Source: Bacteroidaceae bacterium (lineage in GTDB: Bacteria; Bacteroidota; Bacteroidia; Bacteroidales; Bacteroidaceae). From it: 64,000 nucleotides of DNA. Of this stretch, positions 1 through 64,000 are shown piece after piece (position 1 is the first letter of the stretch; each line of letters begins with the position of its first letter). The notes under the pieces were generated by a model. The model did not search any database and was not told where the DNA came from. It was given only the letters and a program-made list of their open reading frames with translations. The stretch is taken from assembly GCA_017547165.1 (NCBI GenBank), contig JAFYQK010000025.1, forward strand, positions 355,512 to 419,511. Reading direction: 5' to 3'. A program made the position numbers and the translations under genes.

Positions 1-2358
1 ACTTGTTACAAGTTCGTCCTTGAGATTCTTCTTGTTTTTTGCAGGAGCATGCATCATGAACAATGCCAACGCTTGAGGCTGTTCCATTTTGGTCTTGTAG
101 ATGTTTTTTATGTTGCCGTTGCGTACGACCAAATCGGTATTTACAGGTTTGTCGTTGCGCTTGAGTGTTGGAAGGGTGGCCAAGTACTGGCAACAATATT
201 TAGATAAGGTGTCTTCGTCAAAGGTGCCTGCGAAGAAGAAGGTGAAATCAGATGCATCAGCATAGCGGTCTGCCCAAATTTCGAGCGCGCGCTTGTAGTC
301 TATCTGTTCAATATGTTCTTTGCGCAGAAGGACATTGCGCGGGTTATTTCCATAGCATGTTGTTGAGACACTATCGCTGAAGAAAGCCATAGGATTGTTC
401 TCCTTACCTTTTAGCATAGTGTAATATTGTGTCAAGAGGTTCTGTGCAGCATCCACATCTGGTTCCAATGGTTGGAACTGCAGGTAGATGAGTTGCATCA
501 TTGTTTCCAGATCGTTGCGCGAAGAACCACCGCCCATTTGTTCGCTACGAGATCCAAGACTTGCGTTTACCTGAGCTTGTTTACCAGCGAGCATCTTGCG
601 TATGTCTGTACGCTTGTATCCTCCTAATTTAGAAATGTTACACAATTCTTCTGCAGCTTCCAAAGTGATATAATCTTCGGCGCTATATCTGCTTGTCCCG
701 CCAGGACTGTAGGCTTGCATGAGAATTTCATTGTCGTTGTGGGTTGTTGGTAACATAACTACTCGTACACCATTGGATAGTATCAGTTCCTTGCCTCCGA
801 AATGCCCTTGTTTGCTCTTGACAATGCTACCTGGTGTGGGTAATTCTTTGATCAAATCACCTGTTTCGGTTTCATCTACGAAGGGAATTGTCTTTGCATC
901 AAAACCAGCCTTTACCGCAAGAAAAAGACTATCAGCATTGGGTTGGATATAGCCTTCCTTTTCGGGGTTTATACAAAGCATAACCATATTTTTTGTGTTA
1001 CGTGAGAATAATGTAGCATACAATGCGTTAACCTCTTCAAGAGTGATTGTTGGGAGAAGATGTTTGTAAATGCCTGTCTCAAATTCGATGGGAAGCATGG
1101 GCTCACCATTGAGATAATTGTTTAGGCATTCTTGTATAAATTCGGCATTCTCTCTTTTATTACGGTTCTGATATTTCAGGTCAAGTTTTGAGAGCATCTG
1201 CGAACGTCTTCTGTCTAATTCGCTTTGCAAGAAACCGTGGTCAAGTATAGTACACAATTCCTTTATTGCCGAAGTTATTGCCGCGTATGTCATTCCTTCT
1301 TTCGGAACGATATAGCTTTCGGTACACTTGGTAACCTTAGAGAGCAGGAAATCACTTTCATTAAAACTTGTTGCAAGGTATGGAGTTTCTGGTTTTAACA
1401 AGATTTCTTGCATGCGAGAAGAGAACATACCTTCAACCAAAGATTTTGCTATTTTATGTCGTAGATATTCAATGGAATTCTTTTTATTAGCCGGCCAAAG
1501 CTCTTTGTGCTTAAACATAAGTGACACAAGAGTCATTGTAAGTTCGGGGTCGTGATCTGTGACAATAATTGCTTCTTCATTGTCTTCTACTCCGTAGTAT
1601 ATGCGCTCAGCAGCATTTTGGGGCATTGCAATGGGAGAGAAAAATTCCTTTATCTTTGCTTCGGTGCGATCAACATCAATGTCGCCAATAACTATGATAG
1701 CCTGAAGATCAGGACGATACCATTTGTGGTAGTAGTCGCGCAAAGCTTGATACGGAAAGTTGTCGATTACTGACATCAAACCTATTGGAAGACGATTGCC
1801 AGGACGACTGTTTGACATCAGTGTTGGCAACTGACGGTTGAAAATTCGCATCTGTGCAGAATTGCCCTGACGCCACTCCTCGTGGATGACACCACGTTCC
1901 TTGTCAATCTCTGATTCTTCGAGGGCTAGATCGCAACTCCAGTCATGCAAAATAAGCAACACGCTATCAACGGTGGAAGTTCGTGCTGTTGGAACATTAT
2001 TGATATTGTAAACTGTTTCGTCGATAGACGTATATGCATTTAACTGTTGGCCAAACTTTACTCCAATACCCTCGAGATATCTCAACAAAGCATCTCCGGG
2101 ATAGTGCTTGGTGCCATTGAAGCACATGTGTTCCAAAAAGTGTGCCAAACCGCGTTGGTCCTCTTCTTCTTGAACGGATCCCACCTTTTGCGCAATGTAG
2201 AAATTAGCACTTCCTGGCGTTTTCACATTTTTTCTCACATAATAAGTTAATCCATTAGGCAACTGTCCTTTGCGGGTGACAGTGTCTTGTGGCAATGATT
2301 GTGCGCTTATGTTTGCTATAAAGCAAAGCATTAGCAACAAGGAAAATATTTTTTGCAT
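1..2358 (-). CDS. M16 family zinc metallopeptidase, 3' end outside window
   Basis: Partial gene: 786 codons from the ATG (reverse strand, 2358) to the left edge with no stop. Residues 1-20 form a signal peptide (hydrophobic LLLMLCFIANISA), so the protein is exported. The inverted zinc motif HFLEH lies near residues 73-77 and a downstream EEW segment fits the third ligand region, which is the M16 (pitrilysin/insulinase) signature. Members are usually about 900-950 residues in Bacteroidetes with two M16 modules; the second would lie mostly outside. A TATATTTG -7 element lies 26 bp upstream. It is divergent from the PBP4-like gene. Likely a periplasmic peptide-degrading protease; substrate unknown. 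Confidence 0.93.
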   Translation of the reverse strand, partial: MQKIFSLLLMLCFIANISAQSLPQDTVTRKGQLPNGLTYYVRKNVKTPGSANFYIAQKVGSVQEEEDQRGLAHFLEHMCFNGTKHYPGDALLRYLEGIGVKFGQQLNAYTSIDETVYNINNVPTARTSTVDSVLLILHDWSCDLALEESEIDKERGVIHEEWRQGNSAQMRIFNRQLPTLMSNSRPGNRLPIGLMSVIDNFPYQALRDYYHKWYRPDLQAIIVIGDIDVDRTEAKIKEFFSPIAMPQNAAERIYYGVEDNEEAIIVTDHDPELTMTLVSLMFKHKELWPANKKNSIEYLRHKIAKSLVEGMFSSRMQEILLKPETPYLATSFNESDFLLSKVTKCTESYIVPKEGMTYAAITSAIKELCTILDHGFLQSELDRRRSQMLSKLDLKYQNRNKRENAEFIQECLNNYLNGEPMLPIEFETGIYKHLLPTITLEEVNALYATLFSRNTKNMVMLCINPEKEGYIQPNADSLFLAVKAGFDAKTIPFVDETETGDLIKELPTPGSIVKSKQGHFGGKELILSNGVRVVMLPTTHNDNEILMQAYSPGGTSRYSAEDYITLEAAEELCNISKLGGYKRTDIRKMLAGKQAQVNASLGSRSEQMGGGSSRNDLETMMQLIYLQFQPLEPDVDAAQNLLTQYYTMLKGKENNPMAFFSDSVSTTCYGNNPRNVLLRKEHIEQIDYKRALEIWADRYADASDFTFFFAGTFDEDTLSKYCCQYLATLPTLKRNDKPVNTDLVVRNGNIKNIYKTKMEQPQALALFMMHAPAKNKKNLKDELVTS

Positions 2359-2384
2359 GATTTAATAATTTAGTAATTTGGCAC

Positions 2385-2392
2385 CAAATATA
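2385..2392 (-). promoter_or_regulatory. -7 element (TATATTTG) of the M16 gene
   Basis: Reverse strand reads TATATTTG, matching the Bacteroidetes TAnnTTTG consensus, 26 bp before the ATG at 2358. No clear TTTG -33 box was seen. Confidence 0.5.
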
Positions 2393-2435
2393 TAAAGAAC
2401 TCACGGAATAATAGTAATGATTCTGCAAAATAATG

Positions 2436-2443
2436 TACCTTTG
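2436..2443 (+). promoter_or_regulatory. -7 element (TACCTTTG) of the PBP4-like gene
   Basis: TACCTTTG ends 9 bases before the ATG at 2453. If used, transcription starts within a few bases of that ATG, which argues against the longer reading frame from 2417 and for a nearly leaderless mRNA. Confidence 0.5.
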
Positions 2444-2452
2444 CCACCAGAT

Positions 2453-3766
2453 ATGCAAAAAAAGAAGAAAAAAAGAAGGTTTAAAAGGTGGGTCAGGGTT
2501 GTCTTTTGGTCTTTTAGTATTGCCTTGTTGACATGGATATTATACTGGCCCGTTAAAGTTCTTAACGAATATTGGAGCAAGAGTCCTATTGAAGCAGAAA
2601 CCTCATCCGTATGCGCGACAGATGCGATAGAGTTGTGCAATAAGGAGGATTCTGTTATGAAAGTGCGCCTCAAACGCTTTATTACGTCTCCTTGTCGGTT
2701 AGATACAAACGATATTGCGGTCTGTGTGTGGAATCTGACGACGGATACCCCTATTTTACGATGGCACGATAGAGAATTGATGACGCCAGCATCAAGTCTT
2801 AAATTGCTTACGGCAATATCTGCGCTGAAACGATTAGGGGTGTCTCACAGATACATAGAAAAGATTATGCTAACAGGCAATGTTAGTGGAGGTGTATTGC
2901 ATGGCGATGTCATTTTTCAGTTTGATGACAATCCTATGGTGGAGGGGTTGGAAGAGTATGTAAGTGCTTTAAAAAGGAAAGGCGTTAGGAAGATAGATGG
3001 TCGTGTAGTAATAAATCTTATGCGAACCGATACATTGCGAGCTCATCATACCGCCAGCATATGGGACATGCCATATAACAAACTTCCCATTCTTTTGAAA
3101 GGTGCTCCCCGTATAGCACAAGAGCTGAGGTACCTGTTACAACAAATGAATATTGATTCGCCAAATCCCAGTGTAGAGTATGGATTAAGGATTTATCCGG
3201 TGTTGCATACCATATACTCTAAAGCTACATCGATTACAGACGTCATTGCTCCGATGTTAATTCATAGTTGCAACATCAAAGCAGATGCCTTACATTATCA
3301 TACGATTCATTATGCCGATCGCTATAAAGGTCTTGTAGGTACGGGCGATACAGATTTGAATGTGTTCTTGAAGGAAAACCTTCGATATGACACGTCAGGA
3401 TTTACCCTGAATGATGGTTCTGGCCTTTCGCCTAAAAATATGGTTAATGCGGATTTCCTGATATCTTTACTTCGCTTTGCCTGGAAGGAACCAGATATAA
3501 AATCGGTTCTTATAAGTGAGGCACTTGCTACTCCAGGACATTCTGAAAGGCGTGGTTCGTTGAGTTCACGAATGACTGAAAGCATTTATGAGAAGCGTAT
3601 TTTTTGCAAGACAGGCACACTGATAAGCATCGGTGCTTCAAGTCTGAGTGGATATGCCCACGGAAGCAATGGGCATTGGTATGCCTTTGTTGTCATAAAT
3701 CGCAATTCTCCGGTTGGAGAGAGTCGCTTGTATCAGGATATGCTATGCAAGGCCTTAGTTAAATAA
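2453..3766 (+). CDS. dacB: D-alanyl-D-alanine carboxypeptidase, PBP4/DacB type (S13)
   Basis: Penicillin-binding protein of family S13 that trims or cleaves peptidoglycan cross-links in the periplasm. From the chosen start it is 437 residues: a Lys/Arg-rich N-terminus, one membrane anchor about residues 16-33, then the catalytic domain. The active-site SxxK appears as SSLK near residue 114, the SxN region as DGSGLSPKN, and the KTG box as KTGTL. An ATG at 2417 extends the frame, but a TACCTTTG promoter element lies inside that extension, so 2453 is preferred. It ends 5 bp before the convergent FeoB-associated gene. Shorter than E. coli PBP4 (477), so part of the inserted non-catalytic domains may be reduced. 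Confidence 0.88.
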   Translation: MQKKKKKRRFKRWVRVVFWSFSIALLTWILYWPVKVLNEYWSKSPIEAETSSVCATDAIELCNKEDSVMKVRLKRFITSPCRLDTNDIAVCVWNLTTDTPILRWHDRELMTPASSLKLLTAISALKRLGVSHRYIEKIMLTGNVSGGVLHGDVIFQFDDNPMVEGLEEYVSALKRKGVRKIDGRVVINLMRTDTLRAHHTASIWDMPYNKLPILLKGAPRIAQELRYLLQQMNIDSPNPSVEYGLRIYPVLHTIYSKATSITDVIAPMLIHSCNIKADALHYHTIHYADRYKGLVGTGDTDLNVFLKENLRYDTSGFTLNDGSGLSPKNMVNADFLISLLRFAWKEPDIKSVLISEALATPGHSERRGSLSSRMTESIYEKRIFCKTGTLISIGASSLSGYAHGSNGHWYAFVVINRNSPVGESRLYQDMLCKALVK

Positions 3767-3771
3767 GCCTT

Positions 3772-3909
3772 TTAGCACCCGCAACATCCTCCGCAATTAC
3801 CATTGCAATTGTCGCAATCATTGCCACCTTTCTTTTTGAAAAGTCGGTAAATGGCATAAACTGTGACTATACCTAGGAATACTAAAAGAAGTATACTTTG
3901 TGTGTTCAT
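3772..3909 (-). CDS. FeoB-associated Cys-rich membrane protein
   Basis: A 45-residue protein: one N-terminal membrane helix (LLLVFLGIVTVYAIY), a KKK patch, then a Cys/Asn/Gly-rich tail with the pattern CDNCNGNCGGCCGC at the extreme C-terminus. Small proteins of this build follow feoB in many Bacteroidetes and Firmicutes (FeoB-associated Cys-rich family). Its ATG overlaps the feoB stop as ATGA, so the two are translationally coupled. The longer frame to 3981 is only an extension into feoB. The Cys cluster could bind Fe2+ or an Fe-S cluster; that is inference. Confidence 0.85.
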   Translation of the reverse strand: MNTQSILLLVFLGIVTVYAIYRLFKKKGGNDCDNCNGNCGGCCGC

Positions 3910-6272
3910 AAAATCTGCGTGATGATGAATGCTACTAACCATGCTATGGCACATTGTGAGAATAGGACTATAATAGCCCAAATATTACCTAGTTCCCTGC
4001 GTATGGTAGCCATCGCCGCAATACATGGAGTATAGAGCAAACAGAATGCCATCATGGCATAGGCTGTTGTGGCATTGAATATTTCTGAAATGGATACACC
4101 TGCAAATAAGGTATTTAGGGTACTCACAACAACTTCTTTTGCCAACATCCCGCTTACAAGCGATGTTACTATGCGCCAATCGCCCAATCCTAATGGACTA
4201 AACAAAGGTACCACAACGCCAGCAATTTTTGCCAACATGCTTTCGTCCTCCATACCGGGTTCTACCATTTGCAATTGGAATGTGAATGTTTGCATAAACC
4301 AAATTACAATGGAGGCGAGAAAAATAACAGTAAATGCTCGTCGCAAAAAATCATTTGCCTTATCCCAAAGGAGTCGGAATACATTTTGTGGCACGGGCAA
4401 ACGATAGTTGGGCAACTCCATTACAAAGGGAACAGCCTCACCGCGGAACCATGTGTGTTTCATGGCAAGAGCAACTATTATACCAATAGTTATTCCCAAG
4501 AAATACAGACTTAACATAACAAGTGCGGCATTTTCAGGGAAGAAGGTTGCCGCAAAGAAAGCATAGATTGGAATTTTTGCCGTACATGACATGAATGGGG
4601 TGAGCATGATAGTAAGGCGGCGGTCGCGAACGCTTGGCAAAGTTCGACTACTCATTACGCTTGGCACACTACACCCGAACCCTAATAGCAAGGGCACTAT
4701 GCTTCGTCCCGAAAGTCCAAGTTTTCTCAATGGACGATCCATAACAAAGGCGATACGCGCCATGTATCCACTATCTTCCATTAGTGAAAGGGAAAAGAAA
4801 AGTATCAGGATAAGAGGCAGGAATACTATCACCGAACCAATACCCCCATAAATGCCATCAATGATGAGACTATGTATGGCTGGTGCAATGTCTATGGAAG
4901 TAAGGAAAGATTCGGTGATTTCTACAATCCATTCAACGCCCAACTCCACCTGCTCTTGCAACCATGCACCAATACCATCGAAGGTCAACCAAAAGACCAA
5001 GGCCATAATAATGACAAATGAAGGCAAGGCCGTCCATCGACCTGTGAGCAGTTTGTCGATCCATTGGCTTCGTACATATTCTTTTGTCTCGCGCGGGCGA
5101 ACAACTGTGCGATGACAGATGCTCCTGATGAAATCAAATCTCATCGAAGCGATTGCCGCCTGACGGTCTAAACCCCGCTCTTCCTCCATTTGGCATAGGA
5201 TGTGTTCTACCGTATCATGCTCATTCTGACTTAATGCAAGTGCCTCCATAACAAGACTATCTCCTTCAATGAGTTTTGCCGCAGCAAAGCGAATGGGTAG
5301 TTTTGCTCTTTGTGCGTGATCCTCAATTAGATGCATTATGGCATGGAAGCAGCGATGAACCGCACCTCCGTTTTCCTGTGGAGAACAATAATCGTGGCGC
5401 AAGGGCCCCTCTTGATAGCGTGCAACATGAATGGCATGGCGCACCACTTCGTCAACCCCCTCGTTACGCATAGCCGAAATAGGAACAACGGGTATGCCCA
5501 GGAGTTGCTCCAACTCGTTGATACGTATGCTTCCGTGGTTGTTCTTTATCTCATCCATCATATTCAAGGCCAATACCATAGGTTTGCCCAACTCCATCAG
5601 TTGCATAGTGAGATAAAGGTTACGTTCTATGCAAGTGGCATCAATGATATTTATTATGGCAGAAGGATTTTCCTCAAGGATAAACTTTCGACTTACTATC
5701 TCTTCGTTTGTGTATGGAGAAAGAGAGTATATGCCTGGCAAGTCGGTAACCATTGTGTTGGGATAACCCTTTATGGCACCATCCTTGCGGTCTACGGTGA
5801 CTCCTGGGAAGTTTCCCACATGCTGATTAAAACCAGTAAGCTGATTAAAAAGAGTTGTCTTTCCTGTGTTTTGATTTCCCACCAAAGCAAAGGTTAAACG
5901 GCGATCCTTCTCGGGACGCGGATTATTAAGATCACGCCCCTCGGCTTTCTCCTGCTCCTCATGATAATGTCCTCCCTCACCCAAACCAGGATGTTGTGGT
6001 TCAGGAGAGGATGCAATGTCTTGCTCCTGTTTTGAAATAGGCGAGTGAAGTATTTTCCCAATCTCTATCTTGCGTGCATCGTCGCGACGAAGTGTGAGTT
6101 CGTAGTCATGTATTCTCAATTCCATCGGGTCGCCCATTGGAGCAAACTTCACCAGTGTCACTGGCACTCCAGGAAGAACTCCCATGTCGAGAAAATGTTG
6201 GCGGAGCGAACCATTACCACCTACACTTGATATCGTGGCCGTTTGTCCGGTTTTTAAATCAGCAAGAGTCAT
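3906..6272 (-). CDS. feoB: Ferrous iron transporter FeoA-FeoB fusion
   Basis: Inner-membrane Fe2+ uptake system in one 788-residue chain. Residues 1-75 are a FeoA SH3-like domain (MTLADLKTGQ...); residues 76-125 are a charged linker; the GTPase domain has G1 GNQNTGKTT near 132-140, G3 DLPGIYS near 178 and G4 NMMDE; a long multi-helix permease domain follows, with Gate motifs around GFGCSVPSVMSSRTL and a C-terminal FMSCTAKIP-type segment. The frame opens earlier with TTG, but the ATG giving MTLADLK matches FeoA starts. It lies 32 bp downstream of the guanine deaminase on the same strand and overlaps the Cys-rich protein by 4 bp. Confidence 0.97.
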   Translation of the reverse strand: MTLADLKTGQTATISSVGGNGSLRQHFLDMGVLPGVPVTLVKFAPMGDPMELRIHDYELTLRRDDARKIEIGKILHSPISKQEQDIASSPEPQHPGLGEGGHYHEEQEKAEGRDLNNPRPEKDRRLTFALVGNQNTGKTTLFNQLTGFNQHVGNFPGVTVDRKDGAIKGYPNTMVTDLPGIYSLSPYTNEEIVSRKFILEENPSAIINIIDATCIERNLYLTMQLMELGKPMVLALNMMDEIKNNHGSIRINELEQLLGIPVVPISAMRNEGVDEVVRHAIHVARYQEGPLRHDYCSPQENGGAVHRCFHAIMHLIEDHAQRAKLPIRFAAAKLIEGDSLVMEALALSQNEHDTVEHILCQMEEERGLDRQAAIASMRFDFIRSICHRTVVRPRETKEYVRSQWIDKLLTGRWTALPSFVIIMALVFWLTFDGIGAWLQEQVELGVEWIVEITESFLTSIDIAPAIHSLIIDGIYGGIGSVIVFLPLILILFFSLSLMEDSGYMARIAFVMDRPLRKLGLSGRSIVPLLLGFGCSVPSVMSSRTLPSVRDRRLTIMLTPFMSCTAKIPIYAFFAATFFPENAALVMLSLYFLGITIGIIVALAMKHTWFRGEAVPFVMELPNYRLPVPQNVFRLLWDKANDFLRRAFTVIFLASIVIWFMQTFTFQLQMVEPGMEDESMLAKIAGVVVPLFSPLGLGDWRIVTSLVSGMLAKEVVVSTLNTLFAGVSISEIFNATTAYAMMAFCLLYTPCIAAMATIRRELGNIWAIIVLFSQCAIAWLVAFIITQIL

Positions 6273-6304
6273 ATTTCTCAATATGTGATATATGGTTTCT
6301 ATTG

Positions 6305-6793
6305 TCAGTATTCTATTTTGTCATCTTTTAATTCCCAACATCGGAAAGCCTCCTGAGCCTCGTCACGCATCATCCCCCAAATTGGGATAAAACGATATTC
6401 GTATGGGGTATTTATTTCCCGATAGATGAAGTCATCACCAAATCCAATACTATCGGCATCCTGTTTAGTGTTGCCGTAGTATATAGCTTTAACCCCGGCC
6501 CAATATAAGGCCGAAAGGCACATTGGGCAAGGCTCGCACGAGGTGTAGCAAATACAATCATGTAATTTGAAGTTTCCTAAGGTTTGGCATGCTGCCCGAA
6601 TAGCGCTCACTTCGGCATGGGCTGTTGGGTCATTTAGTGCCGTAACTCGATTTACTCCTGTTGCCACAACCTTGCCTTCGTGAACAATCACGGCCCCAAA
6701 AGGTCCACCACCATTCTTTACATTCTCAATGCTCAAATCAATGGCCATTTGCATAAATTTGCGGTCGGTTTCTGTAGGTTGCCTCTGTTTCAT
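6305..6793 (-). CDS. guaD: Guanine deaminase / nucleoside deaminase family
   Basis: Zinc-dependent deaminase of 162 residues that most likely converts guanine to xanthine in purine salvage. The HAE motif (TAHAEVSAIRAA) and PCPMC motif carry the zinc ligands and catalytic Glu; the C-terminal FIYREI and tyrosine-rich region resemble B. subtilis GuaD (156 residues), which swaps its C-terminus between subunits. It could instead act on another nucleobase, since this fold is widely reused. A TAACTTTG element lies 28 bp upstream of the ATG. Confidence 0.85.
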   Translation of the reverse strand: MKQRQPTETDRKFMQMAIDLSIENVKNGGGPFGAVIVHEGKVVATGVNRVTALNDPTAHAEVSAIRAACQTLGNFKLHDCICYTSCEPCPMCLSALYWAGVKAIYYGNTKQDADSIGFGDDFIYREINTPYEYRFIPIWGMMRDEAQEAFRCWELKDDKIEY

Positions 6794-6821
6794 AATAGTG
6801 GGGTGTTAGGTATGACGATGT

Positions 6822-6829
6822 CAAAGTTA
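6822..6829 (-). promoter_or_regulatory. -7 element (TAACTTTG) of the guanine deaminase
   Basis: Reverse strand reads TAACTTTG, 28 bp before the ATG at 6793; fits TAnnTTTG. Confidence 0.5.
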
Positions 6830-6999
6830 CGATTATGTCCGGTATTTAGCAAAGGAAATCGGTTAAAATGCCAATAATCCTCAATAGTTTACCTTTAAAA
6901 TCACTAATTTTAGGTATGGCAAAAGTCTCTTGATGACTAGGAATTAGGCATGACATATAATTGTAGTAGCAATATGTAAAAATGAATATTACAAGATAA

Positions 7000-7031
7000 T
7001 TTGTATATTCGGGTTCATAGTTGTAACTTTG
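7000..7031 (+). promoter_or_regulatory. Full Bacteroidetes promoter of the second M16 gene
   Basis: TTTG at 7000-7003 and TAACTTTG at 7024-7031 are separated by 20 bp, the textbook -33/-7 arrangement. The ATG at 7037 begins only 5 bases after the -7 box, so the transcript should be leaderless. Confidence 0.7.
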
Positions 7032-7036
7032 TGGGC

Positions 7037-8260
7037 ATGGAAAAAATAATTTTAGAGAATGGTCTCAGGATTGTGTGCGCCTCGAGTCCAACCGATACTA
7101 TATATTTAGGTCTGGCTATGGATGCTGGTACCAGAGACGAACTAGATTCAGAGAGCGGAATGGCGCATTTTGCCGAGCATCTAAGTTTCAAGGGAACTGA
7201 CAAGCGTACTTCCCGCCAGATTATTACGAGAATGGAGTCGGTAGGCGGTGATTTGAATGCTTTCACCGGTAAGGAGGAAACAGTATATTATTGCACATGC
7301 CAGAAGGAACATTTTGCTCGTGCGGTAGATTTGTTGTTTGATGTTGTCTTCGGGAGTGTCTATCCTAAGGAGGAGATGGAGAAAGAGGTGGAGGTTGTTA
7401 TTGATGAGATAGAGAGCTACAATGATTCTCCCTCCGAACTAATTTACGATGATTTTGAAGCAATGCTGTTTCCTGAGCATCCATTGGGTAGAAGCATTCT
7501 TGGCAATGCAGAACGTCTTCGCCAGTATCAAACGGATGATGTTGTGCGTTTTGCTCATCGAATGTATCTGCCTGAAAATGCAGTTCTATTTGTTTATGGA
7601 AATGTTGATATGAAGACAATACTTCGACGCCTCCCAAACAAAGCATTGTCTCGCCTCAAACACCATAATGTTTTGCCTCAATCACCGTATTGTCTTCTTT
7701 GCGACTATGTGCCGATGCATAAGGTGATACATAAAGACACCCATCAGGCTCATATAATGATGGGAGCTAGAGCATATGGAGGTGCCCATCCAAGTCATCT
7801 TGCTTTGTTCATGGCTAATAATATACTTGGCGGACCAGGACTGAGTAGTAGACTGAATTTGGCATTAAGGGAGAGATATGGTCTCGTCTATACTGTAGAG
7901 AGTTCCCTCACCACCTATACCGATACTGGCGTGTGGGCCGTATATTTCGGTTGCGATCATAAGGATGTTGACCATTGTAAACGATTGGTCAAAAATGAGT
8001 TGAAACGATTGTGTGCTGCTCCTCTTTCAGAAAAAGCCCTCAAGGCAGCTAAACGTCAGATTATAGGTCAGATTTCTCTTTCTTACGATAATTTTGAAAG
8101 TGTTGCCATAGGTATGGGTAAACGTATGCTTCATTATGGGAAGACCCAGACGAAGGAGGAATTTGTAGCACGTATTCAGGCACTAACGGCCGAAAAGGTA
8201 TTGTGTGCGGCGAGGGAAATTTTCAATCCGGAACAACTAACCATTCTGGAGTACAAGTAA
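7037..8260 (+). CDS. M16 family peptidase, single-module cytosolic type
   Basis: A 407-residue M16 zinc peptidase without a signal peptide. The inverted motif HFAEH lies in MAHFAEHLSFKGT near residue 45, with the downstream EVEVVIDEIES segment as the third ligand region. Length fits the processing-peptidase-like subfamily (PqqL/YmxG-like, about 410 residues). The frame can be opened at a TTG at 7001, but the promoter lies there, so ATG 7037 is used. The 3' end overlaps the convergent pseudouridine synthase by 38 bp. Distinct from the exported M16 protein at the left edge. Confidence 0.92.
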   Translation: MEKIILENGLRIVCASSPTDTIYLGLAMDAGTRDELDSESGMAHFAEHLSFKGTDKRTSRQIITRMESVGGDLNAFTGKEETVYYCTCQKEHFARAVDLLFDVVFGSVYPKEEMEKEVEVVIDEIESYNDSPSELIYDDFEAMLFPEHPLGRSILGNAERLRQYQTDDVVRFAHRMYLPENAVLFVYGNVDMKTILRRLPNKALSRLKHHNVLPQSPYCLLCDYVPMHKVIHKDTHQAHIMMGARAYGGAHPSHLALFMANNILGGPGLSSRLNLALRERYGLVYTVESSLTTYTDTGVWAVYFGCDHKDVDHCKRLVKNELKRLCAAPLSEKALKAAKRQIIGQISLSYDNFESVAIGMGKRMLHYGKTQTKEEFVARIQALTAEKVLCAAREIFNPEQLTILEYK

Positions 8261-9551
8261 AACACATCTGCTTTTTGCTGACAGGGTGTAAGAATATGAG
8301 TTGTGAAGCGTTTAGCATTAAGCGTTCTGATGAGTTTAATGCTTTCAACACCTCTTCACTTGACAAGGATGAGGCGCCATTGCTGTTTGCTCCATATAGT
8401 CTGTCACCAAGTATTGGGTTGCCTAATCCCTTGGCCATGTGTACTCTCAACTGATGCGTGCGCCCTGTTAATGGCCAAAGCTTGATGTACGCATGACCAT
8501 TAATGTTCTTTTCTACACGATAATGCGTCTTTGCGTCTTTGCCGTTTTTGAAATCAATAACCTGTTTGGGACGGTTGCTAATGTCAGGGCATAGAGGCAA
8601 TGTAATCTCGCCTTCCTCTCCACAAGTCATCTCCCGCTCCAATACTGCATCGTATTGCTTCTTGGTGATACGTTGCTCAAACTGACTTCGGAGTTCTCGT
8701 TGTATATCAAGAGTTTTGGCCAAGACCATTAGTCCGCTGGTATCTTGGTCCAGACGGTGTACTGAAAGGCATTTTGTTATACTCTCAACCGAGGGAAGAT
8801 TGTTTTTGCCAGGCACGGAAAGTAGCCCCGAAGGTTTTTCAATTACCATCAGAAACTCGTCTTCAAAAATAATCTTCAACCTCTCCATAAGGCTATTATA
8901 GTACATTAATCGAGGGTCTTCTTCAGCATTTAAACCCTTGAGCATGTGGGCAAGGATGGGACGGCAACGGCTTATGCATGGGGGATAGAACTTATTGTCA
9001 GCCGAGTTCCATTCGGCAATGGCAAGAGGTTTTATTCCTTTTCTGTAAGCTTCTTGTAATAATTTTGGAGCACAACAATCTCCCGCTCCTCCTGGTGGTA
9101 CCGAGGGAGCAAACATATCAAGAAGATTTGTCTGCTCGCCACATGCATTGCTGATGGTGTATCTGCTAAAGAGCCACCGTTGAAGAGCTCGGGAACGGTT
9201 CTTGCGCTCAAAGCGTAATTCACATATTTCCCGGGCCGAAGCTTTGCCGGAATCCAAATGTTTGTTTATTGCACTTATTTCTGCCTCCTCCTTTAGGAAA
9301 TATCTGCCATCTCCCTCTTGTATGTCAAAGATAGGAGGAACAAATCCTGGTTGGCACGTTTTGCCTCCTAGGGTGCCAGAAAAAGCAGCAAGATAGGATA
9401 TGTCTTCTGCTACATCCTTATCCTTGTATATGAGTACACCAAACATCTTGCCTTCAGCAATGTCCTTTTGCCATTCTGGTTGTGAGAGATAATAATTTCT
9501 AACCTTTTCTATAGCAGGAAGGCAACGATCATCAAGTGAATATATTTTCAT
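8223..9551 (-). CDS. RluA-family RNA pseudouridine synthase with long N-terminal domain
   Basis: 442 residues that isomerise uridine to pseudouridine in tRNA or rRNA. The catalytic core fills the C-terminal half: HRLDQDTSGLMVL carries the catalytic Asp, and GRTHQLRVHMA closes the fold. The N-terminal ~215 residues are a separate domain with a conserved-looking Cys/Gly patch (GGAGDCCAPKLL) and a second Cys pair (CISRC); this arrangement is known in a subfamily of large RluA proteins but its role is not clear to me. Its ATG overlaps the upstream wbqC-like stop (ATGA), so they form an operon. Convergent overlap of 38 bp with the M16 gene. Confidence 0.9.
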   Translation of the reverse strand: MKIYSLDDRCLPAIEKVRNYYLSQPEWQKDIAEGKMFGVLIYKDKDVAEDISYLAAFSGTLGGKTCQPGFVPPIFDIQEGDGRYFLKEEAEISAINKHLDSGKASAREICELRFERKNRSRALQRWLFSRYTISNACGEQTNLLDMFAPSVPPGGAGDCCAPKLLQEAYRKGIKPLAIAEWNSADNKFYPPCISRCRPILAHMLKGLNAEEDPRLMYYNSLMERLKIIFEDEFLMVIEKPSGLLSVPGKNNLPSVESITKCLSVHRLDQDTSGLMVLAKTLDIQRELRSQFEQRITKKQYDAVLEREMTCGEEGEITLPLCPDISNRPKQVIDFKNGKDAKTHYRVEKNINGHAYIKLWPLTGRTHQLRVHMAKGLGNPILGDRLYGANSNGASSLSSEEVLKALNSSERLMLNASQLIFLHPVSKKQMCFTCTPEWLVVPD

Positions 9552-10063
9552 AAATAATAGACCGATTCAGGTCCCAAGTTGAACAGAAGATCAACGATAC
9601 TAAGGTTAGGTATGAAACCGTGTTTAGAAGCAAATACCTGGTAATAAGGTATCTCAGTAGATACTGATTTTTTTAATAAAGGTAATGGATCGATGAGGCG
9701 CATTACGGTATGGTGTAGGTCCTCGTTGAAATGGGCTAAAAGTTCCCAATTGCGTTCGTGGTAGAAGGGATAAAAGTCCTCTTCGTAATACTCAAAATAT
9801 GGTGTTTGCCTGTAACTGGAGACTAGCGCGTTCCAATGCTGGTGACGCCAATTGCCATGCTCTGATATCAAAATCTCACCAACTGGTGTGCGACCATGCG
9901 GATTCACTATGGGAATGGTCAAAGCTAAAGCGCCATTCGGCGAATCAATGCAACACCTGTTCATGTATGTTTGCTTGCGGTAGGCAACAGACAGATCAAT
10001 AGTTTCCTGTCCGCGAAGTAATCTCTTGTAGTGCTCTATTGAACCTAAATATGCTGTGGTCAT
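9548..10063 (-). CDS. WbqC-like family protein
   Basis: 171 residues with the features of the WbqC-like family (AYLGSIEHYKRLL at the start, RCCIDSPNGALALTIPI, and YYEEDFYPFYHERNWELL), a Bacteroidetes-enriched family linked by name to polysaccharide clusters but of unproven activity. It overlaps the pseudouridine synthase by 4 bp. TAATTTTG lies only 4 bases upstream of the ATG with a CAAA/TTTG box 19 bp further, so its mRNA should be leaderless. Confidence 0.82.
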   Translation of the reverse strand: MTTAYLGSIEHYKRLLRGQETIDLSVAYRKQTYMNRCCIDSPNGALALTIPIVNPHGRTPVGEILISEHGNWRHQHWNALVSSYRQTPYFEYYEEDFYPFYHERNWELLAHFNEDLHHTVMRLIDPLPLLKKSVSTEIPYYQVFASKHGFIPNLSIVDLLFNLGPESVYYL

Positions 10064-10067
10064 AAAG

Positions 10068-10098
10068 CAAAATTATAACATTTTATCACCTTGACAAA
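10068..10098 (-). promoter_or_regulatory. Full promoter of the wbqC-like gene
   Basis: Reverse strand: TTTG at 10098-10095 and TAATTTTG at 10075-10068, spaced 19 bp. Four bases separate the -7 box from the ATG at 10063. Confidence 0.6.
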
Positions 10099-10182
10099 GA
10101 GAAAATGTGTCTTTTTATTAAAAGATGTGTTGTAAAATGACATTTTTAATATTTGAGCGGTAAAAAAGTATAATAAAAATGC

Positions 10183-10190
10183 TACCTTTG
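10183..10190 (+). promoter_or_regulatory. -7 element (TACCTTTG) of the GNAT-like gene
   Basis: TACCTTTG, 36 bases before the ATG at 10227. Confidence 0.5.
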
Positions 10191-10226
10191 TGATGATTAA
10201 TAGTTATATGCATACCATTCAATAAT

Positions 10227-11384
10227 ATGTCAGAACTTATCATAAAGCGAATCTCGTCAAAAAAGGATTTGAAGCATTTTGTTCGCTTCAACTTTACCTT
10301 GTATAAAGATTGCCCCCATGCTGTGCCCGACTTGTTAGAGGATACATTGAGCAGTTTTAATCGCAAGAAGAATGCGGCTTTTGATTTTTGTGATGCTGAA
10401 TTCTTTTTGGCTATCAGAGAAGGTGCTATAGTGGGACGTGTGGTTGCTATAATCAACAACAGAGCCAATCAAAAGTGGGGGATGAAGAAGGTGCGCTTTG
10501 GCTGGATAGATTTTGTTGATGATAAAGAAGTGAGTAAGGCTCTGCTTGATGCTGTTGAAGAGTGGGGTAGAGAGCGTGGTATGGATACGATTGTTGGACC
10601 ATTAGGTTTTACTGATCTTGACCCAGAGGGAATGTTGTTTGAAGGATACGATAGGGCAGGTTCTATGTATACCATCTATAATTATCCATATTATAACGAA
10701 CATCTAAAAGCACTCGGTTTTGAGGAAGATGCTGTGTGGGTTGATAGAATCATCAGTGTTCCCCAAAAAGATGGTGAGCACTCGGCCAACCAACAGAAAT
10801 TTTTCCGGGTGGCCAAACTTGTCCAGGACAGATATGGTTTTAAGATTCGCAAGTTCAAGAGTAAACAGGACTTGCGCAGTAGTGGATATGTCTTTAAGTT
10901 ATTTGAGATAATAAATACTTCCTACAAAGACCTCTATGGATATAGCAATATGAGCAAGAGGCAGATGGAAAGTTATGCTCAGATCTATTTGCCTTTGTTG
11001 GATCATCGACTAATCTCTGTGGTTGAGAATAAGGAGGGGGAACCTATTGCAGTAGGTGTATGTATGCCAAATCTTACCAAAGCAATACAAAAGGCGAAAT
11101 CTAAGTTATTCCCATTTGGATGGTGGCACATACTTAAGGCCCTAAAGTGGAAGCGTAGTAAAATTATTGATTTGCTGCTTATTGGTGCCTTGCCTGAATA
11201 TCAGGATACAGGTTGTATAAGTTTGTTGTTTGCTGACCTTATTCCAACCGCACAGGATATGGGATTTGAGGTTGCCGAATGTTGCCCTCAGTTAGAATCC
11301 AATACTAAGGCCTTGAGTGTATGGCGTTCGTTGGATAGCGAGGTGATAAAGAGACGTCACACTTGGAAGAAGTCTATTGACTGA
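10227..11384 (+). CDS. GNAT-superfamily N-acetyltransferase-like protein
   Basis: 385-residue cytosolic protein. It resembles a Bacteroidetes family annotated as GNAT-like: an N-terminal segment (KHFVRFNFTLYKDCPHAVPDL), a first acyltransferase-like module with GRVVAIINNRAN, and a second half ending in a QDTGCISLLFADLI stretch that resembles the acetyl-CoA loop. Substrate is unknown. No operon partner; the type IIA topoisomerase gene starts 55 bp downstream, possibly with its own promoter. Confidence 0.65.
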   Translation: MSELIIKRISSKKDLKHFVRFNFTLYKDCPHAVPDLLEDTLSSFNRKKNAAFDFCDAEFFLAIREGAIVGRVVAIINNRANQKWGMKKVRFGWIDFVDDKEVSKALLDAVEEWGRERGMDTIVGPLGFTDLDPEGMLFEGYDRAGSMYTIYNYPYYNEHLKALGFEEDAVWVDRIISVPQKDGEHSANQQKFFRVAKLVQDRYGFKIRKFKSKQDLRSSGYVFKLFEIINTSYKDLYGYSNMSKRQMESYAQIYLPLLDHRLISVVENKEGEPIAVGVCMPNLTKAIQKAKSKLFPFGWWHILKALKWKRSKIIDLLLIGALPEYQDTGCISLLFADLIPTAQDMGFEVAECCPQLESNTKALSVWRSLDSEVIKRRHTWKKSID

Positions 11385-11439
11385 CCAGTAAGTGTCCACT
11401 TAAAATAAAATACAGATAGAACTCGCATTAAGTCTTATC

Positions 11440-13455
11440 ATGGAAGAACTCATAGAAGGAACCGAACAGGAACATATCATCTACGACGAGGAAAATATTC
11501 GCCACCTCTCGGATATGGAACACGTGCGTACTCGTCCTGGCATGTACATCGGCCGTTTGGGCGATGGACAGCAGGCTGAGGATGGTATTTATGTGCTTCT
11601 TAAGGAGGTTATCGATAATAGTATCGACGAATTCAAGATGAATGCTGGTAAACGCATTGAAGTAGAAATAGTAGATAAACTTCGTGCGAGTATTCGTGAC
11701 TATGGTCGTGGTATACCTCAAGGCAAGTTAGTTGAGGCAGTTTCCATGCTCAACACTGGTGGTAAGTATGACTCAAAGGCATTCAAAAAGAGTGTCGGAC
11801 TTAATGGTGTCGGTCTAAAAGCAGTTAATGCCCTAAGTAGTCACTTCGAAGCCCACTCATATCGCGATGGTCAAGTCAGGAAAACTGTTTTCGAAAAGGG
11901 AATTCTTGTTAGTGATGTCACCGAACCCACTCAGGATGAGAATGGTACATATATATTCTTCGAACCTGACCATACGCTCTTCAAGCACTATAAATTCAGA
12001 GATGAGTTTATAGAAACAATGCTACGCAACTATACTTATCTGAATATCGGTTTGACCATTATGTTTAATGGCAGAAGGATTCATTCGCGCGATGGATTGT
12101 CCGATTTGTTAAACGATAGGATGGACTATGATGCTCTCTATCCAATCTGTCATCTTCGTGGTGAGGATATAGAGATTGCTTTTACCCATACAAAGCAAAA
12201 TGGTGAGGAGTATTACTCTTTCGTAAATGGTCAGCATACTACTCTTGGCGGTACTCATCAGGCGGCGTTCAAAAAATACGTAGCAGAAGTCATCAAAGAT
12301 TACTCCGGTAAGAATTTCGAATATGTTGATATCCGTAATGGTATTGTGGCAGCTATAAGTATCAACATTCAGGAACCAATGTTTGAGAGTCAGACAAAAG
12401 TGAAATTAGGTTCACAGACTACGGCTCCTGAGGGTGGCATTAGCATTGATAAATTCATAGGTGATTTTGTAAAGGAGCAAGTTGATAATTTCTTGCACAA
12501 GAATACCGACATCGCCGACATCATCCTCGCCAAAGTTCAAGAAAGTGAGAAGATACGAAAGGAGATGGCTGGCGTTGCCAAGAAGGCGCGCGAGATGAGT
12601 AAGAAGGCCAATCTTCACAATAGAAAATTAAGAGATTGCCGAGTGCATTTATCTGATGCCCGTGGAACCCAACAGGAGGAGTCTTGTATATTCATCACCG
12701 AGGGTGACTCTGCGAGTGGTAGTATTACCAAGAGCCGAGATGTCAATACTCAGGCTGTATTCTCTTTGCGAGGCAAGCCCTTGAACTGTTTCGGAATGAC
12801 CAAAAAGGTTTGTTACGAGAACGAGGAGTTTAATCTTCTTCAAGCTGCGTTGAATATTGAAGACGGATTAGATGGGCTTAGATATAATAAAGTTATTGTG
12901 GCAACCGATGCCGATGTCGATGGCATGCATATTCGTCTGCTGATGATTACGTTCTTTTTACAGTTTTTCCCCGAACTTGTAAAGAAGGGTCATGTGTATA
13001 TTTTGCAGACCCCACTTTTCCGTATAAGAAACAAAAAGACAAGGGTAAGCAAAAAGAAAATAGAGGCCATAGAACAAGAGTTGAAGGCTTATGATGAAGG
13101 GAACGAACTTGAGTCTGAATCTGAGACGGGAAATTCTGGTCACAAAAGACACATTTCATTTGGCAATGATTTCATCACGCAATACTGCTATAGTGAGGAA
13201 GAGCGCCTTCAGGCTATTGCAGACCTTGGACCTGATCCAGAAATAACCCGATTCAAAGGTTTGGGTGAGATTAGTCCCGACGAGTTTAAAAATTTCATTG
13301 GTGCCGATATCCGTTTGGAAAAAGTTCGTCTCAACAAGAGCGATCAGGTGGCAGAACTACTCGAATATTATATGGGTAAGAATACCATGGAACGCCAGAA
13401 CTTTATCATTGACAATTTGGTTATCGAGGAGGATATCGCAGAAGATTATGAATAA
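11440..13455 (+). CDS. parE: DNA topoisomerase IV subunit B (ParE)
   Basis: 671-residue type IIA topoisomerase ATPase subunit used in chromosome decatenation. The GHKL ATPase domain has [10 protein letters not shown] and DYGRGIP; the transducer contains a conserved QTKVKLGS motif; the TOPRIM domain has EGDSASG and [10 protein letters not shown]. Its divergence from GyrB (the [16 protein letters not shown] start and short length) points to ParE. The last eight bases overlap coaD. The ParC partner is not in the window, so this gene pair is separated or lies beyond. Confidence 0.93.
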
Positions 13456-13906
13456 GGTCGTTTTCCCAGGATCTTTTGACCCCTTCACTATAGGTCATGC
13501 TAATTTGGTTGATAGGGCACAAAAGCTTTTTGACCAGGTTATTATAGCCATTGGTTATAATGAACAAAAGGCAGGTTGGTTACCTGTTGATGAGAGAGTG
13601 CGTGCCTTAAAAGAACTGTATAAGGACAATCCTCGTATTATTGTAGAGAAATACACTGGTCTTACCGTGGATTTTGCCCAATCTATTGGTTCTCGATTCA
13701 TATTGCGAGGTGTGCGCTCTGTGAAGGATTATGAGTACGAACTGGGTATTGCAGATATTAATGCAAGATTGGCTGATGTTGAAACCGTAGTACTTCTTGC
13801 AGATCCCTCTATCTCGGGTATTTCCAGCAGTGTGGTGCGCGAATTGTTCCACTTTGGGCGCGATATCAACCCATGGTTGCCTCTTGGTTTAAATTATAAG
13901 ATTTGA
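13448..13906 (+). CDS. coaD: Phosphopantetheine adenylyltransferase
   Basis: 152 residues; catalyses the fourth step of coenzyme A synthesis, joining ATP and 4'-phosphopantetheine. The nucleotidyltransferase T/HxGH motif is TIGH in [12 protein letters not shown], and the ISSS motif appears in [10 protein letters not shown] near the C-terminus. A much longer frame from 13265 is read-through of parE in another phase; the ATG at 13448 gives the canonical [12 protein letters not shown] start. It overlaps parE by 8 bp and its stop lies 2 bases before the S41 peptidase ATG, so the three are co-transcribed. Confidence 0.96.
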
Positions 13907-13908
13907 AG

Positions 13909-15474
13909 ATGAAAAAAATACTTCTTTGCTTGTTGTTTCTCCTAGGATTCCACTGTTTTTCTTTGGGCCAGAAGAAGTTAGATGAGCAGATGCGCAAATT
14001 GATAATATCGGCGGTAACCATCAACGACCACTATGTTGACACCGTTGACACCGAGAAACTTGTAGAGGATGCTATACGTGGCATGCTTGAGAAATTAGAT
14101 CCCCACTCGCAATATAGTACAGCAGAGGAGACAAGGCGGTTAAACGAACCACTGCAAGGATCGTTTGATGGAATAGGAGTCCAATTCAATATATTGGACG
14201 ATACACTTATGGTAGTGCAAACCATAACAAACGGACCATCAGAGAAAGCGGGAGTAATGGCAGGAGACCGTATTGTCTCTGTAAACGATACGACCATTGC
14301 TGGCGTAAAGATGCCACAGGAAGAGATTGTAAAGCGTTTGCGCGGTCCGCGCAAGACATTGGCCCGTTTGGGTGTTTTGCGAGAGGGAATAGACGAAATA
14401 ATTTATTTTGATGTGGTCCGCGACAAAATACCACTTAATTCCCTTGATGCGTCGTTTATGATAACTTCGCGCACGGGCCTTATTCGTTTTAGTAATTTTG
14501 CTATAACAACTCATTCCGAGGTAGTAGAGGCCATCGAGAAACTTCAATCACAGGGAATGCGTAATCTTATCATTGACCTTACCCAAAACGGAGGGGGGTA
14601 TCTTCAGGCATCGGCCGAGATAGCAAGCGAATTTCTGCCAAAGGGCGATATGATTGTCTACACCGAAGGAAGAGCCTATGGTCGAAAGGAGTTTAGGAGT
14701 ATTGGAGGGCATGCTTTTCAAGAAGGTAGGATTGTGGTTCTTGTTGATGAATATTCCGCTTCGGCATCAGAAATACTTGCTGGTGCCATACAAGATCAGG
14801 ATAGAGGATTTGTTGTTGGTAGACGCACTTTTGGAAAGGGACTTGTGCAACGTCCTGTAGATTTGCCTGATGGTAGTATGATAAGGCTCACTATTTCCAA
14901 ATACTATACACCTAGTGGACGGTGCATTCAAAAACCATTCGAAAAGGGTAAGGCTCAGGACTATCGCATGGATGTAATAAATCGCTTTAATAAGGGTGAA
15001 CTTACCAATGCTGATAGCATACATTTTCCCGATTCGTTGAAGTATCAAACCTTAAAAAAGGCTCGTATTGTATATGGTGGCGGAGGTATAATGCCTGACT
15101 ATTTCGTTCCTCTCGATACGACAAAGAACACTCTCTTGTATCGACAGATTCTCGCTAAACGAATTCTTGTTAGTGAGAATCTCCGATTTATGGCAAAGCA
15201 TCGTAAGGAGTTGTTGAGGGAATATCCATCATTTGAGGAATTCAAGAATCATTTTGAGGTACCTGAAAAGATAGTGGAAAATATCGTTGTTGAGGGCCGT
15301 AAGAGTGTCAAGGAAGAGGTGTCTCCTGAGGATGAATCCAAAACCATCGGTTTGGTTCGTCGTATGCTCAAAGCCTTGATAGCTCGCGACCTTTGGGATA
15401 TGAGCGAATACTTTGCTATAGTTTACCAAGATGACGATATGGTTGCCAAAGCACTCGAACTTATTGGGGAATAA
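13909..15474 (+). CDS. S41 family C-terminal processing peptidase
   Basis: 521-residue exported serine protease of the CtpA/Prc class. Signal peptide: residues 1-20 (KILLCLLFLLGFHCFSLG). A PDZ domain spans about residues 85-155 (GVMAGDRIVSVNDT). The catalytic Ser sits in EYSASASEILAGAIQD and the general-base Lys in TFGKGLVQ, the expected S41 dyad. An upstream TTG (13903) also opens the frame but the ATG at 13909 gives the better signal peptide. Fourth codon block downstream is ybeY, 11 bp away. It probably trims C-termini of envelope proteins. Confidence 0.93.
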   Translation: MKKILLCLLFLLGFHCFSLGQKKLDEQMRKLIISAVTINDHYVDTVDTEKLVEDAIRGMLEKLDPHSQYSTAEETRRLNEPLQGSFDGIGVQFNILDDTLMVVQTITNGPSEKAGVMAGDRIVSVNDTTIAGVKMPQEEIVKRLRGPRKTLARLGVLREGIDEIIYFDVVRDKIPLNSLDASFMITSRTGLIRFSNFAITTHSEVVEAIEKLQSQGMRNLIIDLTQNGGGYLQASAEIASEFLPKGDMIVYTEGRAYGRKEFRSIGGHAFQEGRIVVLVDEYSASASEILAGAIQDQDRGFVVGRRTFGKGLVQRPVDLPDGSMIRLTISKYYTPSGRCIQKPFEKGKAQDYRMDVINRFNKGELTNADSIHFPDSLKYQTLKKARIVYGGGGIMPDYFVPLDTTKNTLLYRQILAKRILVSENLRFMAKHRKELLREYPSFEEFKNHFEVPEKIVENIVVEGRKSVKEEVSPEDESKTIGLVRRMLKALIARDLWDMSEYFAIVYQDDDMVAKALELIGE

Positions 15475-15485
15475 AATTTGAGACT

Positions 15486-15902
15486 ATGGTCACATATAAT
15501 GCTCTTGGCGTAGAAATGCCACCGCTTGACCCGAATAAAGTTACTCAATGGGTGAATCTTGTAGCCAATCATTATGGCAAACGCATTGATGTTCTCAATT
15601 ACATCTTTGTCAATGACGAAGAGATTTTGCGCATAAATCGTGAGTTTATTGGTCACGATTATTATACCGACCACATAGGGTTCGATACAAGTCAAGGCAA
15701 AATATTATCTGGTGATACCTATATTTCAATTGATACAGTACGCACTAATGCCCAAAAGTTCTCCACCACTTTCTCCAACGAGTTGCATCGTGTCATTATC
15801 CATAGCGTTCTGCACCTATGCGGATTAAACGATTACACCACCGAGGAGCGGACCGCCATGCAAGAGGCCGAAGACATGTGCCTGGAAATGCTTTCACGTT
15901 AA
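15486..15902 (+). CDS. ybeY: Endoribonuclease YbeY
   Basis: 138 residues; metal-dependent RNase for 16S rRNA 3' maturation and ribosome quality control. The zinc motif normally reads HxxxHxxxxxH; here HSVLHLCGLND carries the first two His but has Asp at the third position. Relatives in Bacteroidetes, as I recall, share an acidic residue here, so the protein is probably active. The N-terminal half contains the family's FVNDEEILRINREF segment. Last gene of the parE-coaD-ctpA-ybeY run. Confidence 0.9.
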   Translation: MVTYNALGVEMPPLDPNKVTQWVNLVANHYGKRIDVLNYIFVNDEEILRINREFIGHDYYTDHIGFDTSQGKILSGDTYISIDTVRTNAQKFSTTFSNELHRVIIHSVLHLCGLNDYTTEERTAMQEAEDMCLEMLSR

Positions 15903-16060
15903 CGCTATAGCTATGCAATAAATGGTTGTTATAGTCCCACTGCACTCTTATGTTTATTGCAGTATGCCCCAAAAATCATTAAAATGTAGTTGTAGGAATA
16001 AAGACTCAGGACTACTATAAGTTGGTTTCAAAAATTATTAATTTTAAGATAACACATGTT

Positions 16061-16525
16061 ATGAAAAGATTTTTAGTTAGTGCAACAATGCTGCTATTTG
16101 CTTTGGGTGGGATGATGGCCCAAAACGATGCTTTCTCGAAGTCTACAGATAAAGTAGCTAATGCTGTACAAAAGTACAAAACTAAGCCCGAAGCGAAAAA
16201 TAAAGAAAAGATGCTACAGGTGTTTCAGAAATCACTAATAGAAGATCCAGTTCAGGAACATTATATGTGGCGTTGTTTGGGTGAAGCATATTATCACACT
16301 AATCTTAAAGATGCAAGAAAATTTGACAAAGTCTATGAGTGCTACACTAAGGCACCCCTTCATGTGCATTGATCCAAGATTATAACAGCATAACGCGCGT
16401 TCTGCTCTAAGTGACTCTGGAGTCAATTCCAAGCATTGGCATATGAGTGGTTTGAAAAGTCTGCCCAAGCAGGATGACCTAATGCTAAAAGGAAATCCGA
16501 GTTCTATAAAAGATATGCAAAGTAA
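16061..16525 (+). pseudogene. Decayed Sel1/TPR-repeat secreted protein
   Basis: ATG at 16061 opens a signal peptide (FLVSATMLLFALGGMMAQ) and about 80 further residues ending in YECYTKAPLHVH at an in-frame TGA (16370-16372). In the same frame, after three in-frame stops, the text ALAYEWFEKSAQAG then TGA then PNAKRKSEFYKRYAK ends at 16525; this is a Sel1-type repeat (AYEWFEKSAQAGxPNA). The intact ancestor was therefore a secreted Sel1-repeat protein broken by several stop codons, not one frameshift. An unaided short protein of 103 residues may still be made. Confidence 0.65.
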
Positions 16526-16568
16526 AGTAGGTTTGCTTGTATAAAGAAACTCTGTATCATAATACCAA

Positions 16569-16615
16569 CCCCTCTTACCAGCAAGACTTTTTACTGAAGT
16601 AAGAGGGGGCGTTTT
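16569..16615. terminator. Strong hairpin terminator
   Basis: Perfect 10-bp stem CCCCTCTTAC (16569-16578) with GTAAGAGGGG (16599-16608), followed by GCGTTTT. It lies after the Sel1 relic and before the convergent patatin gene. Confidence 0.65.
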
Positions 16616-16643
16616 GCAGTGGGAATGTGGTGTATTTATATTT

Positions 16644-17501
16644 TTACAAATTGATGCTCGTTAGAACGCCATTCATCTGCACTCTACCTAAAAGTGAGAT
16701 GTCTTCGGCTTTATCATAGTCGTAAAATCCATAGTCGTTAAGAACAACATTCAGATAGATGTCTGGCGGTGTAAGGCGCAAAGACATATCTGTATTGCGT
16801 TTCATCAGGATGAGAAGCGTATCGTAGGTGAGCGAAATGTAATTATTGCTCAACGCATTCCAACCCGATTGTAATTTGTTTGAAATGGAATTTTTCTTAT
16901 TGATATTTTGAATGGTATCGCGTTGTTGGCGGTTACCTTCATCCCACTCATAGTTATCTAAGTTAACGGCAACCAGCATATCGCCTTCAGTTCGTACCAC
17001 ACGATCGAGTGGAAGACCATTACTGAAGGCTCCATCAATCAAAAGCATATCGCCATGTTCAACAGGAGTGAAAATCATCGGTATAGAAATGCTCGCACGG
17101 ATGGCATCATAGAGACTGCCAGTACGAAATACTACCTCGTTACCGGTCTTTAAGTCAGTAGCCACGGCACAATAGGGTATAGGTAATTCCTCTATATTGC
17201 AATCGGGTACAATGGACTTTAATGCCTTTATTACCTTGTCTCCCTTGAGGAATGCATGGGGACTGAGAGTGAGGTCAGCAAGATTGTAGATGTCGCGGTC
17301 GGTGAGGTCGTACATCCATTCTTTAACTTTGTTAAGACCTCCCGCAGCATATATACCACCAATTAATGCCCCCATTGAAGCACCAGCAATTGATGTAATC
17401 TCATACCCCGAGTTTTCCAAAGCTTCAATAGCACCAATGTGTGCAAAGCCTTTTGCCCCGCCACTGGCAAGAACAAGAGCAACCTTTTGCTTTTCGGTCA
17501 T
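16644..17501 (-). CDS. Patatin-like phospholipase (RssA/YchK type)
   Basis: 285 residues with the patatin Ser-Asp dyad: oxyanion loop SGGAKGFAHIGA at the N-terminus, nucleophile elbow GASMG near residue 41 and DGAFSNG near residue 155. Cytosolic, no signal peptide. Family members hydrolyse lysophospholipids or acyl groups. It lies 34 bp downstream of lepB on the same strand, forming a dapB-lepB-patatin order. Confidence 0.9.
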   Translation of the reverse strand: MTEKQKVALVLASGGAKGFAHIGAIEALENSGYEITSIAGASMGALIGGIYAAGGLNKVKEWMYDLTDRDIYNLADLTLSPHAFLKGDKVIKALKSIVPDCNIEELPIPYCAVATDLKTGNEVVFRTGSLYDAIRASISIPMIFTPVEHGDMLLIDGAFSNGLPLDRVVRTEGDMLVAVNLDNYEWDEGNRQQRDTIQNINKKNSISNKLQSGWNALSNNYISLTYDTLLILMKRNTDMSLRLTPPDIYLNVVLNDYGFYDYDKAEDISLLGRVQMNGVLTSINL

Positions 17502-17535
17502 AAAAAAAAGATTGGTGTAAGTAATAGTGAGGAAA

Positions 17536-18957
17536 TTACTTTATATTATCCACCATGCGGAACAGACGATTCCATCTTACGGCATTCAGACCACCACGGT
17601 CGGGATCCATAGAAAGCCATATAACAATAGGTTTGCCTACAATGTGATCTTCTGGAACAAACCCCCAATAACGCGAGTCGGCACTATTGTGTCGATTGTC
17701 TCCCTGCATCCAGTAGTAGTCCATTTTAAAGGTGTATTCTGCAGTTTCCTCTCCGTTTATAAGAATGCGACCATCGTCTGTGACTTGTAGGTCATTGTTC
17801 TCGTACACACGGATGGGTCGTTCGTAGATAGGAAGATTATCTATTGTTAGTTTGATCGTTTTGCCCTTGGCTGGAATCCAAATAGGACCATAGTTGTCGC
17901 AAGTCCAACCAGTATGTCCATTTAGAGGATACAAGAACCCAGTCTCGTCCTGTGGGTGATATTTGATGCTCTCAACCAAATCTGTGCGTGCTTCGAGTAC
18001 TGCCTTAGCCTTGGCGGTCAGTGGCATATTTCCTTGCTGCCTTAACGAAACGAGGTCTTCTTGTGATATCCCTAATTCCTGAATCAAAGATTCTGGCAAG
18101 GTATATTTCAATATTACATCATAGTTGTATTGAACATCGTCTGGCTCTTTGTTTGGTTGGCCATCAAGATAGATGATATGGTCTCGTATCTCAAGAGTCT
18201 GTCCGGGTAAACCGACACAACGCTTGACATAGTTTTCACGTCGGTCAACCGGGCGCCACGAAACTTCTCCAAATTGTCCAGGGTTATTTTTTATGTAATC
18301 GCTTCCAACTTGTATGGCATAGTTGTAGAAACGATATTGCTGCAATGTTGACAAACTATCAATGTTGGCTGGAACGTCTAAATTATACATATAAAGTTCC
18401 TTGCAGAAACGATAGTAGTCAGTGTTTTGATAGTTATATGCGATGGTGTCACCAGCGGGATAGTTGAAAACAACTATGTCGTTCAGTGTAATTTTTTTAG
18501 GTGTGACGCGCTTGTAGTCCCACTGCAGACTTTCAATATAACTCTTGCCAAGTCCTAAAGGCAGAGTGTGTTGACATAATGGAGCATGAAGCGGAGTTTG
18601 AGGTACACGAGGACCATATGACATCTTGCTTACAAAAAGATAATCACCCACTAACAAACTCTTCTCAAGCGAACTGGAAGGGATGGTGTAATTCTGGAAA
18701 AAATAGATGTTGACAAAATATACAGCCACCAAAGCGAACACGATAGCATCTATCCACGACATTACTGTACGCATAACGGGATCTTCAAGATCTTTCCACC
18801 AGCCCCAATTGATCTTCTTGGTGACATAGGCATCAAAGATGAAGGGGAGTACAATGACACCCCACCATGATTGAATCCAGACAAGGAAAACTATATACAA
18901 GGCACAGGCAACAATTCCTTTTAGCCAATTTATTTTATTAGGAGTGTATTTATTCAT
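17536..18957 (-). CDS. lepB: Signal peptidase I
   Basis: 473-residue inner-membrane leader peptidase with two N-terminal membrane segments (ACALYIVFLVWIQSWW... and AIVFALVAVYFVNIYFF). Box B serine is in SSSLEKSLLVGDYLFVSK, the Lys general base in RRENYVKRCVGLPG, and box E is GDNRHNSADSRYWGFV. The central part is far larger than in E. coli (324), with a long insertion between boxes C and D and box E, as in many Bacteroidetes LepB. Downstream of dapB with a 49-bp gap. Confidence 0.95.
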   Translation of the reverse strand: MNKYTPNKINWLKGIVACALYIVFLVWIQSWWGVIVLPFIFDAYVTKKINWGWWKDLEDPVMRTVMSWIDAIVFALVAVYFVNIYFFQNYTIPSSSLEKSLLVGDYLFVSKMSYGPRVPQTPLHAPLCQHTLPLGLGKSYIESLQWDYKRVTPKKITLNDIVVFNYPAGDTIAYNYQNTDYYRFCKELYMYNLDVPANIDSLSTLQQYRFYNYAIQVGSDYIKNNPGQFGEVSWRPVDRRENYVKRCVGLPGQTLEIRDHIIYLDGQPNKEPDDVQYNYDVILKYTLPESLIQELGISQEDLVSLRQQGNMPLTAKAKAVLEARTDLVESIKYHPQDETGFLYPLNGHTGWTCDNYGPIWIPAKGKTIKLTIDNLPIYERPIRVYENNDLQVTDDGRILINGEETAEYTFKMDYYWMQGDNRHNSADSRYWGFVPEDHIVGKPIVIWLSMDPDRGGLNAVRWNRLFRMVDNIK

Positions 18958-19006
18958 TATGACAATCAGCCTAACTTAATTAAAGATGTTGATTATTATT
19001 AAGTAT

Positions 19007-19762
19007 TCAAAACTTAAACAAGTCTGACATTGTCAGCAATCCTTCGTGCATGGCTGTATATTCTGCTGCCAACACGGCACCAAGAGCAAAACCCTTTCGA
19101 GAGTGTGCGTTGTGTGTTATGCTGATGCAGTCCGCTTCGCTCTCCCATGTTATGGTGTGGATACCAGGTACCTCGTCGCGACGTACCGAATCAATGCGTA
19201 ATTTGTCTTTTTCTACCTCTAATGTACCCTCTTGTGAATCGTCAGGATTTGTCAGCATACCAAACTCCCAACCGTTGAGACGTTCAACCTCTGCCACCAA
19301 TTCCTCGCCCAAGGTGATACCTGTACCCGAAGGATGGTCGAGTTTGTGTATGTGGTGTACCTCCTCAAGAGTTGGAGTGTACGACTCATAACCATTCATA
19401 ATACGAGCCAGATATCTGTTAACTGCACGGAAGATGGTAACTCCTAAACTGAAGTTGGAACTCCAAAAGAGAGTCTGTCCTTGTTCCTGGCACATCTTCT
19501 TTATCTCCTCTCCATGTTGGGGAATCCAACCTGTGCTTCCACTTACCACCTTCACATTGTGTTTGAAGCACTTTATGTAATTGTCATAGGCAGTATGGGG
19601 AGCAGTAAATTCAATTGCTACGTCAGCACCTTTGAATGCATCGCTATCAAAATCCTGTTGATTGTTGATATCTATGGTGCATACAATTTCGTGTCCTCGG
19701 TTCAGAGCTATTTCTTCTATCATACGGCCCATTTTACCGTACCCTATCAATGCTATTTTCAT
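19007..19762 (-). CDS. dapB: 4-hydroxy-tetrahydrodipicolinate reductase
   Basis: 251 residues; NAD(P)H reduction step of lysine/diaminopimelate synthesis. N-terminal Rossmann motif GYGKMGRMIE, catalytic segment EVHHIHKLDHPSGTGI with the His-Lys pair. Length and motifs match the family (about 240-270). TAATTTTG lies 24 bp before the ATG. First gene of a dapB-lepB-patatin group. Confidence 0.96.
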   Translation of the reverse strand: MKIALIGYGKMGRMIEEIALNRGHEIVCTIDINNQQDFDSDAFKGADVAIEFTAPHTAYDNYIKCFKHNVKVVSGSTGWIPQHGEEIKKMCQEQGQTLFWSSNFSLGVTIFRAVNRYLARIMNGYESYTPTLEEVHHIHKLDHPSGTGITLGEELVAEVERLNGWEFGMLTNPDDSQEGTLEVEKDKLRIDSVRRDEVPGIHTITWESEADCISITHNAHSRKGFALGAVLAAEYTAMHEGLLTMSDLFKF

Positions 19763-19786
19763 GTCTATGCTATTTTATTTACCGCA

Positions 19787-19794
19787 CAAAATTA
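19787..19794 (-). promoter_or_regulatory. -7 element (TAATTTTG) of dapB
   Basis: Reverse strand TAATTTTG, 24 bp before the dapB ATG. Confidence 0.5.
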
Positions 19795-20114
19795 CGATTA
19801 AGTGAGAGAAATACAAAATAATCGTTTATTTTTATTTCCGAACACCAGTAATTTCGAGGCGCCAGCCTCAATATTCCGACTAAGTGAGAGAAATGCAACG
19901 TAATTTTTTATTTTTAGTTCCAAAGATGAGTAATTTCACAATGCGCTTAAACAGTTGCTGGAAACCCTAAGGAATTGCATTACCTCTTCCAAAATAGTAC
20001 TAAGATTTATTTCTAACGCTTCTTCGCTGTATTCACACTGAGAAAATTTATCAAAGCAAAATACTCAATATTATCAAAAATATACATTTCTGAACGTTTT
20101 GCCATTTTTTATTG

Positions 20115-20122
20115 TATCTTTG
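20115..20122 (+). promoter_or_regulatory. -7 element (TATCTTTG) of the DUF2851 gene
   Basis: TATCTTTG, 21 bp before the ATG at 20144. Confidence 0.5.
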
Positions 20123-20143
20123 TCGTCAAAATGATATGTAAAT

Positions 20144-21373
20144 ATGGAGAAATTGCTCCACTATGTTTGGAAGCATCGACTTTTGCCATCAAAAGTGTTT
20201 AGTACTACTGATGGTCGTCCAGTAAGAGTTTTGGATCCAGGAAGGCACAATGTCAACCAAGGGCCCGACTTTCTTGATGCGCGTATTGAGTTGGATGGCA
20301 TAGTATGGGCCGGAAATATTGAAATTCATACTTTTTCCGGCGATTGGTATGCTCATAAGCATCATTTGGACCCCGTATATAACACTACTATATTACATGT
20401 TGTAGAATGTGCTAACAAGGATATCTATACTGAAAATTCCACTCAAGTGCCCCAGGTTGTTCTGTCAGTTCCCTTGGATGTGCAAAATGGTTATGCAGAA
20501 CTGCTTGCTACCACCGACTATCCCCGTTGTCACAAGTTTCTTCCCAATATACCAAGTATTAAGGTTCATGCCTGGTTTGATGCTCTTTTAGCCGAAAGAT
20601 TGGAACTCCGTTCTCAGAAAATACTCTCTATGCTTAGAGATAATTGTGGCGATTGGGAGAAGACAACCTTTGTAGTCCTTGCGCGCAATTTCGGTTTTGG
20701 ACTTAATGGTGATGCTTTTGAGATGTGGGCCAAGAACATTCCACTAAGTGCTGCCGCCAAGCATCGTGACAATCTCTTTCAAATAGAAAGTATGTTCTTG
20801 GGTATGGCTGGTTTGATTGAGAAGGTCGGTGATGAGCAGCTTTGCCATAGATTGCAGACTGAATATAAATTTCTCCAGAACAAGTTCAATTTGTCATCAC
20901 CACCGATGCTACTCTCAATGTGGCAATATCTGCGTACCAGACCACAGAATTTTCCTCATGTGCGAATACGTCAGTTAGCTCGCCTTTTCAGTGAGGGTAA
21001 ATGTGGTGTGCGTGCCTTACTTGAGTACGACACAATAAATGAGATAGAATTGCTTTTTATAGATATGGGAATAAGCAAGGGGAGTTGCAGACTGATAATA
21101 ATAAACACCATCGTCACTCTGCTTTTTGCTTACGGCATATATCATAGCAACCACGAATATCGCCTTCGGGCAATAAATTTTTTGGAACAACTACCAAGCG
21201 AGAATAATCGCATTTTGCGCCAATGGCAAGAATGCGGACTTAGAGTTGGTTCTGCCTTCGATAGTCAGGCGCTACTACAACTTAAAAAGGAGTACTGTGA
21301 ACCCACAAAATGTCTTGAATGCCGCTTTGGCTTTGAATATCTCTCTAATCGGATGAAGAACGATGAATGCTGA
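20144..21373 (+). CDS. DUF2851 family protein
   Basis: 409 residues. The start (LLHYVWKHRLLPSKVF) and the strongly conserved VNQGPDFLDARIELDG and NIEIHTFSGDWYAHKH segments are the DUF2851 hallmarks. The acidic and His-rich N-terminal core (DFLDAR, EIHTFSGDW) looks like a metal-dependent nuclease fold, but function is unknown. A C-terminal CxxC-type pair (CEPTKCLECRFG) could bind zinc. It overlaps dprA by 11 bp, so the two are co-transcribed; a DNA-processing role is inferred only from this neighbour. Confidence 0.85.
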   Translation: MEKLLHYVWKHRLLPSKVFSTTDGRPVRVLDPGRHNVNQGPDFLDARIELDGIVWAGNIEIHTFSGDWYAHKHHLDPVYNTTILHVVECANKDIYTENSTQVPQVVLSVPLDVQNGYAELLATTDYPRCHKFLPNIPSIKVHAWFDALLAERLELRSQKILSMLRDNCGDWEKTTFVVLARNFGFGLNGDAFEMWAKNIPLSAAAKHRDNLFQIESMFLGMAGLIEKVGDEQLCHRLQTEYKFLQNKFNLSSPPMLLSMWQYLRTRPQNFPHVRIRQLARLFSEGKCGVRALLEYDTINEIELLFIDMGISKGSCRLIIINTIVTLLFAYGIYHSNHEYRLRAINFLEQLPSENNRILRQWQECGLRVGSAFDSQALLQLKKEYCEPTKCLECRFGFEYLSNRMKNDEC

Positions 21374-22487
21374 ACTTCTATACATGATGGCGTTGACAAA
21401 GATTCCAAAACTGAATTTTTGCCACCAAAGGCAACTGCTTGAACTATTGGGTAGTGCCTGTGCAGTGTATGAAAATCGAAATAACATTCTTGACGTAATA
21501 CCGGAAGCCTCACCTGCTCTCGGACAGCAAGTTGCTTTGATGGACTCATATTTGCAGCGATGTGAAGAGGAAATCCATTGGGCAAATTCTCATAGAGTGG
21601 AGTGCATCTCCATCAATGATAACCATTATCCCGTACGCCTTAAAGAGTGTTCCGATGCTCCACTAGTGTTATATTCCATGGGAAACGCTAATCTCAACAC
21701 ACGTAGGATAGTAAGCATTGTAGGGACTCGCAAGATCACTGATTATGGCAGGCGTTTGTGTGAGAAATTCATTGCAGAATTGTCTGAACTATGCCCCGAT
21801 GTACTAGTAGTAAGTGGCTTGGCTTATGGAGTTGACATATATTCTCATCGTCAAGCATTGCAAAATCAGCTCAACACCATTGGTGTTTTAGCTCATGGAC
21901 TTGACCAAATCTATCCTACCTTACATAGGCAAACGGCCAAAGAGATGCTCGAACATGGAGGTCTGCTTACAGAATTCATGTCGCAAACAACAATGTCTAA
22001 ACGCTATTTCCTTCAGCGCAATCGTATAGTGGCAGGTTGCGCCGATGCCACCATTGTGGTTGAGAGCGCCTCGCACGGAGGAAGTCTTGTTACTGCCGAA
22101 ATAGCGCAAGGCTATGGAAGAGAAGTTTTTGCCTTTCCTGGTCGAATCACCGATCATAATTCCGCAGGATGCAATACTTTAATTTCTACCAATGCGGCGG
22201 CAATGTTGCTCAGTGCCGAAGACTTTATCTATTCTATGGGGTGGCAAGAAGATGTAAAACTTAAAAAGAATCTCAGGGATGGGATTCAGCAAGAGCTTTT
22301 CCCACAATTCTCTGACGAGGAGCGACTAATAGTCAACCTTCTATCTAAACAAGACAAGATGCAATTCAATAGCATATTGTTAGTCACTGGTTTGCCAATT
22401 GGCAAACTAAGTGGTTTGCTCTTCACTCTCGAGATGAGGGGTGTTGTGCGTATGATGCCTGGAGGCATGTATGCTTTAAACATGTAG
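21363..22487 (+). CDS. dprA: DNA processing protein DprA
   Basis: 374 residues; loads RecA onto incoming single-stranded DNA during transformation. The Rossmann-like core has SIVGTRKITDYGRRLCEKF, SGLAYGVDIYSHRQAL and AFPGRITDHNSAGCN, all family hallmarks; a C-terminal winged helix (LLVTGLPIGKLSGLLFTLEMRG) follows. Starts at an ATG overlapping DUF2851 by 11 bp. Confidence 0.95.
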   Translation: MNAELLYMMALTKIPKLNFCHQRQLLELLGSACAVYENRNNILDVIPEASPALGQQVALMDSYLQRCEEEIHWANSHRVECISINDNHYPVRLKECSDAPLVLYSMGNANLNTRRIVSIVGTRKITDYGRRLCEKFIAELSELCPDVLVVSGLAYGVDIYSHRQALQNQLNTIGVLAHGLDQIYPTLHRQTAKEMLEHGGLLTEFMSQTTMSKRYFLQRNRIVAGCADATIVVESASHGGSLVTAEIAQGYGREVFAFPGRITDHNSAGCNTLISTNAAAMLLSAEDFIYSMGWQEDVKLKKNLRDGIQQELFPQFSDEERLIVNLLSKQDKMQFNSILLVTGLPIGKLSGLLFTLEMRGVVRMMPGGMYALNM

Positions 22488-22540
22488 AAAATATATAAAA
22501 TCATAAACATTGTTTGATTATAAATTAAAGTATTCGCAAT

Positions 22541-23908
22541 ATGAACAAACAGAAGCGTTTCTTCCTTTCTGAAGAAGAGATACCAACACAATGGTATAAT
22601 ATACAGGCAGATATGCCTAACAAACCAATGCCAATGCTTAATCCCCAAACAAAGCAACCGATGACGGCCGAGGATATGTTTCCCCTGTTTTCGCAAGAGG
22701 CCAGTCGTCAGGAGATGGATCAGGAGCATACATGGATAGATATCCCCGAAGCTGTACGTGAGCAATATAAATACTACCGCAGCACTCCTTTGGTGCGTGC
22801 CTATGGTTTGGAAAAGGCGCTTGGCACGCCGGCCCACATATATTTCAAGAATGAGAGCGTGAGCCCAATTGGAAGCCATAAACTAAATAGTGCTCTGGCT
22901 CAGGCATATTATTGTAAACAGGAGGGAGTCACTAACATTACCACCGAGACAGGTGCAGGTCAATGGGGATGTGCGTTGAGTTATGCTGCTAAGGTGTTTG
23001 GTTTGGAAGCTGCCGTATATCAAGTGAAGATAAGTTATGAGCAAAAACCATATCGCCGTGCTATCATGCAAAGTTATGGAGCTCAGGTTACCCCATCGCC
23101 TTCTATGTCTACACGTGCAGGTAAGGATGTGCTTACCGTCGATCCAAACAACAATGGTTCGCTTGGAACTGCGATTTCCGAGGCCGTGGAACTTGCTATG
23201 ACCACTCCTAATTGTAAATACGTACTTGGTTCGGTAATGAGCCATGTTTCTTTGCATCAAACCATCATTGGACTAGAAGCAGAGAAACAGATGCAGATGG
23301 CTGGAGAGTATCCCGATGTTGTGATAGGATGTTTTGGTGGTGGCTCTAACTTTGCGGGAATCTCCTTCCCATTCATGCGTCATAATTTCTCTGGCGAGCG
23401 TAATACCCGTTTTATTGCCGCAGAACCAGCAAGTTGTCCCAAATTGACCAGGGGGCAATTTCAATATGATTATGGAGATCTTAGCGGACTAACTCCCATG
23501 ATGCCTATGTATACATTGGGTCATAAATTCATGCCAGCCAACATTCATGCAGGAGGACTGCGATACCATGGAGCAGGTGTTATAGTATCCCAATTGCTTA
23601 AAGATGGTTTCATGGAGGCCGTAGATCTCAAGCAGAGTGAAACCTTCAAAGCAGGTTTGCTTTTTGCCAAGGAAGAAGGTATCATTCCTGCTCCCGAGTC
23701 TTGCCATGCCATTGCTGCCGCTATTGCCGAGGCAGAAAAGTGTAAACAAACTGGCGAGGAAAAGGTTATCCTCTTTTGTCTTTCGGGCCATGGGCTTATC
23801 GATATGGCTGCCTATACCCAATATCTATCCGGCAACCTTTTCGATATTGAGGTTTCTGACGAGGAGGTACAACGCAATGTCGACCAATTGGAGAAGATAA
23901 TAAAGTAA
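22541..23908 (+). CDS. TrpB2-type pyridoxal-phosphate enzyme (tryptophan synthase beta-like)
   Basis: 455 residues, the size of the TrpB2 subgroup rather than TrpB1 (about 395). The PLP lysine is in GSHKLNSALAQ, the Gln/Trp pocket in ETGAGQWGCAL and the phosphate loop in CFGGGSNFAG. No trpA or other trp gene is nearby, as expected for TrpB2, which can salvage indole with serine. Only 53 bp follow dprA, but an independent function is likely. Terminator downstream. Confidence 0.9.
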   Translation: MNKQKRFFLSEEEIPTQWYNIQADMPNKPMPMLNPQTKQPMTAEDMFPLFSQEASRQEMDQEHTWIDIPEAVREQYKYYRSTPLVRAYGLEKALGTPAHIYFKNESVSPIGSHKLNSALAQAYYCKQEGVTNITTETGAGQWGCALSYAAKVFGLEAAVYQVKISYEQKPYRRAIMQSYGAQVTPSPSMSTRAGKDVLTVDPNNNGSLGTAISEAVELAMTTPNCKYVLGSVMSHVSLHQTIIGLEAEKQMQMAGEYPDVVIGCFGGGSNFAGISFPFMRHNFSGERNTRFIAAEPASCPKLTRGQFQYDYGDLSGLTPMMPMYTLGHKFMPANIHAGGLRYHGAGVIVSQLLKDGFMEAVDLKQSETFKAGLLFAKEEGIIPAPESCHAIAAAIAEAEKCKQTGEEKVILFCLSGHGLIDMAAYTQYLSGNLFDIEVSDEEVQRNVDQLEKIIK

Positions 23909-23970
23909 CTAATTATTTAAACTTTACCTCGCGTGCACATATTCATAATTTATAATTAGATATAGAGAGA

Positions 23971-24014
23971 ACCGCACCAAACTAGAAAAATCCAAGAGTG
24001 GTGCGGTCTTTTTG
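23971..24014. terminator. Terminator after trpB2
   Basis: Nine-bp stem ACCGCACCA (23971-23979) with TGGTGCGGT (23999-24007), followed by CTTTTTG. Placed between convergent trpB2 and LOG genes. Confidence 0.7.
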
Positions 24015-24025
24015 TATGCAATTTT

Positions 24026-24985
24026 TTAAATATCTTTATGTTCTTCTTGGAACTTTTGGATTATCTCAACCACCTCGTCACACTCGTCGGAGAGAGCGAG
24101 CAGTAGGTTTTTGTATATACCTTTTTCCATCAAGTGCATGAGTAAAGGGTAGAAATGAGTTGTGTTGGTCCAGAACTCCGAATCAAGAAATACCATTGGA
24201 CTGGCAAATCCGAAGGTAAGATAGTGGTTTTGTACTGCCTCTTGAAATACCTCTTGTATGGTTCCAGCTCTTCCTGGAGCATAAATGATGCCACCATAGG
24301 AAATGGTTAGCAGGGTATCCTCGCGCACACTATTCTCAAAGAGTTTTGTAATGTGCGTAGCAAACGGAGATGTCCATTCGTGTCCGTAAAGCCATGTGGG
24401 GATGCTTAAATTCTTGAAATTGGTTTGAGGATACTTGTCTATTATGTCAAACGCCACTTGCAGATATTTTTCCTCTTCTTGGGTAGGCACTTCTGCCAGC
24501 TCCGCTAAGGCTCGCTCAAACTCTTGCTCACTCCTTCCTGCCATCCATGCGCCAAAACCTGTCGCCTCCATTGCACCACTTCCTCCTCCGGAAATCATCA
24601 GCGAACCATCTTCGGTAAGTTTTTTGCTTATGAGTGCCACTTTGGCATAGGCTTCTTCGTCGCGTCGCATAGCATTGCCACCCATTACGGCTACCACCTT
24701 GCATTTGGGGTATTGGGCCACAAAACGCTTAAGGCTCTGCATTAAACAAAAATCGTGCAGATTTCGAGCCAGCGACTCCAAAGGGTTGTCTGTGACCTTG
24801 CCCTGTTCCAGAAAGTGTTTATACACTTGTTGGTCGTAGCATTGCTCAAAGGTTTCCGGTTTGGCAAGATTCAACCCTCGGTAGAGGGACTGAGCGCTAT
24901 ATAACTCTTGTGGGTCTACCATAAACGGCACTTCATTCAGATATTGGGCAATCACTGGTCCGTTGTGTGTGCGTCTTGTTATCAT
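24026..24985 (-). CDS. LOG-family protein
   Basis: 319 residues with a lysine-decarboxylase-like Rossmann fold. SGGGSGAMEA and PGRAGTIQEVF replace the canonical GGGxxGxM and PGGxGTxxE; the Gly-to-Arg change at the third position of the second motif is a variant. LOG proteins release nucleobases or cytokinins from nucleotide 5'-monophosphates, but larger relatives such as this have uncertain substrates. The nitroreductase starts 874 bp upstream on the same strand with a 40-bp gap between them, so they may be co-transcribed. Confidence 0.8.
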   Translation of the reverse strand: MITRRTHNGPVIAQYLNEVPFMVDPQELYSAQSLYRGLNLAKPETFEQCYDQQVYKHFLEQGKVTDNPLESLARNLHDFCLMQSLKRFVAQYPKCKVVAVMGGNAMRRDEEAYAKVALISKKLTEDGSLMISGGGSGAMEATGFGAWMAGRSEQEFERALAELAEVPTQEEEKYLQVAFDIIDKYPQTNFKNLSIPTWLYGHEWTSPFATHITKLFENSVREDTLLTISYGGIIYAPGRAGTIQEVFQEAVQNHYLTFGFASPMVFLDSEFWTNTTHFYPLLMHLMEKGIYKNLLLALSDECDEVVEIIQKFQEEHKDI

Positions 24986-25025
24986 ATCCCGTATAGTTAG
25001 TTTTAGAAATTATCCTAATTGCAAG

Positions 25026-25859
25026 TCAGCGCTCGGTATATTTCCTATACCTGATGGCTGGTATTCCCAACCCCATTATGGCAAAGGCTTTATGTCCCTT
25101 GGGTATGCCGAGTATTTTCGAGGCCCTTGTCGTTCCCATCATAAACATAGCCGTTTGCACAAAACCCATATATATTTGGCTGACCCCCAATGCCTCTGCC
25201 ATAAGTGAAGCGTTCTGATAGGCCAGATTACAATCTTGTGACCCAAAAGCATATCCCTTTGGTGTAGAGAAAACTAGCAAGGCAGTAGAGTTGCATATCG
25301 ATGGGCGCAGACCTTGTTTGAACTCCTTGTTCATGGTGAGTAGCGTAGGTATCTCGTCGTAGAGTTTGCGTAACCAGGGTTTCAATACCCATTTTATGGG
25401 AGGCAATGACATAAAGCGTGCCAGACGCATAAAGAAACGCAAGTTAGCCTTCTCGATATTGTATAGCATAACATCGTCCGTGATGAGATGCAGATTCACT
25501 TGTTGACTATTCTCTGCCGTTGGAGCATAGCGTGCTGCTTCAAGAATCATATCCAAAGACTTTTGCGGAATGGGTGTCGCTGTTATGGTTCGATTGCTAC
25601 GGCGCGAGCGAATAAGTTCCATAACACTCTCTGGAGAAGGGAGGATGTCACGTTTAACTAAATGTATTTTCTCCTTAGGAAAAGCCGAATGTTCGTAAGC
25701 TCCTGTATGACAAACATCAATACAATGTCCACACGATATGCACACCTCAATGTTACGCAATCTGGGTTCTTCTCCCTTTTTTATTACTGGAATAAATGCA
25801 GGGCAAACCCTTTGGCATCTGCCGCATTTGCTACAAAGGCTGGTGTTTATGTTTATCAT
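25026..25859 (-). CDS. Ferredoxin-domain nitroreductase-family protein
   Basis: 277 residues. N-terminal dicluster ferredoxin: CSKCGRCQRVCP and CISCGHCIDVCH (two 4Fe-4S sites). C-terminal FMN nitroreductase fold: SRRSNRTI, ARYAPTAENSQQ, and GSQDCNLAYQNASLMAEALG. Such fusions use ferredoxin-delivered electrons for a flavin reduction of unknown substrate. It precedes the LOG gene on the same strand. Confidence 0.9.
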   Translation of the reverse strand: MININTSLCSKCGRCQRVCPAFIPVIKKGEEPRLRNIEVCISCGHCIDVCHTGAYEHSAFPKEKIHLVKRDILPSPESVMELIRSRRSNRTITATPIPQKSLDMILEAARYAPTAENSQQVNLHLITDDVMLYNIEKANLRFFMRLARFMSLPPIKWVLKPWLRKLYDEIPTLLTMNKEFKQGLRPSICNSTALLVFSTPKGYAFGSQDCNLAYQNASLMAEALGVSQIYMGFVQTAMFMMGTTRASKILGIPKGHKAFAIMGLGIPAIRYRKYTER

Positions 25860-25918
25860 CGTTCAAAAGTGCTTTTTTTTGGACTGTTTCTCGTGCGAGA
25901 ACTTCTGTAAAAAACAAG

Positions 25919-26326
25919 TTACTCCATGCTACTTTCTGTGTCGGTTAGGGGAGCATCTTCGGGGTGCTGGGAATAATACTCGTCCCATTGGCGTTGCACT
26001 TCCTGCCAATCTACTATCTCGCCTTCTGCTACAGCATCAGCCTGGCGCAACTGTTCGTCTCTAAGGCGTTTTTCTGCATGTCGTTGCTTCATGGCCTCTA
26101 TGGTAGCATCGTCCAATATCTGTATGCGTCCCTTACGAACGCATTCTTCTAAATCCTCTGGTCCAAAGGCCTTGCCCTGTATGTTGAAATCTGCGATATT
26201 AAACTCGAAAGTGGTACGCAATGTATGGCGAACCATTTTCTGCTGGAAGCGAGTTCCTGCCATCTTACGACGCAATAGTTTACCTATTATTTCAATCTCT
26301 CGTTGTGAGAATTTTTTTCTACCCAT
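25919..26326 (-). CDS. Conserved Bacteroidales protein of unknown function
   Basis: 135-residue soluble protein: basic N-terminus (GRKKFSQREIEIIGKLLRRK), a central KAFGPEDLEECVRKGRIQILDD segment and a charged helical C-terminus. I recall similar sequences in many Bacteroides and Prevotella genomes with no assigned role. The Arg/Lys-rich start suggests nucleic acid binding; this is inference. TATCTTTG lies 27 bp upstream. Confidence 0.75.
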   Translation of the reverse strand: MGRKKFSQREIEIIGKLLRRKMAGTRFQQKMVRHTLRTTFEFNIADFNIQGKAFGPEDLEECVRKGRIQILDDATIEAMKQRHAEKRLRDEQLRQADAVAEGEIVDWQEVQRQWDEYYSQHPEDAPLTDTESSME

Positions 26327-26353
26327 GTGTGAGAACTTAAATTATATCACACG

Positions 26354-26361
26354 CAAAGATA
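26354..26361 (-). promoter_or_regulatory. -7 element (TATCTTTG) of the 135-residue protein
   Basis: Reverse strand TATCTTTG, 27 bp before the ATG at 26326. Confidence 0.5.
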
Positions 26362-26908
26362 TAAATAAAAAGTGGAAAAGCAATGAGTGGGTTGTCATAT
26401 AGTCTGCACAAAAACATTGTATTGATTGGACTTAAACAATACGTTGTTTTAGGCAAAACATAGTGTTGTCTAATGTAATGAATACCTTTTGGTGAGATAA
26501 AATGCTCTAAATACAGGTAGTAATCCTCTATTTCCTTCTTTTTAAACAACAACATATTAAAAGGTAGTCTTTTGTTGTTTTTTAATAATAATTGTATATC
26601 AATATATTGGGAATAAATGTTAGTAAATAATGCTTGCAGAAACCATTCAGTTTGCTCAGTTTCAGTCAATTTTAGGGAGGTGTAGACATCTCCCACCATC
26701 GTTGTGATACTTTTAGTCTTCGCTATTTAATTCATGATCATATTTGTTTTATTATAATTTAAGATTATCTATGAGTCCTACTAATCTTTACATTAATTAT
26801 CATATTAGATCTCAAATATGGTAATAAATAGTTTTACATGATACTTGTCTAATCATAGAAATAAAACTGAATCTGAGCAAATTGAGCTCATGGCATGAAA
26901 ATTCTTAG

Positions 26909-26916
26909 TATCTTTG
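26909..26916 (+). promoter_or_regulatory. Upstream -7 element (TATCTTTG) before the S46 peptidase
   Basis: TATCTTTG 107 bp before the ATG; could be a distal promoter in tandem with the box at 26977. Confidence 0.35.
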
Positions 26917-26976
26917 CACATAATATAATATAAAGTATGTAACCTTACCAGACCAACTGAAGCTGAAAATTATTTA

Positions 26977-26984
26977 TACCTTTG
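26977..26984 (+). promoter_or_regulatory. Proximal -7 element (TACCTTTG) of the S46 peptidase
   Basis: TACCTTTG 39 bp before the ATG at 27024. Confidence 0.5.
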
Positions 26985-27023
26985 TACTTTTAAATAGAAA
27001 TAACATTAAATATATTTTGATCT

Positions 27024-29174
27024 ATGCGTAAGTTTTTATTGACATTGACGGCGGTGATATGCTCGCTCTTAGCGAGTGCCGATGAGGGTATGTGGATGCT
27101 CTCTCACATCAATCCAAAGACGGCTCAAAAGATGAAAGAGTTGGGTTTGGTACTGACTCCAGAGCAGTTGTACAACCCAGAGGGCAGAAGTTTGAAGGAG
27201 GCGGTGATAAATTTGGGCGACTTCTGCTCTGGTGTGGTAGTATCTCCCGAAGGTCTGTTCTTCACCAACCACCATTGTGGTTATGGTGCCATTCAGGCAT
27301 TATCTACTCCTGAGGACGATATATTGAAGAATGGTTTCGTAGCAAAGAAACGTGAACAGGAACGTCCTGCCCGCGGACTCTATGTACGTTTCCTGGACAG
27401 AGTGGAGGATTGCACCGAGCGTGTCAATGAGGAACTCTCACGCCTTTATAAGGAAAAGGCCGGTGTGATGGATTCGGCACAGGTAGAAAGTGCTTACATT
27501 GATAGCATATGTGTTGAGTTGGAGCGAGAGTTTATGTTTGAGAAGAGAAACAAGGGATTAGATTGTCGTGTGGCTTCGTACTATGGCGGCAATGCTTTCT
27601 ATGCCAACTTCTACAAGGTATACCATGACATACGTCTGGTATTCACCGCCACGGAGACCCTGGGTAAGTTCGGTGGCGACACCGACAACTGGATGTGGCC
27701 TCGCCAAACCTGCGACTTCTCCATGTTCCGTATCTACGCCAAGCCCGACGGCACACCTGCCGAGTACAGCGAGGACAACGTTCCCCTGAAGACTCCTGGG
27801 TATGCTCCCGTATCAATCAAAGGCTATGCTCCTGGCGACTATTGCATGACCATTGGTTATCCTGGCAGTACCGATCGTTACCTCTCCTCATGGGGTATAG
27901 TGGAGCGTACCGAGGCAACAAATCAAGCGGTGATAGATGTACGTACTGCCAAACAAAATGTGTGGAAGCACTGGATGGATGGAGATCGTGCCATCGAACT
28001 AAAGTATTCAAGCAAGTGGGCTCGTAGTAGCAACTACTGGAAGAACTCCATCGGTATGAACAAAGCGGTGAAGGACCTCGATGTAGTGGGACAGAAACAG
28101 AAAGTAGAGGAAAGTATTCGTCAGTGGTATGCCAAGGACGAAAGTCTTAAAGCTCAGTATGGTTTGGTGCTTCCTGCGTTGGAAAAAGCTTATACAGAAC
28201 GCAAGGCAAATATGGCATTAATGACATATTTTAGCGAGGTATTCATGCGTGGTATTGAGTTACGTAGTTTGGCAGGCCGTTTGTCAAGATTGCCAATAGA
28301 CGCATCAAGCGAGGATGCTTCGTTGTGTGTGCACGACTTGAAGGCTATCTACAAGGATTATGAACCTCGTGTCGACGAGGAAACAATGGGTACTTTATTG
28401 CAAGACTATCGCAAATGGTCAGGAAATCGTTTCTTGCCAAGGTTTTATCTGCTTATAGATAGTGTTTATGCAGGTGACACCAAGGCGTACGCCAAGGATG
28501 TTTTTGCAAAAACTTGTTTGCTTGATACCACATGCGTGGCAAAGGTAATAGCAGATAGTACCCAGAGAGATACCGATATGGCTATGCAATATGCCGATGC
28601 GCTTGTTGAGACCTACTACGAAATTTTGGCTTCGGTGCGTTCTACTATGGCAACTATAGACTACAACGAGCGCTTGCTCACTAAAGCTATCATTGAGATG
28701 GATACAGACAATGCTCACTATTCCAATGCCAATATGACCATGCGTCTTTCTTATGGTAGCATAAAGGATTATACTGCAGGTAGTACACACTACAATTATT
28801 TTACCAACCATCAAAGTCTCTTGGATAAGATTGCTCAGCAGAAGGAGATTGCCGACTATGTAATGGAACCAGAGATAACAAAACTACTGAAGAAAGGCAA
28901 ATTTGGTAAGTATAAAGACAAAAATACTAAGCAGATGCATCTTTGTTTCTTGAGCAATAATGACATCACTGGAGGTAATAGTGGATCACCTATGTTCGAT
29001 GCCAATGGTCATGTCATCGGTCTTGCTTTCGATGGTAATTGGGAGGCTATGGCCGGAGATATAAGTTTTGATCCCTCGTTACAGCGTTGCATCGGTGTTG
29101 ACATCCGCTTTGTATTGTGGATCATCGACAGTTGGGGTGGCGGCAAGAACATCATCAAAGAATTGGGATTGTAA
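27024..29174 (+). CDS. S46 family dipeptidyl peptidase (DPP7/DPP11 type)
   Basis: 716 residues, the length of the family. Signal peptide 1-19 (FLLTLTAVICSLLASA), then the chymotrypsin-like fold with a double insertion: His in NHHCGYG, Asp in GGDTDNWMWPRQTCDF, and nucleophile Ser in GGNSGSPMF. The DEGMW start of the mature protein is typical. These periplasmic enzymes remove dipeptides from peptides, feeding asaccharolytic Bacteroidales. I cannot assign DPP7 (hydrophobic) versus DPP11 (acidic) specificity without aligning the S1-pocket residue. Confidence 0.93.
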   Translation: MRKFLLTLTAVICSLLASADEGMWMLSHINPKTAQKMKELGLVLTPEQLYNPEGRSLKEAVINLGDFCSGVVVSPEGLFFTNHHCGYGAIQALSTPEDDILKNGFVAKKREQERPARGLYVRFLDRVEDCTERVNEELSRLYKEKAGVMDSAQVESAYIDSICVELEREFMFEKRNKGLDCRVASYYGGNAFYANFYKVYHDIRLVFTATETLGKFGGDTDNWMWPRQTCDFSMFRIYAKPDGTPAEYSEDNVPLKTPGYAPVSIKGYAPGDYCMTIGYPGSTDRYLSSWGIVERTEATNQAVIDVRTAKQNVWKHWMDGDRAIELKYSSKWARSSNYWKNSIGMNKAVKDLDVVGQKQKVEESIRQWYAKDESLKAQYGLVLPALEKAYTERKANMALMTYFSEVFMRGIELRSLAGRLSRLPIDASSEDASLCVHDLKAIYKDYEPRVDEETMGTLLQDYRKWSGNRFLPRFYLLIDSVYAGDTKAYAKDVFAKTCLLDTTCVAKVIADSTQRDTDMAMQYADALVETYYEILASVRSTMATIDYNERLLTKAIIEMDTDNAHYSNANMTMRLSYGSIKDYTAGSTHYNYFTNHQSLLDKIAQQKEIADYVMEPEITKLLKKGKFGKYKDKNTKQMHLCFLSNNDITGGNSGSPMFDANGHVIGLAFDGNWEAMAGDISFDPSLQRCIGVDIRFVLWIIDSWGGGKNIIKELGL

Positions 29175-29264
29175 TAAACGAAAAACGATTAGCGAAGTAT
29201 TATCTAGAGATTCAAGAAGATGAGGAGTCGTTTCTTCGTATGGATGCCTCTCCCTCCAGAAAAA

Positions 29265-30227
29265 ATGAAGATTGTTATTTTAGATGCTTACACGGCTAAT
29301 CCCGGTGACTTGTCGTGGGATGGACTGAAGGCCTTGGGGGAGGTAGAGGTTTACGACCGTACCTCTCCTAGCGAAGTGTTGTCTCGTGCCGAAGGTGCTG
29401 AGGCGCTGTTGGTTAACAAGGTGAAAATCACCCGCGAGGTGATTGAGTCATTACCTAGTTTGCGCTATATAGGTGTGCTTGCCACGGGATATAATGTGGT
29501 GGACCTGGATGCCGCAAAGGAGCATGGTATAGTGGTCACAAATGTGCCTGCTTATAGCACTATGTCGGTGGCACAGATGGTGTTTGCCCATATACTTAAC
29601 ATCACTAATTCAGTGGCCCATTATTCTGCAGAGGTGGACAGTGGCAGATGGGCGTCATCCAAGGACTTCTGTTTCTACGACTCGGGGTTGACCGAACTGG
29701 ACGGCAAGACCATGGGTGTTGTCGGATTGGGCAACATAGGTATGGCCGTGGCTCGCATAGGCATGGCCTTGGGGATGAATGTTATGGCCTTCAGTAGAAA
29801 GACTGAGGTAGAACTACGCGAATTGGGAATCCAAAAAGCATCGACCTATGAGGAACTATTCTCCGCTTCGGATATCCTCTCGCTACATTGTCCTCTCACC
29901 TATGACACTCATCATCTGGTGAATGCCGAGCGTCTGTCCTTGATGCGACCAGGTGCAATACTTATAAATACCGGTCGCGGTCCTTTGGTGGACGAGCAGG
30001 CCTTGGCAGATGCCCTGTCAGCAGGCAGAATAGCTGGTGCAGCTCTGGATGTCCTTGGTGATGAGCCTCCTGGACAGGAGAATCCCTTAGTTAGTCTGCC
30101 CAATTGCTACATCACGCCCCATATAGCATGGGCTACCGTTGAGGCAAGAGAGAGATTGATAAAGATCGTTGCTGACAACATAAAGGCCTTCATCATGGGC
30201 AAGCCAGTGAATGTGGTGAATGTTTAA
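29265..30227 (+). CDS. D-2-hydroxyacid dehydrogenase
   Basis: 320 residues. NAD-binding GLGNIGMAVARIGMALG, catalytic Arg in NTGRGPLVDEQAL, Glu in DEPPGQENPL and His in ITPHIAWAT. The start MKIVILDAYTANPGDLSW resembles Bacteroidetes glycerate/hydroxypyruvate reductase-like enzymes; two upstream in-frame ATGs (29220, 29244) would only add residues of poor match. The exact 2-oxoacid is uncertain. It lies 90 bp after the S46 gene. Confidence 0.88.
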   Translation: MKIVILDAYTANPGDLSWDGLKALGEVEVYDRTSPSEVLSRAEGAEALLVNKVKITREVIESLPSLRYIGVLATGYNVVDLDAAKEHGIVVTNVPAYSTMSVAQMVFAHILNITNSVAHYSAEVDSGRWASSKDFCFYDSGLTELDGKTMGVVGLGNIGMAVARIGMALGMNVMAFSRKTEVELRELGIQKASTYEELFSASDILSLHCPLTYDTHHLVNAERLSLMRPGAILINTGRGPLVDEQALADALSAGRIAGAALDVLGDEPPGQENPLVSLPNCYITPHIAWATVEARERLIKIVADNIKAFIMGKPVNVVNV

Positions 30228-30322
30228 CGATGAGATATTAACGATTTTGGTCAGTTTTAACTTTTCTGTTTTCACCTTTATTCGCTGAAGTTCATCAAGT
30301 TTCGCAAGTCCGTTTTTGATAC

Positions 30323-31030
30323 ATGAAGTACAAAGATATATTCCTAGATTTCGACGATACGCTTTACGACACTCATGGTAATGCCGATATTGCTTTGAGT
30401 GAGTTGTTTGATGATTTTGAGTTGTACCGCCATTTTGATAAGTTCGAGGACTTCCATACTCCATATTGGCAGACCAATGTCGAGTTGTGGAGACAATATG
30501 CCAATGCCGAGATAACACGTGATACACTGATTTTGGAACGATTCCGCCGTCCTCTCTCACTTGGAAAAGGATTGGAAAATGTCAGTGCTGAGTTTTGTTT
30601 GAAAGTCAGCGACCATTTTCTGAACCTTTGCGCAGACAAACACGGAGTGATAGAGGGTGCGCACGAGCTAATGGAGTATTTGAGGTCGAGAGGCTATAGG
30701 TTGCACATGTGCAGCAATGGGTTTCACGAGGTGCAGTATCGTAAACTCAAGTCATGTGGCATGCTTGAGAGTTTTGATACCATTGTCCTCTCGGAGGATG
30801 CTGGTGCGAACAAGCCTTCTCCAGTATATTTCGAATATGCCTTCCGCATGACTGGAGCGTCAGCCGAAAGCACGCTGATGATTGGTGACAATTTCCAGAC
30901 TGACATTCTTGGAGCTAAGGGCTCTGGTATGGATGTGATGTGGTTTAACCCTTCACCCACTCAAAACAAAGCGTCCGAACCCATCAATTATGAGATATCA
31001 TCGCTCCGCGAGATTATGAAGATATTGTAG
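30323..31030 (+). CDS. YjjG-type HAD phosphatase (non-canonical pyrimidine nucleotidase)
   Basis: 235 residues, HAD fold. Motif I DFDDTLYDTH (nucleophile Asp), a helical cap, motif II CSNGFHE, Lys in NKPSPVYFEYA and the acidic motif GDNFQTDILGA. Matches the YjjG subfamily, which dephosphorylates modified pyrimidine nucleotides; other HAD substrates are possible. Terminator follows. Confidence 0.85.
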   Translation: MKYKDIFLDFDDTLYDTHGNADIALSELFDDFELYRHFDKFEDFHTPYWQTNVELWRQYANAEITRDTLILERFRRPLSLGKGLENVSAEFCLKVSDHFLNLCADKHGVIEGAHELMEYLRSRGYRLHMCSNGFHEVQYRKLKSCGMLESFDTIVLSEDAGANKPSPVYFEYAFRMTGASAESTLMIGDNFQTDILGAKGSGMDVMWFNPSPTQNKASEPINYEISSLREIMKIL

Positions 31031-31052
31031 GGTTAATCTCCACTTATTAAAC

Positions 31053-31094
31053 AGGCAGGAGTCCTTACAATTGGGGGCCTGCCTTCGTTTCTTT
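31053..31094. terminator. Hairpin terminator after yjjG-like gene
   Basis: Stem AGGCAGG (31053-31059) with CCTGCCT (31078-31084), 18-base loop, then TCGTTTCTTT. Convergent region with queF. Confidence 0.55.
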
Positions 31095-31126
31095 AGATTT
31101 TTTTTGGCTGTTTTTAGTTTAGCAAA

Positions 31127-31579
31127 CTATCTCCTCATCAGTCGCTCGGCGGCCATCTGTTCGTATTTGGTACCGGGACGGCCATAGTTGGCATAGGGAT
31201 AGATGGAAATGCCACCACGTGGGAGGAATATGCCTGTAACCTCAATGTATTTGGGGTTCATAAGACGTATAAGATCCTTCATGATGATGTTGACACAGTC
31301 TTCGTGAAAGGCACCATGGTTGCGGAAACTAAAAAGGTAGAGCTTGAGACTCTTGCTTTCAACCATTTTGATGTCGGGGATGTAGCATATGCGTATCTCG
31401 GCAAAGTCTGGTTGCCCGGTGATGGGACATAGGCTGGTGAATTCCGGACAGTTGAACTGTACCCAATAGTCATGTTCGGGGTGCTTGTTGTCAAAAGCTT
31501 CAAGCATTTCAGGAGCATAGTCTTGACGATATTGGGTGGCGTTGCCTAGCAAAGTTAGCTGGTCTTGAAGTTTTTCCAT
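31127..31579 (-). CDS. queF: NADPH-dependent 7-cyano-7-deazaguanine reductase (QueF)
   Basis: 150 residues, single-domain Que[15 protein letters not shown] holds the catalytic Cys and FHEDCVN the substrate-binding His/Glu region. It reduces preQ0 to preQ1 in queuosine synthesis. Three bases separate it from the preceding preQ transporter gene, so both are made from one mRNA under the predicted preQ1 riboswitch. Confidence 0.96.
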
Positions 31580-31582
31580 AGT

Positions 31583-32263
31583 TTATTTCCAAAATTTAAG
31601 AAAATTATAGGATATGTTCTCGTCGAAGACATCTATACCTTCTATGCTTTTCAACTTGTTGACAACCCGTATGGTAACTGGAAGAACTATTACCTCGTAC
31701 ATGGTCTTTAGGACAATCTGTGTAAGCATAAGCATAAGTAGGTTAGGTAATGCAATAAGTCCGCCAAAGGCTATCGGAAAGAATATTATGGAGTCTACGG
31801 TTTCCCCAGCAAAAGTGGAAAGCACTGCACGCAGAGAGAAATGCCTGCCTTTGTGCGCAACCTTCATCTTGCTCATAGTGTATGCATTGGTAAACGAGCC
31901 AAGCAAGAATGCCAGTAGGCTGGCAAAAACTATTCGGGGCGTCAGTCCGAATATGAAGTTGAAATGCTCTTCGCCATCCCAATATGGTGCTGCAGGTAGT
32001 GCAACGGCCAACAGACCTACTGCAGCCAAAAAAATGTTCATGGCAAAACCCGTCCAAATAACTAATGTAATCCTGCGGAATCCCCACACTTCAGCAATGC
32101 AATCGTTGATAATATAGGAGATGGGAAAAACCAGCATTCCTGCCGTGATGGTGGTGATGTTGAAAAAATTGAGGACTTTTGTCTCAAGGAGATTTGCTGT
32201 AATGAGGCAGACAACAAAAACTACTGCCAACAGCATAAATAATACTGATACTTGCTGTTTCAT
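31583..32263 (-). CDS. Queuosine precursor transporter (YhhQ)
   Basis: 226-residue inner-membrane protein with about six helices. Start VVFVVCLITANLLETKVLNFF, ISYIINDCIAEVWGF and ETVDSIIFFPIAFGG carry the conserved polar residues of the VUT/YhhQ family that imports preQ0 and preQ1. First gene of the yhhQ-queF operon; leader RNA of about 90 bases contains a preQ1-I-like fold overlapping its ribosome site. Confidence 0.92.
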   Translation of the reverse strand: MKQQVSVLFMLLAVVFVVCLITANLLETKVLNFFNITTITAGMLVFPISYIINDCIAEVWGFRRITLVIWTGFAMNIFLAAVGLLAVALPAAPYWDGEEHFNFIFGLTPRIVFASLLAFLLGSFTNAYTMSKMKVAHKGRHFSLRAVLSTFAGETVDSIIFFPIAFGGLIALPNLLMLMLTQIVLKTMYEVIVLPVTIRVVNKLKSIEGIDVFDENISYNFLKFWK

Positions 32264-32266
32264 ATT

Positions 32267-32301
32267 TCCTGTTTTTAACGTGGTGTTCTGGAATACACGT
32301 T
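32267..32301 (-). promoter_or_regulatory. Probable preQ1-I riboswitch upstream of yhhQ-queF
   Basis: Reverse-strand RNA: P1 stem AACGUG (32301-32296) pairs with CACGUU (32282-32277), loop contains UUCCAGAACAC, followed by an A-rich stretch AAAAAC and AGGAA just before the AUG. The loop bases CAG.AAC and tail ACAGG correspond position by position to the preQ1-I element of T. tengcongensis (CAGUAAC, CAAGG), and the tail can pair with the loop to form an H-type pseudoknot that hides the AGGA. Ligand binding should therefore block translation. Not computed. Confidence 0.6.
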
Positions 32302-32358
32302 GGTGGAATAAGGATGGATTCTTCTTCGTTCACCATTGTCCTTAAACCATTCCGCTTG

Positions 32359-32366
32359 CAAATTTA
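32359..32366 (-). promoter_or_regulatory. -7 element (TAAATTTG) of yhhQ-queF
   Basis: Reverse strand TAAATTTG; puts the start near 32352, giving a leader of about 90 bases that includes the riboswitch-like element. Confidence 0.5.
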
Positions 32367-32580
32367 CGGCAAAGTTTTGATTTTTGCAAGACTCCTGAGG
32401 TATATAGGCAATATGTATTTATAGGTTTTGCATACAAAATGAATAGGAAATGCAGTATTTAATCATCAAAAAGACGAAAAAAATGCTCCAAATTAGATAT
32501 ATTTGCGGTGAAATTAACTGACTTAAGGTAAGTTTGTCAAAAAAAGCTATAAAAGGGCATTGATACTATACACATCTGAG
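32367..32580. other. Intergenic region with orphan promoter
   Basis: Between the yhhQ promoter and the fragment at 32581. It includes a forward TATATTTG at 32498-32505 and an AT-rich tract but no ATG in frame with the downstream fragment, so it looks like the promoter of a lost gene 5' end. Confidence 0.4.
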
Positions 32581-32985
32581 ATGGAGGGTAGTATAGAATT
32601 AAACCTTCGTGATTATGTTTTTGACCCAGCTGGGCTGGATTTCGTTATTCCTGATACTTGTTATGAAGATGCTTATTTTAGTTGTGAATGGATGAAGGTA
32701 GATATTAGGAATGACAGATTGAGGCTTGATTACAGATTCGAAGATGATCCTTGGGATAATTACTTTAGCTTTTCATTTAAGGTCAGAAACTCTTATCATT
32801 ACGAAAACGAACTGACTTTTACCGTAATTTATGAAGAACCAACAGGTATATCGGAAGAAAAAGCAGAAAAAGCAGAAGCGAAACAAATATACAATCTGAG
32901 CGGTCAGCGCTTCACAAAGAAGGTGGAAGAACTGCAGCCTGGTGTATATATAATCAATGGAGTGAAAAGAATAGTCTTGAAGTGA
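32581..32985 (+). pseudogene. C-terminal fragment of a secreted Prevotella-type protein
   Basis: 134 residues from the only in-frame ATG, with the frame open from a stop near 32535. No signal peptide. The final 35 residues (KQIYNLSGQRFTKK ... GVYIINGVKRIVLK) match the short sorting-type tail found at the end of Prevotella surface and secreted proteins, usually preceded by several hundred residues. It is therefore probably the 3' remnant of a larger gene. Followed by a copy of a repeated palindrome. Confidence 0.6.
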
Positions 32986-32990
32986 GGCAT

Positions 32991-33040
32991 TTTAACCCAA
33001 ATCGGTTCATTAGGCAGTTTGCGCTAATGACCGAATTTAT
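32991..33040. repeat. Palindromic element, copy 1
   Basis: TTTAACCCAAATCGG, then TTCATTAG, short loop GCAGTTTGCG, then CTAATGACCGAATTTAT. The arms form an imperfect hairpin. Its left arm shares 14 of 15 first bases with copy 2 at 34061, and the inner CATTAG/CTAATG arms match too. Confidence 0.65.
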
Positions 33041-33069
33041 AGAAGTTACTTGAATAGGAAAGCAAGGGT

Positions 33070-34041
33070 TTATTTTTCGTTTACCTTTTGTTTGTAGGAC
33101 AGTATTCTTTGCTTGATATTCTTGCGAAGGCACTCGCTATATACCCATGGTTCAATGCTGTGATAATCTCCCACATTCAATATGTCAAGGATATTGGGCA
33201 GATAACTGCCGTCAAAACCATCTAACACCAACACTTTATACTCAGTATTGAGGGTTACCGTGATTGTGTCATTAAGTATGGCAGGAGTTGAATCTGTACG
33301 CCAATTGACAGGATTAATACACATTACATTTGGAGAACTGATAATAGGTTTTGTGTGCTTGACGTTAGAAACAGAATTATAGCAAATAGTCACTCCTGTA
33401 TCCATGGAATCTTTTGCCGCCACAATCCATGGAGCCGTAGAAATATCGTCTGGCGTTACTTTATAGCCAAGCACATAGGCTGCTACCATGCGGTTCCTGA
33501 CCTCAGATGGCATTATCTTCATTAACTCTACAACAGATTTTCCTCCTTGGCTGAATCCTGCTAATATAAAAGGACGTCCGTTATTGAAGTTCTCAATGAA
33601 ATATTCAAAAGCATTCCGCACATCAGGAAAAGACACACTGCTATATCTGTTTGATATTGTTTCTTCATCGAGTGTTGCCCATGTGTCAAGGGTAATGTGG
33701 CGATAAAAGGGTGAATAGAAATTATTACCATCTGCCATATAGTCGGAAACCTTCTTCATCTCAATGCCCATATTATCGGTGTGTTCTTTATTATACACAT
33801 CTGCATAGTGGCAAATATTGCCTTCTGACGTAGTCCAATCATATTCCCATGTTGAAGGAATATAAAAAACATCTGCGCCATTTCCTATTGTATCGTTCAA
33901 GACATTGAACCACATTTTTTCAAGGCAATAGTCAGGAACCTCCGGTATAAATTGAGAATGTCCTGAATTTAAATCATTACTTGTGCAAGCAAAGAAAAGG
34001 CTTGCGAGGGAAACAAACGAGACAAAAAGTGTTTTCTTCAT
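33070..34041 (-). CDS. DUF3089 lipoprotein, alpha/beta hydrolase-like
   Basis: 323 residues with a lipoprotein signal (SLASLFFAC, lipid-attachment Cys near residue 19). GFSQGGKSV carries a Ser nucleophile elbow typical of alpha/beta hydrolases, matching DUF3089, which resembles carboxylesterases. Likely anchored in an outer membrane or periplasmic leaflet; substrate unknown. Flanked on both sides by the same palindrome, possibly terminators. Confidence 0.8.
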   Translation of the reverse strand: MKKTLFVSFVSLASLFFACTSNDLNSGHSQFIPEVPDYCLEKMWFNVLNDTIGNGADVFYIPSTWEYDWTTSEGNICHYADVYNKEHTDNMGIEMKKVSDYMADGNNFYSPFYRHITLDTWATLDEETISNRYSSVSFPDVRNAFEYFIENFNNGRPFILAGFSQGGKSVVELMKIMPSEVRNRMVAAYVLGYKVTPDDISTAPWIVAAKDSMDTGVTICYNSVSNVKHTKPIISSPNVMCINPVNWRTDSTPAILNDTITVTLNTEYKVLVLDGFDGSYLPNILDILNVGDYHSIEPWVYSECLRKNIKQRILSYKQKVNEK

Positions 34042-34060
34042 TTCTGTTGTGTTTTTATGA

Positions 34061-34117
34061 ATTTAACCCAAATCTGTCATTAGCGAGTAACAGTCTAATG
34101 GACGATTTGGGTTAAAT
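34061..34117. repeat. Palindromic element, copy 2
   Basis: Perfect 14-bp arms ATTTAACCCAAATC (34061-34074) and GATTTGGGTTAAAT (34104-34117), with inner TCATTAG/CTAATG arms and a loop near CGAGTAACAGT. It lies between the stop of the next minus-strand gene and the DUF3089 start. Likely an intergenic repeat that also can form a transcript hairpin. Confidence 0.75.
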
Positions 34118-34131
34118 AATGCGGGATTGTC

Positions 34132-34875
34132 TCAATAAGTGTGGACGTTGCCATCTTTGAAGATAGCTCTCAGTTCTTTGTCTGAAATGTTCATTATTTT
34201 TTTGTTTTTCTCATTTAAAGATCTTATAAAATCCAGATCTTTCTTATATATAGTTAAACTACTAGACAACTGGTATAGAGCCAATTTTACATCTGCCTCT
34301 TGTATGGTTCTCTGAATATCCTGTCTGAGGCTGGTGTCATCTGTCAGGACAGGCTCAACATTTGTTACATAGGAAACAAAAGCTTGATCCATGCAGGAAG
34401 AGTATTTCTCTTTTTCTTTCTCTATCGCCGACATAAGATCAAAGCATATTCCGGTATACACTATAAAGTTCTTGTCTGATACATCCTGCCAAATCTCTAT
34501 ATTGCTATTGAAAATATTTTGGGTTGTACTATTATATTTCCAATCATGAAGAACAAAAAGCTTCTCATTGAAAAATTCCAATGTGCTATCGGCTATTTCT
34601 ACGCTATCCTCTGATACATAATCCAATATAAAATCGTTTATTGAGTTTATCTCTTCCAATTTCTTTACAGTACTTTCAACGAGATTGCAATAGCTGTCGA
34701 TATCATGAATCACCATCAAGGCTATATGTCGTTCGCGAGCTGCTTCTTGGCGTCCTTCTATCAAGTGTGATGTGCCAAAGGTCAATACAATACCAACAAT
34801 TGTACCTATGGTACTGGCAAGGGTGTTGCTCCAAAAGTCTGATATGTGGAATTTCTTGGGACGGAATATGAACAT
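34132..34875 (-). CDS. Membrane-anchored protein of unknown function
   Basis: 247 residues with one N-terminal membrane helix (TLASTIGTIVGIVLTFGTSHL, about 17-37) and a long soluble helical region rich in Glu/Lys. The build (short cytoplasmic start, one helix, coiled soluble domain) resembles DUF6090-type Bacteroidetes proteins, but I do not claim membership. It lies 36 bp downstream of deaD on the same strand; no function can be inferred. Confidence 0.6.
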   Translation of the reverse strand: MFIFRPKKFHISDFWSNTLASTIGTIVGIVLTFGTSHLIEGRQEAARERHIALMVIHDIDSYCNLVESTVKKLEEINSINDFILDYVSEDSVEIADSTLEFFNEKLFVLHDWKYNSTTQNIFNSNIEIWQDVSDKNFIVYTGICFDLMSAIEKEKEKYSSCMDQAFVSYVTNVEPVLTDDTSLRQDIQRTIQEADVKLALYQLSSSLTIYKKDLDFIRSLNEKNKKIMNISDKELRAIFKDGNVHTY

Positions 34876-34910
34876 AATTGTATTGTTTTTTGAGGTTGTA
34901 ATAAATATAG

Positions 34911-36836
34911 TTACTTTTTCTTCTTTGGTTTGCGGCGGGCCCAGCCTTCTTCGGCAAAGTCGGGCATATCGCCTTTGAGGGGACTTGTGTCAGGATGCAG
35001 GAATTTCATCCAGTCATCCTTGGTATAGTGGTGCTGCTGGGGAGAGTCCTTCTGTGCAGAACGCTTGGCAGATGATCGTTTATCTGCGGTTTCGGTAGTG
35101 CGTTTTCCCCATTCTGCCTTCTCCTTTCTGCTCTCTCCTTTCCCCTTTCTGCTTTTCAGCCTTTCCCCTTTGTCGTTCTCTGTCTTGTCGGCAACGTCGC
35201 ACACTACGCTACGGCCCTTTACGGTAACTCCGTGCTTCATGGCCTTGATAACGTCCTGTGCCTGTTCGGCAGCAACCTCAACGAAGGTAAAACTCTTCAT
35301 GAGATCAATCTTGCCAACCTCCACCTGCATGCCCTTGGTGCTGCGGTTTATCAGTCCTATGACTTCCTTGGCATAGAATCCGTCTATTTTTCCTACATTG
35401 ATGAACAGGCGGGTATATCCCTCCTCGGCTTGGCGCGGACCCTTGCCACCGCGTTTTGGGCGGTCGGCACCATTGCCGCCCTTGCCTTCCTTTACCTCCT
35501 CTATCTCTGGTGCATCGGCATAGTAAGCAAGGAAACGTCCGAATTCACGGCTGACTATACGTTTAATCAGTTCTTCCTTGTCCAACCATTCCCAACGGCG
35601 TACCACCTCGGGCATAACATCGGCAATTTCTTCTTCCATCACATCCACACGCTCGATGTCGTCAATGACACGATACAATTGCTTTTGGCATATTTCCTTA
35701 CCCGAGGGTAGGGTGCCACGTTCAAAATTCTTCTGGATGGCCTTCTCTATGGTGCGGATCTTGCTCTTCTCGCGAATATGCACAATACTGATACTGGTAC
35801 CTTTCTTTCCTGCTCGTCCGGTACGACCACTTCGGTGTGTATAGTTCTCTGTATCATCGGGCAGACCGTAATTGATAACATGTGTCAGGTCGTTCACATC
35901 TAAACCGCGTGCCGCTACATCGGTGGCAACGAGCAATTGGGTACGGTGCTGGCGGAACTTCTGCATGGTCAGGTCGCGCTGCTGCTGTGATAAATCGCCA
36001 TGTAGAGCATCAGCATTGTATCCATCTTGAATTAGTTTGTCTGCAATCTCTTGGGTCTCCATTCTTGTGCGGCAGAACACAATACCGTAGATGCGTGGAT
36101 AGTAGTCTACCACACGTTTTAGAGCAAGGTATTTGTCTTGTGCGCGCACCATATAATAAATATGGTTGACATGCTCGGCGCCCTCGTTGCGCGAACCAAC
36201 TTGAATCTCCTTTGAGTTCTTGAGGTATTTTCGTGCGATGTTTTCGATCTCTTTGCTCATTGTGGCAGAGAACAACAAGGTGCGATGATCGTCAGGTATT
36301 GCACCAAGAATCTCGTTCAAATCGTCCTGAAACCCCATCGTCAGCATCTCGTCGGCCTCGTCAAGGACCACATTTCTTACAGTTGAGAGGTCTGCTGCAC
36401 CGCGTTTCATCAAGTCGATGAGGCGTCCTGGGGTCGCTACTAAAATATTAACACCCCTCTTTAGGGCGCGAATTTGAGCATCGATATTCGTGCCACCATA
36501 AACGGGTAGGATATGCACATTATGGGAATACTTAGAGAAACCCTCAAGGTCATCTGCGATTTGCAGGCAAAGTTCTCGTGTGGGTGCAAGTATTAGTGAA
36601 ACGGGATGCAATTTGGCTCCCTCAGTGAGTTGGACTATAGGCAGACCATAGGCGGCAGTTTTGCCTGTACCTGTTTGTGCAAGAGCGACCAGATCGCCTT
36701 GCCATCTATTCTCGTTCTTGTCCCCCAATAGAACTGGTATGACTGCCTCCTGAATGGGCATTGGATATTCGTAGCCCTGTTCTTTTATGGCTAAAAGAAG
36801 ACTTTCGTTAAGTCCTAAATCTTCAAATGATTTCAT
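34911..36836 (-). CDS. deaD: DEAD-box RNA helicase with DbpA-like RNA-binding domain
   Basis: 641 residues. Helicase motifs: Q motif at the start (FEDLGLNESLL... MPIQEAV), AQTGTGKT, PTRELC, DEAD in LDEADEMLTMGF, SAT and HRSGRTGRAGK. After residue 440 a basic Gly/Arg linker is followed by a DbpA-type RRM (YTRLFINVGKIDGF ... STKGMQVEVGKID) and a Lys/Arg-rich tail. Such CsdA/DeaD helicases aid ribosome assembly and cold adaptation. Sequence ends in KPKKKK. Confidence 0.94.
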   Translation of the reverse strand: MKSFEDLGLNESLLLAIKEQGYEYPMPIQEAVIPVLLGDKNENRWQGDLVALAQTGTGKTAAYGLPIVQLTEGAKLHPVSLILAPTRELCLQIADDLEGFSKYSHNVHILPVYGGTNIDAQIRALKRGVNILVATPGRLIDLMKRGAADLSTVRNVVLDEADEMLTMGFQDDLNEILGAIPDDHRTLLFSATMSKEIENIARKYLKNSKEIQVGSRNEGAEHVNHIYYMVRAQDKYLALKRVVDYYPRIYGIVFCRTRMETQEIADKLIQDGYNADALHGDLSQQQRDLTMQKFRQHRTQLLVATDVAARGLDVNDLTHVINYGLPDDTENYTHRSGRTGRAGKKGTSISIVHIREKSKIRTIEKAIQKNFERGTLPSGKEICQKQLYRVIDDIERVDVMEEEIADVMPEVVRRWEWLDKEELIKRIVSREFGRFLAYYADAPEIEEVKEGKGGNGADRPKRGGKGPRQAEEGYTRLFINVGKIDGFYAKEVIGLINRSTKGMQVEVGKIDLMKSFTFVEVAAEQAQDVIKAMKHGVTVKGRSVVCDVADKTENDKGERLKSRKGKGESRKEKAEWGKRTTETADKRSSAKRSAQKDSPQQHHYTKDDWMKFLHPDTSPLKGDMPDFAEEGWARRKPKKKK

Positions 36837-36881
36837 TAGAAAAAATATTTTCAGAATGGTATTGTTGAGTGATGCTATAAA

Positions 36882-36913
36882 AACAACCTTGCAATTTACT
36901 AACGAAGGTTGTT
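36882..36913 (-). terminator. Terminator after the GNAT gene
   Basis: Nine-bp perfect stem AACAACCTT (36882-36890) with AAGGTTGTT (36905-36913); on the reverse strand the stem is followed by TTTTATAG. Separates the GNAT gene from deaD. Confidence 0.6.
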
Positions 36914-36930
36914 ATCTTTTCACAAAACCG

Positions 36931-37362
36931 CTATATTTCTAAAGTATACACATTAGTTTCTTTTTGTACGAAGCCCATGCTTCGATACAATGCGTTGGCT
37001 GCTATGCGTGCTGGTTTAGAGGTGAGTCCAACCTTATATTGTAGTCTAGTTGCTTTTAGTGTTTCTAATGCATGTTGAACAAGTTTGCGTCCCAATCCTA
37101 TTCCTTGATATTCGGGTAATATAACGACATCCTCGATGCTTGCATGGCGCCCTGTTGGAATGGTGAAGCAACACACGGTTGTCATTCCCACGATATTATT
37201 TGCATCGTCTCTAATTACAAAAAGATATGTGTCTTTATTTTCCATAATCTCTGCAACCACTTTTCTGTTTGCTTTGCATGAGGTGGAGAGAACGTTTATA
37301 AGTTTCTCTATTTGTGAGAACTCGCTGTCAGAGCATGTGGTGAGTCTGGATATTTTCATCAT
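36931..37362 (-). CDS. GNAT-family N-acetyltransferase
   Basis: 143 residues. VVILPEYQGIGLGRKLVQHALE is the acetyl-CoA binding motif A, preceded by GMTTVCCFT and followed by ARIAANALYRSMGFVQKE, the classic GNAT end. Substrate unknown. Two adjacent ATGs; the first was used. Confidence 0.88.
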   Translation of the reverse strand: MMKISRLTTCSDSEFSQIEKLINVLSTSCKANRKVVAEIMENKDTYLFVIRDDANNIVGMTTVCCFTIPTGRHASIEDVVILPEYQGIGLGRKLVQHALETLKATRLQYKVGLTSKPARIAANALYRSMGFVQKETNVYTLEI

Positions 37363-37411
37363 TAGAGTTATTTTTGTTAAGACTTCATATTTAAGTTGAA
37401 CTGCAAATTTA

Positions 37412-38254
37412 TTATGTTGTAGTAGGTGTATTATGTTTTCTGTTTGTTGAGTACCACCATAATATGCCTGAGCAAAGTAGAGAGCATGTTAGTGCCAGGC
37501 ACCATGCTATGGAGTATCCGCCAAAAGTTTCTACCAAACTGAAATCCCGTACTTTGTTTCCAAGTAAAGATACCTGCAAGCAAGCCAAAGAGTTATTCAC
37601 GCAGTGCAACAATATGGGGAGCATGATTGAACCGCTACGCCAATAGAGCAATCCTAACATCATACCCATGGCTGAAGCAAAGAAAATCTGTATGGGGTTT
37701 GCATGTATAAGACCAAATAGTAATGCGCTTATTAATATAGCAATAAACGGACTATTTCCTTTTTGAAGTAAATGACCCATAATTCCCCATCGGAAGACAA
37801 TTTCCTCTCCAATGGGAGCACCTATGGAAATAGCTGCAATGCCTAACGGATGTTGGCACATTTTTATTATTTGCAGTTCCATAATATTGGGTAATGCCAG
37901 TAATTCGCTCATTAGGTCTAACGCAAAAGTTCCTATAAAGCATGTTAGTAGAGCAATGGAGTTTCTAATTATTGATGTTTTCCTAAAAGGAGATTTCCAA
38001 TTGTTATAATTGTTGCGATTGAAAAGATAGAGGCAGATACAAGTAATAAATACGTTAGATAATAGCGAAGATATACATAATGTTTGGGTATCAGTTGCAA
38101 AATTCATAATAGCCTCATTCACATTGATGTTGTTGGATATGGCGCTAATTGCGAGAACCCCTGCGGCACACAAGAATTGCACAACTACTAGCAGAAATAA
38201 AGCCAATAGAGGTCGTTTAAGGCTGAGAAATAAATTATTTATTTGAACTATCAT
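37412..38254 (-). CDS. CPBP-family intramembrane metalloprotease
   Basis: 280-residue polytopic membrane protein, about seven or eight helices. The catalytic motif GEEIVFRWGI (EExxxR) is followed by FGLIHA and HCVNNSLAC, the His-containing motifs of CAAX/Abi proteases. Such proteins process membrane peptides or bacteriocin immunity; the target is unknown. TATTTTTG lies about 48 bp upstream. Confidence 0.85.
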   Translation of the reverse strand: MIVQINNLFLSLKRPLLALFLLVVVQFLCAAGVLAISAISNNINVNEAIMNFATDTQTLCISSLLSNVFITCICLYLFNRNNYNNWKSPFRKTSIIRNSIALLTCFIGTFALDLMSELLALPNIMELQIIKMCQHPLGIAAISIGAPIGEEIVFRWGIMGHLLQKGNSPFIAILISALLFGLIHANPIQIFFASAMGMMLGLLYWRSGSIMLPILLHCVNNSLACLQVSLLGNKVRDFSLVETFGGYSIAWCLALTCSLLCSGILWWYSTNRKHNTPTTT

Positions 38255-38302
38255 GAGTATGCGACTATATCGCTATTTTAAATCAAAATAATGAGTAGAC
38301 TA

Positions 38303-38310
38303 CAAAAATA
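38303..38310 (-). promoter_or_regulatory. -7 element (TATTTTTG) of the CPBP gene
   Basis: Reverse strand TATTTTTG, 48 bp before the ATG at 38254. Confidence 0.4.
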
Positions 38311-38339
38311 TACAATTCCACACAAAAAAACAAGGATTT

Positions 38340-38371
38340 CTTGTATGTCTTTTAGGAATTATCTACATTTG
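38340..38371 (+). promoter_or_regulatory. Promoter of the TrmH-family gene
   Basis: CTTG at 38340-38343 and TACATTTG at 38364-38371 with 20-bp spacing. The ATG at 38380 is 8 bases downstream, so the transcript is nearly leaderless. Confidence 0.5.
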
Positions 38372-38379
38372 TCTTCAGA

Positions 38380-39192
38380 ATGCAGACACAAGATATTATT
38401 ACCAGTGCGCAGAACCCTAAAATAAAGGCTCTGCTTCAGTTACAACAGAAATCATCGTTTCGCAGGCAACAACAGCTTTTTGTTGTTGAGGGGCGGCGCG
38501 AATTGATGCATTGTCTATCTAAAGGTTATAAGGCAGATACAATTTTTCTATGTCCCGAAATGTTGAAGGCAGAGAAGGAGTACGAGAGTCTTTTGTCTGC
38601 ATTGCCTATGTGTAATACACTCAGTGTCAGTGCAAGGGTGTATGAGCGTATAGCCTATCGTGGTGGGACAGAAGGAGTGGTAGCAACCATTCGTATGAAG
38701 AATCATGGCCTGCAGACCCTTCCTAATGACACGCTCTCGCCTTTATATGTTGTTTTGGAGAGTGTAGAGAAACCTGGTAATTTGGGAGCTATCTTGCGAA
38801 GTGCTGATGCTGCCGGGGTGGATGCAGTGATTGTTTGCGACCCGTTGACCGATTTGTACAATCCAAATCTGATACGTGCCTCGTTGGGTGGATTTTTTTC
38901 TGTACCCACCGTGGTATGTAGCAGTCAAGAATGTATATCTTACTTCAAACAAAAGGGTATAAGAATTCTTACCGCACAATTGCAGGATTCGTCATTGTAT
39001 TATGATACAGATATGACAAAGCCAACCGCTATCATAATGGGAACTGAGGCCACCGGACTTACCCCACAATGGCGCAAGGCGGCCGATGCTCATATCCGTA
39101 TCCCAATGCTTGGTATTCTGGATTCTCTAAATGTTTCTGTTTCTGCTGCCATACTGATGTTTGAGGCGGTACGCCAACGTCAAAGTCTGTAA
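38380..39192 (+). CDS. TrmH/SpoU-family RNA 2'-O-methyltransferase
   Basis: 270 residues. An N-terminal L30e-like substrate-binding domain (KIKALLQLQQKSSFRRQQQLF) precedes the SPOUT fold: ESVEKPGNLGAILRSADAAG (motif 1), MGTEATGLTPQWR (motif 2) and IPMLGILDSLNVSVSAAILMFE (motif 3, the knot). Methylates a ribose in rRNA or tRNA. Target unspecified. Confidence 0.92.
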   Translation: MQTQDIITSAQNPKIKALLQLQQKSSFRRQQQLFVVEGRRELMHCLSKGYKADTIFLCPEMLKAEKEYESLLSALPMCNTLSVSARVYERIAYRGGTEGVVATIRMKNHGLQTLPNDTLSPLYVVLESVEKPGNLGAILRSADAAGVDAVIVCDPLTDLYNPNLIRASLGGFFSVPTVVCSSQECISYFKQKGIRILTAQLQDSSLYYDTDMTKPTAIIMGTEATGLTPQWRKAADAHIRIPMLGILDSLNVSVSAAILMFEAVRQRQSL

Positions 39193-39216
39193 GACAAAAT
39201 TTCATATCAAAGATAA

Positions 39217-39268
39217 AGCGCACTATATCGCTTGTTACACAAGGTGATAAGGTGCGCTATACTTTTTA
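39217..39268. terminator. Long hairpin terminator
   Basis: AGCGCAC (39217-39223) pairs with GTGCGCT (39252-39258), with an inner imperfect ATCGCTTGT/ACAAGGTGAT stem, then ATACTTTTT. It lies between the convergent TrmH and flippase genes. Confidence 0.6.
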
Positions 39269-40711
39269 TCTGAAAAACTTTCCAATGACAGGTATGTTTT
39301 TTAGTGGCAGGTCGTGGTAAATGATATGTCCCACAAATGCAATTACTAATATGGTATTTATGCTCAATTGTAGCCATGACGGCCATTCTTGTGGTACCAA
39401 TTGCATTATTACATAAAACAGTATGGTGATGGCGGTATATGTGGCCATACTCTTAATGGGATATGAAATGGGATTCTTCTTTTGACCTACTATATAGCTT
39501 AAAGCCATTGCTGTAGCATAACCGGCAAAACCTCCCCATGCACAAGCCATATAACTATACTTAGGAATGAAGATTATATTGACGGCAAATAAGACTATGC
39601 ATCCAGCCAAAGAAAACCATGCGCCATAGATTGTCTTGTCGATGAGTTTATACCAAAACGAAAGGTTGAAGTATATACCCATCATTATTTCTGCTGCCAT
39701 TACTATAGGTATCACGCGCAACCCTTCCCAATAATCGCTTCCAATCATATATTTTATTATGGGCAAGTAGGCAACCACACAAAGAAAGGCCAGCAAGGTG
39801 AATATAAGGAAGTACTTCATGCCTATGGCATATGTCTCGTTTTTGTCCTTGTCTTTGCTCTGTGCAAAAACGAATGGTTCGTAAGCATAGCGGAAAGCCT
39901 GTGTTATCATTGCCATAATCATTGCTATTTTCACACAAGCACCATAAATACCTAATTCTCTTACTCCTTGAGTATGGTCGGGGTAGATGAGTGGAAAAAT
40001 CATTTTATCTGCAGCCTGATTAAGTATGCCAGCAATGCCAAGGATTAGTATAGGCCAAGAGTATGAGAGCATCCTCTTAATTAAGGAAAAACTAACACTC
40101 CACTTAATCTTTATAAAATCAGGAATGAAGAAAAGTGTTATAACTCCAGTACATACCAGGTTTAGTGTGAAGACATAAAGAACATCGGTCTGTTGTAATG
40201 AAACAAAATAAAATAGGTTCAGACCAATGTTTAGTATAATGAAGAGTAACTTAAGCGAAGCGAACTTTAATGCCTTCTTCTTGTATCGCAGAAAACTGAA
40301 GGGTATGGCTTGCAGAGCATCAAGTGCGACAACTGTAGCCATTACCAATATGTATTCGGGATGTTCGTCATATCCGAGCATCTGACTTAGCGGCGAGATA
40401 CCAATAGTAATGCCCAACAGAAATAAACTTACCAACAAACCGATTACCGCTATAGATGAGGCAAAAACCGTGTCAGGGTTTTCATCCTCCTTGTTGGCAA
40501 AACGGAAAAAGGTTGTCTCCATGCCAAAGGTGAGTATCACCAGCAACAGGGCTACATAAGCATATAGGTTAGTGACTACACCATAGCCACCATTCTCGGC
40601 ACTAATAACATGGGTGTATAGCGGCACGAGCAGGTAGTTTAAGAATCGGCCCACTATGCTTGATAACCCATATACAGCCGTATCCTTTGCTAAGGATTTT
40701 AGATTTGCCAT
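39266..40711 (-). CDS. Polysaccharide flippase (Wzx/MATE superfamily)
   Basis: 481 residues with about 12-14 membrane helices. Start SLAKDTAVYGLSSIVGRFLNYLLVPLYT is typical of RfbX/Wzx oligosaccharide transporters. Likely flips lipid-linked sugar units across the inner membrane for LPS or capsule. No glycosyltransferases adjoin it, so its glycan is unknown. Confidence 0.87.
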   Translation of the reverse strand: MANLKSLAKDTAVYGLSSIVGRFLNYLLVPLYTHVISAENGGYGVVTNLYAYVALLLVILTFGMETTFFRFANKEDENPDTVFASSIAVIGLLVSLFLLGITIGISPLSQMLGYDEHPEYILVMATVVALDALQAIPFSFLRYKKKALKFASLKLLFIILNIGLNLFYFVSLQQTDVLYVFTLNLVCTGVITLFFIPDFIKIKWSVSFSLIKRMLSYSWPILILGIAGILNQAADKMIFPLIYPDHTQGVRELGIYGACVKIAMIMAMITQAFRYAYEPFVFAQSKDKDKNETYAIGMKYFLIFTLLAFLCVVAYLPIIKYMIGSDYWEGLRVIPIVMAAEIMMGIYFNLSFWYKLIDKTIYGAWFSLAGCIVLFAVNIIFIPKYSYMACAWGGFAGYATAMALSYIVGQKKNPISYPIKSMATYTAITILFYVIMQLVPQEWPSWLQLSINTILVIAFVGHIIYHDLPLKNIPVIGKFFR

Positions 40712-40742
40712 ACTCCCAGTTTTGTTTTCGTGTTATTGTGTT

Positions 40743-41357
40743 TTAGAACAAACCGTAAAGTCTCTGGTCTATCTCTTCGGTCACCTTGCGGAAATCATCG
40801 GGATTATCGCCAAACTTGCAAGTGTCACCGTCTATCACCAGCACTTGTCCTGGATAGTTCTTGATCCATTCTTCGTATCTGTCGTTCAAACCCTTCAGAT
40901 AGTCAATTCGTATGCTCTGTTCGTAATCGCGTCCGCGCTTGCTGATTTGAGCTATGAGGTTGGGTATGGAACTCCTGATGTAAATCATCAAGTCGGGTAA
41001 ACCAACAAGCGACATCATCAGGTCAAACAAATCGGTATAGTTCTCAAAGTCGCGGTCCGACATATATCCCTGCTCATGCAGGTTAGGGGCAAAGATGCGA
41101 GCATCCTCAAATATTGTGCGGTCCTGAATTATGGTGCGGTCCGTTGTCTTGCTTATTTCCACCACATCCTTAAAACGTTTGTTAAGGAAGTAAATCTGCA
41201 GGTTGAAACTCCAACGTGACATGTCTTTGTAAAAATCCTCAAGGTAAGGGTTTACATCAACAGGTTCAAAACGAGGTTCCCAACCATATCTCTTTGCCAA
41301 CATCTTTGTCAGTGTGGTCTTTCCGCATCCTATGTTTCCTGCGATTGCTATATGCAT
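40743..41357 (-). CDS. Deoxynucleoside kinase, tandem copy 2
   Basis: 204 residues. Phosphorylates deoxynucleosides for salvage. P-loop AGNIGCGKTT; DRTIIQDRTIFEDA with the catalytic region; KRGRDYEQSI as the lid. It follows a paralog (41390-42013, GTG start) with a 32-bp gap. Lactobacillus uses tandem dAK/dGK subunits as heterodimers, so these two may do the same (inference). Confidence 0.88.
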   Translation of the reverse strand: MHIAIAGNIGCGKTTLTKMLAKRYGWEPRFEPVDVNPYLEDFYKDMSRWSFNLQIYFLNKRFKDVVEISKTTDRTIIQDRTIFEDARIFAPNLHEQGYMSDRDFENYTDLFDLMMSLVGLPDLMIYIRSSIPNLIAQISKRGRDYEQSIRIDYLKGLNDRYEEWIKNYPGQVLVIDGDTCKFGDNPDDFRKVTEEIDQRLYGLF

Positions 41358-41389
41358 ATTTTTTATTTTTATGGAGATTTATGTAAGTA

Positions 41390-42013
41390 TTAGTCTTCGG
41401 GGAACAAACTGTAACACACTCGGTCGATTTTCTCTGTTATGTAGAAGAAGTCGTCACGTTTGTTAAGGAAATCCAGATTGTCTACCTCAATGGTAAGAAC
41501 TTTGCCCGTGTATTTGTTGTTTATGAAATCCTCGTATCTATCATTAAGATTCTGAAGGTAGTCGATGGGTATAGCCTGCTCGTAGCTTCTTCCTCTTTTC
41601 TGTATGTTGGCTACCAGATGTGGTATTGAAGCTTTCAGGTATATCATCAAGTCGGGGGTGCGCGCAACACTTGTCATTTGCTCAAAGAGTTCCATAAAGG
41701 TTTGGTAATCTCGCTGTTCCATATTGCCCATTGCTTGATTGTTGGCAGCAAAGACATGCACGCCCTCAAAAATGCTACGGTCTTGGATTACATCCTTATC
41801 TGTTTTTGATATTTCCAAAAGATCACGGAAACGTTCTTTTAAAAAGAAAGTCTCAAGACAGAAACTCCATCGATGGATATTCTTGTAGTAATCCTCCATA
41901 TAAGGATTCTCTGCCACTACCTCAAACCTAGGCTCCCAACCATAGTGCTTTGCTAAAAGTCCGGTTAGTGTTGTTTTTCCGGCTCCTATGTTTCCTGCAA
42001 CTGCTATGAACAC
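41390..42013 (-). CDS. Deoxynucleoside kinase, tandem copy 1 (GTG start)
   Basis: 207 residues: P-loop AGNIGAGKTT, DKDVIQDRSIFEGV, lid KRGRSYEQAI. Alignment with its downstream paralog shows the first residue must be encoded by the GTG at 42013, as no in-frame ATG precedes it. Conserved substitutions versus copy 2 (GAGKT vs GCGKT; DRS vs DRT) suggest different base preferences. First gene of the pair. Confidence 0.88.
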   Translation of the reverse strand: MFIAVAGNIGAGKTTLTGLLAKHYGWEPRFEVVAENPYMEDYYKNIHRWSFCLETFFLKERFRDLLEISKTDKDVIQDRSIFEGVHVFAANNQAMGNMEQRDYQTFMELFEQMTSVARTPDLMIYLKASIPHLVANIQKRGRSYEQAIPIDYLQNLNDRYEDFINNKYTGKVLTIEVDNLDFLNKRDDFFYITEKIDRVCYSLFPED

Positions 42014-42098
42014 GGTATTATGTATGTTTTGTTGTTCTTTCTGAACTTATTATCTGTTTGATGTTCTTGTTTCTTCTGACTTCGATATGTTTTGGTAT

Positions 42099-43127
42099 TC
42101 AGAAATCGAAGAGGGTTTGCCCACCATCTCTCATTAAGGGAGTGCGTCCGAGATGTTCGTATGCAAGTTCTGTTACCTCTCTGCCTCGTGGGGTGCGTTT
42201 TATGAATCCTTCCTTTATTAGGAAAGGCTCGTATACTTCCTCCACTGTACCTCCATCTTCGCCAATTGCGGTAGCTATGGTGTTAATGCCCACAGGTCCT
42301 CCTTTGAACTTGTCTATTATAGTAAGTAGGATTTTGTTGTCAATTTCGTCCAATCCATAACGGTCAATGTTCAGAGCTTCCAGTGCAAAACGAGCTATGG
42401 CAATATCAATTTTTCCGTCACCCTTTACCTGCGCAAAATCTCTAACACGGCGCAATAGAGCATTGGCGATTCGTGGTGTGCCACGGCTTCGTCCTGCTAT
42501 CTCTCCCGCCGCTTTAGTTTCAATAGGCACTCCCATTATGTTCGCGCTTCGCATGATAATCTTTTGCAGAGTGTTATTGTCGTAGTACTCTAAATGCAGA
42601 TTTATGCCAAATCTTGCACGCAACGGAGCTGTGAGCAAGCCGCTTCGAGTGGTTGCTCCGACCAATGTAAATGGTGCCAGATCAATCTGTATAGAACGAG
42701 CCGATGGGCCTTTGTCGATCATTATGTCTATGCGATAGTCCTCCATAGCAGAGTAAAGATACTCTTCCACAACAGGACTTAGACGGTGTATCTCGTCGAT
42801 GAACAGCACGTCGTTTGGTTCCAACGAGGTGAGTATGCCAGCAAGGTCGCCGGGCTTGTCCAGCACAGGACCCGATGTCAGTTTGAAACCGACACCCAGT
42901 TCGTTGGCTATGATGTTGCTCAATGTTGTCTTACCCAATCCTGGGGGACCATGTAGGAGGGTGTGATCCAGGGGTTCACCACGATATTTGGCGGCCTCAA
43001 CAAATATGCTCAGGTTCTCCACCACCTTCTTCTGTCCGCTGAAATCCTGAAACTTCAGTGGTCGCAAGGCATTCTCGTAGTCTTTCTCGCGGATTTGCCC
43101 TTCGTGTCTTATATCAAAATCTTCCAT
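42099..43127 (-). CDS. ruvB: Holliday junction branch migration ATPase RuvB
   Basis: 342 residues. Walker [11 protein letters not shown], Walker [10 protein letters not shown], sensor and arginine-finger region [17 protein letters not shown], and the C-terminal winged helix. A long upstream extension exists, but the ATG at 43127 gives [10 protein letters not shown], the usual RuvB start, and TATATTTG sits only 9 bases upstream, so the mRNA is nearly leaderless. Confidence 0.97.
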
Positions 43128-43136
43128 AATAGACCG

Positions 43137-43144
43137 CAAATATA
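43137..43144 (-). promoter_or_regulatory. -7 element (TATATTTG) of ruvB
   Basis: Reverse strand TATATTTG, 9 bases before the ruvB ATG at 43127. Confidence 0.5.
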
Positions 43145-43249
43145 GCAAAATTATGGCAATAAACACGGTTCTCTCCAACAAAAACATGAGCACTGTGCCT
43201 AAAAGGCAAATAAAGCATCGCGTGCGCTGAAGGTGTCTGCTCTTATTCG

Positions 43250-43257
43250 TATATTTG
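43250..43257 (+). promoter_or_regulatory. -7 element (TATATTTG) of the methyltransferase-like gene
   Basis: TATATTTG, 8 bases before the ATG at 43266; favours this ATG over the GTG at 43233. Confidence 0.5.
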
Positions 43258-43265
43258 TCAATCGA

Positions 43266-44465
43266 ATGACAAATGAAGATTTTGTAATACAGCACCGTCA
43301 TGATGATGTTCGTGTCCTTGCCTTGCGAAAAGCAGAGGAGGGAGTGGACATAAAATGGTGTCTGCAACAGATAGAGGGATGGCAGAAGGCTTGCGATAAG
43401 CTTCCCCAATGGGCAAAGCAGGATGGATTGTGGTATCCGCCAGCATTGTCCATGGAGCAATGTTCGAGCGAGCATACGGCAGAGTACAAGAAAAGTGTCG
43501 TGTCACGCCTTTTGCCCGATGCTTCGGAGCGTCTACGCTTTGCCGACCTTACAGGTGGCTATGGCATAGACTTCAGTTATATGGCATCCTTGTTTGCAGA
43601 GTCGTGCTATGTTGAGCGCAATGCAGAGCTATGCCGTGTGGCAGAGCATAATTTCAATGTCTTGTCCTTGACTGGTGCAAAGGTGGTTTGTGCCGATTCC
43701 ACCGAGTATTTGCATAGCGCAACGGCAAACTACTCTCTTCTTTATCTCGACCCTGCCAGGCGTGATGGTGTGGGACGCAAGACGGTTGCCATAGGCGATT
43801 GTACCCCAGATATAGGTGCCATTCTTGATGATTTGCTTCGTGCCTCGCGCTATGTCGTAATAAAACTTTCTCCCATGCTCGATCTCAGTGCTGCTTTAGT
43901 GGTGCTGAAGTGTGTCAAGGAGATTCATGTGGTCAGCGTGAAGGGTGAGTGCAAAGAATTGTTGTTTGTTCTTGATGCCCGGTACGAGGGAATGCCTGCA
44001 TATCATGCCATAAATCTTGCATCTGCCGACGAACCATTCATCTGCTCGCACGAACAGAAGATAGACACCGTATTGTCTGTGGCTGGACAATGTATTGTCT
44101 TGGCTCAAGGAATGTATCTCTTCGAACCCAACGCCAGTATCCTTAAAGCAGGGGTTCAGGATGTGCTTTGTCAATGCTATGGTGTTGCAAAGTTGCACCC
44201 GATGAGTAATCTTTTCATTTCCAAGGAACCTGTGGAAGGCTTTCCTGGTCGTGCCTTCAAGGTTGTCGATTATTGTGGTTTTAGTAAAAAGGAACTGCGT
44301 GCCATGTTGGGAGAAACAAAGCGTGCCAACCTTGCCATCCGTAACTTCCCCTCCACGGTGGCAGACTTGCGCAAGAAACTTCGTTTGGCCGAGGGTGGTG
44401 ATGTGTATCTTTTTGCCACTACGCTTGCCGATGGTTCACACGTCCTTGTGCGTTGTGCCAAATAG
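43266..44465 (+). CDS. Class I SAM-dependent methyltransferase with THUMP-like domain
   Basis: 399 residues. A C-terminal region of THUMP-like character and a Rossmann methyltransferase core with the SAM motif [16 protein letters not shown] and acidic motif [10 protein letters not shown]. Related Bacteroidetes proteins are annotated as THUMP-like or RsmD-like rRNA/tRNA methyltransferases. Start at ATG 43266 because a TATATTTG promoter lies over the earlier GTG. Its 3' end overlaps convergent ribF by 30 bp. Confidence 0.8.
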
Positions 44466-45314
44466 CGATGAGGCTTGCCTGATGTCTTCCAGAATCTGTG
44501 CCTTCAGTTCCTCCAACGAGGCAAACTTCCTCTCCTCGCGTATGCGTTCAATGAATGAAAGATGCAGTTCCCGACCATACAGGTTGCCAGAATATCCAAA
44601 GATGTGCACCTCAACGGAAATGTTTGTGCCGTTGTTCAGCGTTGGTCTTCGGCCTATGTTCATTATTCCATGCCCCTGGTCTGTTTCCACAGCATATACT
44701 CCAGTTGCAGGGATTAGTTTGTTCGTCGCAATATTCAGGTTGGCAGTAGGGAATCCCAGCGTGCGTCCCACTTGGTGTCCGCTTCCCACCGTGCCTGTCA
44801 GTACATAGGGATGGCATAGCAGTCTTGTTGCATCAGTCACATTGCCTTCTGTCAGGAGTCGCCTTATCTCACTACTGCTGGCATAATGCTGTTCAAACTT
44901 TTTGGCAATAATCACCTTTATGCCGCATTCCTCACCCCAACGGATATAGTCCTTATGCTCACCGCCACCATGCCCGAATCTATGGTCATAACCCATCACC
45001 AGGGTGGAGACATGAAGTCTGTCGCGAAGTATCTCCTTCATGAATGCCGGTGCATCCATTTTTGCCATCTTGTGGTCGAAGGCAAGAACCTCCACATGGT
45101 CTATTCCGCTCTTTTTCAGCAGAGAAATCCTCTCCTCTGTTGTTGTCAGTAGGCATGGCACATAGTCCGTCTTAACGATAGTCTTGGGGTGACAGTCCAT
45201 GGTGATGACCATAGATTGCAGACCCTCTTTCCGTGCCTGTTCCAATACTTGCGATATAAGGAAGCGATGTCCGCAATGCACCCCATCAAAAAAACCTATC
45301 GTTGCTACAAACAT
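44436..45314 (-). CDS. ribF: Bifunctional riboflavin kinase/FAD synthetase
   Basis: 292 residues. FAD-synthetase nucleotidyltransferase domain first: FFDGVHCGHRFLI (HxGH-type motif) and a GGGEHKDYIRW segment; C-terminal flavokinase domain: GRTLGFPTANL, GIMNIGRRPT and HIFGYSGNLYG. The longer frame to 45380 is rejected because a TATCTTCG -7-like box lies within it, 4 bases before ATG 45314. Convergent overlap of 30 bp with the methyltransferase. Confidence 0.94.
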   Translation of the reverse strand: MFVATIGFFDGVHCGHRFLISQVLEQARKEGLQSMVITMDCHPKTIVKTDYVPCLLTTTEERISLLKKSGIDHVEVLAFDHKMAKMDAPAFMKEILRDRLHVSTLVMGYDHRFGHGGGEHKDYIRWGEECGIKVIIAKKFEQHYASSSEIRRLLTEGNVTDATRLLCHPYVLTGTVGSGHQVGRTLGFPTANLNIATNKLIPATGVYAVETDQGHGIMNIGRRPTLNNGTNISVEVHIFGYSGNLYGRELHLSFIERIREERKFASLEELKAQILEDIRQASSLFGTTHKDV

Positions 45315-45318
45315 GATG

Positions 45319-45326
45319 CGAAGATA
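45319..45326 (-). promoter_or_regulatory. Near-consensus -7 element (TATCTTCG) of ribF
   Basis: Reverse strand TATCTTCG with one mismatch to TAnnTTTG, 4 bases before the ATG. Confidence 0.35.
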
Positions 45327-45346
45327 CAAAAAAAAGTCGAATATCG

Positions 45347-45377
45347 TTTGCAGTATCAGAAAAATGTTATACCTTTG
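45347..45377 (+). promoter_or_regulatory. Promoter of the tRNA-Met gene
   Basis: TTTG at 45347-45350 and TACCTTTG at 45370-45377, spaced 19 bp; start near 45384 and the tRNA at 45406. Confidence 0.7.
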
Positions 45378-45405
45378 CACTCGCTAAGGAAAAATCCCGA
45401 TGCTC

Positions 45406-45479
45406 GGACTTGTAGCTCAGTTGGTTAGAGCAACAGACTCATAATCTGGAGGTCCCTGGTTCAAGCCCAGGCTGGTCCA
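45406..45479 (+). tRNA. tRNA-Met (CAU), elongator type
   Basis: GGACTTG acceptor, D arm GCTC/GAGC, anticodon loop CTCATAA (anticodon CAT), T arm CCTGG TTCAAGC CCAGG, acceptor 3' CTGGTCC, discriminator A. The stem has a T6:T67 mismatch. Anticodon stem ACAGA/TCTGG lacks the three G:C pairs of initiator tRNA, so this is elongator Met or possibly Ile2 (CAU). CCA is not encoded. A 34-bp terminator follows, then the accessory island. Confidence 0.95.
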
Positions 45480-45490
45480 CCTTAAAAATC

Positions 45491-45524
45491 AAGCAGTTAC
45501 GAAAAATCGTAGCTGCTTTTTTCT
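45491..45524. terminator. tRNA terminator
   Basis: AAGCAGTTACGA (45491-45502) pairs with TCGTAGCTGCTT (45507-45518) with one G.T pair, then TTTTTT. Also placed to stop transcripts from the PIN gene side. Confidence 0.7.
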
Positions 45525-45585
45525 TTATCTGCGTAAACAAACTGTTTGAGTTTGTGGACTTTCTATCAAACACTATTATAGAAAC

Positions 45586-46320
45586 TCAATGATTGGATTT
45601 AGACTTATTGGTATCGCTCATGTTTATTGTTTCTATAAAATCTTTATAAGCGATTGCTTTCGTGTTGTATCCATACATTTTATAAACACAATTAGCTTTA
45701 TTTCTTGTATTTCTATCATTGGTTACAAAATAATCACATGTTGAAGCGAAATATGCATGGTTAGCATCATACAAACGATTCATTGTTGACCCTTTGTTTA
45801 TTTTATCCTGCCAAAACCCTAATGCATTTAGGATGTTAAAGCATGATAGAAAAACCTCTTGTTTACAATTGCATGTCTGCTCCACGAAAAAACATATGAG
45901 GTTACCATGTTTTTCTGCAATTTGTTCTGGTGTATAGTTGTTAATTTCTATTTTCTTTATGCCTAATTTCTCCATTAAAAACTTAGGATTGGAATCCACT
46001 TTCCAATGTACGCTAGCGTCATGTAATTTTTGTGATAGTAAATTGCTAATAGGATTTTCGATAATGCTATAAATATTTGTTGGATTAGCTTTATATAAGG
46101 TTGGTACATTATTATCACTGTTGAAAACACATCGTCCATCAGTTAAATTTTCTATAGTTGTGAATCGTATATTCTTAAGGTTGTCAAGGTTGTTTTTCGC
46201 TTCTTTTAATTCCTCCAAATGCACATAAGAATACACGTATTTAATAGATTTATTAAAAGGAAGAACTTTTAACCGCTTTTCATAATCAATGATGATATTA
46301 TTATCAGGATAAACAAGCAT
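45586..46320 (-). CDS. PIN-like nuclease, probable toxin or defence effector
   Basis: 244 residues. The N-terminus VYPDNNIIIDYEKR has the first acidic residue of PIN proteins, VHLEEL the second Glu, and YDANHAYFASTCDYFVTND the D-x-D pair at the C-terminal side; together a PIN metal site. Most PIN proteins are about 130 residues, so this has a large insert or extra domain in the middle with a Cys pair (CNCKQ). AT-rich and codon use unlike flanking genes. It follows the XRE gene by 74 bp on the same strand. Confidence 0.65.
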   Translation of the reverse strand: MLVYPDNNIIIDYEKRLKVLPFNKSIKYVYSYVHLEELKEAKNNLDNLKNIRFTTIENLTDGRCVFNSDNNVPTLYKANPTNIYSIIENPISNLLSQKLHDASVHWKVDSNPKFLMEKLGIKKIEINNYTPEQIAEKHGNLICFFVEQTCNCKQEVFLSCFNILNALGFWQDKINKGSTMNRLYDANHAYFASTCDYFVTNDRNTRNKANCVYKMYGYNTKAIAYKDFIETINMSDTNKSKSNH

Positions 46321-46394
46321 GTTATTAGAGAATGCAACTATAGTTAAACATTTGAGACCTAGCTAATAGATAAAAAGAAGATGTGTGTATGTGT

Positions 46395-46688
46395 CTACGA
46401 TTTCTTTGTTTTGATTTCTTCTTTAGCAATATTGATGGCAGCTAAATCAATGGTATCTTCGTTTTTAACAGTGTCAAGAACTTTGTCTGCTAACCATATA
46501 GTTAACATGTCATTGACATCCTGATGAAAATATTCGGCCATCTTTATAACCTGTTCTCTTTTTGCTTTACGATCGCCGCGTTCAATTTTACTGAACATTG
46601 GAGTGTCTATTTCTAATAATGCAGCTAATTGGCGTTGTAATACGCCTTGTTCGTCGCGGAGTTCTTTTATTTTTCTTCCAAATATCAT
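46395..46688 (-). CDS. XRE-family HTH regulator
   Basis: 97 residues. Classic HTH_XRE: FGRKIKELRDEQGVLQRQLAALLEIDTPMFSKIERGDRKAK, then a helical C-terminus. The TTG at 46694 also opens the frame, but the ATG at 46688 gives the usual IFGRKIKELR start. Operator-like repeats lie 25-80 bp upstream and the PIN-like gene lies downstream. A repressor of its own unit is likely. Confidence 0.85.
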   Translation of the reverse strand: MIFGRKIKELRDEQGVLQRQLAALLEIDTPMFSKIERGDRKAKREQVIKMAEYFHQDVNDMLTIWLADKVLDTVKNEDTIDLAAINIAKEEIKTKKS

Positions 46689-46713
46689 TGTCAATCATTT
46701 TAGATTCGTATTA

Positions 46714-46768
46714 TTCGCTCGTAAATTCGCTCGTAAATCGCTCGTAATTTTTATGATTTTACGAGCGA
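46714..46768. promoter_or_regulatory. Operator-like repeat cluster upstream of the XRE gene
   Basis: TTCGCTCGTAAA occurs twice in tandem (46714-46725, 46726-46737), followed by TCGCTCGTAA (46738-46747), and then the inverted TTACGAGCGA (46759-46768). Arms 46738-46747 and 46759-46768 form a palindrome with an 11-bp spacer. The last arm lies within the stop region of the 219-residue gene. Likely binding sites for the XRE protein just downstream. Confidence 0.6.
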
Positions 46769-47410
46769 CCAAATGGATTTATTCCCTTGTGTATTATTCT
46801 CTATTTTTTGTTCAGCTCTAAGTTTACGTAAAATGTTATCTACTTTATTTTCTTTCTGCTTATCCGAAAGTTTGTCCGACAACACATTCCATAGTAGATT
46901 TACTATTTCACGCTTAGTAAGTGTACCATGATCTTTGAGAGAATCCAATAAAAATGCTTCACACTTTTTTTCGTCAAGTCCTTTATGTTTTGAATACTCG
47001 ACCTTTTGATCTACCGCATGGACCCAGCCCATTAGCCCGTCAATGCCATCTCCCTTTCCTTCAAAAGACTGTATCACCCGTACCATAAAATCAGGATTCC
47101 ATCCTGCTATGCCGGCAACAAGATGGAACGACCATGCCCATCTCCACACATAATCCGTTTCTGCAAAGACAATTCCACCATCTTTTTTTACTGCAATAAA
47201 AGCCAACGACACAGCAAAATAATAGCCAGCACCATCATGCCCCAAACCTAATGGTTTGATGATCCCCTCATGCTTGGCCCAGTATGATGGTGACTCGCTG
47301 AACTCAAATTCACCAACATCTGCTTTTTCATTCAAGAAACAAACGACCTTGGTAAGCTCCTCTTGAGAATTCGGTATTATATTACGTCCGTTGAACATTA
47401 CTTCTTTCAT
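46751..47410 (-). CDS. Unknown island protein with winged-helix-like C-terminus
   Basis: 219 residues, no membrane segment or signal. The middle (IVFAETDYVWRWAWSFHLV...) shows no familiar motif. The last 70 residues (KREIVNLLWNVLSDKLSDKQ... EQKIENN) resemble the winged helix at the C-terminus of AAA_4/RecG-like regulators. It starts in the stop of the 708-residue membrane protein (ATGA), so it is translated with it. Function unknown; I suggest a nucleic-acid-binding partner of the membrane component. Confidence 0.55.
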   Translation of the reverse strand: MKEVMFNGRNIIPNSQEELTKVVCFLNEKADVGEFEFSESPSYWAKHEGIIKPLGLGHDGAGYYFAVSLAFIAVKKDGGIVFAETDYVWRWAWSFHLVAGIAGWNPDFMVRVIQSFEGKGDGIDGLMGWVHAVDQKVEYSKHKGLDEKKCEAFLLDSLKDHGTLTKREIVNLLWNVLSDKLSDKQKENKVDNILRKLRAEQKIENNTQGNKSIWSLVKS

Positions 47411-49533
47411 TTAGCAACGTCCTCTTCCTCAATGATATTCGTTACTTTATCCAACTCATATTTATTCCCACTATAATCACACATCACTTTCAGCAGACAT
47501 GTATTTCCATAATCCTTTGGAGCATATACTTTTATTGTTTGTACAAGTTGAACATCATAAGGCGGTTTAATATTACCAATATTACTATATAGATGGTTAT
47601 TCGCATCAATCTCTGTATAGCTACCTCCTGTAAAAGCAGTCTCAACAATCTCAATAAAAGGAACTTCAGATCCTCTCAATATCCATATGCTATTGGTAAA
47701 ACCTGCCATCCCAAGGCTCAGAATCTTATGCCCATTATACATACGATTATCACCATCAACTGTTATCTTGTCCCTGAATTCATATAGTTCCAGTGCGTTT
47801 CCTATCTCAACAATAACATAGTCCTCCGGCAATTCTAGCTTATCAATCGCCTCTAGCAGGTCTTTCTGGTTTATACTGTAGCTAATAGAATACGGCATCA
47901 TCGAAAAATCAGCTCGAAGGTATTCATTGAGCATCCTGAAATTCAGCTCATGTACCAAACTGCCCCCAAAGTTACCGAGTTCCTTCTTAGAACCTTTTGT
48001 GATAAATGGCTTTTCAATTCTGTTTGTTACTCTGATGGGCGTAGATGTGGTATTAAACTGTGTCTCATCCAGTACCTCATCGTCCACCTTCATCGGTATT
48101 GGACAATACCTGTTAGCATTATGCACAATCATTTCGTCCCTTATCACCTTCGCTTTATGTTCATCAACCTCGTCGTGCTCGTCTATCTCAATTATCTTCT
48201 GCTTTAGAACACCTATATACTCATCAAGTTTACTCTTGACAACATTAACATCAGGCACATTACTAAGTCCGAACTCAGTTACCAGTCCATTATTATACCA
48301 GCGCTCAACGTTTTTCTTCATCCACTCTACTCTGTTGATCATTCTTTCGTTATTTTCAACAAACTCTTCATCCGCTGCTGGCAAAATAAAAGGGTCGGCA
48401 TAATTAATATTATAATCGTTATAGGTCCATAGCCTGATAATAAGGAGTGCCAAATACTGATATGTATAGCCCGCAATAGCATCATCAATCTTAGCTCCTT
48501 CTTCTAATCCCAAATACTGATATTTCTTGTATAATCCGAAAGGCTTTTCATTTAATTCATCGACGAGCCATACCATATCAAAAATCCTTCCTAGTGTGCC
48601 GGGGATTAGTTCAAACTTTCCTGGCTGTGACTGACTGAAACGCATGATATGCGTCAACCAATCATATCGTTTGAAGTAGATAAGCAAACCGCCTATCATC
48701 ACATGATATCGGTAAAACTCTTTGAGATTGTTGTCGCTCAATGGAGTTCTTCCGTTTAATTTGTAAAATCTGTAGTATTGGTCTGCATAAGTCCAGTAAT
48801 CTCTGAACCAACCTGTATTACCAGCCTTGGCCACCCTATTCACCATTTCCCATATCCTTAGTAAGGTATCCTGCGACAACCCTCCTTCCGAACTATGGTT
48901 ATAAACAGTAGCCAATATACCAATATAGTTGTATCTATCATCGAATAAAGTCGGATCTCCAACACGTTTTGCAACTTTCGACAAGATATCATATAATTCT
49001 GGTGAGTATTCCACAGGCTTATCTTTGGGGGCTTTTTGTTGCTCTTCATAAAATAGAGATGCTATTTCTGAAAGACTATTCACATGCAACATGAAATCAT
49101 CCGTCTTAGCTGCAAACTTTGCCAAATCAAGCAGAGCATCAGCATCCCTCTTCTTCGCATTTTTCTTTAGCATCCTGAGCAAATCCTTAGGCGAATAATA
49201 GTCAATGATTTGTTGTACAAGAAGAACCACGTCTATCATCAATAAGAGTATAAGGAAAACGGCAGCAGACACAACTCCATATTTCCACCATTCGTTATCA
49301 ACGCATTCTAGCACATAAGCTAATATACCAACACAAGCAATGCAGACAATGATAAGAACATTAAATGCCTTAAACTGCCAACGTTTTCGTAAATCAGTAG
49401 ATAAGACAGACGAAGTGTATTTCTGGTCAATCCTCTCAATGGCTTGCAATATGAGCGGATATGCCATACCAAACACTGCAGCAAATACAGTAATGGTCAG
49501 CGTATATGTATGATATAGGAAATCGAATTTCAT
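47407..49533 (-). CDS. Large membrane protein of unknown function, island core
   Basis: 708 residues from ATG 49533 (a TTG further upstream is not used). Three membrane helices within residues 1-110 (TITVFAAVFGMAYPLIL, FNVLIIVCIACVGILAYVL, FLILLLMIDVVLLV), then about 590 soluble residues with no motif I recognise. Overlaps the upstream HTH-membrane gene by 4 bp and the downstream 219-residue gene by 4 bp, so the three form one translationally coupled unit. Low GC and plain codon use set the unit apart from neighbours. Confidence 0.6.
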   Translation of the reverse strand: MKFDFLYHTYTLTITVFAAVFGMAYPLILQAIERIDQKYTSSVLSTDLRKRWQFKAFNVLIIVCIACVGILAYVLECVDNEWWKYGVVSAAVFLILLLMIDVVLLVQQIIDYYSPKDLLRMLKKNAKKRDADALLDLAKFAAKTDDFMLHVNSLSEIASLFYEEQQKAPKDKPVEYSPELYDILSKVAKRVGDPTLFDDRYNYIGILATVYNHSSEGGLSQDTLLRIWEMVNRVAKAGNTGWFRDYWTYADQYYRFYKLNGRTPLSDNNLKEFYRYHVMIGGLLIYFKRYDWLTHIMRFSQSQPGKFELIPGTLGRIFDMVWLVDELNEKPFGLYKKYQYLGLEEGAKIDDAIAGYTYQYLALLIIRLWTYNDYNINYADPFILPAADEEFVENNERMINRVEWMKKNVERWYNNGLVTEFGLSNVPDVNVVKSKLDEYIGVLKQKIIEIDEHDEVDEHKAKVIRDEMIVHNANRYCPIPMKVDDEVLDETQFNTTSTPIRVTNRIEKPFITKGSKKELGNFGGSLVHELNFRMLNEYLRADFSMMPYSISYSINQKDLLEAIDKLELPEDYVIVEIGNALELYEFRDKITVDGDNRMYNGHKILSLGMAGFTNSIWILRGSEVPFIEIVETAFTGGSYTEIDANNHLYSNIGNIKPPYDVQLVQTIKVYAPKDYGNTCLLKVMCDYSGNKYELDKVTNIIEEEDVAK

Positions 49534-50180
49534 TTGATTGTATTTTTGGGGCAACGACAACAACACGTGTCTATTGGCATCGTTGCCTTTGATTCATCAT
49601 TTATTTTCTCTTTTTTCTCCTCTGTCTTTACAACCTTTTGGTTCTTATTCGTTGTATTCCCTGTTCTATAGCTGAATCTTCGATTGTCGTTATTGATTGT
49701 TATATTGGGGGTTATGTTCATCTTAAGTTCATTGTCAATTTTTTCCAAAGTCACGCCCAATTTTCCTATTTCCCCTTTCAATTCGTTATTGATAGTTATC
49801 AGCGCATCCATCTTGACTTCAGTAGGATTCAGGTTCTCATTAATCTCTGATTCTACTACCATCTTATTACATTTTATGAAGGTTGTAAGGCATATAAGTA
49901 AGGGTAAGCATCCTGCCAATAACCAGCCATACGCTTTGAGATTTTGGAAAGCGATGACACATGCTGTTTTAACCTTGGCAAAGATAGATGTCTTTTCTTC
50001 AGGCCTCTCTACATAGCTAATGAAGATGTTATTTACATCATCCTTATTTACCCAGTCTTGCAATAGAACTGGTGGCAGCCCATATTTCATTGCTACTTCT
50101 TCAAGAGACAGGGCGCCTTTCTTATATTCTTCAACGACCTTTTTCTTGAACTCTTCTGTATACTTGGTTTTAGAAGCCAT
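49530..50180 (-). CDS. Transposase-type HTH fused to a membrane segment and coiled coil
   Basis: 216 residues. Residues 1-45 (YTEEFKKKVVEEYKKGALS... YGLPPVLLQDWV) match the helix-turn-helix of IS3-family OrfA. Instead of a leucine zipper, a membrane helix (about residues 83-103, WLLAGCLPLLICLTTFI) and a Glu/Lys/Asn-rich coiled-coil stretch follow, ending with a CCCRC cluster. No transposase catalytic gene is near. Overlaps the 708-residue protein by 4 bp. The HTH would be cytosolic, the rest possibly extracytosolic. Confidence 0.65.
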   Translation of the reverse strand: MASKTKYTEEFKKKVVEEYKKGALSLEEVAMKYGLPPVLLQDWVNKDDVNNIFISYVERPEEKTSIFAKVKTACVIAFQNLKAYGWLLAGCLPLLICLTTFIKCNKMVVESEINENLNPTEVKMDALITINNELKGEIGKLGVTLEKIDNELKMNITPNITINNDNRRFSYRTGNTTNKNQKVVKTEEKKEKINDESKATMPIDTCCCRCPKNTIK

Positions 50181-50198
50181 ATCTTATTTTCCATAAAA

Positions 50199-50285
50199 GT
50201 CTGTAGATCCGTTAATCTGTAATTCCGCAACTCCCATGAAGTGTGTTCCGTACTTCCGTCTATCCGAGATTCTTAATTCCGTTCT
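50199..50285. repeat. TTCCG/ATCCG-rich degenerate repeat
   Basis: The segment contains GATCCGTTAATCTG, AATTCCGCAA, GTTCCGTA, TTCCGTC, ATCCGAGATTCTTAATTCCG spaced 10-20 bp apart. Two imperfect units (TCTGTAGATCCG... AATTCCG and TCTATCCGAG... AATTCCG) are visible. Such text-like repeats are common between genes in Bacteroidales; here it sits between the DUF4143 ATPase and the island unit. Confidence 0.4.
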
Positions 50286-50296
50286 TACCTTCAAAC

Positions 50297-51550
50297 TCAC
50301 ACCTCCATCAGCCATTTCCACACTGGCACCACGGGAATTCCCTCTTCCGTGCCCTCTTCATCGTAAGTAATCAGCAGGCACCTCCAGTCCTCGTGTGCCT
50401 TGGCATACTTAGCCAATGGCGGAACCTCCCTGTTGTAAGTGGTCTCATCCTTGATGCTGTAGGATACCTGAATGGCCAGCTTCTCGTCAGGCACAAGGAA
50501 GTCTATTTCCTTCTCCGCGTTCAGAAAATACACATTCTTCTTGCCAAACTGCCTGCACAGCTCCACCGCCACCATGTTCTCCAGCAACGAAGTCTCCGAA
50601 TTCATCAAGAACAGGTTCAGCAACCCGTTGTCAATAAAGTAGTATTTCTTCTGCATTTCCTTCTCCGTCAGTTTCCCAACCTCATTCTCCATGGGCAGTA
50701 TCAGCCAACTGTCAGAGGCGTAATCCGCATAGTCTATCGTAGTAGGCACACTGATGGGTGATCCCGTTGCCACTATCACGTTCTTCAGTCTGTTATACGA
50801 CAGTGGTTGCTTCACGCTCTCTGCCATCTTCTTGATTAGTATGTTCAGCACCCTGTCATTCTTAATGTTATTTCGGGCGCAGATGTCGCCCAGATAAATC
50901 TTCTGATACAGGCTCGACAGCATAGCCCTTTTATTCTTAAACGACAATATCTCTGGCAGACCACCATAATAGAAGTACTCGTTCAGATGTCGCTTCACTT
51001 CGCTTCTCTGAATCGTGTCATACTCCCAATGCTCCCTAAGCTCCACCTGTTGCGCTGCCAGATATTCCTTGAATGAATATGGGTATGCATCATAGATAAA
51101 GAACCGTCCGCCCAACGTAGTTGCCACCTCCTTGCTCAGCATCTTCGCATTGCTGCCAGTCACATAGACCCTATATTTCGCATCAGTCAACCTTCGCACG
51201 AACTTATCCCAATGCGGAATGTTCTGCACCTCGTCCAGAAACACCACTGGCTTTTTACCATACAGTTCTAGATGGGCCTCCAGCAGACTGTTGAAGTCTT
51301 CCGTCTGGAATTCCGCCAGACGCTCATCCTCAAAGTCCACAAACAGAATCTCGTCCCATCCCTTTCCTGCAGCCTGCAACTGACGCACACGCTGATACAG
51401 CAGGTACGACTTACCCGAATGTCTCACGCCAACTATCACATAGTTGCCGTTCTCTTCGAATTCTATGGGACGGTTCACAATCACCGCCTCATCTACCTCG
51501 CGTTGCTTATTAATCAGGCACCGTTTAATGACATCCTTACTGATACTCAT
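50297..51550 (-). CDS. AAA ATPase of the DUF4143 family
   Basis: 417 residues. Walker A GVRHSGKS near residue 40, Walker B VVFLDEVQN, and the sensor TGSNAKML; the C-terminal half (DFLVPDEKLAIQVSY, EKEIDFL) carries a DUF4143-type domain that resembles a degenerate nuclease fold (D..E..Q). These ATPases are very common in Bacteroides and Prevotella mobile regions; function unknown. TAACTTTG promoter 48 bp upstream. Confidence 0.85.
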   Translation of the reverse strand: MSISKDVIKRCLINKQREVDEAVIVNRPIEFEENGNYVIVGVRHSGKSYLLYQRVRQLQAAGKGWDEILFVDFEDERLAEFQTEDFNSLLEAHLELYGKKPVVFLDEVQNIPHWDKFVRRLTDAKYRVYVTGSNAKMLSKEVATTLGGRFFIYDAYPYSFKEYLAAQQVELREHWEYDTIQRSEVKRHLNEYFYYGGLPEILSFKNKRAMLSSLYQKIYLGDICARNNIKNDRVLNILIKKMAESVKQPLSYNRLKNVIVATGSPISVPTTIDYADYASDSWLILPMENEVGKLTEKEMQKKYYFIDNGLLNLFLMNSETSLLENMVAVELCRQFGKKNVYFLNAEKEIDFLVPDEKLAIQVSYSIKDETTYNREVPPLAKYAKAHEDWRCLLITYDEEGTEEGIPVVPVWKWLMEV

Positions 51551-51598
51551 ATAAATTATATTTAATAATAATTGAGTGACGTTATAAAGTTTGGTTTA

Positions 51599-51606
51599 CA
51601 AAGTTA
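51599..51606 (-). promoter_or_regulatory. -7 element (TAACTTTG) of the DUF4143 ATPase
   Basis: Reverse strand TAACTTTG, 48 bp before the ATG at 51550. Confidence 0.5.
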
Positions 51607-51644
51607 GGAATTTTCTATAAAACAAGATTAACAAACTCTGATTT

Positions 51645-52148
51645 TTGCAATATTTTCACACTGTTTTTATCACAATCCATGAGTTTTTGCCATTCTTGGT
51701 CAGGGTTTACCTATTGTATTGTGTCAAAAGCCATTATAGCATAGCCAAACTTACACACTCCATTCCTTACCTTACAGATGGAGCGGCAGAATTGCTTGAT
51801 ATGATCGGCAAGAACTTCTTGGATTCATTGGAAAGCAAGGGCTTAAATCCCAACAGGATTATTGTTACCTCTGTTTTGAGGACGCAAGAGGATATAAAGA
51901 AACTACAGAGATCTGGCAATCCTAATGCGGTCAGCAACTCAGCCCATTGCTATGCAACAACATTTGACATTACTTATGCTCGCTTTGACAAGATCAAGTA
52001 CAGGAACTTCCTTAGGTATGAATCGGTAGAAAAGGCAATATTGAAGAACGTTTTGGGCGAGGTGCTTCGGGATTTGAGAAAGCAGAATAAATGCTATGTC
52101 AAGTATGAAGTGAAACAGAGATGTTTCCATATAACGACAAGGATGTGA
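51645..52148 (+). pseudogene. Truncated DUF5715-family (M15-like) gene
   Basis: The C-terminal ~120 residues (LTHSIPYLTDGAAELL, VTSVLRTQEDIKKL, NSAHCYATTFDITY, CYVKYEVKQRCFHIT) match DUF5715, an M15-like peptidoglycan peptidase family in Bacteroidales. Its first ~45 residues are AT-rich, lack a signal peptide and show no family match, so the 5' end is lost. The conserved H and D (AHCYATTFDI) survive. Likely non-functional remnant. Confidence 0.6.
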
Positions 52149-52710
52149 TTCCGCCACATTTATTTCGGTGTTTTTGGGCTTTTAAGGTTAGATTGTGTAC
52201 GTTCCTATTCGCTTATGTCTGCGACACATCTGCCTTTAAAAATGATGTTAGGGAGAGTTTAGCCAGAACTGCACTATGCAAATGTTATAGGAGCGATATG
52301 CATAAGCAAAAAGAGTTCCGTCTATTTAATAGACTCAATATTGTGCCGCATTGTACCAAACATTGCGGAGCATTGTACTAAACGTTAAGTACAATTGTAC
52401 TCAATATTGAGGACAAATTTATGAACACGTTTTTCATCGGTTTGTTTCCTTGTCTTAAGGCTTTTAGTAAGCGTACCTGGGGCTTTTAGGACAAAGTGGG
52501 TGTTTTATACAAATCACTCATTAGAGCATAAGATATTACGGATTCTAAGTTTAAATATCACATCTTTTTGCTAACTTTGCGTCATCGTTCTGCTACTACA
52601 GCGGTGGTACGGAATGACTTTATCGAAAAGGTGTTATTGAAATTATCTTCATTAGTGAAATTCTCGCAAAATTTGACTTGACACGAAGATGATAGCAGTA
52701 GCACCACATC
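52149..52710. other. Intergenic region with palindrome cluster
   Basis: About 560 bp. Holds the palindromic cluster at 52334-52410, and an isolated TAACTTTG promoter box at 52572-52579 with no convincing open frame after it. Short frames here match nothing. Confidence 0.5.
52334..52410. repeat. Nested palindromes with ATTGTAC core
   Basis: CTCAATATTG occurs at 52334-52343 and 52400-52409. Between them: ATTGTACT (52372-52379) inverted to AGTACAAT (52388-52395); the perfect palindrome AGTACAATTGTACT (52388-52401); and CCGCATTGT/ACATTGCGG around 52347-52367 with one mismatch. At least three ATTGTAC half-sites within 80 bp. Confidence 0.6.
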
Positions 52711-52739
52711 ATGGTTTGTACAGCCTTTTGGGCTAATTA

Positions 52740-53195
52740 CATAACCTTTGGTGTGGGCTATTGTTTTATCCGTGTCAAAGGCAATGCGAGAAGCCTCACT
52801 AAAGGAGAAAACGGTTCGCCTAAGGCAACAATAGAAACTGACGATTCACGTTCATATTTTCTCATTGATATTCCTGCAAGGAAGGATTTTGTCCAAGATG
52901 CGGATAAGATAAAAGAGTCTGATATAGAGCGGATTAAACTCAATGTGTCCAAGATATGTCCATGAACGAATTAGGTTTATTGGCAATTTGTCTACTGAGA
53001 GCTCAAGAAGAAATTTCTGCTCAGGACATGCTGAATGGTATAGACCGGGTTTCTTTTAAGCAGAAGAGACGAAAGTACCTTGATAAGTTACTTGAAATGG
53101 GCGCAATTTCAATGACAATACCCGACAAACCAACCAGCAAAAAACAGAGGTACATACTTTCTGAGATTGGATACGACATAATTCATATGCTGTAA
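52740..53195 (+). pseudogene. 3' relic of an AAA_4/AlbA_2-type ATP-binding gene, frameshifted
   Basis: First frame: ENGSPKATIETDDSRSYFLIDIPARKDF, the typical C-terminal core of RecG-like AAA_4 regulators, ending at 52963-52965. The next frame begins at 52956 (+1) and gives a winged-helix end closing in AISMTIPDKPTSKKQRYI (53101-53160), the usual tail of the same family. A shift near 52956-52965 and loss of the N-terminal ATPase domain show decay. Coordinates of the 5' edge are approximate. Confidence 0.6.
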
Positions 53196-53263
53196 GAAGC
53201 CATTATGGCAGAATTATAAATATTTCCCGACCTCTGCCTTTTCGTTCAGCATTACTTAAATAT

Positions 53264-53297
53264 ATCCAACCGACCTCGCTATAGAGATAGGTTGGAT
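53264..53297. terminator. Hairpin downstream of ahpF
   Basis: ATCCAACC (53264-53271) pairs with GGTTGGAT (53290-53297), with an inner CTC/GAG pair. No clear T tract on the reverse strand, so it may be a partial terminator for the ahpCF transcripts. Confidence 0.45.
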
Positions 53298-53331
53298 TTA
53301 TTAGCATTTGGTGTGGGGGTAGTAGTGATGC

Positions 53332-54900
53332 TTAAATCACTCCGCGTACCTTGTCGTCGAAGGCGGAGAGGGCAGCTTTGGCACCTTCGCCCATGGAGAT
53401 GATAATCTGCTTGTAGGGTACGGAGGAGACATCGCCGGCGGCATAGACGCCTGGGATGCTTGTGCGGCAATGGGTGTCGATGATGATCTCTCCGATGCGG
53501 GATTTCTCCAATTCATCGAAAGGCTGACTATTGGCGCTGAGGCCTATCTGCACGAATACTCCGTCCAGGGGCAGGTTGTGCTCGGCATCGGTTGTGCGGT
53601 TCTTCAGGCGGAGGGCAGTAACTTTTTCTCCATTGCCAATGACCTGCATGGTTTGGGTTGAGGTGAGAATCTCTACGTTGGGCAGACTCTTTGCCTTGTC
53701 CTGCAGAACCTTGTCGGCCTTCAGTGTGTCCATGAACTCGAGGACGGTAACCTTCTTGCAGATTCCTGCCAGGTCTATTGCTGCCTCGACGCCCGAATTG
53801 CCACCGCCTACTACGGCAACTTCGCGTCCGGCATAGAAGGGGCCATCGCAATGAGGACAGAATGCAACACCGCGACCAATGTATTCCGCTTCGCCCTCCA
53901 CATTGAGCCGGCGCCAACCGGCACCTGTGGCTATGATTACGGCTGGAGCAGAGAATACCTCGCCGCCCTTTACCGTGATTTCCTTCTCCTTGCCAAGCAG
54001 GGAGGTGTTCTCGATGCGACGGTTTTCGAACAGTTCTATGGTGGGGTAGTGGGCAAGATGGGTGCGCAGGTTGTCTGCCAGTTCGCTACCGGTGGTGTAG
54101 GGTATGGATATCAGATTCTCTATGCCCACGGTGTCCTTCACCTGTCCGCCAATACGCTCTGCCACCATGGCCACCTTCAGCCCCTTGCGTGCAGAGTATA
54201 TGGCCGCCGATGCACCGGCAGGACCTCCACCAAGTACAATGACATCGAAATGTCGGTGGAAAGGGGCGTTTTCATCGCTTTCGGTTTCTTGTGATGGGGG
54301 AAATGCCTCCTCCAGTTTCTCCAGCAGTTCTCCCAGAGAACCACGTCCCACATGTATCATCTTGTCTTTGCAGAAGACGGCAGGAACTGCCTGCACGCCC
54401 AGTTTGTCCACCTCGCTCTGGAAGAGTGCGCCGTCCACCATTTCGTGACAGATGTTGGGGTTGAGCAGGGCAAAGATGTTTAGCGTCTGCACTACATCGG
54501 GACAGTTGGTACAGGTAAGCGAAACGAAGGTCTGCAGATGGATGTCGCCCTTCAGAGCACGGATGCGCCTTGCCACTCCCTCGTCGGGCAGGTTCTTGCC
54601 CTTGCCATCGGCATTCAGTATGGCCAGGAGCAGGGATGTGAACTCGTGCCCGTTGGGTATGCCACGGAAGGATATGCCGGTTTCTTCGCCATTTTTCAGC
54701 AGGGCAAAGCCAAAGGTGTAGTCATCGGTTTTATGAACCTCCACCTTGAGGTGGGATGATGTGCCCTGAAAGTCGTTCAGGAACTCTAACAGCTGCTTGC
54801 TTTCCTCTCTTAGGGGAGAATGGCTAATGCGAAGGGTATAGTGCGCTTCCAGAGTGCGGAAGACGTCGGTAACTTGTTGGAGAATGGAGGTATCTAACAT
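53332..54900 (-). CDS. ahpF: Alkyl hydroperoxide reductase subunit F
   Basis: 522 residues. N-terminal thioredoxin-like domains with CTNCPD redox centre; FAD motif VLGGGPAGASAAIYSARKG; CPHCD disulfide in GVAFCPHCDGPFYAG; NADH motif VVGGGNSGVEAA; C-terminal GVYAAGDVSS. It passes electrons from NADH to AhpC. Downstream of ahpC with a 75-bp gap that holds a hairpin. GC-rich and codon-biased compared with the rest of the window. Confidence 0.97.
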   Translation of the reverse strand: MLDTSILQQVTDVFRTLEAHYTLRISHSPLREESKQLLEFLNDFQGTSSHLKVEVHKTDDYTFGFALLKNGEETGISFRGIPNGHEFTSLLLAILNADGKGKNLPDEGVARRIRALKGDIHLQTFVSLTCTNCPDVVQTLNIFALLNPNICHEMVDGALFQSEVDKLGVQAVPAVFCKDKMIHVGRGSLGELLEKLEEAFPPSQETESDENAPFHRHFDVIVLGGGPAGASAAIYSARKGLKVAMVAERIGGQVKDTVGIENLISIPYTTGSELADNLRTHLAHYPTIELFENRRIENTSLLGKEKEITVKGGEVFSAPAVIIATGAGWRRLNVEGEAEYIGRGVAFCPHCDGPFYAGREVAVVGGGNSGVEAAIDLAGICKKVTVLEFMDTLKADKVLQDKAKSLPNVEILTSTQTMQVIGNGEKVTALRLKNRTTDAEHNLPLDGVFVQIGLSANSQPFDELEKSRIGEIIIDTHCRTSIPGVYAAGDVSSVPYKQIIISMGEGAKAALSAFDDKVRGVI

Positions 54901-54934
54901 ATTTAATTTGCTTTTAAAGGTGGGTGTTTATGAC

Positions 54935-54958
54935 GGGAGCGGACATCTGCCCGCTCCC
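54935..54958. terminator. Intercistronic hairpin between ahpC and ahpF
   Basis: GGGAGCGG (54935-54942) with CCGCTCCC (54951-54958), 8-base loop, no T tract. Lies after the ahpC stop and before the ahpF start. May act as a partial terminator or RNA processing site that lowers ahpF relative to ahpC. Confidence 0.45.
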
Positions 54959-54975
54959 AATTGTTGATATAAGAC

Positions 54976-55542
54976 TTATAGTTTGCCTACAAGGTCGATG
55001 CTGGGTTTCAGAGTGTCGGCACCCTGCTTCCACTTGGCGGGGCAAACCTCGCCGGGGTGGTTGGCAACGAAGAGGGCTGCCTCAACCTTGCGTACCAGTT
55101 CCTCGGCATTGCGGCCGATGCTGTTGTCCTGAATCTCAGCAATCTTTATCTTGCCCTCGGGATTTACCAGGAAGGTGCCACGGTATGCCATGCCATCCTC
55201 CTCGATCATCACGCCGAAACCGCGAGAGAGAACGCCGGTGGGGTCGGCCAGCATGGGGTAGTTGATCTTGCGGATGCTCTCGGAAGCATCGTGCCATGCT
55301 TTGTGAACGAAATGAGAATCGGTGCTAACGGAATATACCTCTACGCCCAGGCTCTTGAGTTTGTCATACTGCTCTGCCAGGTCAACAAGTTCGGTAGGGC
55401 ACACGAAGGTGAAGTCGGCAGGATAGAAGAAGAACACTGCCCATTTGCCCTTTACATCATTGCTGGATACTGTGGTGAAGCTGCCGTTGTGGAAAGCCTG
55501 TACGTTGAACTCGGGGAGAAGAGAATTGATAATAGGTGTCAT
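54976..55542 (-). CDS. ahpC: Alkyl hydroperoxide peroxiredoxin
   Basis: 188 residues, typical 2-Cys peroxiredoxin. Peroxidatic Cys in FVCPTEL near residue 49, resolving Cys in GEVCPAKW near 168. Reduces H2O2 and organic peroxides with AhpF. The TACTTTTG promoter box is at 55597-55604 and a candidate OxyR site about 60 bp further up. Lies downstream of oxyR on the same strand. Confidence 0.98.
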   Translation of the reverse strand: MTPIINSLLPEFNVQAFHNGSFTTVSSNDVKGKWAVFFFYPADFTFVCPTELVDLAEQYDKLKSLGVEVYSVSTDSHFVHKAWHDASESIRKINYPMLADPTGVLSRGFGVMIEEDGMAYRGTFLVNPEGKIKIAEIQDNSIGRNAEELVRKVEAALFVANHPGEVCPAKWKQGADTLKPSIDLVGKL

Positions 55543-55596
55543 AATCGTTTTCTTATTTTTTAGTGGTTAATTACTATTTGTTTTGTTTTCTCGATG

Positions 55597-55604
55597 CAAA
55601 AGTA
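55597..55604 (-). promoter_or_regulatory. -7 element (TACTTTTG) of ahpC
   Basis: Reverse strand TACTTTTG, 54 bp before the ahpC ATG at 55542. Confidence 0.5.
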
Positions 55605-55657
55605 TAGCAATATTTCCGACTAAAGAAAGAAAAACGATTGAACGATTTTATGGGGTG

Positions 55658-55672
55658 ATAGATGATATCTAT
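55658..55672. promoter_or_regulatory. Candidate OxyR binding site
   Basis: ATAGATGATATCTAT is a perfect palindrome and matches ATAG-n-T-nnn-A-n-CTAT, the E. coli OxyR half-site. It lies about 55 bp upstream of the ahpC -7 box, between oxyR and ahpC. The second half-site expected 7 bp away is not evident. Confidence 0.4.
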
Positions 55673-55750
55673 AATGAGGGATAAACTGTTGGTTTTCAGC
55701 TTAGTGCTTAGGGGCGTGGAGTACAGATTCGTTCAACGCTCACCGTTAAT

Positions 55751-56680
55751 CTACACCAGCACTTGCCCGGCATTAAGCTTTAGCATGCTCTTGGGTATGC
55801 ATGCCTGTATCTCGCCAATGAGCACATTCAGTAGCGTCTGGCGTATGAAATTGCGGTTGGTGAGCAATACCAGTTCTCGTGTAGGTATGGGAATGGCAAA
55901 CGGGCGAACCAGTTCCTTTTGCGAATCGCTTAGTTGCAGGGAGGCAAGTTCGGGTATGAATGTGATGCCCATGCCGCTTTCCACCATGCGCATGAAGGTT
56001 TCCATGCTGCCTAAGCCATATGCCAACTGGCTGGTTTGTGAAGCCTTCATCTGGCAGAAGCGCACCATCTGGTCGCGGAAGCAATGTCCCTCGTCCAGCA
56101 ACCACAGCTGTCCGCTGCTCGCCACATCGGCGGTGCGGATGGAATCCTTGGCATACAAAGGGTCTTCTCGAGATACATATCCCACGTACCTTTCATAGAA
56201 GAGCGAGGTTTGAGCATAGTCCTCCAAACCGTCAATGGCGGCAAGTATGCCCGCATCTATGTCGCCCTGTAACAGGGCTCCCTTTATCTCGTGCGTCTTC
56301 ATCTCTTTCACCCTAATGTCCAGTGCAGGGTATTTCTTCATCAGTTGCGGAAAGAAGCGCGGAAGCAGATAAGGGGCGATGGTAGGCAGGATGCCCAGGC
56401 GGAATGTGCCCTGCAAAGACTGCTGCTCCTCCAGGATAATGTCCTTGATGCTTTCTGCCTGCTCCAGCACTTCGCGTGCACGGAGTATGACCTTCTCCCC
56501 AACGGGGGTGGGACGAATGGGCTGACGGTTGCGGTCGAACAGTTTTGCTCCCACCTCCTCTTCCAATTTGCCTATCATGGCACTGAGCGTGGGTTGAGTA
56601 ACAAAACAGGAGTCGGCTGCCCGTCCGAAGTGTCCGTAACGGGCAACAGCCAGGATATATTCAAATTGTTGCAGGGTCAT
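55751..56680 (-). CDS. oxyR: Hydrogen peroxide regulator OxyR (LysR family)
   Basis: 309 residues. LysR N-terminal HTH (LQQFEYILAVARYGHFGRAADSCFVTQPTLSAMIGKLEEE) and a sensor domain with the redox pair in EGHCFRDQMVRFC; C-x8-C matches E. coli C199-C208. Activates ahpCF on oxidation. Same strand as ahpC/ahpF, 208 bp upstream of ahpC. Confidence 0.95.
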   Translation of the reverse strand: MTLQQFEYILAVARYGHFGRAADSCFVTQPTLSAMIGKLEEEVGAKLFDRNRQPIRPTPVGEKVILRAREVLEQAESIKDIILEEQQSLQGTFRLGILPTIAPYLLPRFFPQLMKKYPALDIRVKEMKTHEIKGALLQGDIDAGILAAIDGLEDYAQTSLFYERYVGYVSREDPLYAKDSIRTADVASSGQLWLLDEGHCFRDQMVRFCQMKASQTSQLAYGLGSMETFMRMVESGMGITFIPELASLQLSDSQKELVRPFAIPIPTRELVLLTNRNFIRQTLLNVLIGEIQACIPKSMLKLNAGQVLV

Positions 56681-56745
56681 AGTTGGGTAATATATATAAT
56701 AAGGTGTACGTGTTTATTGGTATTACGTATGGTGCTTAGACAATT

Positions 56746-56973
56746 CTATATCTCCATCAGCCTTTGCTCAAACTCCCTCTTGGGATATAGGGCGATGGCA
56801 TGGATGCGGCTTCTGTAGTTGTAGATGGTGGGCAGGGAGTAGTTAAGGAAATGTGCTATTTCTGCGATGTCCTTCACTCCAAGCCGGATGAGGGCGAAGA
56901 TGCGCAGTTCTGGTGTAAGGTGTCCGCCTTTTGGTGGGGTTATCGTGTGTTCTGGTTGCAGAAGCGGTGGCAC
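56746..56973 (-). pseudogene. C-terminal remnant of a DUF6377-like regulator
   Basis: About 75 codons on a GTG frame. LTPELRIFALIRLGVKD and SLPTIYNYRSRI closely resemble the C-terminal HTH of DUF6377 proteins of Bacteroidales, normally the end of a >500-residue membrane-associated regulator. Everything before it is missing, so this is a 3' gene scar between oxyR and nudC. Confidence 0.5.
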
Positions 56974-57011
56974 GATACTATTTTTGTCGTGTCACCGCAA
57001 TGGTATTGCAT

Positions 57012-57791
57012 CTATTCCTGATGTATTAGCCTATATGCCAAGGAACCTTTTGGGGGAGTGGCGGGACAGTTTTCACGAGTGAACCATGCGGCACGTTGTA
57101 GTTCACTTTCCTGAATATGTATCTCCCCGCTCTCATATTCTGCGGTAAAACCGAGCATGAGTTGGGATGGGAAAGGCCAACTTTGGCTGCCGAAATACCG
57201 GATGTTTTTTACAATTATGCCAGTTTCTTCCATAATCTCGCGTCTTACGGCCTGTTCGGCAGACTCGCCTGCTTCCATGAACCCGGCAATGCAGGAGTAG
57301 TACTTTGTGGTGCGGTGGCGATGAAGTGCAAGTAGTATTTCTTCTCCGCGCGTTACGAGTACGATGATGCATGGGTTTATGCGCGGAAAAATGATGTTTT
57401 CACACTCTCGGCATACAAGCGAGGATTCGTTTTCATTGCATCCTAAGAAGAGTTTGTTTCCGCATTGTGGACAGAAACGAGTCTGGGTTAGCCATTCGCA
57501 GAGAGCTTTTGCTCTGAAGTGGGGCATAGAAGGCTCTTCTCCGTATTGGGCAAAGTGGTCCCTCAAGGGGATGGACTGGTATTGTGTAGGGAGGGCGGTT
57601 GTGAGGGGTAGGCCTATGGCACAAATATTGGTTGATGTTTCCTCAAAGAAAATACTTTCTTGGAACACATCCTTCAGTTGCCTGATGTCATTAAAGGTGA
57701 GGCTTTTTCCATCGGTTCGAAGTATGGTGTTTGCTCCTTGAATGGCAATGCATTGGCATGTGGAGTGGGAAGGAGAAAGTGATATTGCCAT
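57012..57791 (-). CDS. nudC: NAD(+) diphosphatase NudC
   Basis: 259 residues. Four-Cys zinc ribbon (CPQCGNKL ... CRECENIIFPR), Nudix box GFMEAGESAEQAVRREIMEE, and the NudC signature SQSWPFPSQLML. Hydrolyses NADH/NAD to AMP and NMN, and decaps NAD-capped RNA. Downstream of the FNT gene with a 43-bp gap. Confidence 0.93.
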   Translation of the reverse strand: MAISLSPSHSTCQCIAIQGANTILRTDGKSLTFNDIRQLKDVFQESIFFEETSTNICAIGLPLTTALPTQYQSIPLRDHFAQYGEEPSMPHFRAKALCEWLTQTRFCPQCGNKLFLGCNENESSLVCRECENIIFPRINPCIIVLVTRGEEILLALHRHRTTKYYSCIAGFMEAGESAEQAVRREIMEETGIIVKNIRYFGSQSWPFPSQLMLGFTAEYESGEIHIQESELQRAAWFTRENCPATPPKGSLAYRLIHQE

Positions 57792-57833
57792 AAGGTTGAG
57801 TGGTTGATGATTTTGATGGAATGTGCTCGCCTC

Positions 57834-58442
57834 TTATTTGGTAGTTCTCATAATGAGACGATATAGATTGCAACCGAGAAAATTTCCAGAAGCTATGGCA
57901 AACCAAAAGGTGAGGACCTCAGGTAGATGAGACAATGTGAAATTGGCTGGAACACAAAGGTAGAAGAAGGAGTCTGCCACGCAGTGTGGGAAACCGCAAT
58001 TGATGAAGACTGGTATACCAAATAGCATCGGAAGATTCTTGCCTTCGCGTGCAAATGTGACAATGGTTGTCATTATGAAACCACATCCAATGGCGAGGAT
58101 TCCACCTTTGATTGGGCCTAAAACCAGGCGCGCTTCCATGATACCTTGTGCCGTTTCCTGAAGTGGCATGGGGGAGCATCGCAAAATCAACGATATGGCA
58201 CTGCAACCCAATATATTGCCGAAAAGTATTAGCAACACTTGGCCAAACTCTCCTTTCTTAAAGAAGCCAGCAGTGCCCGTGTATAGTTTCAAACTATAAC
58301 CAACGACGGCAAGAAGTCCGAAAGAGAAGAGTACGGCACCGATAATGTTCTTTTCTGCCAAATATCCAAAACCAGCTATGCCAATACAAAGTCCGGCAAT
58401 GAAGGCGGAGCGTAGTGTGAACCAAATGTCTTTTGTGGTCAT
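57834..58442 (-). CDS. Formate/nitrite transporter-family channel
   Basis: 202 residues from ATG 58442 (an upstream frame extension to 58484 is rejected because it crosses the promoter). Six membrane helices with FNT motifs GFGYLAEKN..., LYTGTAGFF and GFPHCVADSFF (central His). FNT channels are usually 250-290 residues, so this one is shorter, with tight loops. Precedes nudC. Confidence 0.8.
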   Translation of the reverse strand: MTTKDIWFTLRSAFIAGLCIGIAGFGYLAEKNIIGAVLFSFGLLAVVGYSLKLYTGTAGFFKKGEFGQVLLILFGNILGCSAISLILRCSPMPLQETAQGIMEARLVLGPIKGGILAIGCGFIMTTIVTFAREGKNLPMLFGIPVFINCGFPHCVADSFFYLCVPANFTLSHLPEVLTFWFAIASGNFLGCNLYRLIMRTTK

Positions 58443-58481
58443 GCGTATATAATAATGTGTAAAGATACTTTTTCCTGTATG

Positions 58482-58489
58482 CAAAGATA
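58482..58489 (-). promoter_or_regulatory. -7 element (TATCTTTG) of the FNT gene
   Basis: Reverse strand TATCTTTG, 39 bp before the ATG at 58442. Confidence 0.5.
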
Positions 58490-58619
58490 CAACAAAGAAA
58501 CGAAAGTGTCTCTAATTATATGGCGATGAAGTGTATTAATGTAGTGAAAACCCTTTTAAGTGTAGAGAAATTCCCTTTCGGTTTATGCTAAATCCCATAG
58601 AATTGTTTGTAATGTGACG

Positions 58620-58627
58620 TATCTTTG
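58620..58627 (+). promoter_or_regulatory. -7 element (TATCTTTG) of the His-rich protein gene
   Basis: TATCTTTG, 45 bp before the ATG at 58673. Confidence 0.5.
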
Positions 58628-58672
58628 CGATGTGAGATAGAAAAAACAACATGAACTTTAATACTTACTACT

Positions 58673-59020
58673 ATGAAAAGAATGATGATGATTTCTGCTT
58701 TAGCAATGTCAATGTTTATGGCAAGTTCAAATGTTAGTGCTCAGCCACGTAATAACAATCGTGATAGAAAACCCAAGATGGAGCATCGTGACTCAAGAGA
58801 TAGAAGAGATTTCGTTGCACCCAAGCATAAAGCTGCACCAAAACCCAATCCCCGTCCTGTTCATGATAGATGCTATGCTCCAGCGCCTCCAAAGCGTCAT
58901 CATGCTCCAGTACCTCCACGCCACCATTCTCATTGTCACCACTCGTCTTCCGGTGAGGTAGCTGCAGGAGTGGTTGCCGGTACAATATTAGGATGCATAT
59001 TAGGAGCAGTTGCCAATTGA
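58673..59020 (+). CDS. Small secreted His/Pro-rich protein with glycine-rich end
   Basis: 115 residues. Signal peptide 1-23 (MMMISALAMSMFMASSNVSA-Q). Middle is basic and proline-rich (APKHKAAPKPNPRP), then HHAPVPPRHHSHCHH, then a hydrophobic glycine-rich tail (GEVAAGVVAGTILGCILGAVAN) like a glycine-zipper membrane segment. The His cluster with one Cys could bind Zn, Ni or Cu; this is inference, family unknown. Confidence 0.75.
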   Translation: MKRMMMISALAMSMFMASSNVSAQPRNNNRDRKPKMEHRDSRDRRDFVAPKHKAAPKPNPRPVHDRCYAPAPPKRHHAPVPPRHHSHCHHSSSGEVAAGVVAGTILGCILGAVAN

Positions 59021-59071
59021 TGAAAGTTAAAATTTATCAAATCATATTGCCCATGAGGTGAAAACAATTCT

Positions 59072-59132
59072 ACGGGCGGGTGTATTAGTGCAAAAAGTTG
59101 TATATTTGCAATAAAGCGATACACTCGCCCGT
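59072..59132. promoter_or_regulatory. Inverted repeat flanking the manC promoter
   Basis: Arms ACGGGCGGGTGTAT (59072-59085) and ATACACTCGCCCGT (59119-59132), 13 of 14 matched, lie either side of TATATTTG (59101-59108). Centre-to-centre distance is 47 bp. Could be an operator for a dimeric or looping regulator. Confidence 0.45.
59101..59108 (+). promoter_or_regulatory. -7 element (TATATTTG) of manC
   Basis: TATATTTG inside the inverted-repeat loop, 53 bp before the ATG at 59162. Confidence 0.5.
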
Positions 59133-59161
59133 TAATAGTATAGAAGTGCATAGATAATACC

Positions 59162-60223
59162 ATGGATAGCAGAAATTATTGCCTTATTTTGGCTGGAGGC
59201 ACAGGGCAGAGATTGTGGCCTGTGAGTCGTAGCACTAAGCCCAAGCAGTTTTTGGACCTATTTGGTACTGGCAGGACTTTGTTGCAACAGACTTATGATC
59301 GTGTTACGCGTTTTATTGATGCTGATAAGATATATGTCAGCACCAACCTGCAATATCTTCCTTTGGTTTATGAACAACTTCCACAGGTTGACGATATGCA
59401 TATTTTGGAGGAACCGCTTAGTCGTGGCACTTTGGCTTCTGTTACTTGGGGTATGACAATGATATCGCAGTGTGATTCGGAGGCAAGGGTATTGGTGACG
59501 CCTTCAGATCAGTTGATTTTGAGAGAAGAGAAGTATGGGCGTGATGTGCTCGATGGCTTGGATTTCGTGGGCGAGCATCAGGGTATGCTTGTTATGGGCA
59601 TTAAAGCTACTCGGGCAGAAACCGGTTATGGATACATACAAAAAGGCGGTGAAACCGCACAAAACGGTATTAGCAGAGTTAAGGCTTTTACGGAAAAACC
59701 GAGCAAGACCTTTGCTGAGATGTTTGTTAAAGATGGTGATTTTCTATGGAATACAGGATTGCAAGTGTTTAGGGCGGATGTTTTTTTGAAGACTATTACA
59801 ACTTTAATTCCAGAATATCAAGCGAGTGTTCCGCGCATGCTTGAAGATGCTCAAAGTGATGATGCTAAGCTGGTGCCTGAGGTATTTCAAGTGTTGCCAA
59901 AGTATAGTTTGGCGGTGGGTTTGTTGGAACGCGCAAGTAATGTGTGCGTAAAGGAGTGTTCGTTTGATTGGGCCGATGTAGGCACATGGACATCAATAAG
60001 AGATAATCAGCCTGCTGATAATGATGGAAATGTGTTGATGAACACCCAAGCATACCTTTACGATTGTAGTGATAATATTATTAGATTACCCAACGGAAGA
60101 AAAGCCGTGGTTAAAGGTTTGCATGACTATGTTATAGCCGAGGAGGGAGACATATTAATGATTTGTCCTCGTGAGGATGTAGGTGCAATGCGCAAGATGC
60201 ATACAGATACCAAATTTCAATAG
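59162..60223 (+). CDS. manC: Mannose-1-phosphate guanylyltransferase
   Basis: 353 residues. Pyrophosphorylase motif LAGGTGQRLWPVSRSTKPKQF, metal region VTPSDQLI, sugar-binding EKPSKTFAEMF and the FDWADVGTW segment. It makes GDP-mannose for glycans. Lacks the C-terminal isomerase domain of bifunctional enzymes, as in many Bacteroidetes. Confidence 0.94.
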   Translation: MDSRNYCLILAGGTGQRLWPVSRSTKPKQFLDLFGTGRTLLQQTYDRVTRFIDADKIYVSTNLQYLPLVYEQLPQVDDMHILEEPLSRGTLASVTWGMTMISQCDSEARVLVTPSDQLILREEKYGRDVLDGLDFVGEHQGMLVMGIKATRAETGYGYIQKGGETAQNGISRVKAFTEKPSKTFAEMFVKDGDFLWNTGLQVFRADVFLKTITTLIPEYQASVPRMLEDAQSDDAKLVPEVFQVLPKYSLAVGLLERASNVCVKECSFDWADVGTWTSIRDNQPADNDGNVLMNTQAYLYDCSDNIIRLPNGRKAVVKGLHDYVIAEEGDILMICPREDVGAMRKMHTDTKFQ

Positions 60224-60253
60224 AGCTCTAATTATAAAGTAATTAATAAAAAT

Positions 60254-60290
60254 AAAATGTCGCACATAGATGGCCTATGTGCGACATTTT
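60254..60290. terminator. Bidirectional terminator between manC and HIT gene
   Basis: Perfect 16-bp stem AAAATGTCGCACATAG (60254-60269) and CTATGTGCGACATTTT (60275-60290), 5-base loop, T/A tracts on both sides. Confidence 0.85.
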
Positions 60291-60318
60291 GTGTATGCAG
60301 CTATAGAGCATACTTCGC

Positions 60319-60708
60319 TTAAAGTTGAGCGCGAATGCTCTGGGCAATCTCGTTGAACTCTTCAGGTGTGAGTTGCAAATGTGGGTTTGTAAATCTTAGG
60401 TCGGCTTCGCTCTGCATTGGAACGAGGTGGATGTGTGCGTGTGGAACTTCGAGTCCTAATACACATTGACCTACTTTTACGCATGGAATAGCCTTGCGGA
60501 TGGCGATGGCGATTTTTTTTGCAAAGACCTGAAGACCTGCGATTTCCTCATCGCTGAGGTCGAAGATATAGTCAACCTCATGCTTGGGGATGACAAGCGT
60601 GTGTCCCTTTTGCAATGGGTTAATGTCAAGGAAAGCAAAGTAATTCTCATCCTCGGCAATTTTGTAGCAAGGTATTTCGCCGGCAATAATGCGTGAAAAG
60701 ATGCTCAT
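60319..60708 (-). CDS. HIT family hydrolase
   Basis: 129 residues. Histidine triad PHAHIHLVPM; typical start FSRIIAGEIPCYKIAEDENYFAFLDI. HIT proteins cleave phosphoramidates or AMP conjugates (HinT type). Follows greA on the same strand with an 11-bp gap, so probably one operon. Confidence 0.95.
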   Translation of the reverse strand: MSIFSRIIAGEIPCYKIAEDENYFAFLDINPLQKGHTLVIPKHEVDYIFDLSDEEIAGLQVFAKKIAIAIRKAIPCVKVGQCVLGLEVPHAHIHLVPMQSEADLRFTNPHLQLTPEEFNEIAQSIRAQL

Positions 60709-60719
60709 GATGCTTTGTA

Positions 60720-61190
60720 TTAGATGTCGTAGCTTATGCTTGTGATCTCAAGCTCTATCTCACCCTGGGGTACACGGATGCTGCTGATTTCACCAACCTT
60801 TTTGCCCAGGAGGCCTTGGGCAATGGGGGTTTCTACGCTAATCTTGCCAGCACGGTGGTCGGCCTCTGTTGCGCTCACAATGGTATATTTCATCTCCATG
60901 CCATTGCGGGTATTCTTAAGACCTACGGTTGCCATAATCTGAACGGTCTCTGTGTCAAGCAGATGTGTGTCAATGATTTTAGCATCCAAAATGGTTTGCT
61001 TCAGCAGGGCGATTTGTGTCTCGAGCTTGCTCTGCCATTCCTTGGCGGCATCGTATTCGGCATTCTCGCTAAGGTCGCCTTTATCGCGAGCTTCGGCAAT
61101 GGCAGCACTTGCTGCAGGGCGGTCTACGCTCTCCATGTGCTGAAGTTTTGCTACGAGATCGTCGTAGCCTTTTTGTGACATGTATGCCAT
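60720..61190 (-). CDS. greA: Transcription elongation factor GreA
   Basis: 156 residues. N-terminal coiled coil (GYDDLVAKLQHMESVDRPAASAAIAEARDKGDLSENAEYDAAKE) with the DLSENAEYDAAKE tip loop that rescues backtracked RNA polymerase, then the FKBP-like domain with VPQGEIELEI. Divergent from pnp. Confidence 0.97.
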   Translation of the reverse strand: MAYMSQKGYDDLVAKLQHMESVDRPAASAAIAEARDKGDLSENAEYDAAKEWQSKLETQIALLKQTILDAKIIDTHLLDTETVQIMATVGLKNTRNGMEMKYTIVSATEADHRAGKISVETPIAQGLLGKKVGEISSIRVPQGEIELEITSISYDI

Positions 61191-61338
61191 ATTTTTCTTA
61201 CTTGTATTGAGTTGTTAATATTGTTAGGTTAATTCTCTCGATTAAGGGTCTTGCGTTTTTGATGGTTGCAAAATAAAAGAATCCCAACCAAATGGCCAGA
61301 ACCCTTGCTTTATTTCGCCTATTATCAAAAAACTGATG

Positions 61339-61346
61339 CAAAGGTA
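61339..61346 (-). promoter_or_regulatory. -7 element (TACCTTTG) of greA
   Basis: Reverse strand TACCTTTG with a long leader to the ATG at 61190. Confidence 0.5.
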
Positions 61347-61453
61347 TAACTTTAAAATGAATATACAACTATAAAGTCTTTGAAATCTTTGTATTTGACC
61401 TTTTTTAAGAATATTTATAATCTTTATATTATAATGTGTATTGGAGTTTTTAG

Positions 61454-61461
61454 TATCTTTG
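61454..61461 (+). promoter_or_regulatory. -7 element (TATCTTTG) of pnp
   Basis: TATCTTTG, 42 bp before the ATG at 61504. Confidence 0.5.
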
Positions 61462-61503
61462 CAAAGAAATAGACGTTTTATACATATATACAAAACAATT
61501 AAG

Positions 61504-63789
61504 ATGAATGTAATTACAAAGACTGTCTCTTTGCCTGATGGACGTACCATTAGCATCGAGACTGGAAAACTGGCAAAACAAGCCGATGGTGCCGTAATGT
61601 TGCGTATGAACAACACCGTGCTCCTGGCCACTGTTTGCGGTGCCAAGGATGCAGTTCCTGGCACAGATTTTATGCCTTTGCAGGTAGAGTATCGCGAGAA
61701 GTACAGCGCTGCTGGTCGTTTCCCTGGTGGATTCACCAAGCGTGAGGGTAAGGCAAATGACGAGGAAATTTTGACTTGTCGTTTGGTTGACCGCGCATTG
61801 CGCCCCTTGTTTCCCAGCGATTACCATGCTGAGGTTTATGTGAATGTTATTCTGTACTCTGCCGATGGTGTTGATATGCCTGATGCATTAGCAGGTTTTG
61901 CTGCTAGTGCGGCTTTGTGCTGTAGCGATATTCCTTTTGATGGTCCTATTAGTGAGGTTCGTGTTGCTCGCATCAATGGCGAGTTTGTAATCAACCCCAC
62001 TTTTGCTCAGTTGGAGAAGGCTGATATGGACTTGATGGTAGGTGCTACCGAGGAGAATATCATGATGGTAGAGGGTGAGATGAAAGAAGTTAGCGAGCAG
62101 GACTTGCTTGCTGCTCTTAAGGCTGCTCACGAAGCTATCAAGCCCATGTGTCAGTTGCAGAAGGAGTTGGCGAAGGCTCTCGGTACTGATGTTAAGCGTG
62201 AATATTGCCATGAGGTTAACGACGAGGATTTGCGCAATCAGGTTAAGGCAGAGTGCTATCAGCCCGCATACGATGTTACCAAGCAGGCTCTTGAAAAGCA
62301 CGCACGCGCAGAGGCTTTTGAGAAGATTCGCGAGGACTTCAAGTTGGAGTATGCTGCTGCTCACACAGAGTTGACCGATGATGAGTTGGCCGAGAAGAAT
62401 GCTTTGATTGATCGTTACTATCACGATGTAGAGAAGGACGCAATGCGTCGTTGCATCCTTGACGAAGGTATCCGTCTTGATGGTCGTAAGACTACAGACA
62501 TTCGTCCTATCTGGTGTGAAGTTAGTCCTCTGCCCATGCCTCATGGTAGCGCAATCTTCACTCGTGGTGAGACTCAGTCGTTGAGTACAACAACTCTTGG
62601 CACAAAGATGGACGAGAAGATGGTGGATAATGTGTTGGATAAGAGCTATATGCGTTTCCTCTTGCACTACAACTTCCCTCCCTTCTCAACAGGTGAGGCA
62701 AAGGCTCAGCGAGGTGTAGGACGTCGTGAAATCGGTCATGGTCACTTGGCATGGCGTGGTTTGAAGGGTCAGATTCCTGCTGATTATCCTTATACCGTTC
62801 GTGTTGTGAGCGATATCTTGGAGAGCAATGGCTCAAGCTCTATGGCTACAGTATGTGCTGGTTGCTTGTCATTGATGGATGCAGGCGTGCCTATGACTGC
62901 TCCCGTGAGCGGTATTGCAATGGGCCTTATCAAGAACCCTGGTGAAGACAAATATGCTGTATTGTCAGACATCTTGGGCGATGAGGACCACCTCGGAGAT
63001 ATGGACTTCAAGACTACAGGTACACCTAAGGGTCTTACTGCAACCCAAATGGATATCAAGTGTGACGGTCTTTCTTACGAAATCCTTGAGCAGGCTTTGA
63101 TGCAGGCGAAGGCTGGTCGTGAGCACATCTTGGGTGAGATGATGAAGACATTATCAGAACCTCGTGCAGAATTGAAACCCCATGTTCCTCGCATTGAGCA
63201 GATAATTATTCCTAAGGAGTTTATCGGTGCTGTTATCGGCCCCGGTGGTAAGATTATCCAGGGCATGCAGGAGGAGACCGGTGCTGTCATCACCATCGAA
63301 GAGGCTGATGGCGTAGGCAAGGTTCAGGTTTCTGGTTCAAGCAAGTCTATTATCGATGCGGCTATGAGTAAGATAAAGGCTATTGTTGCCGTTCCTGAGA
63401 TTGGCGAGGTATATGAGGGTACTGTACGTTCAGTAATGCCCTATGGTTGCTTTGTAGAGTTTATGCCAGGTAAGGACGGTTTGCTTCATATCAGCGAGAT
63501 AGACTGGAAGCGTCTTGAGACCGTTGAAGAGGCTGGTATTAAGGAAGGTGACAAGTTGCAGGTTAAGTTGCTTGAAATTGATCCCAAGACTGGTAAGTTC
63601 AAACTTTCACGTCGTGTGCTAATCGAGAAGCCCGAAGGTTATGTAGAACGTGAGCGTCGTCCTCGTCCTGAGCGTCCAGTACGTGGTGAACGTTCTGAGC
63701 GTCCAATGCGTGGAGAAAGAGGAGAGCGTGGTGAACGTCGTCCTCGTCCACAGGAATCAGGTAACGAGGCTGTAGATGTAACCGAGTAA
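61504..63789 (+). CDS. pnp: Polyribonucleotide nucleotidyltransferase (PNPase)
   Basis: 761 residues from ATG 61504 (the earlier TTG frame is upstream leader). Two RNase PH domains (first with [11 protein letters not shown]..., second with [14 protein letters not shown] and [14 protein letters not shown]), KH domain ([21 protein letters not shown]) and S1 domain ([17 protein letters not shown]). A basic Arg/Gly/Glu-rich tail with repeated RGER units follows, making it longer than E. coli PNPase (711). Role in RNA decay; the tail probably binds RNA or a partner. Confidence 0.97.
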
Positions 63790-64000
63790 TTAAAAGCAAG
63801 TTTAGACCTTTTCGGAATAGATAAGGAATAATACATAAAGTAAAAGTCAGTGCTCTCAAAGGACTGCCCTTTTTCGGAAGTGAATAACACAGTATTTCCG
63901 AATTGATTGATTGACAAAGTGTTAAGTTGTTAGACGGTGAAACGACTTTTCGTTAAAAAACCGTTTAAACCTTTATTTTACGAAGATTCTACTCTTCTTA
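63790..64000. other. Downstream of pnp, no gene
   Basis: 211 bp with no firm open frame. A weak AGTC/GACT hairpin at about 63847-63867 followed by CCCTTTTT might end pnp transcription. The last 80 bp look like an AT-rich upstream region of the next gene. Confidence 0.4.

Follow-up and report, generated by a model that had tools for sequence, protein, structure and literature searches.

A possible two-gene membrane-embedded defence unit from Bacteroidaceae, with a predicted HK97-like domain in its larger protein

Introduction

Kiwa (KwaA/KwaB) is reported to form a lattice in the membrane, and its KwaB to bind injected DNA (PMC12904381). With Zorya and SNIPE, which are other membrane-localised defences targeting DNA, it is counted here among the known systems closest to the locus described below. 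A second point of comparison is given by HK97-fold proteins, that is, phage major capsid proteins and encapsulins. To our knowledge, cellular HK97 proteins form soluble shells, with the exception of a single encapsulin type that extends into the membrane. Such membrane-extended encapsulins are described in PMC8346489 as a Family 3 type from Mesorhizobium carrying C-terminal MFS-like helices. Among the titles listed in a search of mainly open-access, published literature on HK97 folds or encapsulins with membrane or defence, none described such a fusion in defence, which is weak evidence that there is none.

The DNA analysed (the window) is a stretch of 64,000 nt from a Bacteroidaceae bacterium, and all coordinates are positions in the window, not contig positions. 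The core of the locus is tentatively read as two genes for a membrane-embedded unit, from a family undescribed so far, that most likely acts against phage and lies in a composite defence island, with an HK97-like domain in the larger protein, p719, that would sense or poison phage. This is put forward as a possible rather than a probable account.

Organization of the locus

The ORF listing gave a run of minus-strand ORFs of 216, 708 and 219 residues, followed by an XRE regulator gene and a putative PIN-type nuclease ORF. The small partner of the core pair, p216 (49530..50180, 216 aa), has an N-terminal HTH and one TM helix. The main protein, p719 (47407..49533), has 708 aa counted from the ATG and takes its name from the 719 aa given by the ORF tool from an upstream GTG. 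Outside the pair are p219 (46751..47410, 219 aa), the XRE gene (46395..46694; HTH_3 E 2.9e-8) and the 244-aa ORF (45586..46320), all on the minus strand. Directly ahead of the XRE gene lie three tandem repeats of 12 bp (46713..46747, minus strand), which could, as a guess, be its operator.

The initial annotation had described a chain of three genes with 4-bp overlaps, with the XRE gene and a further ORF behind them on the same strand, and this was confirmed, the overlaps lying at 49530-49533 (p216/p719) and 47407-47410 (p719/p219). The second may be apparent only, since in sequence comparisons OloA homologues begin at the position matching Met5 of p219; a start there may turn the overlap into an 8-nt gap. 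The low GC content was likewise confirmed, falling to 36-38%. The neighbouring tRNA-Met gene (45406..45481) lies at the edge of the run, 105 bp from the end of the 244-aa ORF, on the plus strand and convergent with it. The 3' end of this tRNA was not found again in the window: one pattern search with 21 bases, allowing 3 mismatches at most, matched the tRNA itself only. Ahead of p216 lies a CGGA-rich leader with six copies at 50181-50296; no meaning was drawn from it because it was not seen in L013 or L095, two of the other loci with the pair.

Recurrence of the gene pair

The p216 + p719 pair was found in four genomes (the window, L012, L013 and L095) with differing neighbours, and this pair, not the wider gene set, is the recurring core. 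Its genes are 2-5 bases apart or overlap in the window, L013 and L095; L012 is the exception in spacing, p216 being frame-shifted there near its end. The window and L012 blocks share 83.6% DNA identity with different flanks, and RibF of the two hosts is only 44% identical, which argues that the block moved between lineages. In L012 only 16 codons of p219 are present before an IS, in which the contig ends.

Recurrence with varied neighbours, the check proposed initially for the whole set, was seen for the pair only: homologues of p219, XRE and PIN were not found beside it in L013 or L095 by tblastn, nor was XRE found near the other p719 loci searched. A five-gene system, in which the wHTH protein, the XRE regulator and the PIN nuclease work jointly with the membrane sensor and the core, would agree with the single strand and tight spacing seen in the window. 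It was rejected as most improbable because none of these three was found next to the pair in L013 or L095; moreover, p219 is a chimera and PIN homologues occur without p719 in L103 and L104. The XRE regulator and the PIN-type ORF are each probably a separate unit. The 244-aa ORF aligns with ORFs in L103 and L104 and had no match in plasmids. Its earlier designation as a PIN-like nuclease was not upheld, the PIN_4 match being sub-threshold (E 0.33) and the AF2 model (pLDDT 45) too poor to judge the fold.

As judged from sequence comparison, p219 is a two-source chimera and not part of the core pair. Residues ~4-130 correspond to an N-terminal fragment of OloA from Olokun, residues 4-129 sharing 54% identity with the beginning of an OloA homologue encoded in L053, and residues ~133-219 to the wHTH with which a SLFN_AlbA_2/HATPase_c_4 protein (Schlafen/AlbA_2 ATPase) ends.

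The HTH at the p216 N-terminus, previously called an IS3-type HTH fused to a membrane helix, is indeed of transposase type (HTH_Tnp_1/IS66 TnpA-type; Pfam HTH_Tnp_1 E 9.5e-7, score 29.4 bits, cut-off 24.1) and is followed by a single predicted hydrophobic TM helix at residues 81-99. The C-terminal part is coiled-coil-like with a Cys-rich end, and no PADLOC family was matched up to E 1. Homologues of p216 precede those of p719 in L012, L013 and L095, and in L098 and L100 p719 relatives have a TM partner without an HTH.

Such a domain would also suit a maintenance or regulatory module of a mobile element, its membrane-anchored, transposase-derived HTH tethering or silencing element DNA; L013 adjoins mobile-looking genes (primase-like, by eye), and in L012 an IS lies next to the pair. 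This explanation is quite improbable, as the partner lacks the HTH in L098 and L100, none was seen in the second branch of the p719 family, and constraint sits on the large protein (dN/dS of p719 against its L012 homologue, 0.078, from which purifying selection is concluded).

The p719 family

No significant match to p719 was obtained in Pfam, NCBIfam, PADLOC or PHROGs, nor any PADLOC family up to E 1. Absent from these four libraries, the family is, by its sequences, undescribed. The initial statement that the genes belong to no known family stands for p719; it fails for p219, both parts of which were recognised (OloA and SLFN_AlbA_2).

The family was counted at 23 loci, including the weak L099 (E 1e-18), and has a second branch. 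No small partner was seen in that branch. The tree excludes L022, L068, L099 and L100, each of which is short, split, weak or cut. L101 and L102 were dropped (E 1.6e-4 and 3.8e-4; not recovered by the family model), as was L096, which matched in the HTH only.

The family is thinly spread in Bacteroidota, with members in 10 other genomes of 393 at the level of the order and 5 others of 395 at that of the phylum. Viral contigs gave no relative with either the single protein or alignment A2; plasmids gave one second-branch member, in Hymenobacter, and no match for L098; phage records gave one match (MT835729).

Predicted structure of p719

Structure prediction with AlphaFold2 (one sequence, pLDDT 78.2), the check proposed initially for the 708-residue protein, gave three N-terminal TM helices and a helical solenoid, with an alpha/beta domain of capsid-like appearance at the C-terminus. 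Of the 50 viral models that Foldseek listed as closest, 26 carry the name of a capsid or head protein (best E 2e-4; four below E 0.001 among the matches listed). Phage capsids or an encapsulin accounted for 16 of 50 listed PDB matches, with probabilities of 0.75-1.00; for the capsid matches the rmsd was about 8-15 A and the target TM-score 0.23-0.44. No PDB match fell under E 0.001, and the first row was an importin solenoid. Structure matches came without residue ranges. The C-terminal domain is described here as a predicted HK97 (phage capsid/encapsulin)-like fold.

The likeness might instead be artefactual, produced in modelling or in matching, with the domain having another alpha/beta fold and the unit being a membrane defence of other mechanism, for example Kiwa-like. 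The PDB E-values are weak and the rmsd high, and no capsid or encapsulin family was matched in sequence (Pfam on p719 and nine members, PHROGs, and profiles of the family and of its C-terminal domain against PDB sequences); the best PDB sequence match of the C-terminal-domain profile was a beta chain of DNA polymerase III (E 0.0049; a second beta chain, 0.26). The HTH partner, membrane helices and defence neighbours would fit a Kiwa-like unit. No fold other than capsid or head recurs by name among the 50 viral matches, however, and KwaA and KwaB are not matched, and the artefact is considered somewhat unlikely.

Genomic neighbourhood and proposed function

At 11 of the 23 family loci, the flanks that were fetched contain recognised defence or candidate-defence genes, with Cas9, AbiE, AbiL/BREX and restriction genes near some; no defence gene was seen at the other 12, five of which were outside the PADLOC scan. 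Weak matches of L097 to RT-Protease_XI (E 1.6e-6) were left out of the count. At 1e-30, PADLOC gave 53 families from 78 neighbours of family loci in the control genomes and none from 87 proteins of 10 arbitrary stretches in 10 of the same genomes; this control is small, with traceable matches at 3/10 loci versus 0/10 and 25 of the 53 families shown. The MTase_II, REase_II, DruM and mad3 rows were attributable to no locus.

L021 is set among housekeeping genes, and L058 lies inside a one-strand run of glycosyltransferase and sugar-nucleotide genes. A role in the cell envelope, such as polysaccharide export or its regulation, with mobility alone bringing the family into islands, would agree with L058, with the membrane location and with L021, L066 and L067, where by eye no defence gene adjoins the family member. 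It is distinctly unlikely, such a setting occurring at one of 23 loci and defence genes near others.

The defence or conflict role suggested at the outset thus gains from the neighbours of several loci, and is itself presumed. The suggested link from sensing at the membrane to cleavage of RNA found no support, the structure model pointing to a capsid-fold-like domain. In the preferred two-gene anti-phage reading, p719 would be held in the inner membrane by its three N-terminal helices, with a cytosolic solenoid ending in the HK97-like domain, and p216 would be a single-pass partner with its DNA-binding HTH on the cytosolic side. The capsid-like domain would co-assemble with phage capsid subunits, or build a capsomer-like array of its own beneath the membrane, and in either way would sense or poison phage morphogenesis or genome entry. 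DNA would be kept by p216 at the same site as p719, and the membrane part could be the effector. A narrower version, in which a capsid-fold domain became a membrane-anchored immune protein, p719 recognising or co-assembling with phage capsid subunits at the inner membrane while the HTH partner holds phage DNA, is unlikely.

If the fold holds, defence islands would contain a membrane-bound HK97-fold protein, and phage sensing or blocking by homotypic contact with capsid subunits would become a testable question. Were the whole account true, it would be a defence class turning the virus's own shell fold against the virus, and might represent a new way to sense or jam viruses. The work also names a family missing from Pfam, NCBIfam, PADLOC and PHROGs.

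Comparison with known systems

Olokun (OloA/OloB) shares only the OloA N-terminus with p219; the rest of OloA is missing, the p219 tail comes from another family, and no OloB adjoins it, none having been found by PADLOC among the six window proteins scanned. The candidate PDC-S01 is represented by the AAA_14/DUF4143 ATPase upstream of p216 (50297..51550, minus strand; AAA_14 E 5.8e-35), which matches the profile at full length (residues 37-416, profile positions 30-408 of 412, E 1.9e-95). A homologue 94% identical lies upstream of the pair in L012, and the link to the pair was seen only in the window and L012.

The likeness to HK97-fold proteins lies in the predicted fold of the p719 C-terminal domain, whereas p719 has no sequence match to them and joins the domain to a solenoid and three TM helices. 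Kiwa is alike in having two genes, for a membrane protein and a DNA-binding partner (DNA binding by p216 is predicted). Kiwa models are included in the PADLOC library, and neither p719 nor p216 matched KwaA or KwaB there. Unlike in Kiwa, the membrane protein here is one of 708 aa with a predicted capsid-like domain, and the putative DNA-binding partner is a small single-pass protein.

Gene organization of the island

The gene run was read on the minus strand and comprised an AAA_14/DUF4143 ATPase gene (AAA; 50297-51550), p216 (49530-50180; an HTH protein with one transmembrane (TM) helix), p719 (47407-49533; a membrane protein of 708 aa from its ATG), p219 (46751-47410), an XRE gene (46395-46694) and a putative PIN ORF (45586-46320), with tRNA-Met on the opposite, plus strand (45406-45481). 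The initial annotation had described same-strand genes of low GC beside this tRNA; the ORFs and tRNA were located at matching window coordinates, and GC fell to 36-38% over the run. On the far side, the profile match of a DUF5715 gene (51645-52148) starts only at position 38 of 171; the gene may therefore lack its beginning, perhaps cut off when the island arrived. AAA and p216 are separated by 116 bp (50181-50296) with six copies of CGGA on the coding strand, packed more densely than anywhere else in the window.

Distribution of the p216/p719 pair

Relatives of p719 were found in 10 other genomes of 393 (order search), 5 of 395 (phylum search, alignment query) and 6 of 231 (family search, two dropped as weak); some genomes turned up in more than one search. 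One close relative, at locus L012, had 82% amino acid identity. The family tree (19 rows) had one branch of six rows (660-708 aa) and another of 13, the full-length members of which were 746-772 aa. In the window, L012, L013 and L095, the large protein follows an HTH-TM partner. The partner in L098 and L100 had a TM helix without an HTH, and a 71-aa membrane ORF occupied its position in L058. Among ORFs of at least 70-80 aa, inspection by eye showed no small partner in the second branch. Homologues of p216 were rare: of 399 genomes in the family, this one included, three gave a match, which in one case covered the HTH alone. In L018 (6365-7096), the gene downstream of the p719-family gene encodes an octameric membrane protein domain (8xMP; E 2.1e-36).

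Composite origin of the gene run

The run is composite. From upstream of AAA to p219 codon 16 it shared 83.6% DNA identity with L012, while RibF of the two hosts had 44% protein identity and the genes flanking the shared block differed. This block is itself a mosaic, since dS between the window and L012 was uneven (p719 1.32, AAA 0.57, p216 0.24). The corresponding dN/dS values were 0.078 for p719, 0.049 for AAA and 0.44 for p216; the L012 p216 had a frame shift near its end, leaving 183 aa.

By its alignments, p219 combines two sources, an OloA start and the tail of an SLFN_AlbA_2/HATPase_c_4 protein. Over residues 4-129 it shared 54% identity with the beginning of a 562-aa L053 ORF that matched PADLOC OloA (E 8.9e-53) and neighboured an OloB match (E 2.7e-112); Olokun is a defence system according to Millman and colleagues 2022, as cited in PMC10121019. 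Residues 133-218 were 52% identical to the tail of an L056 protein with SLFN_AlbA_2 and HATPase_c_4 domains. A second remnant of this OloA start, with 94% DNA identity across 223 bp, occurs in the L012 genome, where it immediately follows an unrelated GmrSD_N/HEC-05 gene. With remnants behind both p719 and a GmrSD_N/HEC-05 gene, OloA starts have become linked to more than one kind of upstream gene, and p219 is not p719-specific. In L080 (7654-9743), the same remnant, a truncated OloA start that nearly matches the p219 one, comes after a GmrSD_N/HEC-05 gene and overlaps it at an ATGA.

XRE is immediately preceded by three tandem repeats of 12 bp (46713-46747), perhaps its operator, and is probably the first gene of a unit of its own. 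PIN ORF homologues occurred in 3 of 172 other genomes of the order, one with four in-frame stops, and p719 was not found in the two such stretches examined, L103 and L104. In both L103 (6157-7602) and L104 (6272-7168) the homologue adjoined restriction genes, of type IIG in L103 and type I-like by eye in L104. The five-gene unit first proposed is unlikely: L013 and L095 showed no p219, XRE or PIN homologue next to the pair, p219 comes from two sources, and the PIN homologues of L103 and L104 lie without p719. The HTH-TM partner and the large protein do recur together.

Genomic neighbours of the p719 family

A recognised defence or candidate-defence gene lay within the fetched stretch at 11 of 23 p719-family loci: PDC-S01 (a PADLOC candidate family) in the window and L015, a 94% identical homologue of the window PDC-S01 ATPase in L012, Cas9 and Cas1 in L095, AbiLi, AbiLii, PDC-S02 and BrxP in L100, putAbiC (Pfam) in L014, AbiEi and AbiEii in L016, PDC-S06 about 6 kb off in L017, PDC-S26 in L020, type I restriction in L068, and type III restriction and AbiLi in L069. 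The p216/p719-type pair of L095 (113-8515) precedes Cas9 and Cas1 by about 1.3 kb. PDC-S01 and PDC-S02, both candidate families, occur commonly in this order. None was recognised in the fetched stretches of L013, L018, L019, L021, L022, L058, L066, L067, L082, L097, L098 and L099, where the neighbours of L019, L022, L058, L082 and L099 fell outside the PADLOC scan and one L098 neighbour was scanned.

The control consisted of 10 arbitrary 14-kb stretches, taken from 10 of these genomes, whose 87 proteins of 150 aa or more included none with a PADLOC match at E 1e-30; the 78 neighbours of family loci in those genomes gave 53 matching PADLOC families, and the 25 of 53 listed could be traced at least to L015, L020 and L068. 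Matches at three or more of 10 family loci against none of 10 control stretches are suggestive only. A pure defence role is disfavoured because L058 stands amid glycosyltransferases and L021 amid housekeeping genes (by eye). L058 (MT835729.1), filed as phage, carries its p719-family member in what resembles a bacterial surface-polysaccharide locus (glycosyltransferases, acyltransferase).

Predicted structure of p719

An AlphaFold2 model of the window p719 (14-row alignment, pLDDT 78.2, pTM 0.59) had helices at 5-39, 52-77 and 81-113, then a helical stretch (115-473) and, from about 490, a domain with strands. Hydropathy gave three TM helices (14-32, 57-75, 87-105), and the positively charged stretch separating the first from the second suggests a cytosolic body. 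Four matches below E 0.001 were obtained against viral models and none against PDB. The 50 viral matches listed comprised 26 capsid or head proteins by name, one structural protein, 20 without informative names, and Gp15, P38.8 and a J-domain protein. The 50 PDB matches listed included 16 to phage capsids or an encapsulin, with rmsd 8-15 A, target TM-score 0.23-0.44 and probability 0.75-1.00; importin-like and other solenoids made up most of the others, one heading the list. The matches came without residue ranges, and the capsid likeness was tentatively assigned to the C-terminal domain because long strands occur in that part alone. Neither the whole-family profile nor that of this domain retrieved a capsid sequence from PDB; they matched a designed circular repeat protein (E 3e-9) and a DNA polymerase III beta chain (E 0.0049), respectively. 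Conservation falls mainly on aromatic, Gly and Pro residues, and no catalytic set stands out.

Comparison with known systems

The best-supported reading makes p216 and p719 a candidate defence unit of two genes at the membrane, from an undescribed family, with a predicted capsid-like domain, in a composite defence island. The capsid-like domain may meet phage capsid subunits or, alternatively, may assemble into an array of its own at the membrane. Among cellular proteins, HK97 is known from encapsulins (PMC8346489); of the titles listed on HK97 or encapsulins with membrane or defence, none described an HK97 fusion to membrane helices in defence islands. Kiwa, as reported in PMC12904381, builds a lattice where DNA is injected, from a membrane protein and its DNA-binding partner. 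Although the p216/p719 pair is not a Kiwa member, having no PADLOC match, it would resemble Kiwa in kind, as a membrane protein with a DNA-binding partner.
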